Source: Nitrospinae bacterium RIFCSPHIGHO2_02_FULL_39_82
GTDB lineage: Bacteria > Nitrospinota > Nitrospinia > UBA9942
Length of the DNA stretch: 36,567 nt
Direction: 5' to 3'
NCBI GenBank assembly: GCA_001804915.1
Contig: MHDI01000026.1
Coordinates: 1-36,567, forward strand
Every line of letters starts with the position of its first letter. The stretch's first letter is position 1. The position numbers and the translations under genes were made by a program. A model generated the notes under the pieces. It made no database searches. It had not been told where the DNA came from and saw only the letters and a list, made by a program, of their open reading frames with translations. Positions 1 through 36,567 of the stretch are shown here, in pieces.

Positions 1-113
1 TCTTTTTTAGCTAAAAACACCTGACTTTTGGACAATATTACCTCCGTTGTCCTTTATTACGCATAATTTGTCAAAGAACAAATTTCATCTGACCCAGTCT
101 GTTCGCTCGGGAG

Positions 114-218
114 AATGCGGCAGTTAAGCCGTGAACTCCTGCCCTCCGCTACGCTACGGGAGAACCAGGAGTTCAAGACCAATACGCCCCTACGGGGCTA
201 CGGCTTAACTGCCGCATT
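114..218. repeat. Long Y-shaped palindromic repeat (19-bp outer stem enclosing two hairpins)
   Basis: Perfect 19-bp inverted repeat aatgcggcagttaagccgt (114-132) / acggcttaactgccgcatt (200-218). Inside it are gaactcctg (133-141)/caggagttc (166-174) and gcccc (186-190)/ggggc (194-198). Confidence 0.85.
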
Positions 219-402
219 ATGTGTAAATAAAAAGATTTACAATCCTACCAAGTTCATTGCCAATTACAATTTCGTAAATTTTACTGTTTGAAAAAATATC
301 ATCCACTCCAAATTCATTCAAAAAATCGGATTGAATTTTCCGATACCTTTCAATTAAGGTAAAAAACTTTGACTTATCTATTGGCTTAAAATCATTCATC
401 AA
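217..402 (-). pseudogene. Possible truncated ORF coupled to the upstream HTH gene (start of an unknown protein, perhaps restriction-type)
   Basis: 61-aa ORF overlapping the stop of the HTH ORF. It ends at a TAA formed at the edge of the palindrome at 218. Restriction-gene identity is only suggested by the HTH-first arrangement. Confidence 0.3.
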
Positions 403-598
403 AAAAATCTTTCATTGAGATCTTGAGTGCTTTTGCTAATTTTTCCAAGACGGTAATTGAAATGTTTCTCTCTCCCTTTTCAATACTTGGAATGTATGTT
501 CTATCTAAATCAGCCAAGTAAGACAATGTTTCCTGAGAAATACCAGCTTTTAACCTGAATGCTTTGACTTTCTTACCTATTTTCTGTTGAATAGTCAT
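392..598 (-). CDS. Small XRE-family helix-turn-helix regulator (controller-protein-like)
   Basis: MTIQQKIGKKVKAFRLKAGISQETLSYLADLDRTYIPSIEKGERNISITVLEKLAKALKISMKDFF is a canonical HTH_3 sequence. Start trimmed from 709 to the Met at 598. Confidence 0.8.
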   Translation of the reverse strand: MTIQQKIGKKVKAFRLKAGISQETLSYLADLDRTYIPSIEKGERNISITVLEKLAKALKISMKDFFDE

Positions 599-747
599 AT
601 TGAAGGTATTATTAATTAGACAATTATATAATGGATAACTGTCAACATATTTGTTTTTACCAAATCTTCTCTTTGCAAGGTAAGAGTGGGGCGGGAAGAG
701 GAGATACACGAACTTGCCAAAGACTTTCAGCAGAGGGGATTAGTGTC

Positions 748-768
748 ATGTCGCACTTGATGCGACAT
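748..768. repeat. Palindromic dispersed-repeat-like hairpin
   Basis: atgtcgca-cttga-tgcgacat. The flanks resemble the widespread catcccg..acttgat..cgggatcca repeat (from memory). Confidence 0.5.
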
Positions 769-973
769 CCAGTCTATGTATTTCTGGAGTCCTACCGGAG
801 TTTATCCCTGCGGGTTACAAAGGGGTCAAATCTTTTGTAAAATTTATAGACATAGGTAACACCTAACGCCCGCCCGATAATAACATACTCTTTCATACCC
901 ATGCTACGCCTGTATAATACAAATATATCCAAAGATTCTCAAGAGTTGTTGTATATTATCAAAATTGAAATTA

Positions 974-1003
974 GATTGCTTCGCCTTCGGCTCGCAACGA
1001 CAC
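974..1003. repeat. Dispersed-repeat-like segment gattgcttcgccttcggctcgcaacgacac
   Basis: Resembles the common bacterial intergenic repeat gtcattgcgagcgaagcgaagcaatc (from memory). It abuts the stop codon of the M1 peptidase gene. Confidence 0.5.
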
Positions 1004-1004
1004 T

Positions 1005-3140
1005 TTAGTCTTTTTCCAAATTCACAATCAAAGGGCTATCCTTTGTATCCCATATCCCCTTATCAATATTTTTTCCATCCTTGAATGCGAGATAGCTGTA
1101 TTTGCCGTAGTGAATGAGTTTTCCGCCTGTTGCCCTTATGCTGTTCGGGTCAAAGCCTATGATTATCATTATAGCCTTGTCTGGATTGAGTTTATTTGGT
1201 ATGGTCAGAACAGTAAAATTGCCTTTCTCCTGATAACTCCTTTTATTAATAGTAATCTTATCCCTGCTTATAGATACACCTTCTGGCAGTTTATCAATTA
1301 GTTTTTCCAATACCCTATTTTCATTTAAACCTCCAAATATAAATAGGGCATTATTTTTAATATCTTCCATTGTCAAATCCGAATCGTTTTTAATAAGAGG
1401 CGGGGTTGATTTCCCTTCCAATAAAAATGCATCTGAAACCTCCTTATATGCCTTCTTGATTTCTTTATCTCCATTTGTAGGCAGAACGATTATCCTGTTT
1501 TTATCACCCATCACCCTGCTTATCGTGGGAGGTATCTCTTGTTTATGGAGGAGTCTGAAAATGTCTGCATCAGGGTCTATAGAGAGGCTTAAAGGTCTGT
1601 CGGCAGTTCTTATCTCTATAGATTCTTTTTTGTCCTTTATTCTGATTATTTTTTTTACCTTTCCTTTTTCTGTGGTAATTTCTATAGGGACATTGAGTAA
1701 ATAGGGCTTCCCATCCTGAACTAATTTAAAGGATGTAATATAGCCTTCTCCATTTTTTTTATATGCAGCATTTTTTAGATTTAAAAAGGGGGCGCCTGTA
1801 TCTTCTATCCACTGTTTGAAGAACCATTCGAGGGATTGTCCATTTACCTCTTCAAAGATTTTTTGAAGGTCTCTCCATGAGGTTACTTTAAAGGACTGCC
1901 TCTTTATAATCTCTTTTAAGGCAGTAAAGAATTTTTCATCCCCTAATTCTATCCTTAACATGTGAAATACAAAGGCAGATTTATTGTATCCAATAGCCCT
2001 TGTGAAGGTCTCTGTTCGGCTTTTAAAATCTTTAAGAGGGAAATCATTCCCTTCATTCACATAGTTTGCGTAACCCCTCAGCATCTCCTTTCTGTAATTG
2101 ATACCCTCCCCCTTCATTTCTTTGTAATAATGGTCAGATAGATAAGTCGTAAGCCCTTCACACCAGTTTCCTGATTCATAATCTACATAGACAGAGTTCC
2201 CCCACCAGTTATGAAGAACCTCATGCCCAAGTGATGTATCCTTTATAAAGGGGAGGCGGAGTATCTCCTGACCAAGAAGTGTAAAGGTCGGGAAGCCGTA
2301 ACCTGTTGGAAGAAAATTTGAGGCTACACTGAACTGACCGAATGGATATTTACCAAGTAATCCCTCATAGAGTTGTAGATAATTTTTTACAGATTCAATA
2401 TATCTATCTGATAAATCTTCGTCTTCAGGGAAAAAGTAGGTATAAATCTTTATATCATTATATATCCCTTCAGAGATTTTATACTTCCCGCCTACAAGAA
2501 ATATCTCCTCTGAAGGGTTTAAGAATTGAAAAGAGGTTATAATTTTATCTCCCTCTTCTTCTCTCCTGATTCTGTCACCAGCAGTGATATATTCATAACC
2601 CTTCCCGGATGTGATATTTATTTTATAAGCGAAGTCTTTGACCCCTTCCATTACAGGATACCAGAGTGCAGAAGGTGATAGAAATGTCCCATCTTCACCT
2701 ATGTATCCAATTGCCTCATCAGAGATAAATTCCCTTGAAAACTTTGGCTTCTCAGGTTTTTTATCAAATGCGGCGGTATATTTTAACTCCAGAATCACAT
2801 AAGACGAGCCTTTTTTTATATCTTGAGGTATCTCTATCTCAACTTCATAACCTGCTTTCCCATAAAGGCTATTCTCTCTTAGTTCCCCTTTATAGTTTTT
2901 TATATCTCCATTTAGTTTTAACTCTGTAATTTTTGCCTTTTCGTTTAAGAAAAATTTTATTCCTTCTCCTGTTATGGATTTTATTGTAAATTTAGCTGTA
3001 GCAATTAAGGTATGATTGGATGGTTCTGCCTCTACATTTATTTCGTAGAAATTCAGATGATCAGACCCTATAGCAATGCCACAGCAGAAAAAGATATTTA
3101 AGAAAAAAAATAAGGTTATGATGACAGGGTATCGCTTCAA
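1005..3140 (-). CDS. M1-family (gluzincin) metallopeptidase, exported
   Basis: GHEVLHNWWGNSVYVDYESGNWCEGLTTYLSDHYY matches HExxH...E of M1 peptidases; N-terminal hydrophobic signal sequence. Confidence 0.85.
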   Translation of the reverse strand: MKRYPVIITLFFFLNIFFCCGIAIGSDHLNFYEINVEAEPSNHTLIATAKFTIKSITGEGIKFFLNEKAKITELKLNGDIKNYKGELRENSLYGKAGYEVEIEIPQDIKKGSSYVILELKYTAAFDKKPEKPKFSREFISDEAIGYIGEDGTFLSPSALWYPVMEGVKDFAYKINITSGKGYEYITAGDRIRREEEGDKIITSFQFLNPSEEIFLVGGKYKISEGIYNDIKIYTYFFPEDEDLSDRYIESVKNYLQLYEGLLGKYPFGQFSVASNFLPTGYGFPTFTLLGQEILRLPFIKDTSLGHEVLHNWWGNSVYVDYESGNWCEGLTTYLSDHYYKEMKGEGINYRKEMLRGYANYVNEGNDFPLKDFKSRTETFTRAIGYNKSAFVFHMLRIELGDEKFFTALKEIIKRQSFKVTSWRDLQKIFEEVNGQSLEWFFKQWIEDTGAPFLNLKNAAYKKNGEGYITSFKLVQDGKPYLLNVPIEITTEKGKVKKIIRIKDKKESIEIRTADRPLSLSIDPDADIFRLLHKQEIPPTISRVMGDKNRIIVLPTNGDKEIKKAYKEVSDAFLLEGKSTPPLIKNDSDLTMEDIKNNALFIFGGLNENRVLEKLIDKLPEGVSISRDKITINKRSYQEKGNFTVLTIPNKLNPDKAIMIIIGFDPNSIRATGGKLIHYGKYSYLAFKDGKNIDKGIWDTKDSPLIVNLEKD

Positions 3141-3247
3141 CTCACAAACTCCTTAACTCACCAAAAGATTCAATCTTTTTTAAAGCCTTCTTGCTATTAC
3201 ACTCGCAGACAGGAATAACCTTACCATTGTCAATTATATATTGTCAA

Positions 3248-3277
3248 TTGACTCCCCTTTGCTCTGCCTGATATAAT
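3248..3277 (+). promoter_or_regulatory. Candidate sigma70-type promoter TTGACT-18-TATAAT
   Basis: ttgact at 3248-3253 and tataat at 3272-3277, upstream of the radical SAM gene. Confidence 0.6.
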
Positions 3278-3293
3278 TTCCCCAGTAGCTCTC

Positions 3294-3358
3294 AGTCCCC
3301 CTTTAGAAAAAGGGGGCGGGGGATAGTCCCTCTTATTAAAGGGGGGCAGGGGGTTGTT
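3294..3358. repeat. Two copies of a CCCCCTTT-AAAGGGGG palindromic repeat
   Basis: gtccccctttagaaaaagggggcgggggat followed by agtccctcttattaaaggggggcagggggt. Confidence 0.75.
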
Positions 3359-3384
3359 TATCCCTGTTCTAACAAGGGGTCAGG

Positions 3385-5943
3385 ATGAATTTTGTATCAA
3401 ATGAATACAAGGATATAATCAGAAAAGTTCAAAAGCCGTCTCAGTATCTCGGGAATGAAATAAATTCCATTCATAAATCCCCCTTTACTAAAAGGGGGGA
3501 TGGGGGGATTATAAAAATTGCCCTCATATTTCCTGACCTTTATGAAATGGGGATGTCACATCTGGGATTAAAAATACTCTACCACATAATTAACATGAGA
3601 GAGGATTCTGTAGCTGAAAGGGTATTTGCCCCTGAGTCTGATTATGAAGAACTCTTGCTCAAAAATAATCTCCCACTTGCAAGTCTTGAGTCATCTGTCC
3701 CGTTAAATCAGTTTGATATACTGGGATTCACACTTCAATACGAACTCAGCTATACAAACATATTAAATATTTTAAAATTGGGGGGGATACCTTTAAGACA
3801 GGCAGACAGAAAGGATGACACCCCTCTTGTCATTGGCGGCGGACCCTGCGTATTTAATCCTGAGCCATTATCAGATTTTTTTGACCTGTTTGTAATAGGG
3901 GATGGGGAAGAGATTGTCTCAGAGCTTATTGATAAAATAGGCGAGGCTAAAGCCTCGCACTACGATAGAGAGAGGCTTCTTAAAAATCTATCCGATATTG
4001 AAGGAATCTATGTCCCGTCTCTTTTTTCCGTATCATATAAAGATGATAATACTATTGAAAAAATAGAGGGTTTAAAGGAAGGGTATAGCTCAATAAAAAA
4101 GAGGACTGTCCATGACCTGAATTCTTCTCCATATCCCACATCTCAGATTGTCCCATATACATCGCTCATACATGACAGGGTATCGGTAGAAATAGACAGG
4201 GGATGCACACATGGATGCAGGTTCTGTCAGGCAGGTATTATATACCGCCCACTGAGAGAGAGGTCGCCGCAAAAGGTTGAAGAACTCCTGCAGGAGACAC
4301 TTAAGAATACAGGATATGAAGAAGTATCTCTTGGGAGTCTGAGTTCCGGTGATTACTGTAATATCACGCCTCTTGCAAAGGCGATTATGAATAAATTTGA
4401 AAAGGATAAGATATCCATCTCCCTGCCGTCTCTGCGTCCTGATACGCTTAATCCTGAGTTATTAAAGGAAATCAGCAGGGTGAGAAAGACAGGTTTTACC
4501 ATCGCGGTAGAGGCAGGGACACAGAGGATGAGGAATATAATAAATAAAAAGATTAAGGATGAGGATATATTTTCAGCGGTGAATTCAATCGCTTCATCAG
4601 GATGGGATTCTCTCAAGCTGTATTTTATGATAGGGCTCCCCTATGAAACAGATGATGATATTGAGGGGATATACAATATCTGCACCCAGATTTTAAAGAG
4701 GGAGAAGAGGATAAAGAATATAAATGTAGGCATATCATCATTGGTTCCAAAGGCGCATACGCCATTTCAATGGGTTGGGCAGGAAGGGATGAATAGCCTG
4801 AAAAGAAAACTCAGCTACCTGCATAGGAAGTTTAAAATGAATAAAAGAATTAATTTGAAATGGCATAGGGTAGAGATGAGTTTTCTTGAAGGGGTATTTG
4901 CGCGGGGGGACAGAAGGCTGGGCAGGGTGCTGGAGACTGCCCACAAGATTGGGTGTAAATTTGATGGATGGACAGAGAAATTTGAATTTAAAAAGTGGGC
5001 AGATGCCTTTGAAGAATGCGGGATTAACCCTGAATTTTATGCCGGCAGAGAGATTAAAAAAGATGAAATCCTGCCGTGGAGCCACATCAAAACAGGTGTA
5101 AGTGAGAAGTTTCTGTACAGGGAATATAAAAATTCTCTTGAAAATAATCTATCCCCTGATTGTCGTTACGATGACTGCATTGGGTGTGGCATTGACTCAT
5201 CAAAGTGCCTGATACTAAAAGACCGTCAGCAGTTACCACTTACCGCTCATCAGACGCCGGTCAAAAGAGTTCATTCTTCTGTCCACAGTCGAATCAGGAT
5301 GAGATATGAAAAAAAGGGGGATATGAGATTTTTGTCCCATCTTGAAGTTGGAAGGACATTCAGCAGGGCATTCAAACGGGCAGAGATACCTCTTCTTTGC
5401 TCGGAAGGATACCATCCTCACCCAAAGATATCCTTCGGGTTCGCCCTCCCCGTAGGGATAGAAAGTTCTTATGAATACCTCGATGCAGAAATTGAAGGAT
5501 ATATAAATACGGATGAGGTAATTAAGAGATTAAATATGAAACTACCCTTAGGGTTAAAAATAACATCTGCCAAACCAATCCCTCAGGGGGTTGAATCTAT
5601 ACCTGCCCTTACTGACAGGATTATTTTTTCAATAAATATTAATTCTAACAAATATGACAAAAATAGTGTAGAGTGGAAATTTGAAAATTTCTTTCTCCAG
5701 GATAAGGTAATAATTGACAGGGTCAGAAAAGATGTGGTGAAAAAGGTTGATATAAGACCACTGGTAGATTTTATCAAAGTTGAAAAACGGTTTGACAATT
5801 CCCTGCTAAAAATTGATATGGGGTTAAAGGTTATTAATGGTATCTTATTACAGCCAATTGAGGTGCTGAAAAATTTGGTTTCTCCGGATATAGAGACTGC
5901 GGTTTTATCTATTGAAAAGACAGGGGTGGAAATGAAGCAATGA
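3385..5943 (+). CDS. Radical SAM protein, TIGR03960-like with TIGR03936 (DUF2344)-like C-terminal domain
   Basis: CTHGCRFCQAG radical SAM CxxxCxxC motif, PDLYEMGMSHLGLKILY N-terminal motif, RMRYEKKGDMRFLSHLEVGRTFSRAFKRAEIPLLCSEGYHPHPKISFG C-terminal motif. Confidence 0.9.
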   Translation: MNFVSNEYKDIIRKVQKPSQYLGNEINSIHKSPFTKRGDGGIIKIALIFPDLYEMGMSHLGLKILYHIINMREDSVAERVFAPESDYEELLLKNNLPLASLESSVPLNQFDILGFTLQYELSYTNILNILKLGGIPLRQADRKDDTPLVIGGGPCVFNPEPLSDFFDLFVIGDGEEIVSELIDKIGEAKASHYDRERLLKNLSDIEGIYVPSLFSVSYKDDNTIEKIEGLKEGYSSIKKRTVHDLNSSPYPTSQIVPYTSLIHDRVSVEIDRGCTHGCRFCQAGIIYRPLRERSPQKVEELLQETLKNTGYEEVSLGSLSSGDYCNITPLAKAIMNKFEKDKISISLPSLRPDTLNPELLKEISRVRKTGFTIAVEAGTQRMRNIINKKIKDEDIFSAVNSIASSGWDSLKLYFMIGLPYETDDDIEGIYNICTQILKREKRIKNINVGISSLVPKAHTPFQWVGQEGMNSLKRKLSYLHRKFKMNKRINLKWHRVEMSFLEGVFARGDRRLGRVLETAHKIGCKFDGWTEKFEFKKWADAFEECGINPEFYAGREIKKDEILPWSHIKTGVSEKFLYREYKNSLENNLSPDCRYDDCIGCGIDSSKCLILKDRQQLPLTAHQTPVKRVHSSVHSRIRMRYEKKGDMRFLSHLEVGRTFSRAFKRAEIPLLCSEGYHPHPKISFGFALPVGIESSYEYLDAEIEGYINTDEVIKRLNMKLPLGLKITSAKPIPQGVESIPALTDRIIFSININSNKYDKNSVEWKFENFFLQDKVIIDRVRKDVVKKVDIRPLVDFIKVEKRFDNSLLKIDMGLKVINGILLQPIEVLKNLVSPDIETAVLSIEKTGVEMKQ
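3475..3510. repeat. In-frame copy of the CCCCCTTT-AAAGGGGG repeat inside the radical SAM gene
   Basis: aaatccccctttactaaaaggggggatggggggatt encodes KSPFTKRGDGGI; same repeat type as at 3294-3358. Confidence 0.75.
3941..3958. repeat. Second palindrome inside the radical SAM gene
   Basis: gcgaggct-aa-agcctcgc, translated in frame as part of IGEAKASHYD. Confidence 0.6.
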
Positions 5944-6034
5944 GTGGAAAGCAATGAGGAAAAAACTTATTACTCATTGCTCATTGCTTATTGTTTGTTG
6001 CTCATTGCTTGTTGTTTGTTGCTCATTGCTTATT
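5937..6034. repeat. Heptamer-array cassette A (inverted arms)
   Basis: gcaatga gtggaaa gcaatga ggaaaaa, then ten consecutive 7-mers: acttatt actcatt gctcatt gcttatt gtttgtt gctcatt gcttgtt gtttgtt gctcatt gcttatt. Confidence 0.9.
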
Positions 6035-6039
6035 TTATT

Positions 6040-7581
6040 ATGTCATCTGAAATAATAGTTAATACTAATAGTTGGGAGACACGGGTAGCACTTTTAGAAA
6101 ATGGAGTTGTATCCGAACTCTATATTGAAAGGAAGAAGGACGAAGGTATTGTTGGTAATGTCTATAAAGGAAGGGTTGTGAAGATTCTCCCCGGGATGCA
6201 GGTGGCATTTGTGGATATAGGACTGGAGAAATCAGGTTTTCTTTATGTATCAGATATAAATCTACCAGACATAATAGGAGAATACGAAGAGATAGCAGGT
6301 AAAGAAGTATCTTTTCCAGATGAAGAGTCAACACAACCCGGCGAGGAGGTGATTTCGGAAGAATTCTTCCAGAGACCTCCGATTGAAGAATTACTGCAGG
6401 AGGGGCAGGAGATTCTGGTTCAGATTTCAAAGAACCCAATAGGGAATAAGGGGGCAAGGATTACATCTTATATCACACTGCCGGGACGGTATTTAGTATT
6501 TATGCCATCCGTAAATCAGATCGGGGTCTCCAGAAGGATAGATGATGAATCAGAAAGGAATAGACTCAAAAAATTACTTTTAGAGCTAAAGCCTCCGGGT
6601 TCTGGTTTCATTGTAAGGACTGCCAGTGAAGGCAGGGATAAAGATGAGTTTATAGCTGATATTGAGTTTCTGACGAAACTCTGGAATGACATAAAACAAA
6701 AGGCTGATAAGGTATCCGCACCCTTTCTTATCAATCAGGACCTTAACCTCATATTCAGAGTAATAAGAGACCTTTTTACAAAAGATGTTGACAGAATGGT
6801 GATAGATTCCCAGGAAGAATATGAAAGGTGTGTAAGATTTGCAGATTCCTATATGCCGGGCTTGAAATCACAAATTGAATTATATCCCGGGAAAGACCCC
6901 ATTTTTGATACCTATGGAATAGATATAGAAATAGAAAGGGCATTGGGCAGAAAGATATGGTTAAAATCCGGTGGTTATATAGTTATTGACCAGACAGAGG
7001 CACTAACCGCAGTAGATGTAAATACAGGAAAATTCGTAGGCAAGAGAAATCCCGAAGAGACCATTTTAAAAACCAATTTAGAGGCATTAAAAGAAATTGT
7101 TTATCAACTCCGTCTGAGAAACATAGGTGGTTTAATAATCATAGATTTTATAGATATGGAGAAAGAGGATAGTAAAGAGAAGGTATTTCATGCACTTGAG
7201 CAGGCATTGAAGACTGACAGGTCAAGGACAAAGATAATGAAAATATCTGAATTTGGTCTTGTGGAAATGACAAGGAAAAGGGTCAGAGATTCTTTAAGCC
7301 AAACACTCTGCCAGCCTTGTTTCTACTGCGAAGGGAGGGGAAATATAAAATCGCCTACCACTATATGTTATGAAATATTCCGGGAGATACAAAGGGTTAC
7401 AAATACCTCTCCCGCAAAGAGAAAGGTCCTCCTGAATGTCCCCCCTGTAATTGCGGATATGCTTTTTGATGAAGAGAGCCGCTATATAGATAGACTGGAG
7501 AATGATTTACAGGTGAAGATAGTTGTAAAAGCAGATTATGACCTTCATCAGGAGCAATATGAGATAACAGTATTGGCTTGA
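6040..7581 (+). CDS. rng: Ribonuclease E/G family protein
   Basis: MSSEIIVNTNSWETRVALLENGVVSELYIER, GNVYKGRVVKILPGMQVAFVDIGLEKSGFLY (S1), GGYIVIDQTEALTAVDVNTGKFVG, RNIGGLIIIDFIDM, CQPCFYCEGRG zinc-link region. Start placed at 6040 because upstream codons fall in the heptamer array. Confidence 0.93.
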   Translation: MSSEIIVNTNSWETRVALLENGVVSELYIERKKDEGIVGNVYKGRVVKILPGMQVAFVDIGLEKSGFLYVSDINLPDIIGEYEEIAGKEVSFPDEESTQPGEEVISEEFFQRPPIEELLQEGQEILVQISKNPIGNKGARITSYITLPGRYLVFMPSVNQIGVSRRIDDESERNRLKKLLLELKPPGSGFIVRTASEGRDKDEFIADIEFLTKLWNDIKQKADKVSAPFLINQDLNLIFRVIRDLFTKDVDRMVIDSQEEYERCVRFADSYMPGLKSQIELYPGKDPIFDTYGIDIEIERALGRKIWLKSGGYIVIDQTEALTAVDVNTGKFVGKRNPEETILKTNLEALKEIVYQLRLRNIGGLIIIDFIDMEKEDSKEKVFHALEQALKTDRSRTKIMKISEFGLVEMTRKRVRDSLSQTLCQPCFYCEGRGNIKSPTTICYEIFREIQRVTNTSPAKRKVLLNVPPVIADMLFDEESRYIDRLENDLQVKIVVKADYDLHQEQYEITVLA

Positions 7582-7607
7582 AATAGGAGAGTCAGGGTAT
7601 CTTCAAG

Positions 7608-8480
7608 TTACTGGATAAAATAGCTGTGTGGGATATTGTAAACAATAACGGTTATCACAATGCCTAAAATTACAAGCAGAGAGAAATTCTTATCATTTAT
7701 AATATCCCCATTGCCGGTATTCCTGCCATTAAACTTACCCTTCACAAGATAAAGAATGGCGGCATAATATAAAAAAGTAATCAAAGATTTATTGTCTGTA
7801 ATATCCCAGCCGAATGGTATTCCGCTCCATGCCTGCCCAAAGACCTGATGGGCAATATAGCCTCCTACAGGAAAGGCAAAGATAAAAAATGAGATTGTGC
7901 CGTAAAGGACAGAGTAAAACTCCAGTCTTATGTTATATCTCTCTCCAGTAATAAGGTAATTGACAGCATAAAATACAGAATGAACCCAGAAAATAACGGC
8001 TGTAATAGCTAATACAATATGGGAAATAAATAATAAGCGGTTTGCAGTTCCCTCAAATGTAACATAGAAATTTATCTGCCTTCCCTCTTTAACTCTTTCA
8101 GGTATCGTCATTATATTACCTGTTGTGTCCTCTGCTTCTATGTAGTAAAACCACCTTTCGCCTTTTGGAAGTCCCGGCAGGGAATCTACATATGTAGAAC
8201 CCTCTTTTACCTTTTGCATTACACTCACTTTAAAATCCTCACCCTTCACCTTTTTATAGAATATTCTCACTTCTTTCATATCCACACCTTCTTTTACAGT
8301 GAAAGCGCTGAGGGTTATCAGGTGTCTGCGGTTTTCAGGAGAGTCATCATCCGGCACAAAGACGACCTTCATATCCCCTTTTTCATAGGGCTTTACATCA
8401 GGAATCTTAAAATGCATAAAGATGCCGACACCAACCATAATAATTGCAATTACAATCATCCTTGTTATTGTTTTTGTCAT
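7608..8480 (-). CDS. Uncharacterised membrane protein with several predicted TM segments
   Basis: Long ORF. N-terminal TM, soluble segment, then hydrophobic segments LLFISHIVLAITAVIFWVHSVFYAV, FYSVLYGTISFFIFAFPVGGYIAH. Confidence 0.7.
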   Translation of the reverse strand: MTKTITRMIVIAIIMVGVGIFMHFKIPDVKPYEKGDMKVVFVPDDDSPENRRHLITLSAFTVKEGVDMKEVRIFYKKVKGEDFKVSVMQKVKEGSTYVDSLPGLPKGERWFYYIEAEDTTGNIMTIPERVKEGRQINFYVTFEGTANRLLFISHIVLAITAVIFWVHSVFYAVNYLITGERYNIRLEFYSVLYGTISFFIFAFPVGGYIAHQVFGQAWSGIPFGWDITDNKSLITFLYYAAILYLVKGKFNGRNTGNGDIINDKNFSLLVILGIVITVIVYNIPHSYFIQ

Positions 8481-8483
8481 GGT

Positions 8484-9968
8484 TTATTTCTTTGGAAATG
8501 GTACATAAACCTCCTTTGGCTTGTCAAATTTAATATCGGTAGTGGCGATTTCGTAGGCAACCCGGAATATCAGTTCAGCAACCTTTGATACCTTATCTAT
8601 ATTCACCTTCTCAACTGTATCAGTAACCCTGTGAAAGTCTTCGTGATAGCTGGATGTGTAATCTATTGATGGTATCCCTTTTTCATAAAAGGGATAATGG
8701 TCGCTTCCGTGGTCAAAAGCGAATTCTATCGTATCCAGAAGTTTTAATCCAACCTCCTCATTCACTCTATCATTCAACCTCTTTAAATCAGGGTTTCTCA
8801 AAGAGCCAAGGATGTATATCGCATCAGGTTTATTCCTCCCTATCGTATCCATGTTAAGCATTGCAATTGTCTTTTCGTAAGGGAAGACAGGGTTATTGAC
8901 ATAAGCCTTTGCACCCTGTAATCCCCACTCCTCACCATCAAAGACAATAAATAAAACGCTTCTTTTGAGTTTATTCTTTACTTTAGAAAGGGAAGAGGCT
9001 ATCTCAAGGAGTGCGGCTATCCCTGTTCCGTTATCATCAGCACCATAAAATATATTCCCCTCTCCATCCTTTCCGAGATGGTCATAATGTGCGCCAATAA
9101 TAATAACTTCATCTGACTTCCCTTTTATAAGTCCGATTATATTTTTGCCTTTGATTGCCATATCATCAAATCTCACCTTCATATCTACAGAAAGACCCTC
9201 AACAGGTTTTTCCCACACAAACATAAGAACAGGTATTTTTATAGATGGCATTTTAAATTTCGCAATGGTGGAGGTAGTCTTAATCTCCAATAAAGTATCT
9301 GTCATTGATGGATGCTGAGATTGCCATCTTTTAAGATATGCTGGATGGATAAATTCAGGGAAGGTAGTCAAATCGTTATATAAGACATCTGCTGATTTTA
9401 CTGCAATTATCAACCCCTTTACGCCGCCCTCCTGGGCAAGTTCAATCTTTTTTATTATCAATTCGTTCCTGTTTTCATCTCCGACAGGGGTATTACCCAG
9501 CACTACAGCTATTTTCCCCTGACAATTCTTATAATCTTCCATCTTAAGCCCGGAGTTTGCCAAAGATGTAACACCTGATACCTCCCCTTCCCCTGAAAAA
9601 TAGAGAGGTATAAAATCTCTCTTTAGCTCAAATTTATGGGTGCCTATGGAAAAATGATTCTTACTGCTCAGATGTCTGGTTTTTATTTCAAATGGCTGAA
9701 AATAGCCGGAATATTTACCAGCAGGCTCAAGCCCATACTTTGAATAAATTTCTTCAATATATCTGGCGGCTTTATCACTGCCATCTCCCCCCGTCAATCT
9801 TCCATCAGTTTCTTTTGATGCCATATATGTAATATGCTTATGTATCCTTTCTGGAGAAAAAGAAGGTAAGGGGGCCTCTTCTCCGTATAATATATTGCAG
9901 TAACCAATAGAGAGGGCTATAATTACTCCATTAGCAATTCTGTAGAAGGCAATTTTAGATTTATTCAT
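8484..9968 (-). CDS. M28-family (PA-domain) metallopeptidase, exported
   Basis: IIGAHYDHLG, YGADDNGTGIAALLEIA, FIVFDGEEWGLQGAKAYV, MLNMDTIGR, FDHGSDHYPFYEKGIPSIDYTSSYHEDFH. Confidence 0.9.
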   Translation of the reverse strand: MNKSKIAFYRIANGVIIALSIGYCNILYGEEAPLPSFSPERIHKHITYMASKETDGRLTGGDGSDKAARYIEEIYSKYGLEPAGKYSGYFQPFEIKTRHLSSKNHFSIGTHKFELKRDFIPLYFSGEGEVSGVTSLANSGLKMEDYKNCQGKIAVVLGNTPVGDENRNELIIKKIELAQEGGVKGLIIAVKSADVLYNDLTTFPEFIHPAYLKRWQSQHPSMTDTLLEIKTTSTIAKFKMPSIKIPVLMFVWEKPVEGLSVDMKVRFDDMAIKGKNIIGLIKGKSDEVIIIGAHYDHLGKDGEGNIFYGADDNGTGIAALLEIASSLSKVKNKLKRSVLFIVFDGEEWGLQGAKAYVNNPVFPYEKTIAMLNMDTIGRNKPDAIYILGSLRNPDLKRLNDRVNEEVGLKLLDTIEFAFDHGSDHYPFYEKGIPSIDYTSSYHEDFHRVTDTVEKVNIDKVSKVAELIFRVAYEIATTDIKFDKPKEVYVPFPKK

Positions 9969-10034
9969 AATACTGAATTATAGAAAATTATAGTGGTGCT
10001 ATCAACCCCTTATTTGATTTGAAAGCTAATTTCC

Positions 10035-10063
10035 TTGACAGGAATGGGCTATTTATCTATAAT
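10035..10063 (+). promoter_or_regulatory. Consensus sigma70-type promoter TTGACA-17-TATAAT
   Basis: ttgaca at 10035-10040, tataat at 10058-10063, upstream of the ybgF-like gene. Confidence 0.75.
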
Positions 10064-10095
10064 CGGCAAAGATTCAGAAAGGTGAGGAGACTGTA

Positions 10096-11007
10096 ATGCA
10101 AAAGAAGATTTTACTTATTATCCTGCTTTTTCAATTTTCAGCCGTCGGTTGTTCTTCTGATAAGACTACAGATATATTAAAACAAGATATAGCCCATCTG
10201 AAGACCCAGATGGTTGATACCCAGAAAGGTAATACTGATGCTGAAATGAGAGTGTCCAGTATTGAAAATAGATTGCAGAATTTTGAAGAAAAAGTAAAAG
10301 ATTTGGAAAACCAGGTCTTCAACCTGTCTGCAAAGGTTGAGGAAGGAATAGGAATAGAAATACCTGCAGAGGTAGAAGCAGAAAAACCCTCACCTGAACC
10401 TGAGGTAAAAGAATTACCCTCCACTCAGAACACTTCAAAAGAACCGTTTTCGCCTCAACCGGAGATAAAAGAACTCCCCCCTCTTCAGCCTGAGGTAAAA
10501 GAATTACCTCCACCTCCTAAAAAAGAGGAGATTGCAAAAGCAGAGTCAAAACCACCTGAAGAAATTAAAGTGGCTGTAACAGAGGAAAAGAAAGGGGAGG
10601 ATGAATTAAAAAGGTTAAAGGCTCTGCTTCCTGAAGAGCTTTATAAAAATGCCTATGATAATTTTGTTTTCGGAGAATATGATAAAGCCATTGTTGCCTT
10701 TAAGGTATTTCTGGATAGCCAGTCAAAGAGTGAACTGGCTGACAATTCTCAATACTGGATAGGCGAATGTTATTATGCCAAAAAGGATTATAAAACCGCC
10801 TTATCTGAATTTCAAAATGTTATACAAAAATATCCAAATGGAAATAAGGTTCCTGATGCTATGTTAAAAATTGGATATACATATTATGCACTTGGTGATA
10901 AAAAATCTGCCCTGAATGAGTTAAATGACCTGATAAAGAAATTTCCTAAAAAAACAGTCTCAAGATTAGCAAAAGAAAAAATAAAGGCTATTGAGAAAGG
11001 AAAATGA
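10096..11007 (+). CDS. ybgF: YbgF/CpoB-like tol-pal-associated TPR lipoprotein
   Basis: Lipobox-like FSAVGC, coiled coil, Pro-rich linker with repeated PEVKELP, C-terminal TPRs (YDNFVFGEYDKAIVAFKVFLDSQSKSELADNSQYWIGECYYAKKDYKTALSEFQNVIQKYPNGNKVPDAMLKIGYTYYALGD). Confidence 0.85.
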   Translation: MQKKILLIILLFQFSAVGCSSDKTTDILKQDIAHLKTQMVDTQKGNTDAEMRVSSIENRLQNFEEKVKDLENQVFNLSAKVEEGIGIEIPAEVEAEKPSPEPEVKELPSTQNTSKEPFSPQPEIKELPPLQPEVKELPPPPKKEEIAKAESKPPEEIKVAVTEEKKGEDELKRLKALLPEELYKNAYDNFVFGEYDKAIVAFKVFLDSQSKSELADNSQYWIGECYYAKKDYKTALSEFQNVIQKYPNGNKVPDAMLKIGYTYYALGDKKSALNELNDLIKKFPKKTVSRLAKEKIKAIEKGK

Positions 11008-12161
11008 AGCAAGGAACAAAAAGTAAGGGACAAGATATAAAGGGGAAGGGGGTTTTTTATCCTATCTTCTGCTCTCTGCTTCTTGTTTCGTGCTTCTTGA
11101 CCTCTTTTGCCGAAGACCTCCCTCAAAAAGAATCTACAGAAACCCCAAAGGTGCATATTGTCAAAAAGGGGGATACCCTCTGGGATATATCAAAGAAATA
11201 TCTCAATAATCCTTTTAAATGGCACGATATCTGGGATAAAAATAAATTTATAACTAATCCAGACCTCATATATCCGGGGAACAATATTGCAATACCAGGT
11301 ATCTTCGATAAGGTCGAGATTGAAAAAGAAATCCAAATTGAAGCAGAGCCTGAAATCATTCCAGAATTACCAGAAGAAAAAATAGAGAAAATAGAGGCTG
11401 AAGTGGATGAGGACAAGATACCTGAACTCCCTCAGGTAACCCTCCAACCCCCACCTCCGGCAAAGATTCCACTAACTACGGAAGTGGTTATTGCAACCTC
11501 TGGCTATATAATTCCACAGGAAATGGAGAAAGGGGTAGTGTTTGACTCACCTGAACCAAGAACTATCTTTGGGAGAGGAGACATGGTTTACATAAATATT
11601 GGAGAAAAAAGTGGGGCAAAGGTAGGCAGCAGATTCACAGCTTATAAACCTCTGAGAGTGGTTACGCATCCTGTTAAAGGTAATACAGTCGGTGTTTTAA
11701 TAGAGATACTTGGTGAACTGGAAATAAAAGAGGTCAGGGATGATAACTCAACAGCAAGCATAATCAAATCATATAAAGCTATAGAACTCGGAGACAAATT
11801 ACAGGAGAGGGAAGATATAATTGTTCCTATGATAGACCCTGCCGCAAAGGTAGAGCCAAAGGATATGAGGGGTTATATCATAGAAGCTAAAGAACAAAAG
11901 ACTACCGTTGGAACAGAAGATATTGTCTATATTGATTTAGGAAGGGAGACAGGGGTATCTGCTGGTGACAGATTTACTATATTTAAAAGTGGAGAGGAGA
12001 AAGAAAAAAAGATAAAAAGGGGTGAGGTGATAAAGCTTCCAAAGGTTGTTATAGGAAGTCTTCAGGTAATAACCCCAATGGAAAACACATCCACAGCCAT
12101 AATAAGGGACACCAGAAAAGAGATTGTAATTGGAGAAATGATTGAATATGAAAAAAGGTAA
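11004..12161 (+). CDS. LysM-domain envelope protein
   Basis: VHIVKKGDTLWDISKKYLNNPFKWHDIWDKNKFITNPDLIYPGNNIAIP is a LysM. ATGA overlap with the preceding stop. Confidence 0.88.
   Translation: MKQGTKSKGQDIKGKGVFYPIFCSLLLVSCFLTSFAEDLPQKESTETPKVHIVKKGDTLWDISKKYLNNPFKWHDIWDKNKFITNPDLIYPGNNIAIPGIFDKVEIEKEIQIEAEPEIIPELPEEKIEKIEAEVDEDKIPELPQVTLQPPPPAKIPLTTEVVIATSGYIIPQEMEKGVVFDSPEPRTIFGRGDMVYINIGEKSGAKVGSRFTAYKPLRVVTHPVKGNTVGVLIEILGELEIKEVRDDNSTASIIKSYKAIELGDKLQEREDIIVPMIDPAAKVEPKDMRGYIIEAKEQKTTVGTEDIVYIDLGRETGVSAGDRFTIFKSGEEKEKKIKRGEVIKLPKVVIGSLQVITPMENTSTAIIRDTRKEIVIGEMIEYEKR
11006..11103. repeat. Heptamer-array cassette H (inverted arms) encoding the LysM protein N-terminus
   Basis: gaagcaa ggaacaa aaagtaa gggacaa gatataa ... 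ctatctt ctgctct ctgcttc ttgtttc gtgcttc ttgacct, all in one 7-nt phase. Confidence 0.75.
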
Positions 12162-12190
12162 ATCCTTTCCATCTTCATTAATTAGTGTGC

Positions 12191-12213
12191 GGTGAAAAAT
12201 GACATTTTTCTCC
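12191..12213. repeat. Quasi-palindrome, possible operator
   Basis: ggtgaaaaatg-a-catttttctcc, 11-bp arms with one mismatch and a 1-nt centre, upstream of the small HTH gene. Confidence 0.45.
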
Positions 12214-12384
12214 AGAATCTAATTATAACTTGTTTTGTTCCCCATCTTTTTTATGTCCTTATAAATCATTATTCTTATACCACATGACTGTTTTTTCTAA
12301 CTACTAATTTGATATAATTTCATAAAATTATTATTAATTTTATAAAAAGGCTTGACATTTGTAGATGAATTATGGTAAATATTC

Positions 12385-12612
12385 ATGCAACTTATCCAGA
12401 ATATCAAAAAAATGTATAGCGCAAACAATTTAAAGAAAATCAGAGAATCAAAATTGATAAGTAAGGCTGAATTATCGAGGAAGACAGGACTATCTTTTCA
12501 GACCATAGACAGGATTGAAAAAGGATACCCGTGCAGATTGGATACTAAGAGAAAAATACTCATAGCCCTGGGGTTAAAATTCAGTAACAGAAAAAAGGTA
12601 TTCAAAGATTAA
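12385..12612 (+). CDS. Small XRE-family HTH regulator preceding the pil operon
   Basis: NLKKIRESKLISKAELSRKTGLSFQTIDRIEKGYPCRLDTKRKILIALGLKF is an HTH_3 motif; start may be 12412. Confidence 0.8.
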   Translation: MQLIQNIKKMYSANNLKKIRESKLISKAELSRKTGLSFQTIDRIEKGYPCRLDTKRKILIALGLKFSNRKKVFKD

Positions 12613-12651
12613 AAAGTTTTTCTAATAAAAATCAGGTTATCACTTTAAACT

Positions 12652-13752
12652 ATGTTTGGGACAAAGGATATTGTAGGACTTGATATAGGAAGCCATTCCA
12701 TAAAACTGGTTCGGCTAAAAAAGGGGAAGAAGGGGTTTGAACTCCTTAATTTCGGAATCATACCAATCCCGCCGGAGACAATTGTGGATGGACTAATAGA
12801 AAAACCTGAGATAGTAACAAATGCCATCAAGAATATCTTCAAAACAGAAAGGATTAAAACTAAAGAGGTCGTAACGGCAATATCCGGTGAGTCTGTCGTA
12901 ATAAAAAAGATAAATGTTCCCAAAATGACAGAGGATGAACTGGCAGAATCCATTAGGGTGGAGGCAGAGCAATATATCCCATTTGATATTGAGGAGGTAA
13001 ACTTAGATTTCCAGATTATAAAGGAAACCGGGGCCAAAGAAGCGGAGAAGGAGGAAACAGGAGAAGAGGGTGCACCAAAGGCAAACATGGATGTCCTTCT
13101 GGTGGCTGCAAGAAAGGAATTGGTAGAAGGGAGGAATAAACCCATCATTGATGCAGATTTAAAGCCTGTTATTGTTGATTTGGATGTATTTGCTATGGAA
13201 AATGGCTATGAATTCAATTATGGGGTTCCTGTCGGAGAAGTGCTTGTACTCGTAAATATAGGTGCCTCCTTTACAAATGTAAATATACTGGTAGATGGTG
13301 CCACAGAATATACAAAAGATATTACAGGCGGCGGCAATCGGATAAATCACGAACTTCAGAAAAACTTTAATATAGACTATGATACAGCGGAGAAGCTTAA
13401 GATGGGAATAGGATTAAACGGTACCTCCGAAAAGGATGTGGCTAATGTAATTATATCTGCCCTTGGAGAATTATCACATGATATAAATAAAATGTTTCAT
13501 GATTTTATAAAATCTACCGGTAAAAACATAAACCGGGTTATCCTGAGTGGCGGTTGCGCCAGAATTCATGGGATAGAAAAAATCCTGACAGAGAATTTTG
13601 ATATACCTACGGAGATAATTAATCCATACAAAAATATAAAGGTAAACCACAAGGTGTTCGACCCTCAATATATACAGGAGATGGCACCGTTAGCTGCTAT
13701 AGGTGTAGGGCTTGCTATGAGGAGATTAAAAGATAAGGCAAAGCCCTCGTAA
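12652..13752 (+). CDS. pilM: Type IV pilus assembly ATPase-fold protein PilM
   Basis: VGLDIGSHSIKLVRL, EAEQYIPFDIEEVNLDFQ, NRVILSGGCARIHGIEKIL; followed by pilN-pilQ. Confidence 0.93.
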   Translation: MFGTKDIVGLDIGSHSIKLVRLKKGKKGFELLNFGIIPIPPETIVDGLIEKPEIVTNAIKNIFKTERIKTKEVVTAISGESVVIKKINVPKMTEDELAESIRVEAEQYIPFDIEEVNLDFQIIKETGAKEAEKEETGEEGAPKANMDVLLVAARKELVEGRNKPIIDADLKPVIVDLDVFAMENGYEFNYGVPVGEVLVLVNIGASFTNVNILVDGATEYTKDITGGGNRINHELQKNFNIDYDTAEKLKMGIGLNGTSEKDVANVIISALGELSHDINKMFHDFIKSTGKNINRVILSGGCARIHGIEKILTENFDIPTEIINPYKNIKVNHKVFDPQYIQEMAPLAAIGVGLAMRRLKDKAKPS

Positions 13753-13770
13753 GATTCTTCATTTTATACC

Positions 13771-14349
13771 ATGATAAAGATAAATCTTATATTTGACAGG
13801 AAAGCCGTAGAGAGGGAGAAGACCAAACAGCAGTTATTATTAGGGGTGATTTTAATATTTATAACCATCGGCATAAGTGGTTTTTTGTGGTATTCTCAAA
13901 ATAAAAATATAGAAAATATTAATAAAAATATATCTGATTCAAAGGAAAAACTTGAAAAACTTAAATCAATTATCGACAAAATTAATGATAAGGAAAAAAA
14001 GAAAAAGAGGCTTGAAGAGATTGTAAAGGCAATAGGAGAATTGAAAAATACCCAGAAGGGACCAGCCAGAATTCTTGATAATATAAATATCATCCTCCCT
14101 TCTGAAATATGGCTTATATCACTCTCTGAAGGTAGTGGACAGATAAAAATGGATGGTTTTTCATTTTCAAATCCAAGTATAGCAACATTCATGGAGAATA
14201 TAAAGGCGTCAAGATATTTCTCAGATGCAGAACTTCTTGAAATTCAACAGACAACTATAGAAGGGGAAAAGGTAAAAAAATTCACTTTAAATATTACCCT
14301 TAATTTATCCCCGGAAGAGAAAGTGCAGCAAATGGAAGAGGGTCGTTAA
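13771..14349 (+). CDS. pilN: Type IV pilus assembly protein PilN
   Basis: MIKINL start, single TM, coiled coil, LPSEIWLISLS motif; position in pilMNOPQ. Confidence 0.9.
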   Translation: MIKINLIFDRKAVEREKTKQQLLLGVILIFITIGISGFLWYSQNKNIENINKNISDSKEKLEKLKSIIDKINDKEKKKKRLEEIVKAIGELKNTQKGPARILDNINIILPSEIWLISLSEGSGQIKMDGFSFSNPSIATFMENIKASRYFSDAELLEIQQTTIEGEKVKKFTLNITLNLSPEEKVQQMEEGR

Positions 14350-14351
14350 AA

Positions 14352-14972
14352 ATGGAGCAACTGAAAAAGATTTTAGAAAAAATACCATATGATAGAATTG
14401 CAGCCTTTCCAGCCTATCAGCGATGGATTGTCATTCTTGTAATACAGATATTGATTTTCACAGCCTATTATTTTTTAATTCAACGCAGCAGGGCTGAAGA
14501 AATCTCAAGGTTAAATGGGGAACTGTCTAATCTTCAGCAGGAGATTGTAAAGAGCTCAAAGGTTGCAAAGAGATTACCCGCACTTGAAAAGGAGATAGAG
14601 AATATAGATACACAATTGGCAATTGCAAGAGCTCATTTGCCTGAAGAAAAAGAGATACCAGGACTTCTGACATCAATTTCAAATCTCGCTATGCAATCAG
14701 GACTGGATATCCTTGTTTTTAAACCGGGGGTAGAAAGTCGAAAGGATTTCTATGCAGAGGTTCCTGTTCAGATAAAAACAAATGGCGGTTTTCATAATAC
14801 ACTGGAATTTTTTGATAAGGTTAGCAAGATGCCCCGAATTGTTACAATCTCAAATGTAAAGATGGGTAATGCAAGGGAGGAGAAAGGGAGGACAGTCATT
14901 GAGATGGACTGTTTTGCTACCACATTCAGGTATATGGAGAAACCTCCCGAACAAAAGGTGGAGAAGAAATGA
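14352..14972 (+). CDS. pilO: Type IV pilus assembly protein PilO
   Basis: Single TM and coiled coil, LPEEKEIPGLLTSISNLAMQSGLDI motif; operon position. Confidence 0.9.
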   Translation: MEQLKKILEKIPYDRIAAFPAYQRWIVILVIQILIFTAYYFLIQRSRAEEISRLNGELSNLQQEIVKSSKVAKRLPALEKEIENIDTQLAIARAHLPEEKEIPGLLTSISNLAMQSGLDILVFKPGVESRKDFYAEVPVQIKTNGGFHNTLEFFDKVSKMPRIVTISNVKMGNAREEKGRTVIEMDCFATTFRYMEKPPEQKVEKK

Positions 14973-15553
14973 AATTACAATTTTTACCACACACCGCTTT
15001 TCACCTTTTAGTTTATATCTTCTTGTGCTATACTCAATCTGCATATGGAGCAGAAGATAAAACTGTTGGCTTGCCACCAAACAGCGTTTCTGCAGAAAAA
15101 ACGGAAGATACTCAATCCCCCAAAGGGCAGATTTTTCAAGTAGATGAATATATATACAACCCGACTGGCAAAGTTGACCCTTTCAGGTCTGTTATACTCG
15201 GTAAAAAGGAAGAGGAAAAATTAGAAGAGGAAAGGAAAAAAATTGAAGAGGTAAAAGAGGAAGAGAGATTCAAAAAAGAACTGGAAAATGTCCCTATGAC
15301 TCCTTTACAAGAATTTGATGTATCCTCAATAAAAGTAGTTGCAATAATGTGGGGAGACATAGGTAAATATGCACTTGTTGAAGCCCCTGATGGAAAAGGC
15401 TATACAATAAAGAGAGGGACATACATAGGTAAGGGGAGGGGGATTGTAAAAGAGATAGGTAATGAAGTGCTTATAATTGAGGAAAAATATATAGATGTGG
15501 ATAAGAAAATAAAGACAAGAGTTGTTGAATTAAAATTAAAGAAGGGGGAGTAG
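14969..15553 (+). CDS. pilP: Type IV pilus assembly lipoprotein-like PilP
   Basis: GKVDPFRS and TPLQEFDVSSIKVVAIMWG...ALVEAPDGKGYTIKRGTYIGKGRGIVKEI are PilP motifs. Confidence 0.9.
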   Translation: MKLQFLPHTAFHLLVYIFLCYTQSAYGAEDKTVGLPPNSVSAEKTEDTQSPKGQIFQVDEYIYNPTGKVDPFRSVILGKKEEEKLEEERKKIEEVKEEERFKKELENVPMTPLQEFDVSSIKVVAIMWGDIGKYALVEAPDGKGYTIKRGTYIGKGRGIVKEIGNEVLIIEEKYIDVDKKIKTRVVELKLKKGE

Positions 15554-15557
15554 GATA

Positions 15558-15676
15558 AAAATGCAAAATGCAAAATGCAAAATGCAAAATTTAAATGAAG
15601 GAAGTAAAGGCTTCTTATTTTTTATTCCTTACTTCTTGCTTCTTACTTCTTACTTCTTACTTCTGGCTTCTGGCTG
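15558..15676. repeat. Heptamer-array cassette G spanning the pilQ start and signal peptide
   Basis: aaaatgc x4, then in the same 7-nt phase cttactt cttgctt cttactt cttactt cttactt ctggctt ctggctg. Confidence 0.9.
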
Positions 15677-17771
15677 TGCTACCCCAAAAGCAGAGGTAAA
15701 AAAGAGTGATATTCCTTCCTCCACACAAGTAGTCCAAGAAAAAACAGAAACAAAAGAAGAAGAGAAGGGGTCTATTATAAATATTCAGACAGAGGTTTTG
15801 CCGGAGGCAACTCAGCTTACAGTGGAGGCAGACAACCTGCTTCAATATACAGCCTTTAAATTGCAGGACCCTCTTAGATTAATTCTTGAATTATCCAACA
15901 TAGACCCTGGAACAATAAAAGGGCCAATAGAGGTTGAAAAAGGGGTTATTGGAACTATCAACCTTTATTATTTCCCTCAGAACAATACCTCAAGGATTGA
16001 GATCGGACTCAAATCTCATACACCTCATGAGATATTAAAACCCTCACCCAATAAACTGATAGTCTCCATAAAAAATCCAGAAGAAAAAAAGGCTGAAAAA
16101 ACTGGTGAAATAGCTTCTACAGAAGAAGCTGTAATTATGGTGAGAGATGTGGAAATTCAGAAGATTGCAGATAAAACAAGGGTAATTGTAAAGACAGAGG
16201 GTGGGGAGCCAAAATTCAGCCTTATAAAGAAAGATGAATTAAAAAGACTCTCAATAGAGATAGAAAATGCCACCATATCACCACAGGGGCAGAAGGCTCT
16301 GGATACTTCGCAGGTATCAGCCTTTGTAAAAAGGGTAAGTTCATTTCAGCATAAAGATAAATTAGTAAGGGTGATAGCAGAATTGACAGATATCTCTTCT
16401 TATAACATATCCCGTGAAGGTACTAATATTATACTCGACATAGAACCACCGGGGGCTGAAGGAGAGGCAAAAAAGATAGAAACAAAAGAGATGGCTGCAG
16501 GAGAAACAAAGAAGGCCGAAGCACTTCCAGGGGAGAAGAAGTATGAAGGCAAGAAGATATCGCTCGATTTTCAGGATGCAGATATAAACAATATAATCAG
16601 ACTCATCGCAGAGGTTAGCGACTTGAACATAATAACCACAGAGGATGTAAAAGGAAAAGTAACAATGAGGCTGATAAGTATTCCATGGGACCAGGCACTG
16701 GATATTATATTGAAGACAAATAAACTCGACATGGTAAGGGAGGGAAATATTATAAGAATTGCACCTGCCACAGCCATAGCAGAAGAGAGAAAATCATTAA
16801 TGGAGGCAAAGAGGGCTGTAATAGAAAGTAAAATTGTTGAAGAAGAGGTTGAAGAACTTGTCACAGAGAGCCTCTCCATAAGCTATGCAAAGGCAGGGGA
16901 ACTGACAAAAAATCTGGAAAAGATAAAGAGTAAGCGGGGCGATATTACAATAGATGACAGAACCAACACAATTATAGTTAAGGATACAAAGAAAAAATTA
17001 GCCGATATGAAATTGCTAATTGAAAAACTTGATAAAAGGACTCCGCAGGTTCTTATAGAGGCGAGAATAGTAGAGGTCAACAGGAACTTTTCAAAGGAAT
17101 TGGGAATCCAGTGGGGCGGGGGTCTTAATATGACAACAGATGCTAATTTCCCGAATACAATTGGCATTACAGGAAGCTCTGTCGGTACAAGTGCCGTGAG
17201 CCTCCCTGCTGCTGCCGGAACTGGAACCGGAGGTGCAATAAGTGCGACACTCGGCAGTGTAACAGGGGCAAGTCAACTTGATATTCGTCTATCAGCTTTA
17301 GAGTCATCAGGTAGGGCAAGGATAATTTCTACACCCAAGATAACTGCCTCCGATAACAAAGAAGCTGTAATTGAGAGCGGCAGAAGCATACCCTATCCAA
17401 CTACCTCTTCAGCAGGAACCCAGGTTCAATTTATTGATGCCACGGTAAGCCTGACGGTAACACCACATATCACACCTGACAATTATATCTCCATGAAGAT
17501 AGTGGCCACAAAGAATGAGGCAGATTTTGGACAACAGGTTCAGGGAACACCGAGTATAATCAAAAAGAAGGCCACCACAGAGGTTTTGATAAAGGATGGG
17601 GATACAACTGTCATCGGTGGTCTGTATAAAACAACAAAACAGGAGAGTGTGGCAGGGGTCCCATGGTTTATGAAGATACCTGTAATAGGCTGGCTGTTTA
17701 AAAAGAAAGCTGATACGGATCTTGGCGAGGAATTATTGATATTTATTACACCGAAGATAATAAAGACATAA
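15561..17771 (+). CDS. pilQ: Type IV pilus secretin PilQ
   Basis: AMIN domains, KKISLDFQDADINNIIRLIAEVSDLNII, secretin domain (VLIEARIVEVNRNFSKELGIQWG ... VPWFMKIPVIGWLFKKK). Confidence 0.95.
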   Translation: MQNAKCKMQNLNEGSKGFLFFIPYFLLLTSYFLLLASGCATPKAEVKKSDIPSSTQVVQEKTETKEEEKGSIINIQTEVLPEATQLTVEADNLLQYTAFKLQDPLRLILELSNIDPGTIKGPIEVEKGVIGTINLYYFPQNNTSRIEIGLKSHTPHEILKPSPNKLIVSIKNPEEKKAEKTGEIASTEEAVIMVRDVEIQKIADKTRVIVKTEGGEPKFSLIKKDELKRLSIEIENATISPQGQKALDTSQVSAFVKRVSSFQHKDKLVRVIAELTDISSYNISREGTNIILDIEPPGAEGEAKKIETKEMAAGETKKAEALPGEKKYEGKKISLDFQDADINNIIRLIAEVSDLNIITTEDVKGKVTMRLISIPWDQALDIILKTNKLDMVREGNIIRIAPATAIAEERKSLMEAKRAVIESKIVEEEVEELVTESLSISYAKAGELTKNLEKIKSKRGDITIDDRTNTIIVKDTKKKLADMKLLIEKLDKRTPQVLIEARIVEVNRNFSKELGIQWGGGLNMTTDANFPNTIGITGSSVGTSAVSLPAAAGTGTGGAISATLGSVTGASQLDIRLSALESSGRARIISTPKITASDNKEAVIESGRSIPYPTTSSAGTQVQFIDATVSLTVTPHITPDNYISMKIVATKNEADFGQQVQGTPSIIKKKATTEVLIKDGDTTVIGGLYKTTKQESVAGVPWFMKIPVIGWLFKKKADTDLGEELLIFITPKIIKT

Positions 17772-17777
17772 AATAAA

Positions 17778-17856
17778 GCAATGAGCAACGAGCAATGAGT
17801 TCGAAGGAGAATTATTTCTGTACTCATTACTCATTACTCATTGCTCATTGCTAAAT
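17778..17856. repeat. Heptamer-array cassette B (inverted arms)
   Basis: gcaatga gcaacga gcaatga ... actcatt actcatt actcatt gctcatt gctaaat; same unit as cassette A. Confidence 0.9.
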
Positions 17857-17857
17857 C

Positions 17858-18934
17858 ATGGAGGTTGTTAATGTAGGGCTTAAGGAAAGGAGTTATTCAA
17901 TTTATATAGATAGGGGACTCCTTACAGAAGCCGGAAAGAGATTGAGTAATATAATTGCAGGTAAAAAGATTGCCATAATTACAAACCCTACTGTAAATAA
18001 AATTTACGGCTCTATTTTGAAAAACTCTTTCAAAGGGGCAGATATTAAAATTCATCTTACAGAGATACCTGACGGGGAGAAATATAAGACATTAGAAACT
18101 GCTGTTAAAATATATGATTGGTTAACAGATATAAAAATAGAGAGACAATCTTCATTAATTGCACTTGGTGGCGGGGTCATAGGCGATATAACAGGATTTG
18201 TTGCAGCAACCTATTTAAGAGGTGTTCCATATATGCAGATTCCCACCACCTTGCTTGCACAGGTGGACAGCAGTATTGGTGGTAAGACAGCAGTAAATCA
18301 TCCAAAAGGAAAGAATCTGATAGGGGCTTTTTATCAGCCAAGGGTTGTGTTCATTGATATAGATACACTTAAGACTCTGCCAAAAGAGGAGATTTTATGC
18401 GGTGTGGCAGAAATTATAAAATACGGTATTATCAGGGATGGAGATTTCTTTGAATACTTGGAAGGCAACATAAAAAAACTGATTAACCTTGAAGAAAAGG
18501 CGCTGATATATTCAATAAAAAAAGCCTGTGAGATAAAGGCAGATGTAGTATCAAGAGATGAAAGGGAAACAGGTCTAAGGGCAGCCTTAAATTTTGGTCA
18601 TACTATAGGACATGCCATTGAATCACTTACAGATTATAAGAAATACAGACACGGTGAGGCAATTGCCATTGGGATGGTGTATGCTGCACGATTATCTTTG
18701 GAAAAGGGATTATGTAGTAAAGATGACTGTGATAGGGTAATCAATCTTATAAAAAATGCAGGGTTACCAACTGCAATAAGCGATTTAGATACAGATACCA
18801 TTGTAGAATCTCTCTACTTAGATAAAAAGGTAAAGGGAGAAAAAATAAGATTTGTGCTGATGAACGGGATAGGTGCTGTTGGGATATACAGTGATATATC
18901 TCATGAATTAATAAAGCAGACTATCTTGAACTAA
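17858..18934 (+). CDS. aroB: 3-dehydroquinate synthase
   Basis: ALGGGVIGDITGFVAATYLRGVPYMQIPTTLLAQVDSSIGGKTAVNHPKGKNLIGAFYQP and RAALNFGHTIGHAIE. Confidence 0.97.
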   Translation: MEVVNVGLKERSYSIYIDRGLLTEAGKRLSNIIAGKKIAIITNPTVNKIYGSILKNSFKGADIKIHLTEIPDGEKYKTLETAVKIYDWLTDIKIERQSSLIALGGGVIGDITGFVAATYLRGVPYMQIPTTLLAQVDSSIGGKTAVNHPKGKNLIGAFYQPRVVFIDIDTLKTLPKEEILCGVAEIIKYGIIRDGDFFEYLEGNIKKLINLEEKALIYSIKKACEIKADVVSRDERETGLRAALNFGHTIGHAIESLTDYKKYRHGEAIAIGMVYAARLSLEKGLCSKDDCDRVINLIKNAGLPTAISDLDTDTIVESLYLDKKVKGEKIRFVLMNGIGAVGIYSDISHELIKQTILN

Positions 18935-18969
18935 TATTAACGAAGAATCTAATTAAACTGGAGAGCACT

Positions 18970-19410
18970 ATGAATATAAAAACAGTAATAATACTGATTC
19001 TTCTCGCTACCATGGTTAACAGTTTGACAGGCTGTGGTTCAAGCAAGGCGGACAAAATTACCGGCCCATCCACTTCAGGCGCTTCCTCTTGTGAAGGTAA
19101 TGCATTGGACCTATGGAGTGATAATAGTAAAATTGGCATAGATGGGACAGCCACAATAACCACAAAGATATACAATACAGATGGTTCTAATTTGGGTGGG
19201 TGTACCGCAGATATAACTGTAACTGTGACTTATTCAGTAAATACATACGGAACTCTTTCTGCCGCCTCATCAAGTGCAACTATAGCAACTACGGATAGTC
19301 TTAGTGCATATTACTTTCCCATTACCCTCACAGGTGCTGCCAGAGGAACCGTTTCAATTACCGCCACACGATTTGACATGAAAAAGACGATTTATGTGGA
19401 TGTGGAATAA
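18970..19410 (+). CDS. Putative small lipoprotein with Ig-like fold features
   Basis: Signal peptide with lipobox NSLTGC and a Ser/Thr-rich beta-type sequence. Confidence 0.6.
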   Translation: MNIKTVIILILLATMVNSLTGCGSSKADKITGPSTSGASSCEGNALDLWSDNSKIGIDGTATITTKIYNTDGSNLGGCTADITVTVTYSVNTYGTLSAASSSATIATTDSLSAYYFPITLTGAARGTVSITATRFDMKKTIYVDVE

Positions 19411-19552
19411 AAGACTTACAACCAGGATACAAAATATAAGGATGCTAAATGCAAGACCCGGACGAGACAATTTGGTTTGGTATATCATGTATCATTTATT
19501 GTGCATTCCCAGGTAATCTTTTGCCCCCTCAACATCTTGCCTCTTAATTCTT

Positions 19553-20545
19553 ATGAACAAAAATAAGCTGAAAGCTATTTTAAAAAACTTTTCAGGACAA
19601 AAGATATTGGTCATAGGGGATATGGTGGCAGATGAGTATATCTTCGGTATGACCTCCAGAATATCGAGGGAGGCACCTGTCATTATACTTAAATACACTT
19701 CCCAAGCGGTTCTCCCCGGCTGCGGAGCAAATGCCGTAAATAACATTAATACCCTCGGGGGTGATGTATTTCCTCTGGGTGTTGTAGGGGATGATGAGAT
19801 GGGAAGGGGGTTAATAAATACTTTAAAGAAAAAGGGGATAAACACTGAAGGAATAATTTCAGACAAGACAAGATTGACACCTACAAAGACAAGGATTCTT
19901 GCAGGTGGTTATAACACTACAAAACAGCAGGTCATACGGATAGACAGGGAAAATAATGATACTATAAGCAGAAAAACTGAGGAAAGGCTTTTAAAAATCT
20001 TTATGGAGACAGTAGATATTGCTGATACTATTCTCGTATCAGATTATGGACTTGGAACACTGTCAGAAGGGATTTTAAATAGCATAAACAGGCTGGCAAA
20101 AAAGGGAGAGAAGATTGTTACTGTTGATTCCCGCTTTGACATCCTGAAGTATTGTTATGTAACAGCGGCAACACCAAATACTGAGGAGGTAGAATGGGCA
20201 TTAAATGTTGCATTAAATGAAAACAATATAAAACACCATGGACAAAAGATTCTTAAACAGATTCAAAGTAACGGACTCCTCATAACAAGGGGTAAAGAGG
20301 GAATGACCCTCTTTGAGAAAAATGGAGATATTACAGAGATAGATATCTATGGTACAGATGAGGTGGCAGATGTAACAGGTGCAGGGGATACCGTTATAAG
20401 CACCTTTACCCTTGCCCTTGCAGCAAAAGCATCAATGAAGGAGGCGGCTCGGCTTGCAAATTATGCAGGTGGTATTGTAGTAATGAAGAGTGGAACTGCA
20501 ACTGTGACGACCGAAGAGATTTGGAATGCCATTGATAATGAATAA
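19553..20545 (+). CDS. rfaE1: PfkB-family heptose kinase (RfaE1/HldA-like)
   Basis: VIGDMVADEYIFGMTSRISREAPVIILKY, ITRGKEGMTLFE, DVTGAGDTVISTFTLALAA; adjacent to the rfaE2-like gene. Confidence 0.9.
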   Translation: MNKNKLKAILKNFSGQKILVIGDMVADEYIFGMTSRISREAPVIILKYTSQAVLPGCGANAVNNINTLGGDVFPLGVVGDDEMGRGLINTLKKKGINTEGIISDKTRLTPTKTRILAGGYNTTKQQVIRIDRENNDTISRKTEERLLKIFMETVDIADTILVSDYGLGTLSEGILNSINRLAKKGEKIVTVDSRFDILKYCYVTAATPNTEEVEWALNVALNENNIKHHGQKILKQIQSNGLLITRGKEGMTLFEKNGDITEIDIYGTDEVADVTGAGDTVISTFTLALAAKASMKEAARLANYAGGIVVMKSGTATVTTEEIWNAIDNE

Positions 20546-21014
20546 GCTAAAAAATATAGATGAACTTAAAATTCTTGTTGAAAAAGAGCGGGAGAAGGGG
20601 AAAAAGATTATTTTTGCCAATGGCTGTTTTGATATTCTCCATGTGGGGCATATAAGATATTTGAAAGAGGCAAAGGAATTAGGGGATACCCTTATTGTAG
20701 CTATTAACAGCGACTCTTCGGCAAGAAAACTTAAGGGCAATGATAGACCTGTAACAAAAGAATTTGAAAGGGCTGAAATCATCTCTGCAATTGAGTATGT
20801 TGACTATATAACTATCTTTGATGAACCAGATGTATCAAAACTCCTTCTTACATTAAAACCCGATGTTCATGCAAAAGGAACTGATTACACTGAAGATACT
20901 GTCCCTGAGATGGAGACAGTAAGGTCCTATGGTGGAAAGGTGGCAATCACGGGGGATAAAAAAGAAAGGTCATCTACCGGGGTAATAGAGAGGCTGAGAC
21001 TCCCCAACTACTAA
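20538..21014 (+). CDS. rfaE2: Heptose nucleotidyltransferase domain protein (RfaE2-like)
   Basis: IIFANGCFDILHVGHIRYLKEAKELGDTLIVAINSDSSARKLKG, KGTDYTEDTVPEMETVRSYGGKVAITG, SSTGVIERL. Confidence 0.93.
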   Translation: MNKLKNIDELKILVEKEREKGKKIIFANGCFDILHVGHIRYLKEAKELGDTLIVAINSDSSARKLKGNDRPVTKEFERAEIISAIEYVDYITIFDEPDVSKLLLTLKPDVHAKGTDYTEDTVPEMETVRSYGGKVAITGDKKERSSTGVIERLRLPNY

Positions 21015-21067
21015 ACTTCTTATCTTCTCATCTTCTTTAGTCAGTGAAAGTCTGTGGCAGAAAGTTT

Positions 21068-22099
21068 ATGAAGCGAATTCTAATTGTAAAACTCAGTTCC
21101 ATTGGTGATGCAGTTCATGCACTCCCTGTACTCAGAACCCTCAGGCATAATCTCCCGGATGCCTACATTGCATGGATTGTAGAAGAAAAGGCAAGGGAGG
21201 TATTGGAAGGTAATGAAGATATTGATAGAGTAATTACAATAAATACGAGGAAGTGGCGCAAAAGTTTAAAGGGCTCTGTATTCAGGGAATTATTAGAAGT
21301 TATAAAGATTTTGAGAAGAGAAAGATTTGATATAGCAATAGACATACAGGGGCTATTCAAAAGTGGGATTATTTCATATATCAGTGGAGCAAAAACTATA
21401 ATTGGTTTTGATTCAAAAAACTGTCGGGAGTATTTAAATACATTATTTACAAATATAAAAGTATCTCCTGAAGACAAAGATATTCATGTGGTTGATAAAA
21501 ACTTAAGTCTCCTTAAACCGCTTGGCTTGAAAGAAATTAAAAAGGAATTTCATATAAAAACTTCCCCAGGAGATACTGAATACATCAATGAATTTCTTTC
21601 ACAACATAACCCGAATAGAAAACCCCTTATTGCGATTAATCCCTCTGCTGGTTGGAGAACAAAGGAGTGGGGCATGGGAAATTATGCCCGCCTGGCAGAC
21701 CGCATTATTTCAGAAATGGGAGCTGATGTTATTTTTACATGGGGACCCGGCGAAGAGACAATGATAAAAGATATTACAGCTTCAATGTCACACACTCCTC
21801 TGACGGCACCACCTACTTCTATAAAACAACTTGTTACACTTTTAAAAAGGTGTAGCCTCTTTATAGGAGGAGATACGGGTCCACTTCATTTGGCTGCAGC
21901 CATTAAGACCCAGACCATTGCCATTTATGGTCCCTCAGACCCTCTGCGAAACGGACTTTATGGGGATAATCATATTACCATTCATAAAAAACTTGATTGC
22001 AGCGGATGTTATAAACGGAGATGTGATACAATTAAATGCATGGAGATGATTTCCGTTGAGGATGTATTTTCAGCAGTCAATCGTCAATCGTCAATTTAA
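21068..22099 (+). CDS. LPS heptosyltransferase (glycosyltransferase family 9)
   Basis: MKRILIVKLSSIGDAVHALPVLRTLR, INPSAGWRTKEWGMGNYARLADRI, FIGGDTGPLHLAAAIKTQTIAIYGPSDPLRNGLYG. Confidence 0.92.
   Translation: MKRILIVKLSSIGDAVHALPVLRTLRHNLPDAYIAWIVEEKAREVLEGNEDIDRVITINTRKWRKSLKGSVFRELLEVIKILRRERFDIAIDIQGLFKSGIISYISGAKTIIGFDSKNCREYLNTLFTNIKVSPEDKDIHVVDKNLSLLKPLGLKEIKKEFHIKTSPGDTEYINEFLSQHNPNRKPLIAINPSAGWRTKEWGMGNYARLADRIISEMGADVIFTWGPGEETMIKDITASMSHTPLTAPPTSIKQLVTLLKRCSLFIGGDTGPLHLAAAIKTQTIAIYGPSDPLRNGLYGDNHITIHKKLDCSGCYKRRCDTIKCMEMISVEDVFSAVNRQSSI
22076..22096. repeat. Short heptamer run I at the 3' end of the heptosyltransferase gene
   Basis: gtcaatc gtcaatc gtcaatt, encoding the C-terminal VNRQSSI region; no clear complementary arm. 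Confidence 0.65.
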
Positions 22100-22111
22100 A
22101 AGGGAGGATTT

Positions 22112-22309
22112 ATGCCAATAGACAAGGAGCTATTAGATATATTAGCATGCCCCAAATGTAAAGGAGATATTTACCTTACACAGGATGGAAACGGGCTTAT
22201 TTGTAAGGTTTGCAGGCTTATGTATGAAATTAAAGATGATATACCTGTAATGCTAATAGATGAGGCTATAAAACTCGATGAGAATCTGAAACCGACAAAG
22301 GCTTCTTAA
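22112..22309 (+). CDS. Trm112-family zinc-ribbon protein
   Basis: MPIDKELLDILACPKCKGDIYLTQDGNGLICKVCRLMYEIKDDIPVMLIDEA. Confidence 0.93.
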   Translation: MPIDKELLDILACPKCKGDIYLTQDGNGLICKVCRLMYEIKDDIPVMLIDEAIKLDENLKPTKAS

Positions 22310-22348
22310 ATAATTAACCATTACCTTTATAAGGTTGCTAAAAAGAAG

Positions 22349-22424
<76 letters not shown>

Positions 22425-22465
22425 ATTGAGAAAAATATACCAGAGGGTAGAAAATTGTGTCAAGC

Positions 22466-22594
22466 CTATTTCACTTTCCATCCGGGCTTCACATCTCCAT
22501 CAAACCCGGCAAGGACTATCCGTCCTTCATTTCCTGCCGCAAGCACCATACCCTGAGATTCTATGCCCATGAGCTTTGCAGGTTTAAGATTTGC
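22466..22594 (-). pseudogene. Out-of-frame remnant of the MetG C-terminal tRNA-binding domain
   Basis: Minus-strand frame reads ILVANLKPAKLMGIESQGMVLAAGNEGRIVLAGFDGDVKPGWKVK*, the end of a Trbp111/EMAP-type domain, out of frame with metG and without its first half. Confidence 0.8.
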
Positions 22595-24140
22595 CACCAG
22601 TATCCATCTTCTCCTCCACCCTCGGAAAAAGTTGTTTCCCTATTTTTATTTCCACCCCCGATTTAATGCCACCCCATTTTTTTGCTTCTTCAAAATTGCA
22701 ATTTTCTATTCTATCCTTAATCCCAAGTTGATTCCATATCTCTCTTCCTGTATTTGGCATAAAGGGATATATTAAAAGACCGATAATCCTCAAAGATTCT
22801 GCGGAGTTATAGATAACAGTTCCGAGTCTTTCTCTATTAACATCAGATTTTGCCAGAGCCCATGGCGCAGAATGGTCTACATATCTGTTTGTCTCATCAA
22901 TAAACCCCCATATCTTTGTCAGAACCCTGCTGAAGGAAAGACTGTCCATAAGTGGCTCTATATCTTCTATAATCTCCTCCACCTTTTTAATTAACAGCGA
23001 ATCATCATCTTTAATCTCCGAAGGTGGGGGGACTATACTATCAAAATATCTCTTTACCATATTGAGAACGCGGCTGAGAAGATTACCAAGGTTATTGGCA
23101 AGGTCGCTGTTTATCCTCCCGACTATTACCCGCCGAGAAAAATCTCCATCAAGACCGAATGGCACTTCTCTCAATAGAAAATACCTGAACTGGTCAACAC
23201 CATATTTATCTATTATTTCATTTGGGTTTACAAAATTCCCTTTGGATTTTGACATCTTCTCCCCGTTTACAGTCCACCATCCATGGGCAAATATATTTTT
23301 TGAAAGCGGCAATTCCAGTGCCATAAGCATTGTTGACCAGTAAACTGAATGGGTTGTAAGTATATCCTTGCCAATAAGATGGCGGTCTGCAGGCCACCAC
23401 TCTTCAAACTTATCTTTGTTATATCCAAATCCTATAGCTGAGATATAGTTCACCAGTGCGTCAAACCATACATAGGTGATATAATTTTCATCAAAGGGAA
23501 GAGGTATTCCCCAGGACAACCTTTCCTTTGGGCGGGAGATACAGAGGTCTCCCAGTGGTTTTTCAAGAAACCCCAGGACTTCATTACACTTGCTTTCAGG
23601 CATTATAAATTTGGGATTATCTTTTATATATTGAATGAGCCAGTTTTGATACTTGCTCATTCTGAAAAAATAGTTCCACTCTTTTATGTATTCAACTTTT
23701 CTATTACAATCAGGGCAATTGCCCTCTTTAAGGTCCCTTTCCATCCAGAATCTCTCATCCGATAGACAGTACCACCCTTCATAATTCTCTTTATATATAT
23801 CCCCTTTTTCAAACAATCTTTGAAGCACATCCTGAACTACCCTTTTATGTCTATCTTCTGTAGTCCTTATAAAATCGTCATTTGAGATATTAAGCTTCTG
23901 CCAGAGACCCTTGAAGGCAATATAAAATTCATCGGCATGTCTGTCAGGTGCCACTCCTCTCTTCTCTGCCGCTTGCTGGACCTTCTGCCCATGTTCATCC
24001 GTCCCTGTCAGAAAAAACACCTTAAACCCGCGAAACCTTTTATAACGGGCAACAGTATCTGCCGCTACAGTGGTATAGGCATGCCCTATGTGAGGGATAT
24101 CGTTTACATAGTAAATAGGTGTGGTTATGTAGAATTTCAT
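22584..24140 (-). CDS. metG: Methionyl-tRNA synthetase lacking most of its C-terminal domain
   Basis: FYITTPIYYVNDIPHIGHAYTTVAADTVARYKR, FLTGTDEHGQKVQQAA, KMSKSKGNFVNPNEIIDKYG. Confidence 0.96.
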   Translation of the reverse strand: MKFYITTPIYYVNDIPHIGHAYTTVAADTVARYKRFRGFKVFFLTGTDEHGQKVQQAAEKRGVAPDRHADEFYIAFKGLWQKLNISNDDFIRTTEDRHKRVVQDVLQRLFEKGDIYKENYEGWYCLSDERFWMERDLKEGNCPDCNRKVEYIKEWNYFFRMSKYQNWLIQYIKDNPKFIMPESKCNEVLGFLEKPLGDLCISRPKERLSWGIPLPFDENYITYVWFDALVNYISAIGFGYNKDKFEEWWPADRHLIGKDILTTHSVYWSTMLMALELPLSKNIFAHGWWTVNGEKMSKSKGNFVNPNEIIDKYGVDQFRYFLLREVPFGLDGDFSRRVIVGRINSDLANNLGNLLSRVLNMVKRYFDSIVPPPSEIKDDDSLLIKKVEEIIEDIEPLMDSLSFSRVLTKIWGFIDETNRYVDHSAPWALAKSDVNRERLGTVIYNSAESLRIIGLLIYPFMPNTGREIWNQLGIKDRIENCNFEEAKKWGGIKSGVEIKIGKQLFPRVEEKMDTGGKS

Positions 24141-24230
24141 AAATAAAAAGTTAAATGTATAAAGTTCATAAAGTTATAAAGTAAATCTCCAGCTCTATAA
24201 ACTTTTAACTTTAGGAACTTTCAACTGCTT
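24141..24230. repeat. Degenerate heptamer/octamer cassette F filling the ymdB-metG gap
   Basis: aaagtta aatgtat aaagttc ataaagt tataaag ... tataaac ttttaac tttagga actttca act. Confidence 0.6.
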
Positions 24231-25022
24231 TTACCCTGTCAACTGTAGTCTCTTAATCCCTTTTGTCAAACCAGAACTCTCATCTATATCAATTACAACT
24301 CCGTTAAACTGCCCCTCACCTCCAGCCATTTCAAATTTCTTTGGCATTTTTGTAAGGAATTTATATAGTGCCATTTCCTTTTTAATTCCTATAACTGAAT
24401 TTGACGGTCCTGTCATACCTGCATCTGTAATGTACGCAGTACCACCAGGGAGTATCTTTTCATCAGCAGTCTGAACATGGGTATGCGTCCCAATCACAGC
24501 ACTGACTTTGCCATCCAAATACCATCCCATGGCAATTTTTTCTGAAGTTGCCTCAGCATGCATGTCAATTATTATAATTTTGCCACTATCAGGTATTGTA
24601 GATTTAAGTTTAGCAATCTCCCTATCAGCCACTTTGAATGGACAATCCAGACTATCCATAAATACCCTTCCCACAAGGTTCAAAATTCCTATTTTAATAC
24701 CTGTATTTGTCTCAAATATCCCGCTCCCCATCCCGGGAACCCCATCCGGATAGTTTGCAGGACGCAGTATACGATTCTCTTCATTGATAAATTGCAGGGT
24801 CTCTTTCTTATCCCATATATGATTACCTGAAGTAAGGACATTTATCCCGCAGCTAAAAATTTCATTTGCTGTTTCTCTCGTGATACCAAATCCACCTGCA
24901 GCATTCTCACAGTTGGCAATGGAGAAGTCTATCTTCATCTGGTCAATAATTTTGAATACAACATTTGACAGGACCCTTCTCCCCACTTTTCCTACTATAT
25001 CTCCAATAAGCAATACCTTCAT
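24231..25022 (-). CDS. ymdB: YmdB/TIGR00282-like metallophosphoesterase
   Basis: MKVLLIGDIVGKVGRRVL, NCENAAGGFGIT, LTSGNHIWDKKE, IDMHAEATSEKIAMGWYLDGKVSAVIGTHTHVQTAD, YITDAGMTGP. Confidence 0.94.
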   Translation of the reverse strand: MKVLLIGDIVGKVGRRVLSNVVFKIIDQMKIDFSIANCENAAGGFGITRETANEIFSCGINVLTSGNHIWDKKETLQFINEENRILRPANYPDGVPGMGSGIFETNTGIKIGILNLVGRVFMDSLDCPFKVADREIAKLKSTIPDSGKIIIIDMHAEATSEKIAMGWYLDGKVSAVIGTHTHVQTADEKILPGGTAYITDAGMTGPSNSVIGIKKEMALYKFLTKMPKKFEMAGGEGQFNGVVIDIDESSGLTKGIKRLQLTG

Positions 25023-25030
25023 AACCTCCG

Positions 25031-25105
25031 TAACTACAAACCAACCACTAACAACTAACCACTATTATTGGTTGTAAGTTGTAAGTTGTAGGTTGTAAGT
25101 TTTCT
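25031..25105. repeat. Heptamer-array cassette E (inverted arms) filling the rny-ymdB gap
   Basis: taactac aaaccaa ccactaa caactaa ccactat ... gttgtaa gttgtaa gttgtag gttgtaa gttttct. Confidence 0.85.
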
Positions 25106-25108
25106 TTT

Positions 25109-26674
25109 TTATCGTGCATATTCTATTACCCTAACCTCCCTGAGTACAGTTACTTTTATCTCTCCCGGATATGCCATTTCAGACTCTATCTTCTTGGCGA
25201 TGTCTTTTGCAAGAAACATAATTTCAGAATCGTTGAGCTTTTCAGGTTCTACAATCACCCTTATCTCCCTTCCTGCACGAATGGCGTAAGCCTTGTCCAC
25301 CCCCTTGAAGGCATCGCAGATTTTCTCAAGCTGCTCAAGTCTCTTGACATAACTTTCAAGCATCTCCCTTCTTGCACCAGGTCGAGATGCGGACAGGGCA
25401 TCAGAGGCTGCAACAAGAATTGCTATCACAGATTCAGGCTCTACATCTTCATGATGGGCTGCAATAGCGTTTATTACTATCTTTGATTCATTATACCTCC
25501 TCGCAAGGTCAACTCCTATCTGGGTATGAGTTCCCTCTGTCTGATGGTCTACAGCCTTTCCAATATCATGAAGGAACCCCGCCCTCTTTGCCATTTTCAC
25601 ATTAACTCCAAGCTCTGCTGCCATCATCCCACATAAAAAAGCAACCTCTTTTGAGTGCTGGAGGACATTCTGGGAATAGCTGGTCCTATATTTTAATCTG
25701 CCAAGGAGCTTTATCTCCTCTGGATGCAATCCGTCAACTCCAACCTCAAAGGCCGCCCTTTCCCCTTCTTCCTTTATTGAAATGATAATCTCCTTTTTTA
25801 CCTTTTCTACAACATCTTCTATCCTTCCCGGATGTATTCTTCCATCATTTATTAGCCTCTCCAATGAAATCCTGGCAATTTCTCGTTTAATGGGGTCATA
25901 AGAGGAGATTGTCACAGCTCCGGGGGTATCATCTACTATAAGGTCAACTCCTGTTACAATCTCAAGTGCCCTGATATTCCTCCCTTCTCTCCCTATAATC
26001 CTTCCCTTCATATCATCATCTGGCAGGTCAACCACTGACACGGTTGTCTCAGCAACATGGTCGGCCGCACATCGCTGAATAGCAAGGCTGAGTATCATCT
26101 TTGCCTTTTCGGTGGCTGCTGCCTTTGCCTCATCTTCAACTTTTTTTATAAGTAACGCCGCTTCCATTCTTGCATCATTCACAAGTTTTACCTTAAGTTC
26201 CTCTTTTGCCTGAATAGCCGTCATACCTGAAACCTTCTCTAAATTCTGAAGTTCTTCTTTAAGGAGTGCATTATATCTCTGCTCAAGTTCCTTGGCCTTT
26301 GATTCTGAGCTTGCTATTTCTTTCTCCCTACGACCGATTTCTCTTTCCCGCCGGTCAATAAGTTCCATCCTTTTTTCTAAACTCTCCTCTCTCTGCGTGA
26401 GCCTCTTTTCTAAATTCTGAAGCTCGCTCTTTTTTTCCTGAGTCTCTTTTTCAAATTCTGCCTTCGTTTTATACCACTTCTCCTTCGCCTCCAACATCGC
26501 CTCTTTCTTTTTATTCTCTGCCTCTTTTTCTGCATCAAGTATTATCTTCTTTGCCATTGCCTCAGCAGTTTTGACCCTGATCTCTGCAAAGAATTTTCTA
26601 ACAAGGTATCCCAAAAGGATACCTATCAGAAAAATCAGTGTTAATATTGCCACTTCCTTGATACTTATAACCAT
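25109..26674 (-). CDS. rny: Ribonuclease Y
   Basis: N-terminal TM, long coiled coil, KH domain [47 protein letters not shown] domain [21 protein letters not shown]. Confidence 0.97.
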
Positions 26675-26679
26675 ATCTT

Positions 26680-27252
26680 TTACCCCCTCTCTATTTTATC
26701 TCTGCACTTCTTACAATCAATTACCCTCTTTTCAGTTATGATTCTGTCCAAAAGGAAATCGTGATTATATAATGGTATTTCATCAACGATTTGAAAATCA
26801 AAAGCAAGCCCTATGGTCTTTACCCCAACGAGAAGCCTGGATAGAAATTTGTCATAAAATCCTTTACCGAATCCTATTCGGCTACCTATTTCACTAAATG
26901 CTATACCCGGGACTATTATTATTTCTACAACATTCTCTGGAACAATCCTTATCTCTTCTTCTTTATTATACAATTCCGAAATCAAAATATTTCTATTCTT
27001 AAAATCTGTTACTGGCAGAAAGACCTTTTTGTTCATCTCAACGGCTCTCTTTATCATCCCTTTTGTTTGAACCTCTTTTTCAAAAGCAGAATAAAAGAGT
27101 ATGTATGTTTTCTCCAGAAAATCCCTCTCATTAAATAGCCTTTCTTCTATTTCAATACTTTTATCTCCTATCCATTTTATATCAAGCCCTCTCCTTAAAG
27201 AGATAAGTCTTCCCCTTATCTCATTTTTTACCAAGATATTATCAGTTAGCAT
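26680..27252 (-). CDS. fau: 5-formyltetrahydrofolate cyclo-ligase
   Basis: [63 protein letters not shown]. Confidence 0.93.
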
Positions 27253-27261
27253 AATAAGTTT

Positions 27262-27313
27262 AAGGCGTAATAAACAAAGAGTTAAAAACCCCTACGCATG
27301 GCACCTTACGCCT
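27262..27313. repeat. Possible degraded heptamer cassette K upstream of fau
   Basis: aggcgtaa (27263-27270) / ttacgcct (27306-27313). Minus strand reads ggcgtaa ggtgcca tgcgtag ... ttacgcc ttaaact in one 7-nt phase. Confidence 0.4.
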
Positions 27314-27389
27314 ATCGACTTAAATATAATAGGGAGATACTGTGAAGGTTTAAGAGAGCAGGAAACTTGTTGAATCGGGAAATTCCCGA

Positions 27390-27619
27390 ACTGAAAAACA
27401 GATGGTTTCTACAGAAAGGTTTTTGTTAGATTCACAATGCATAATGTGCCGATATATATTTCCTGTTGTATTCTGCCTTTTATATATTACATTTTTAAAT
27501 ACGGAATTCACCAAAATATATTGCTTTATGCAATTTTTCCCTTCCTGTTTAAAGAAAAAACCAATCATACAATTAATTAACCTTTTTATATAAACCCAAA
27601 AACACATCTGTTTTTCAGT
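27390..27619. repeat. 230-bp segment bounded by 15-bp perfect inverted repeats
   Basis: actgaaaaacagatg (27390-27404) / catctgtttttcagt (27605-27619). Confidence 0.75.
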
Positions 27620-27648
27620 AAATTGTATCATATCTATTCAAGTCTCTT

Positions 27649-27868
27649 AATTAACAGATAATCCCCCATCTTTATGCCGTATAGAAAGGATATTTTGAAC
27701 CTGGTAAACCAGGGTGGGAACCATACGGGTTACTTTAGGTTTCCTGCATACGACAGGCTTACACACCATAACCACTAATTAGCTCCCTTTTTTATTGGTG
27801 TTGGATCAAAAATTCCTCTCTACCTCGTACATGACAGGGGATTAAACCTTCCAGTCTCCTATCTATTA
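27649..27868 (-). ncRNA. ssrS: Probable 6S RNA
   Basis: Located between zapA and fau, the common 6S position. Pairings: aatagata/tatctgtt, aatcccc/ggggatt, tgtcatgta/tatacggca. 3'-side hairpin ACCCTGGTTTACCAGGTTCA followed by ACGGCA resembles known 6S RNAs. Upstream -35 TTGATA and AT-rich -10. Confidence 0.72.
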
Positions 27869-27915
27869 GTAAATTATCATAAAATAATCGCCATATCAAG
27901 AAAATTTAATACCTC

Positions 27916-28197
27916 TTACTTTTGACTATCTTTAATAATCTGAATCAGTTCTTCAATTTTTTCGTCAAATTGAATGTCCTTATCCCCAAACTCGCCTTTT
28001 AACTGAAAAAGCTCATTTGCTATATTCATGGATGCAAGGACAATGATTTTATGTGAAGATACAGCAGAAGAATTTTTCGCTATCTCTCTTATCTTTTTAT
28101 CTACAAAATTTGCCAATTCAATAGTATATGAAGGGGCGGTATCGCTCTTAATGGTATATTTGCTACCAAATATTTCAACCTCAGTAATATTCTTCAT
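27916..28197 (-). CDS. zapA: Cell division protein ZapA
   Basis: VEIFGSKYTIKSDTAPSYTIELANFVDKKIREIAKNSSAVSSHKIIVLASMNIANELFQLK. Confidence 0.9.
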   Translation of the reverse strand: MKNITEVEIFGSKYTIKSDTAPSYTIELANFVDKKIREIAKNSSAVSSHKIIVLASMNIANELFQLKGEFGDKDIQFDEKIEELIQIIKDSQK

Positions 28198-28198
28198 C

Positions 28199-28378
28199 TC
28201 ACTCCAGATTTTCTAAATTCTTTAACATACCTTCGATTTTTAATTTAATAACATTCTTCTCTTTTTCTAACCGGTTAATGCTATCCTTCAATGTGTTATT
28301 CTCACTTTTCAATTCTGACACACGTTTAATTAGGCTTAATACATAATACTCTAATTGGTCTAACTTTAAAATATCCAT
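28199..28378 (-). CDS. Small coiled-coil protein, ZapB-like (not in the ORF track)
   Basis: Minus strand reads MDILKLDQLEYYVLSLIKRVSELKSENNTLKDSINRLEKEKNVIKLKIEGMLKNLENLE*; its stop lies 1 nt before the zapA start. Confidence 0.8.
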   Translation of the reverse strand: MDILKLDQLEYYVLSLIKRVSELKSENNTLKDSINRLEKEKNVIKLKIEGMLKNLENLE

Positions 28379-28390
28379 AAATTTAGAAAA

Positions 28391-28419
28391 ACTATAACAC
28401 CAGGCTTAATCCATGTCAA
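28391..28419 (-). promoter_or_regulatory. Candidate sigma70-type promoter TTGACA-17-TATAGT for zapB-zapA
   Basis: Plus-strand tgtcaa at 28414-28419 and actata at 28391-28396, spacer 17 nt. Confidence 0.7.
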
Positions 28420-28549
28420 GAATTTCAGGATTTCACAAATATTTGTAACACAAAAAAGCAGACAGTTAACTGAATTGGCTTGAATTCCAGATTGTAAAGT
28501 GAATTTATTGCCTTGATTTTTCAGCCATAAAATGTGAAAATTTATTATC

Positions 28550-29317
28550 GTGGCAATACATGAGACTGCAATTGTCCATAAAAATGCGAGGATAGGAAAG
28601 GGAGTAAAAATAGGGCCCTTTGCTGTAATTGGAAAGTATGTTATAATCGGGGACAACACAGAAATAGGGGCTCGTGTCTCTCTGGATTGGATTGAGATAG
28701 CAAGTAACTGCAATATTTCAGAGGGTACTGCACTTGGTGGTTCTCCTCAGGTTTTAAAATATACAGATTGTCCCTCCTATATAAAGATAGGACATAATAA
28801 TACCATCAGGGAATTTGTCACCATCCATCGTTCCATGAAAGAAAACGGTGTTACCAAAATAGGGGATTGTAATTATATAATGGCGTATGCCCATATTGCC
28901 CATGACTGTCAGATTGGAAATGAAACAGTTATTACAAGCTACGCAGGATTATCAGGCCATGTCATAGTGGAGGACAGGGCAGTTATTGGCGGTGCTGCAG
29001 GCATCCACCAATTCGTAAAGATTGGAAGTTTATCTATGATAGGCGGGATGTCAAGGGTTGTTAAAGATGTGCCACCATATTTTTTAGTGGAAGGAAATCC
29101 TGCAAAACCAAGAGGAATTAATACGATTGGGTTAAGAAGAAATCAAGTTCCTTCACAGATAAGGGAAGATTTAAAAAGAATATTTAAAATACTTTCTCAA
29201 TCCGAATTGAATATCTCACAGGCAATAGAAAAAATAAAAAAAGAAATTCCTATGGGAGTGGAGGCCAGATATCTCGTGGAATTTATTGAGAAATCTCAGA
29301 GAGGCATCACAAATTGA
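28550..29317 (+). CDS. lpxA: UDP-N-acetylglucosamine acyltransferase
   Basis: Hexapeptide repeats; HKNARIGKGVKIGPFAVIG, REFVTIHRSMKENGVTKIGDCNYIMAYAHIAHDCQIGN, GLSGHVIVEDRAVIGGAAGIHQFVKIG; GTG start. Confidence 0.95.
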   Translation: MAIHETAIVHKNARIGKGVKIGPFAVIGKYVIIGDNTEIGARVSLDWIEIASNCNISEGTALGGSPQVLKYTDCPSYIKIGHNNTIREFVTIHRSMKENGVTKIGDCNYIMAYAHIAHDCQIGNETVITSYAGLSGHVIVEDRAVIGGAAGIHQFVKIGSLSMIGGMSRVVKDVPPYFLVEGNPAKPRGINTIGLRRNQVPSQIREDLKRIFKILSQSELNISQAIEKIKKEIPMGVEARYLVEFIEKSQRGITN

Positions 29318-30279
29318 AAAAGGTAAGGGTTGCTGTAGTCGGAGTAGGACGGATGGGGCAATATCATGTCGGGGTTTATTCGGAAATTCCAGATGTTCGC
29401 CTAATAGGTATAGCAGATATTAATGAAACGAGGGGTAAAGAGATTGCAGAGAAGTATAATACAAAGTCCTATGGCGATTACAAAAAACTCCTTGGCAAAG
29501 TGGATGTGGCAAGTATTGCAGTCCCAACATCGCTCCATTATAAAATCGCAAAGGACTTTCTTCAGGCAGGCACTAATATCTTAATAGAAAAACCTATGAC
29601 GAGGAGTATTGACGAGGCAAGGGAATTATTTAATATTGCAGAAAAGAAGGGGCTCACTCTCCATATAGGCCATGTAGAAAGATTTAATGGGGCGGTTCAG
29701 GAATTAAAAAAGATAGTTGATAACCCCCTCTTCATAGAGAGCAGGAGACTTGGGCCATATGACCCCAGGATTCAGGATGACGGGGTTGTTATGGATTTAA
29801 TGATACACGATATAGATATTATACTGAATCTGTTGAATTCAAAGGTAAGGGATATTAATGTTGTTGGTAAGTCTGTTTTTTCTGATAAGGATGACCTCTG
29901 CAATGTGCAGCTGAAATTTGAGAATGGTTGTCTCGCAACCATAACTGCAAGCAGAGCTACACAACACAAGATAAGAACCCTTGCTATAACACAGAAGGAT
30001 AAATATATATTTCTTGATTATACAAATCAGGATATACATATCCACCGGCAGGCATTTTCTGAACACTCAATTACAAAACAGGAACTCAGATATAAACAGG
30101 AATCATTTACAGAGAGGATATTTGTTCACAGGGAAAATCCCCTCAAAATTGAATTAAAACACCTTATTGATTGTGCCACCAACGGGGCAGAAAGAAAGGT
30201 CTCTGTCGCAGAGGAGATATATTCTCTTCAGATTGCCCTGGAGATAGAAAAGAGGTCAAAACTTATAAATGCGTTATAG
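29314..30279 (+). CDS. Gfo/Idh/MocA-family oxidoreductase
   Basis: VAVVGVGRMGQYHVGVY, NILIEKPMTRSIDEA, LHIGHVERFNGAVQ, DLMIHDIDIIL. Confidence 0.92.
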   Translation: MKKVRVAVVGVGRMGQYHVGVYSEIPDVRLIGIADINETRGKEIAEKYNTKSYGDYKKLLGKVDVASIAVPTSLHYKIAKDFLQAGTNILIEKPMTRSIDEARELFNIAEKKGLTLHIGHVERFNGAVQELKKIVDNPLFIESRRLGPYDPRIQDDGVVMDLMIHDIDIILNLLNSKVRDINVVGKSVFSDKDDLCNVQLKFENGCLATITASRATQHKIRTLAITQKDKYIFLDYTNQDIHIHRQAFSEHSITKQELRYKQESFTERIFVHRENPLKIELKHLIDCATNGAERKVSVAEEIYSLQIALEIEKRSKLINAL

Positions 30280-30299
30280 AGACATCAATCAATTTTATT

Positions 30300-31115
30300 A
30301 TGACAAATCTTGATATTAAGCGGTTGGGCTTGATTGCCGGCGAGGGGGAGCTTCCTCTTATACTTGCGACGGAGGCAAATTCAAAGGGTATCAGTATAAT
30401 TTCGATAGCCTTTACGGAAAAGGCTGCAAAATCCCTGAAACCTCTTTCAAAGGCTGTATATCAATATGGCATAGGTGAAGCAGGGAAGGTGCTCCGATGT
30501 CTGAAGAACGAAGGGGTTAAGGATGTTACAATGGTGGGGAAAATAGAAAAGAGGCTTTTATTTAAAAATCCAAAACTTGACTTAAAGGCAATAAAGATTC
30601 TGAGCAGACTCAAAAATAAAAACGATGATACAATCATGCTCGCCATTGCAGAGGAATTGACAAAAGAGGGAATAAAGGTGTTAGACCAGAAATTATTTTT
30701 AAAAAAACTGTTCCCATCAAAAGGGTATCTAACGAAGAATATTCCTGATGGGCGTGAAAGAAAAGACATGGGATATGGATTTAAAATTGCAAAGGAAATT
30801 GCAGGACTTGATATTGGACAGACAGTAGTTGTAAAGGATAATACCATACTGGCGGTAGAGACAATTGAGGGGACAGATGAGGCTATCAAAAGGGGTTGCG
30901 AACTATGTAAAGCTGGTGCTGTGGTAGTAAAGGTATCAAAACCCAAGCAGGATAATAGGTTTGATATCCCAACAATAGGTATAAAAACAATAGAAACTAT
31001 AATCAACGGGAGCGGTTCGGCCCTTGCAATTGAAGCAGAAAAGACTATGCTGGTTGACAGAGATGCAGTAATAAAATTGGCAGAGGAGAACGGGGTGTCT
31101 ATTACGGCTGTTTAA
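30300..31115 (+). CDS. lpxI: UDP-2,3-diacylglucosamine diphosphatase LpxI
   Basis: LGLIAGEGELPLILATEA, DDTIMLAIAEELTKEGIKVLDQ, DIGQTVVVKDNTILAVETIEGTDEAIKRG. Start trimmed from 30171. Confidence 0.92.
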   Translation: MTNLDIKRLGLIAGEGELPLILATEANSKGISIISIAFTEKAAKSLKPLSKAVYQYGIGEAGKVLRCLKNEGVKDVTMVGKIEKRLLFKNPKLDLKAIKILSRLKNKNDDTIMLAIAEELTKEGIKVLDQKLFLKKLFPSKGYLTKNIPDGRERKDMGYGFKIAKEIAGLDIGQTVVVKDNTILAVETIEGTDEAIKRGCELCKAGAVVVKVSKPKQDNRFDIPTIGIKTIETIINGSGSALAIEAEKTMLVDRDAVIKLAEENGVSITAV

Positions 31116-31120
31116 GAATC

Positions 31121-32230
31121 ATGAACGAAAAATATATGAGGCAGGCTATAGAGCTCGCCCTTAAAGCAAAAGGGGAAACAAGCCCAAATCCAATGGTTGG
31201 GGCTGTAATTATAAAAGAAGGTAAGGTCATTGGAGAGGGCTACCATAAAAAGGCAGGAACCCCTCATGCGGAAATTAATGCCCTTAATGCAGCAGGTAAA
31301 AATGCTAAAGGTGGAATAATGTATGTTAATCTCGAACCCTGTTGCCATCAGGGGAGGACCCCTCCATGCACAAAGTCGCTGATAAAGAGTGGTTTAAAAA
31401 GGGTAGTTGTTGGTATGACTGACCCTAATCCACTTGTATCGGGTAAAGGAATAAAGGAACTAAAAGAGGGGGAGGTTCAGGTTTCAGCAGGGCTTTTAGA
31501 GAAAGAATGTAAAAGACTCAATGAGGTTTATATTAAATACATAACTACGGGAATGCCTTTCGTTCTTTTAAAGGTTGCTATGAGCCTCGACGGAAAGATA
31601 GCCACATGCTCAAGGGAGTCTAAGTGGATAACAGGTAAGTCTTCAAGAGAGCAGGTTCACAAGTTAAGAGATGAGGTTGATGCAGTAATGGTAGGAATAG
31701 GGACGATATTACAGGATAATCCAAACCTCACTGTTGCTTTAAAAAGAAAGAGGGGAAAGAACCCGATTAGGATAATTGTTGACAGCAATTTAAGGATTCC
31801 CCTTGATGCAAATGTACTTAAAGTTTCTTCTCGTACCAGCAGGAGTTCCAAACCGGAAATCATAATCGCCACCACAAAGAGGGCGGATACAAAAAAATTA
31901 AACTCCCTGATGGAAAAGGGGATTGATGTTATGATAACGGAAGATGATAACCAGAGGGTCAATCTTTCAAAATTAATGTATGAACTTGGAAAACGGGGAA
32001 TTACCAATTTACTTATAGAGGGTGGGTCCGAACTTAATTCATCTGCCTTGAAATCGGGTATAGTTGACAAAGTAATATTTTTTATTGCCCCGCGGATTAT
32101 AGGTGGAAAGGATGGTATATCTGCTGTAGGGGGGAAAGGGATTGAAAGGTTGGAAGATTCTTTGAATATCAGTGAAGTAACTTTGGATAAAATTGGGAGT
32201 GATATTGTTGTTGAAGGATACCTGAAATGA
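31121..32230 (+). CDS. ribD: Bifunctional riboflavin deaminase/reductase RibD
   Basis: SPNPMVGAVIIKEGKVIGEGYHKKAGTPHAEINAL, VNLEPCCHQGRTPPCTKSLIKSGLKRVVVGMTDPNPLVSGKGI, VAMSLDGKIAT. Confidence 0.97.
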   Translation: MNEKYMRQAIELALKAKGETSPNPMVGAVIIKEGKVIGEGYHKKAGTPHAEINALNAAGKNAKGGIMYVNLEPCCHQGRTPPCTKSLIKSGLKRVVVGMTDPNPLVSGKGIKELKEGEVQVSAGLLEKECKRLNEVYIKYITTGMPFVLLKVAMSLDGKIATCSRESKWITGKSSREQVHKLRDEVDAVMVGIGTILQDNPNLTVALKRKRGKNPIRIIVDSNLRIPLDANVLKVSSRTSRSSKPEIIIATTKRADTKKLNSLMEKGIDVMITEDDNQRVNLSKLMYELGKRGITNLLIEGGSELNSSALKSGIVDKVIFFIAPRIIGGKDGISAVGGKGIERLEDSLNISEVTLDKIGSDIVVEGYLK

Positions 32231-32308
32231 GTTAGGAGTTATGAGTTATGAGGAAAATCCCGAAACCTTTCCCCTCTAAACTCCAAACTCAATAACTCAA
32301 TACTTAAA
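32231..32308. repeat. Heptamer-array cassette C (inverted arms) filling the ribD-ribE gap
   Basis: gttagga gttatga gttatga ggaaaat ... cctctaa actccaa actcaat a actcaat acttaaa. Confidence 0.85.
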
Positions 32309-32311
32309 CCC

Positions 32312-32962
32312 ATGTTTACTGGAATTATTGAAGAGACCGGGGTAGTAAAAGAGATTCAAAAAAGAAGGGATAATTTACGACTTATCATAGGTGCAGATAA
32401 AATAATGGAGGGGCTAAAATTAGGGGACAGCATAGCAGTAGATGGGATATGTATCTCCGTAGCAGCTATTAACAAAAAGACATTTGAGGCAGACATATCT
32501 AAAGAAACTGTAAAAAAGACTACTGTTATGGAGTTTATGGCAGGCAAAATGGTTAATCTTGAAAGTGCTGTAAGAATTGGCGGTCATCTTGGGGGACACA
32601 TTGTTACAGGTCATGTTGACGGGGTAGGCAGGATAAAAAAATTTGAGAGGAAGGTTGACGGAAGTTATCTAACAATAACAATGTCAGCTGATTTAAGGAG
32701 GTATATGATCCCGAGGGGTTCTGTAGCAGTTGACGGTATAAGCCTGACTATTGCAGAGTTAAATCATGATTCCATTATTATTGCCCTTATCCCCCACACC
32801 TTAAAAATGACCTCACTGGAGCATAAAAATGCCGGGGATGGGGTTAATATAGAATGTGATATAATAGGTAAATATGTGGAGAGATTAGTCGGCTCTACAC
32901 TTAATATAAAATATTCAAAAATTGACACTGAATTCTTAAAGAATTATGGATATTCACATTAA
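32312..32962 (+). CDS. ribE: Riboflavin synthase alpha subunit
   Basis: MFTGIIEETGVVKEI, GDSIAVDGICISV, GGHLGGHIVTGHVDGVG, GSVAVDGISLTIAEL. Confidence 0.96.
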   Translation: MFTGIIEETGVVKEIQKRRDNLRLIIGADKIMEGLKLGDSIAVDGICISVAAINKKTFEADISKETVKKTTVMEFMAGKMVNLESAVRIGGHLGGHIVTGHVDGVGRIKKFERKVDGSYLTITMSADLRRYMIPRGSVAVDGISLTIAELNHDSIIIALIPHTLKMTSLEHKNAGDGVNIECDIIGKYVERLVGSTLNIKYSKIDTEFLKNYGYSH

Positions 32963-34184
32963 TAAAATTCAAGAGGCTATAGAGGATATAAAGAAAGGTA
33001 AAATGATTATCCTCGTGGATGATGAGGATAGGGAAAATGAAGGGGATTTGATGATTGCAGCGGAGAAAGCTACAGCCGAGGCAATAAACTTCATGACAAA
33101 GCACGGAAGGGGGCTTATATGTCTTTCCCTTACACCTGAAAGGGTGGATGAACTCAAGTTACAAATGATGGTAAACAATAATGAGTCCCGATTCGGGACA
33201 GCCTTTACCGTCTCCATAGAGGCGAGGTATGGTGTGACTACAGGAATATCTGCCCATGACAGGGCTACAACAATCCTAACTGCAATTAATCCAAAGGCAA
33301 AACCTCTGGATCTGGTAAGTCCGGGGCATATCTTTCCATTAAGGGCAAGGGAGGGAGGGGTTTTAGTGAGGAGTGGCCAGACAGAGGGTTCTGTGGACAT
33401 AGCAAGACTCGCCGGGCTATACCCTGCGGGGGTTATCTGTGAAATTATGAATGACGACGGGACAATGGCAAGAGTCCCGCAATTAATGGAATTTTCAAAG
33501 AGGTTTGGAATAAAAGTTATAACCATAAAGGACCTTATTGAATACAGGATGAAGAGAGAGTCCCTTGTCAGAAGAGTTGCTGAAACCAAACTCCCAACAG
33601 ATTACGGAGAATTTAAAATTATCGCCTTTGAAAATACAATAAACGATTTTATACATATCGCCCTTGTCAAAGGCGAAATTATGCCTGATAAAGATATACT
33701 TGTAAGGGTCCATTCACAGTGTCTCACAGGTGATGTATTTAGCTCTTACAGGTGCGATTGCGGAGAGCAGTTACACAATGCCCTAAAAATGATAGAAGAA
33801 GAGAGAACCGGCATTCTCCTTTATCTCTATCAGGAGGGGAGAGGCATCGGTCTTATAAATAAACTTAAAGCCTATTCCCTCCAGGATCAGGGGATGGACA
33901 CTGTTCAGGCGAACGAAGAACTTGGTTTTAAGGCTGATTTAAGGGACTATGGAATAGGTGCCCAGATACTTGTAAATCTTGGTGTAAGAAATATACGACT
34001 AATGACAAACAATCCAAGAAAGATTGTAGGATTGGAGGGATATGGGCTTCACATCGTTGACCGTGTCCACATAGAAATTCATCCTAAAAAGGAAAATGTA
34101 AAATACCTGCAGACAAAAAGGAAGAAGCTGGGACATCTTATTAATGCAGTATCAGAGAATCAAAGCGTCAAAGTGTCAAAGTAA
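32946..34184 (+). CDS. ribBA: DHBP synthase / GTP cyclohydrolase II fusion
   Basis: MIILVDDEDRENEGDLMIAAEKATAEAINFMTKHGRGLICLS and VRVHSQCLTGDVFSSYRCDCGEQL...GILLYLYQEGRGIGL. Confidence 0.97.
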   Translation: MDIHINKIQEAIEDIKKGKMIILVDDEDRENEGDLMIAAEKATAEAINFMTKHGRGLICLSLTPERVDELKLQMMVNNNESRFGTAFTVSIEARYGVTTGISAHDRATTILTAINPKAKPLDLVSPGHIFPLRAREGGVLVRSGQTEGSVDIARLAGLYPAGVICEIMNDDGTMARVPQLMEFSKRFGIKVITIKDLIEYRMKRESLVRRVAETKLPTDYGEFKIIAFENTINDFIHIALVKGEIMPDKDILVRVHSQCLTGDVFSSYRCDCGEQLHNALKMIEEERTGILLYLYQEGRGIGLINKLKAYSLQDQGMDTVQANEELGFKADLRDYGIGAQILVNLGVRNIRLMTNNPRKIVGLEGYGLHIVDRVHIEIHPKKENVKYLQTKRKKLGHLINAVSENQSVKVSK

Positions 34185-34228
34185 TTTTATCCTTTGATAC
34201 CATGACACTCTGATACTTTGATACTTTT
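34160..34228. repeat. Octamer-array cassette D (inverted arms) spanning the ribBA 3' end
   Basis: tcaaagcg tcaaagtg tcaaagta ... ctttgata ccatgaca ctctgata ctttgata cttttt. Confidence 0.85.
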
Positions 34229-34246
34229 TGAGGGGAGGAGGTATAT

Positions 34247-34717
34247 ATGCCAGAAACAATTCAGGGTAAATTGGATGGGAGCGGTTTGAAATTAGGGATG
34301 GTTGTCAGCAGGTTTAACGATTTTCTAACCAGCCATCTGGTAGATGGGGCTATGGATGCCCTTATAAGACATGGTGTTAAAGATGGTAATATTAAAATAA
34401 TAAAAGTCCCCGGTTCATTTGAAATTCCCTATGTTGCAAAAAAACTTGCAGCATCTAAAAAATATGATGCTGTAATATGCCTCGGCGTAATAATAAGAGG
34501 GGATACACTTCATTATCAATATGTCTCTTCAGAGGTGGCAAAAGGTATTGCTGCAATATCTATTGAGACAGGGGTTCCTGTGATTCACGGTGTTCTTACA
34601 GTGGAAAATATTGAACAGGGGATAGAAAGGTCCGGCACAAAATCAGGTAACAGGGGCTGGGATGCAGCGATAAATGCCATTGAGATGGTAAATTTGTATA
34701 AGCAGATAAAAAAGTAA
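34247..34717 (+). CDS. ribH: 6,7-dimethyl-8-ribityllumazine synthase
   Basis: [96 protein letters not shown]. Confidence 0.97.
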
Positions 34718-34745
34718 ATAACTTTATTTTTTCGTTTTTTGACAA

Positions 34746-35207
34746 ATGAAGAAGAGAAGAAGAGGAAGAGAGTTGTGTTTGAAAATCCTCTATCAATGGG
34801 ATAGCCAGAGAGGTGATATAGAGGCTCAGATGAAGTTTTTCTGGAAGCATAACCCAACTCCAGAAGATGTCCAATCTTTTGCCTCAAAGTTAGTAATGGG
34901 CTCCTACAAACATCTCAAAAAGATTGATTCAATATTAGAAAAGTTCAGTGAACACTGGACCCTTGAAAGGATAAGCGCTATAGATAGGAATATACTGAGA
35001 AGTGCCATATATGAACTCTTGTATGAAAATGAAATCCCCTCCAATGTCACCATAAATGAGGCTATAGAAATTTCCAAGAAATACGGCACAGAAGATTCCA
35101 GTCAATTTGTTAACGGAATTCTGGACAGGGTTAAAAGGGAGCTTAAATGCGATAAAAATAAAAATGTTAAAAATCAAAGCCCTTTCGCAGGAACTTTTAA
35201 AAACTGA
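34746..35207 (+). CDS. nusB: Transcription antitermination factor NusB
   Basis: RRRGRELCLKILYQWDSQ, LERISAIDRNILRSAIYELLYENEIPSNVTINEAIEISKKYGTEDSSQFVNGILDRV. Confidence 0.95.
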   Translation: MKKRRRGRELCLKILYQWDSQRGDIEAQMKFFWKHNPTPEDVQSFASKLVMGSYKHLKKIDSILEKFSEHWTLERISAIDRNILRSAIYELLYENEIPSNVTINEAIEISKKYGTEDSSQFVNGILDRVKRELKCDKNKNVKNQSPFAGTFKN

Positions 35208-35721
35208 AACGGAGTTGATTGTTGTATCCCTCTTTAACGATGTTATACCCATTAAGGGAGACGCAGGATATATTGACTGGCTACTTAACGGGCAGATTTC
35301 AAACTTAATAAAAAAGAAAAAGGTCTTCGGAAATTTTAAGGAATCTGTCCTGCTGTCAAGCTGCAACAAAATACCTTCAGAAAAGATACTGCTTGTTGGA
35401 TTCGGAAAGGCATCACATCTTACCTCTCCAAAACTATCCTACATATTCTCTGCTATTATGGATATTATTCATAGAATCAAAATTAAGGATTTTGGCATAT
35501 CTGTCTGCATAAAAGGGATATCGGATTCAGAATACAGCAGAATAGCAGGTGACATGATAGAAGGGATATTAAAGGGATTCGGTGAGATACCATTATCAAA
35601 GTGTGATTATACTGTAAAAATAACGGAGGAAGAAAAAAGCAGATTTTTAATATTGAACAGGATAATAAGAAATTTTGTAGAAAATTTTAAGGAGAAACAT
35701 AATACAGTTCTGGAAGTATAA
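35164..35721 (+). CDS. Stand-alone protein resembling the N-terminal domain of M17 leucyl aminopeptidases
   Basis: MLKIKALSQELLKTETELIVVSLFNDVIPIKG...EKILLVGFGK; no M17 catalytic domain follows. Start trimmed from 35107. Confidence 0.65.
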   Translation: MLKIKALSQELLKTETELIVVSLFNDVIPIKGDAGYIDWLLNGQISNLIKKKKVFGNFKESVLLSSCNKIPSEKILLVGFGKASHLTSPKLSYIFSAIMDIIHRIKIKDFGISVCIKGISDSEYSRIAGDMIEGILKGFGEIPLSKCDYTVKITEEEKSRFLILNRIIRNFVENFKEKHNTVLEV

Positions 35722-36450
35722 ATGATATATGCAATATTTTCAGATGTCCATAGTAATTTAGAAGCCTTTCAGTCAGTTCTGCAGAAAATCAAGAAACTTC
35801 ACATAGAAAGGAAAATTTTCCTCGGTGATATTGTTGGCTATTGTGCAGACCCCAATGAATCAATAGATATACTTAAATCCTCGACAGATGTAATATTGGG
35901 GGGAAATCACGACCACGGTGCAGCCAGCATAACAGACATCAGCAATTTCAACCATTATGCAGTGGCAGCCATTCTATGGACAAGGGACACACTGACATCA
36001 GAACATAAAGAATTTCTTAAAAATCTTCCTGCAAATATGGTTACAGATAATCTCACCCTCGCTCATTCCTCACCAAAAGAGCCTCTTATGTGGCACTATA
36101 TCCTGAATATGTCTGATGCAATAGAAAACTTTGAATATTTTAACACCCCTCTATGTTTCATAGGCCACTCCCATCAGCCAATTGCAATAGAAAAGGATGC
36201 AGAAGGGACGGTTAATGTTTTAAGAGATAAAATCATAAAACTTAAACCAACCTCAAGATATATTATAAATGCAGGCAGTATAGGACAGCCGAGGGATGGA
36301 AACCCTGATTCCTCATTTGTTATTTATGACAGTGGAAATATGACTGTTGAATTCAGGAGGATTCCCTATGATATTACATTAACCCAGGAGAAGATGAAGA
36401 GGGAAGGTCTCCCTGATTATTTAATTGAAAGGCTTAACTACGGAAAATAG
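35722..36450 (+). CDS. Metallophosphoesterase (YfcE/MJ0936-like)
   Basis: MIYAIFSDVHSNLEAFQSVL, FLGDIVGYCADPNE, LGGNHDHGA, FIGHSHQP, INAGSIGQPRDGNPDSSFVIYD. Confidence 0.92.
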   Translation: MIYAIFSDVHSNLEAFQSVLQKIKKLHIERKIFLGDIVGYCADPNESIDILKSSTDVILGGNHDHGAASITDISNFNHYAVAAILWTRDTLTSEHKEFLKNLPANMVTDNLTLAHSSPKEPLMWHYILNMSDAIENFEYFNTPLCFIGHSHQPIAIEKDAEGTVNVLRDKIIKLKPTSRYIINAGSIGQPRDGNPDSSFVIYDSGNMTVEFRRIPYDITLTQEKMKREGLPDYLIERLNYGK

Positions 36451-36490
36451 ATTATTTTTTTATCCTTATAAATCCGTATAAGTACACTAT

Positions 36491-36567
36491 TTATCTCCCA
36501 AACCGTCTTATCAATTCATCAGCCTTGCTCCTTTCAATACGAATAAGCACATAAAAGTGGTTTTTAT
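36491..36567 (-). CDS. 3' end of a CDS running off the window
   Basis: Minus-strand frame reads ...KNHFYVLIRIERSKADELIRRFGR*; too short to identify. Confidence 0.35.
   Translation of the reverse strand, partial: KNHFYVLIRIERSKADELIRRFGR

Follow-up and report, generated by a model that had tools for sequence, protein, structure and literature searches.

The window (the whole 36,567-nucleotide stretch analysed) is contig C26 of a 1.59 Mb genome in 107 contigs, here called G000. In it, a gene encoding a ybgF/CpoB-like TPR protein (10096..11007, +), an open reading frame with Pfam TPR_6/YfiO matches, is followed on the same strand by a gene encoding a LysM/FlgT_C-like protein (11004-12161, +). 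The two overlap through an ATGA junction (11004..11007, +), where the LysM ATG begins at 11004 and the ybgF stop TGA occupies 11005-11007, as the initial annotation had read it. The LysM protein has a predicted signal peptide (11004..11111, +) with cleavage at SFA/ED. The mature part (11112..12161, +) contains a LysM domain (Pfam PF01476, about 11154-11297, +) and an FlgT_C-like domain (Pfam PF16538, about 11580-11780, +).

The leader, MKQGTKSKGQDIKGKGVFYPIFCSLLLVSCFLTSFA/EDLPQK, can be divided into MKQGTKSKGQDIKGKG-VFYP-IFCSLLLVSCFLTSFA/ED. A degenerate purine heptamer array of six units (11006..11047, +; gaagcaa ggaacaa aaagtaa gggacaa gatataa aggggaa) encodes the basic n-region, and a degenerate pyrimidine array of six units (11062..11103, +; ctatctt ctgctct ctgcttc ttgtttc gtgcttc ttgacct) encodes the Leu/Cys/Phe-rich h-region. 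The heptamers of both arms were found exactly where the initial annotation had placed them. Its claim that the leader lies inside a heptamer cassette holds for the n- and h-regions; the c-region falls outside the array, and the repeat is degenerate. As expected of a Sec signal peptide of the SPase I type, the leader has a basic n-region (MKQGTKSKGQDIKGKG), an uncharged hydrophobic h-region of at least 10 residues (IFCSLLLVSCFLTSF, by a home-made rule) and small residues at -3/-1 in a conserved position (SFA/ED in G000, SA/EE in the relatives G003 and G005, LA/EE in G001). This c-region, outside the array, is the conserved part of the leader. A lipoprotein processed by SPase II was considered and rejected: the LVSC lipobox of G000 is missing from both G003 and G005, and its cysteine is not conserved. 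Past the array, G000 offers a single in-frame start candidate, a GTG located at the LysM domain. Translation from the conserved start must cross the array to reach that domain, which supports the leader being real.

The periodicity at this locus is modest and, taken by itself, suggestive. Against dinucleotide shuffles, lag-7 matches were 20/41 in the purine arm (P=0.053) and 24/44 in the pyrimidine arm (P=0.011; best window 18/28). The whole leader has 47/101 matches (P<=5e-4), under a shuffle in which the two arms, opposite in composition, are mixed; compared with synonymous recoding of the same peptide its periodicity gave P=0.009. The two arms are also related by reverse complementarity (P=0.018), with an RNA fold z of -1.8. 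The arrays can be regarded as secure because relatives have clear, different arrays at the same junction and because period 7 is outstanding genome-wide.

G001, G003 and G005 represent other genera of the same family as G000. The ybgF-LysM synteny is common to these three and to G002, and in all four the LysM ATG is kept at the same position at the end of ybgF. Between the shared ATG and the mature LysM protein, a different heptamer array was found in each genus compared, always in frame. The unit is AGAAGTC in G001, and in G003 and G005 the arrays consist of AGAATAC/AGAATGC followed by TTCTGGC. These family arrays are perfect, unlike the degenerate one of G000. TTCTGGC is present in 8 copies in G003 vs 5 in G005, and AGAATRC in 4 vs 1; the 42-nt difference corresponds to three units per arm, so that the frame is kept twice. 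The LysM leader of G002 has no array, hence the array is not needed at this locus. In the more distant G006-G012, the two genes are separate and the leaders ordinary. By the initial annotation, close relatives with the same leader but no nucleotide periodicity would have refuted its reading. Three of the four informative same-family relatives carry different arrays, and G002 carries none.

Arrays of this kind are found throughout the genome. In about 1.27 Mb of the 1.59 Mb of G000, we counted 232 period-7 segments and 155 of period 14, a multiple of 7, vs 45 of period 8 and at most 19 for other short periods. Periods 8, 9 and 10 are mildly enriched (45, 19 and 16 segments vs 0-6 at periods 5, 6, 11 and 13), so the process that makes the arrays is not strictly confined to 7. 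About half of the period-7 segments are intergenic, with 99 arrays between co-directional genes vs 6 between convergent or divergent ones (P=1e-8 by intergenic length). Arrays were also seen within long genes, apparently in frame (71 internal segments; L051:2872-6906, L042:17393-19789, L053:5174-7327). There are 87 different heptamer units in G000, with no dominant one of the TAACTGA form, and single mismatches connect them into a denser network than random units form. This number of units rules out, as the sole origin, one fixed repeat family that disseminated in the manner of a mobile element. An exact probe of three AGAAGTC units was present in all six genomes of the window's family and, among the 71 genomes searched elsewhere in the phylum, in 1; the reversed control pattern was in none of the genomes searched. 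A search of Rfam gave no match at the heptamer cassettes.

With 7 and 3 sharing no common factor, all three frames of a stop-free heptamer array are read as one and the same heptapeptide. For example, AAGAAGC yields KKQEARS and its complement GCTTCTT yields ASCFLLL, AAGAGGC yields KRQEARG and its complement ASCLLPL, and TTCTGGC yields FWLLASG. AATGAGC contains a stop, and its complement yields AHCSLLI. An inverted pair with the purine arm before the pyrimidine arm has that order on both strands, and therefore reads basic-then-hydrophobic whichever strand is read. The inverted pairs in leaders comprise 13 purine-first and 0 pyrimidine-first cases. Purine/pyrimidine bias is stronger in leader arrays than in intergenic ones (P=1.5e-8). 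All frames are open in 33/39 leader arrays vs 28/78 intergenic arrays, a comparison that is partly circular, since leaders were defined by their open frame.

A leader counted as heptamer-periodic if some window in it reached 18/28 or more lag-7 matches, and the 1025 G000 genes were sorted with a simple home-made signal-peptide rule. By this measure, 30 of 202 predicted signal-peptide genes have periodic leaders vs 7 of 599 cytosolic genes (P=4e-13), about a 13-fold difference; the count for multi-spanning membrane proteins is 5/119 (P=0.003 vs signal-peptide genes). In the cytosolic genes, arrays lie instead upstream of the start (65/599). At a stricter threshold, signal-peptide leaders of G000 had no enrichment at other periods. 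The same script run on 266 kb of the relative G004 gave 20/59 signal-peptide vs 1/109 cytosolic genes, where the rate, though not the contrast, is inflated because the contigs were chosen partly for carrying arrays. In 1.34 Mb of unrelated bacteria it gave 0/149 and 0/687, respectively. The mature parts of array-leader proteins belong, by Pfam, to envelope families: PilQ and GspD secretins, SurA, OmpH/Skp, OEP, LptE, TolB, cytochromes c, SLT and GNA1162. Genes and signal peptides were called by home-made rules, and long open arrays can yield spurious N-terminal extensions; among the 30 there is one clear false positive, the glycosyltransferase L078. The initial annotation would also have been refuted had array-encoded leaders been no more frequent than expected; the genome search placed them far above the cytosolic rate. 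Its pairing of a purine arm with a basic n-region and a pyrimidine arm with a Leu-rich h-region is recurrent and statistically strong in G000 and the relative.

Two further groups were noticed in this search. In two type IV-like prepilin genes of G004 (RGFTLIELL and RGFTMVELL; L266:11538-12556), the leader DNA 5' of the prepilin cleavage site is likewise heptamer-periodic. PD40 beta-propeller genes at L125:82-8146 and L265:3715-13715, in G000 and G004, have an identical composite leader, RRQKTEDRSQTSCLRRLKPTATHCSLLIAHC, which suggests copying between paralogues.

Leaders of several exported proteins could be compared across the family. Within the window, the leader of the PilQ secretin lipoprotein (15561..15674, +) is made of an AAAATGC array followed by a CTTCTTA/TTCTGGC array and ends in the lipobox LASGC. 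PilQ array leaders occur in G000, G001, G003 and G004, with differing units but every one ending in lipobox SGC, and SurA array leaders occur in G000, G001, G002 and G004. For both proteins, then, most family members have arrays whose units differ. The Skp leader is ordinary in G001-G005, of the type MKNLIAVVLSVFFLFGT...AESLKIGY, and in G000 it is MRTLKNKLQVTSSKFQVIFLASCILHLTSSISFAESLKIGY, encoded by a strong array. The G000 array lies between a GGGGATTTATGAG start context shared with G003 and an unchanged mature N-terminus. As judged from these flanks, an ordinary Skp leader is replaced by an array in G000.

The explanation that we favor, and hold as a whole to be very probable, is that lineage-specific heptamer arrays occupy intra-operon junctions and that an array read in frame ahead of an exported protein supplies a basic-then-hydrophobic leader and is retained. 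Under that same judgment, the LysM leader would be a real, translated Sec-type signal peptide with n- and h-regions encoded by a pair of heptanucleotide arrays, one among dozens of array leaders in the lineage, and conventional conservation in the LysM protein would be limited to the cleavage region and the mature protein. Heptamer arrays, often as purine-first, pyrimidine-second inverted pairs, would build up at co-directional gene junctions, that is, in transcribed inter-cistronic DNA, presumably through slippage or template switching. Array sequence 5' of an exported protein could then serve as, or replace, a loosely constrained leader and drive export. Copy number would drift in three-unit steps (21 bp, 7 residues) with the frame kept, and selection may filter solely for an open frame and hydropathy. 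A stronger version, which we hold only tentatively, would have the inverted purine/pyrimidine cassettes generate export signals throughout the lineage. Some active process, be it slippage, template switching or an enzyme, would keep making or moving them at operon junctions, and signal peptides would be continually created and replaced, with Skp as the case in view, because a stop-free cassette reads basic-then-hydrophobic in any frame and on either strand.

A rather doubtful alternative, differing from the favored explanation mainly in emphasis, is that the arrays are neutral debris tolerated in unconstrained sequence, with signal peptides merely the least constrained coding segment, to which arrays add nothing specific. 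The presence of arrays between genes and inside some of them, and the free replacement of array sequence between genera, would fit this reading. Leader arrays nevertheless differ from intergenic ones in the extremity and order of their purine/pyrimidine bias, and in PilQ, SurA and Skp the entire n- and h-regions are array-encoded, so that the array is the functional segment. It is also conceivable, if unlikely, that the cassette functions mainly as a regulatory hairpin, of RNA or DNA, where two genes meet and that signal-peptide coding is incidental. Some inverted cassettes do form strong hairpins (z -7.3 and -7.1, the latter for AGCAATG/CATTGCT between pilQ and aroB, 17777..17849, +), intergenic arrays are nearly all between co-directional genes, and the precedents in Geobacter and Beggiatoaceae discussed below were proposed as regulatory. 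The LysM and PilQ leaders, however, fold weakly (z -1.8 and -0.5), which makes a purely structural role less likely for them, and in-frame heptad conservation with lipobox or AXA sites at the array end points to the peptide.

Since the repeat unit is indivisible by 3, lies inside the 5' coding region and varies in copy number between relatives, the arrays might instead be phase-variable contingency loci like those of Neisseria opa; slipped-strand mispairing of the heptamers would then shift the frame and turn exported proteins ON and OFF. This we consider improbable. Our search found no credible exported gene with an out-of-frame array leader, the downstream genes in such cases being only cytosolic (the consensus of a metagenome-assembled genome masks within-population variation), which leaves phase variation unsupported. 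The host genes are also of the housekeeping kind (SurA, PilQ, Skp, LptE, TolB), and the degeneracy of many arrays should reduce slippage. Least probable by far is chance low complexity, by which any Lys-rich-then-Leu-rich leader appears weakly 7-periodic. The arm-level P values at the LysM locus, 0.05 and 0.01, would agree with it, but as a general explanation it is refuted by the perfect arrays at the same junction in relatives, the 0/149 periodic leaders of the control bacteria by the same measure, and the result of synonymous recoding.

By analogy, the nearest precedent for array leaders is the leader-coding CTCTT repeat of Neisseria opa, used for phase variation (PMC3960869). The likeness lies in a short repeat with a period coprime to 3 inside the leader-coding 5' region, and the opa repeat is, moreover, pyrimidine. 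Whereas the opa repeats switch the phase of a single adhesin family (PMC3960869), here the period is 7, purine arms occur alongside pyrimidine ones, the exported proteins concerned are unrelated, of the housekeeping kind and number in the dozens, and no OFF alleles were seen. The TAACTGA direct repeats of Beggiatoaceae, Cyanobacteria and Bacteroidetes, read as regulatory, are likewise genome-wide heptamers concentrated at gene starts with indels in 7-nt steps (PMC4679880). That system differs in having one fixed heptamer, against the 87 units of G000, and in being almost wholly intergenic, upstream of the start codon; signal peptides are not mentioned (PMC4679880). Heptanucleotide and octanucleotide tandem elements of Geobacter metallireducens, proposed as regulator or RNA elements, form families of 4-5 tandem heptamers within and between genes, some described as looping between strands, but were not proposed as signal-peptide coding (PMC2700814). 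The aaTRs of Borgs are fast-evolving repeats that enter coding sequence and are enriched in signal-peptide proteins, with coding units divisible by 3 that form disordered regions (PMC9879509); the units here are of 7, not divisible by 3, and form the signal peptide itself. In the open-licence papers that we searched, which were not an exhaustive set, we found no description of signal peptides encoded by arrays across a genome.

Judging from the sequences compared, repeat arrays in this lineage may provide raw material for protein export signals. They offer a concrete, testable route for the birth and replacement of signal peptides from simple repeats with a period coprime to 3 and purine- or pyrimidine-rich arms, and extend what was a single-gene curiosity of a pathogen (opa) to about 15% of predicted signal-peptide genes in an uncultured, groundwater-type lineage that is probably Nitrospinota-affiliated. 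A natural comparative series of array-encoded leaders is thereby on offer. Caution is needed with gene callers, which will trim or extend starts at heptamer arrays.

Elsewhere in the window, intergenic heptamer cassettes lie at 5950-6044, 17777-17868, 25028-25101 and 32227-32308. The one upstream of RNase G (5950..6044, +), where the real start is probably ATG 6040, is probably 5'-untranslated and not leader-coding, so arrays at gene starts are not always leaders. Several cassettes, such as those of RNase G and aroB, stop just 5' of an ATG without an evident Shine-Dalgarno sequence. The window also carries a 6S RNA at 27659-27843 on the minus strand (Rfam RF00013, 93 bits).

Follow-up and report, generated by a model that had tools for sequence, protein, structure and literature searches.

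The pilQ locus and its heptamer arrays

The window analyzed here, a 36,567-nucleotide stretch of the genome of the uncultured Nitrospinae bacterium RIFCSPHIGHO2_02_FULL_39_82 (G000), harbors a pilMNOPQ operon spanning positions 12652-17771, in which Pfam matches place pilMNOP (12652-15553) upstream of pilQ (Table 1). The translation of the open reading frame at 15561-17771 reads MQNAKCKMQNLNEGSKGFLFFIPYFLLLTSYFLLLASGC-ATPK... and its first ATG sits in the first unit of an AAAATGC array, which also contains a second in-frame ATG at 15582 and two out-of-frame ATGs. The same layout of Shine-Dalgarno sequence and ATG is found at three further loci (L002, L003 and L004). Stop codons in the spacer that follows terminate the other two frames entering from the ATG array. 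The second array, called by Tandem Repeats Finder (TRF) at 15611-15671/15675, is composed of the units CTTCTTA, TTTTTTA, TTCCTTA, CTTCTTG, CTTCTTA (three times) and CTTCTGG (twice), followed by CTG.

Table 1. Features of the pilMNOPQ operon and of the arrays associated with pilQ in the window
Feature	Position	Strand	Evidence
pilM	12652-13752	+	Pfam PilM_2
pilN	13771-14349	+	Pfam PilN
pilO	14352-14972	+	Pfam PilO
pilP	14969-15553	+	Pfam PilP
Shine-Dalgarno region GGGGGAGTAGG, overlapping the pilP end, with ATG 15561 downstream	15544-15554	+	Read from sequence
AAAATGC array (4.7 copies), n-region MQNAKCKMQN	15558-15590	+	TRF score 66, 100% match; start-codon and frame table
pilQ secretin, putative lipoprotein, 736 aa	15561-17771	+	Pfam Secretin (9.6e-50), AMIN, STN, Secretin_N
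Non-repetitive 20-base spacer encoding LNEGSKG	15591-15610	+	Frame table
Pyrimidine heptamer array of the CTTCTTA type, hydrophobic core FLFFIPYFLLLTSYFLLLASG	15611-15674	+	TRF, period-7 score, unit list
Lipobox Cys codon TGT (LASG-C)	15675-15677	+	Invariant column C39 of alignment A1; pattern check
Intergenic heptamer arrays 3' of pilQ (AGCAATG ... TACTCAT), non-coding, same repeat class	17777-17852	.	TRF, array scan

A sequence-only reading of this DNA had proposed that the AAAATGC units supply the pilQ start codon and that the pyrimidine array encodes a signal peptide ending in a lipobox. Both proposals hold, since the array matches its unit perfectly, ATG 15561 and ATG 15582 are the sole in-frame ATGs upstream of the core, and the pyrimidine array runs up to the Cys codon with a period-7 score of 29. 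The clean part of that array comes after three degenerate units. The "good lipobox" of the same reading is acceptable rather than textbook: with Ala at -3, it matches a PROSITE PS00013-type pattern and fails the strict [LVI][ASTVI][GAS]C pattern.

The periodicity is specific, for the pilQ leader scores only 3-4 at periods 4-6 and 8-11. Low complexity is usual in signal-peptide cores, and amino-acid selection for a core rich in Leu and Phe might by chance mimic a repeat. Yet no shuffle, among 5000 of synonymous codons and 5000 of codon order, reached the score of the G000 leader, the same null outcome (0/5000 in each) was obtained for the leaders of G001 and G003, there is no excess at other periods, and the leader of an order-level outgroup (G006) stays at chance level. 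The DNA repeat is therefore not forced by the PilQ amino-acid sequence, and a chance origin, which would be most implausible, is rejected by the shuffle tests.

No in-frame ATG, GTG or TTG occurs upstream of 15561, and the only start candidates between it and the Cys codon are ATG 15582, in the AAAATGC array, and TTG 15636, inside the core; hence, if PilQ is exported, its start must lie in the array. A start downstream, leaving the array untranslated, has a likely precedent in the RNase G/E open reading frame at 5944-7581, where an array (5966-6034) lies in a 5' open extension reading the hydrophobic LLIAYCLLLIACCLLLIAY (5944-6034), the orthologs share a start, M(S/G)SEIIV, after the array and the G003 ortholog has no array at that place. 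In PilQ, on the contrary, the array is the only hydrophobic core available to a protein that needs an export signal, the lipobox Cys is invariant within the family and in G006, and TTG 15636 is the sole start codon between array and Cys. A downstream start, which the sequence-only reading had named as a refutation of its proposal, is thus ruled against if PilQ is exported, and we regard it as very improbable. As for RNase G, its array is most likely untranslated, to judge from the orthologous starts. The idea that it codes for a membrane anchor was set aside on the same grounds, and automated gene calling could give this protein a spurious membrane anchor.

PilQ leaders in related genomes

PilQ was searched for in 60 genomes, including that of the window, and matches were obtained in 57. 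A scan of genome contigs returned only distant PilQs (best segment at most 56% identical, top match 52%), and the same-family orthologs came from the search across genomes. The full-length proteins recovered are 69-73% identical and carry the leaders MQNAKCKMQNAKCKRQEARGRKKLYIAYCLLLTAYCILSSSGC (G001), MQNAECRMQNIVSRKQYSARMIFTVYCLLFTAYFLSGC (G003), MQKLEVRSQKPEVRKEGFLIFTAYCLLLTAYFFSGC (G004) and MYEDVRSKRWEIMNKCLLYYLSYPLCLTFCLFLIFSGC (G002). Their core units are CTTACTG in G001, TTTACTG in G003 and a mixture of CTTACTG and TTTATTG in G004, and their n-region units AAAATGC, AGAATGC and AGAAGTC, respectively, with period-7 scores of 43 (G001), 24 (G003), 16 (G004) and 8 (G002). The G002 core, the score of which was reached by 7/5000 and 59/5000 shuffles in the two nulls, looks like a degenerate array. 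The leader is consequently not private to the PilQ of one genome: the ortholog alignment reveals array-coded leaders in G001, G003 and G004 and a degenerate one in G002.

Outside the family, the PilQ leader of the order-level G006 has a period-7 score of 5, at chance level, and both G006 and the class-level G014, G007 and G011 present ordinary, non-repetitive, short lipoprotein-like leaders that end at the equivalent Cys. The lipobox Cys39, invariant within the family and G006 (alignment A1), is a conserved anchor common to array-free relatives, and PilQ leaders in other families of the class are without it. Given that array-free leaders at the order and class levels end at the equivalent Cys, the leader with its predicted lipid anchor is older than the array, a family trait that overwrote it. 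The notion of a repeat cassette turned export signal of a secretin accordingly stands insofar as the arrays encode start, n-region and core, and falls insofar as an existing leader was overwritten and not created. Since the units are largely in register across the ortholog alignment, a single array gain with concerted change is favored over repeated gains. The repeat units of the leader differ from species to species, putatively through slippage or homogenization, whereas its charge, its hydrophobicity and the Cys are conserved.

Two regulatory readings bear on this leader, and both phase variation and RNA-hairpin control of pilQ are possible. Because seven is not a multiple of three, slippage of heptamers shifts the frame, and arrays located within the coding region, where the gene for a surface machine begins, might mainly serve to switch PilQ on and off, in the manner of the heptanucleotide repeats controlling phase variation of HMW1A in Haemophilus influenzae (PMC8262952). 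The frame of ATG 15595 (MKEVKASYFLFLTSCFLLLTSYFWLLA...), which reads a second plausible signal peptide, would be joined to PilQ by one extra pyrimidine unit; the third frame is served by no start. Nonetheless, the frame is intact in each of the four full-length orthologs of the family, no Shine-Dalgarno sequence accompanies ATG 15595, and similar arrays reside in housekeeping exported proteins, in AroE and in other internal enzymes, for which switching is hard to rationalize. We therefore consider a main role in phase variation unlikely, and frame buffering or phase variation through ATG 15595 can be imagined but is unsupported.

Alternatively, selection might act on RNA, the purine and pyrimidine arrays pairing as a hairpin that hides the Shine-Dalgarno sequence and tunes translation, with the peptide as a by-product. 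The minimum free energy structure for G000 does pair the Shine-Dalgarno sequence with the pyrimidine array, and fold z-scores are negative for pilQ in G000 (-1.8), G001 (-2.9) and G003 (-2.9), as opposed to +0.65 in the array-free G006, and for the leaders of a lytic transglycosylase (-3.9) and a TPR/FGE lipoprotein (-3.3). The G000 pilQ value is nonetheless weak, 9 of 200 shuffles being equally stable; purine and pyrimidine arrays pair through composition alone; and hydrophobicity and Cys are kept while the units change. The predicted folds leave room for an RNA role of leader hairpins, and it is just as doubtful as for phase variation that such a role is what the arrays are selected for.

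Dispersed heptamer arrays and other leaders

A portion of G000 amounting to 351 kb contains 35 period-7 arrays, against 0-3 at each of periods 4-6 and 8-13, and 13 arrays at period 14, a multiple of 7. The source assembly is an 86% complete draft of 107 contigs, and arrays are prone to assembly error; the intact frames kept by several related genomes argue against an artefact. Unit searches indicate that the leader units belong to sets dispersed in the same genomes, as illustrated by YTTACTG in G001 (109 matches versus 4 for the reversed control). Arrays of ATGCARA occur in all six genomes of family f1 searched and in 0/6 other genomes of that search, and AAGAAGC arrays in 5/6 genomes of family f1 and in none of the 71 other genomes, so that within the phylum this type was found only in that family. 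In G011, from another family, 33 YTTACTG matches coexist with an array-free PilQ leader, and G007 presents 24 matches to the reversed control pattern; judging from these two, array-rich genomes are not restricted to one family of the phylum. Unit sequences vary between sites and between orthologs, with no common consensus element.

In the sampled G000 DNA, 27 arrays are intergenic and 50 overlap called genes, as counted with simple codon-usage gene calls and with some contigs chosen for their arrays. Roughly complementary, hairpin-like pairs of heptamer-type arrays lie between genes of the window at 17777-17852 (AGCAATG/TACTCAT), 25039-25101 (AACTAAC/GTTGTAA) and 32227-32302 (ATGAGTT/AACTCAAT).

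Of 97 secreted-like leaders sampled from G000, 9 have a period-7 array, the RNase G case among them being false, and none has an array at the remaining periods between 4 and 13. Sample A included contigs picked for array matches; the unselected sample B by itself has just 2 array-coded leaders among 40, and none of 20 secreted-like leaders in G006 has a period-7 array. Read in frame, the arrays yield signal peptides such as MQNAKCKMQNAESKNIEARGKRQDILFLSSCFLLLTSCFLLFAPPVQAKGEK in G000 and, ahead of a LysM domain, MQNRRIVTSLFWLLASGFWLLASGFWLLADTASAEE in G003. According to domain searches, the array-led proteins comprise SurA-like PPIases, a lytic transglycosylase, an EB_dh/cytochrome c protein, a multihaem cytochrome and two proteins with FGE-sulfatase domains, and their conserved mature domains come after the array-coded leaders. 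Arrays are also present in the prepilin leaders of a T2SSG protein and a pseudopilin-like protein (G001, G002). Pseudopilin leader peptides lengthened by heptamer arrays (MQNAKCKMQN...RQSSIVNSQRGFTLIELL) were observed at L220 (1501-1956, contig C364 of G001) and at L194 (contig C99 of G002). In the lytic transglycosylase the PilQ pattern recurs, with array leaders in G000, G001 and G005 whose units vary, a weaker array in G002 and no array in the plain G006 leader. A cytochrome provides a clear contrast, its leader being array-coded in G000 and plain in the 86%-identical G003 ortholog. With several exported proteins led by arrays, the phenomenon is a property of the repeat class and not of the secretin.

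Leader-core arrays mostly encode peptides with Kyte-Doolittle values of about 1.8-3.1, exceptions including FTIHHSP in one SurA-like protein (0.19), and n-region arrays range from -1.6 to -3.0. In-frame arrays also occur inside conserved protein genes, as seen for AroE in an alignment and for others in their translations, and these internal arrays code mostly for hydrophilic heptapeptides (median -0.57, maximum 1.31). The AroE of G001 carries a different repeat (KLKAQSS) at the equivalent site. A putative HypF-like open reading frame (L070, 17393-19783 of contig C11 of G000) contains three distinct in-frame arrays (QGSGVRSQES, LITHHSSLIT and LQVTSYKLQ), and in genomes of family f1 in-frame arrays apparently lie within a putative glycosyltransferase, a putative MutL-like protein and a putative alpha/beta hydrolase (L199, L197 and L207).

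Known systems and a proposed origin of the leader

Heptameric repeats are over-represented in bacteria and mostly intergenic, and those of Nostoc, Calothrix and Xanthomonas (STRR) show extensive length and sequence variation among related strains (PMC4692102). The arrays described here resemble them in being dispersed seven-base tandem units arranged head to tail, with many copies (35 in 351 kb). However, most STRR lie between genes (in Xanthomonas, 7-11% are genic) and they belong to a single G-rich type (PMC4692102), whereas here there are many unit types, many of them in frame within coding sequence and the hydrophobic ones at leaders. The TAACTGA direct repeats of marine Beggiatoaceae, known in open (LSVISYQ) and closed orientation, are likewise dispersed heptamer arrays near gene starts, but most of them precede start codons, where a role in translation has been proposed for them, and the term 'signal peptide' is absent from the text describing them (PMC4679880). 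In-frame selfish palindromes have been described in Rickettsia, Wolbachia and Methanocaldococcus (work cited in PMC2996958). Rickettsia palindromic elements and the PARCEL coding palindromes share with our arrays the in-frame presence of repetitive DNA in tolerant segments of housekeeping genes, often with dyad symmetry, but they form defined families (PMC2996958); the sites reported here, also in frame within conserved genes, have only the 7-nt period in common and also form export signals. Finally, lipoprotein secretins such as HxcQ and BfpB are known (reviewed in PMC4471445), and PilQ, with a secretin domain architecture and a lipoprotein signal peptide bearing a PS00013-type lipobox Cys, is predicted to resemble them in having its own N-terminal lipid anchor; it differs in that the signal peptide of this anchor is coded by tandem repeats. 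No report of heptamer arrays as bacterial signal peptides or as coding heptamers was found in the literature searched, a weak negative because the search covered mainly papers outside subscription journals.

The origin of new signal peptides, which are short and degenerate sequences, is an open question. The reading we hold to be very probable is that dispersed heptamer arrays have overwritten the coding DNA of an old lipoprotein signal peptide, the pilQ leader, and that stop-free arrays act as ready-made signal peptides that are repeatedly replaced. If one frame of a heptamer array is free of stop codons, so are the other two, and each frame reads the same circular heptapeptide. Purine-rich arrays (AAAATGC, AGAAGCA) provide an initiation codon together with an n-region that is basic or polar and rich in Lys, Arg and Gln, and pyrimidine-rich ones (CTTCTTA, CTTACTG, TTTACTG, TCTTGCC) h-regions rich in Leu, Phe and Tyr, pyrimidine units giving in general peptides rich in Leu, Phe, Ser and Cys. 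Owing to this frame-independence and composition, a purine arm followed by a pyrimidine arm may work as a signal peptide. Translation of PilQ would begin within the first array, at ATG 15561 (or 15582), and the h-region encoded by the second array would engage the Sec machinery; signal peptidase II would then cleave before Cys39 and the lipidated Cys would take the secretin toward the outer membrane as a self-piloted 'liposecretin'. More generally, dispersed arrays may land or grow in tolerant coding segments and overwrite them, and leaders would tolerate them because the main constraints on a leader concern its charge, its hydrophobicity and its cleavage site.

As a bolder and more tentative proposal, purine and pyrimidine arrays might constitute a self-propagating source of signal peptides that recurrently replaces the leaders of orthologous exported proteins in one family, such leaders being reborn from microsatellite DNA and not passed on by ordinary descent. 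Since orthologs present different units, and sometimes none, at one site, leader replacement becomes directly traceable and testable. For annotation, these results carry the warning that 'unique' leaders may be repeats and that 5' arrays can mislead start-site calls, as with RNase G. In this family the source DNA of signal peptides is visible, in the form of frame-independent heptamer arrays the two strand compositions of which encode a basic n-region and a hydrophobic core, suggesting that junk-like repeats can become, and continue to be remade as, protein-targeting signals.
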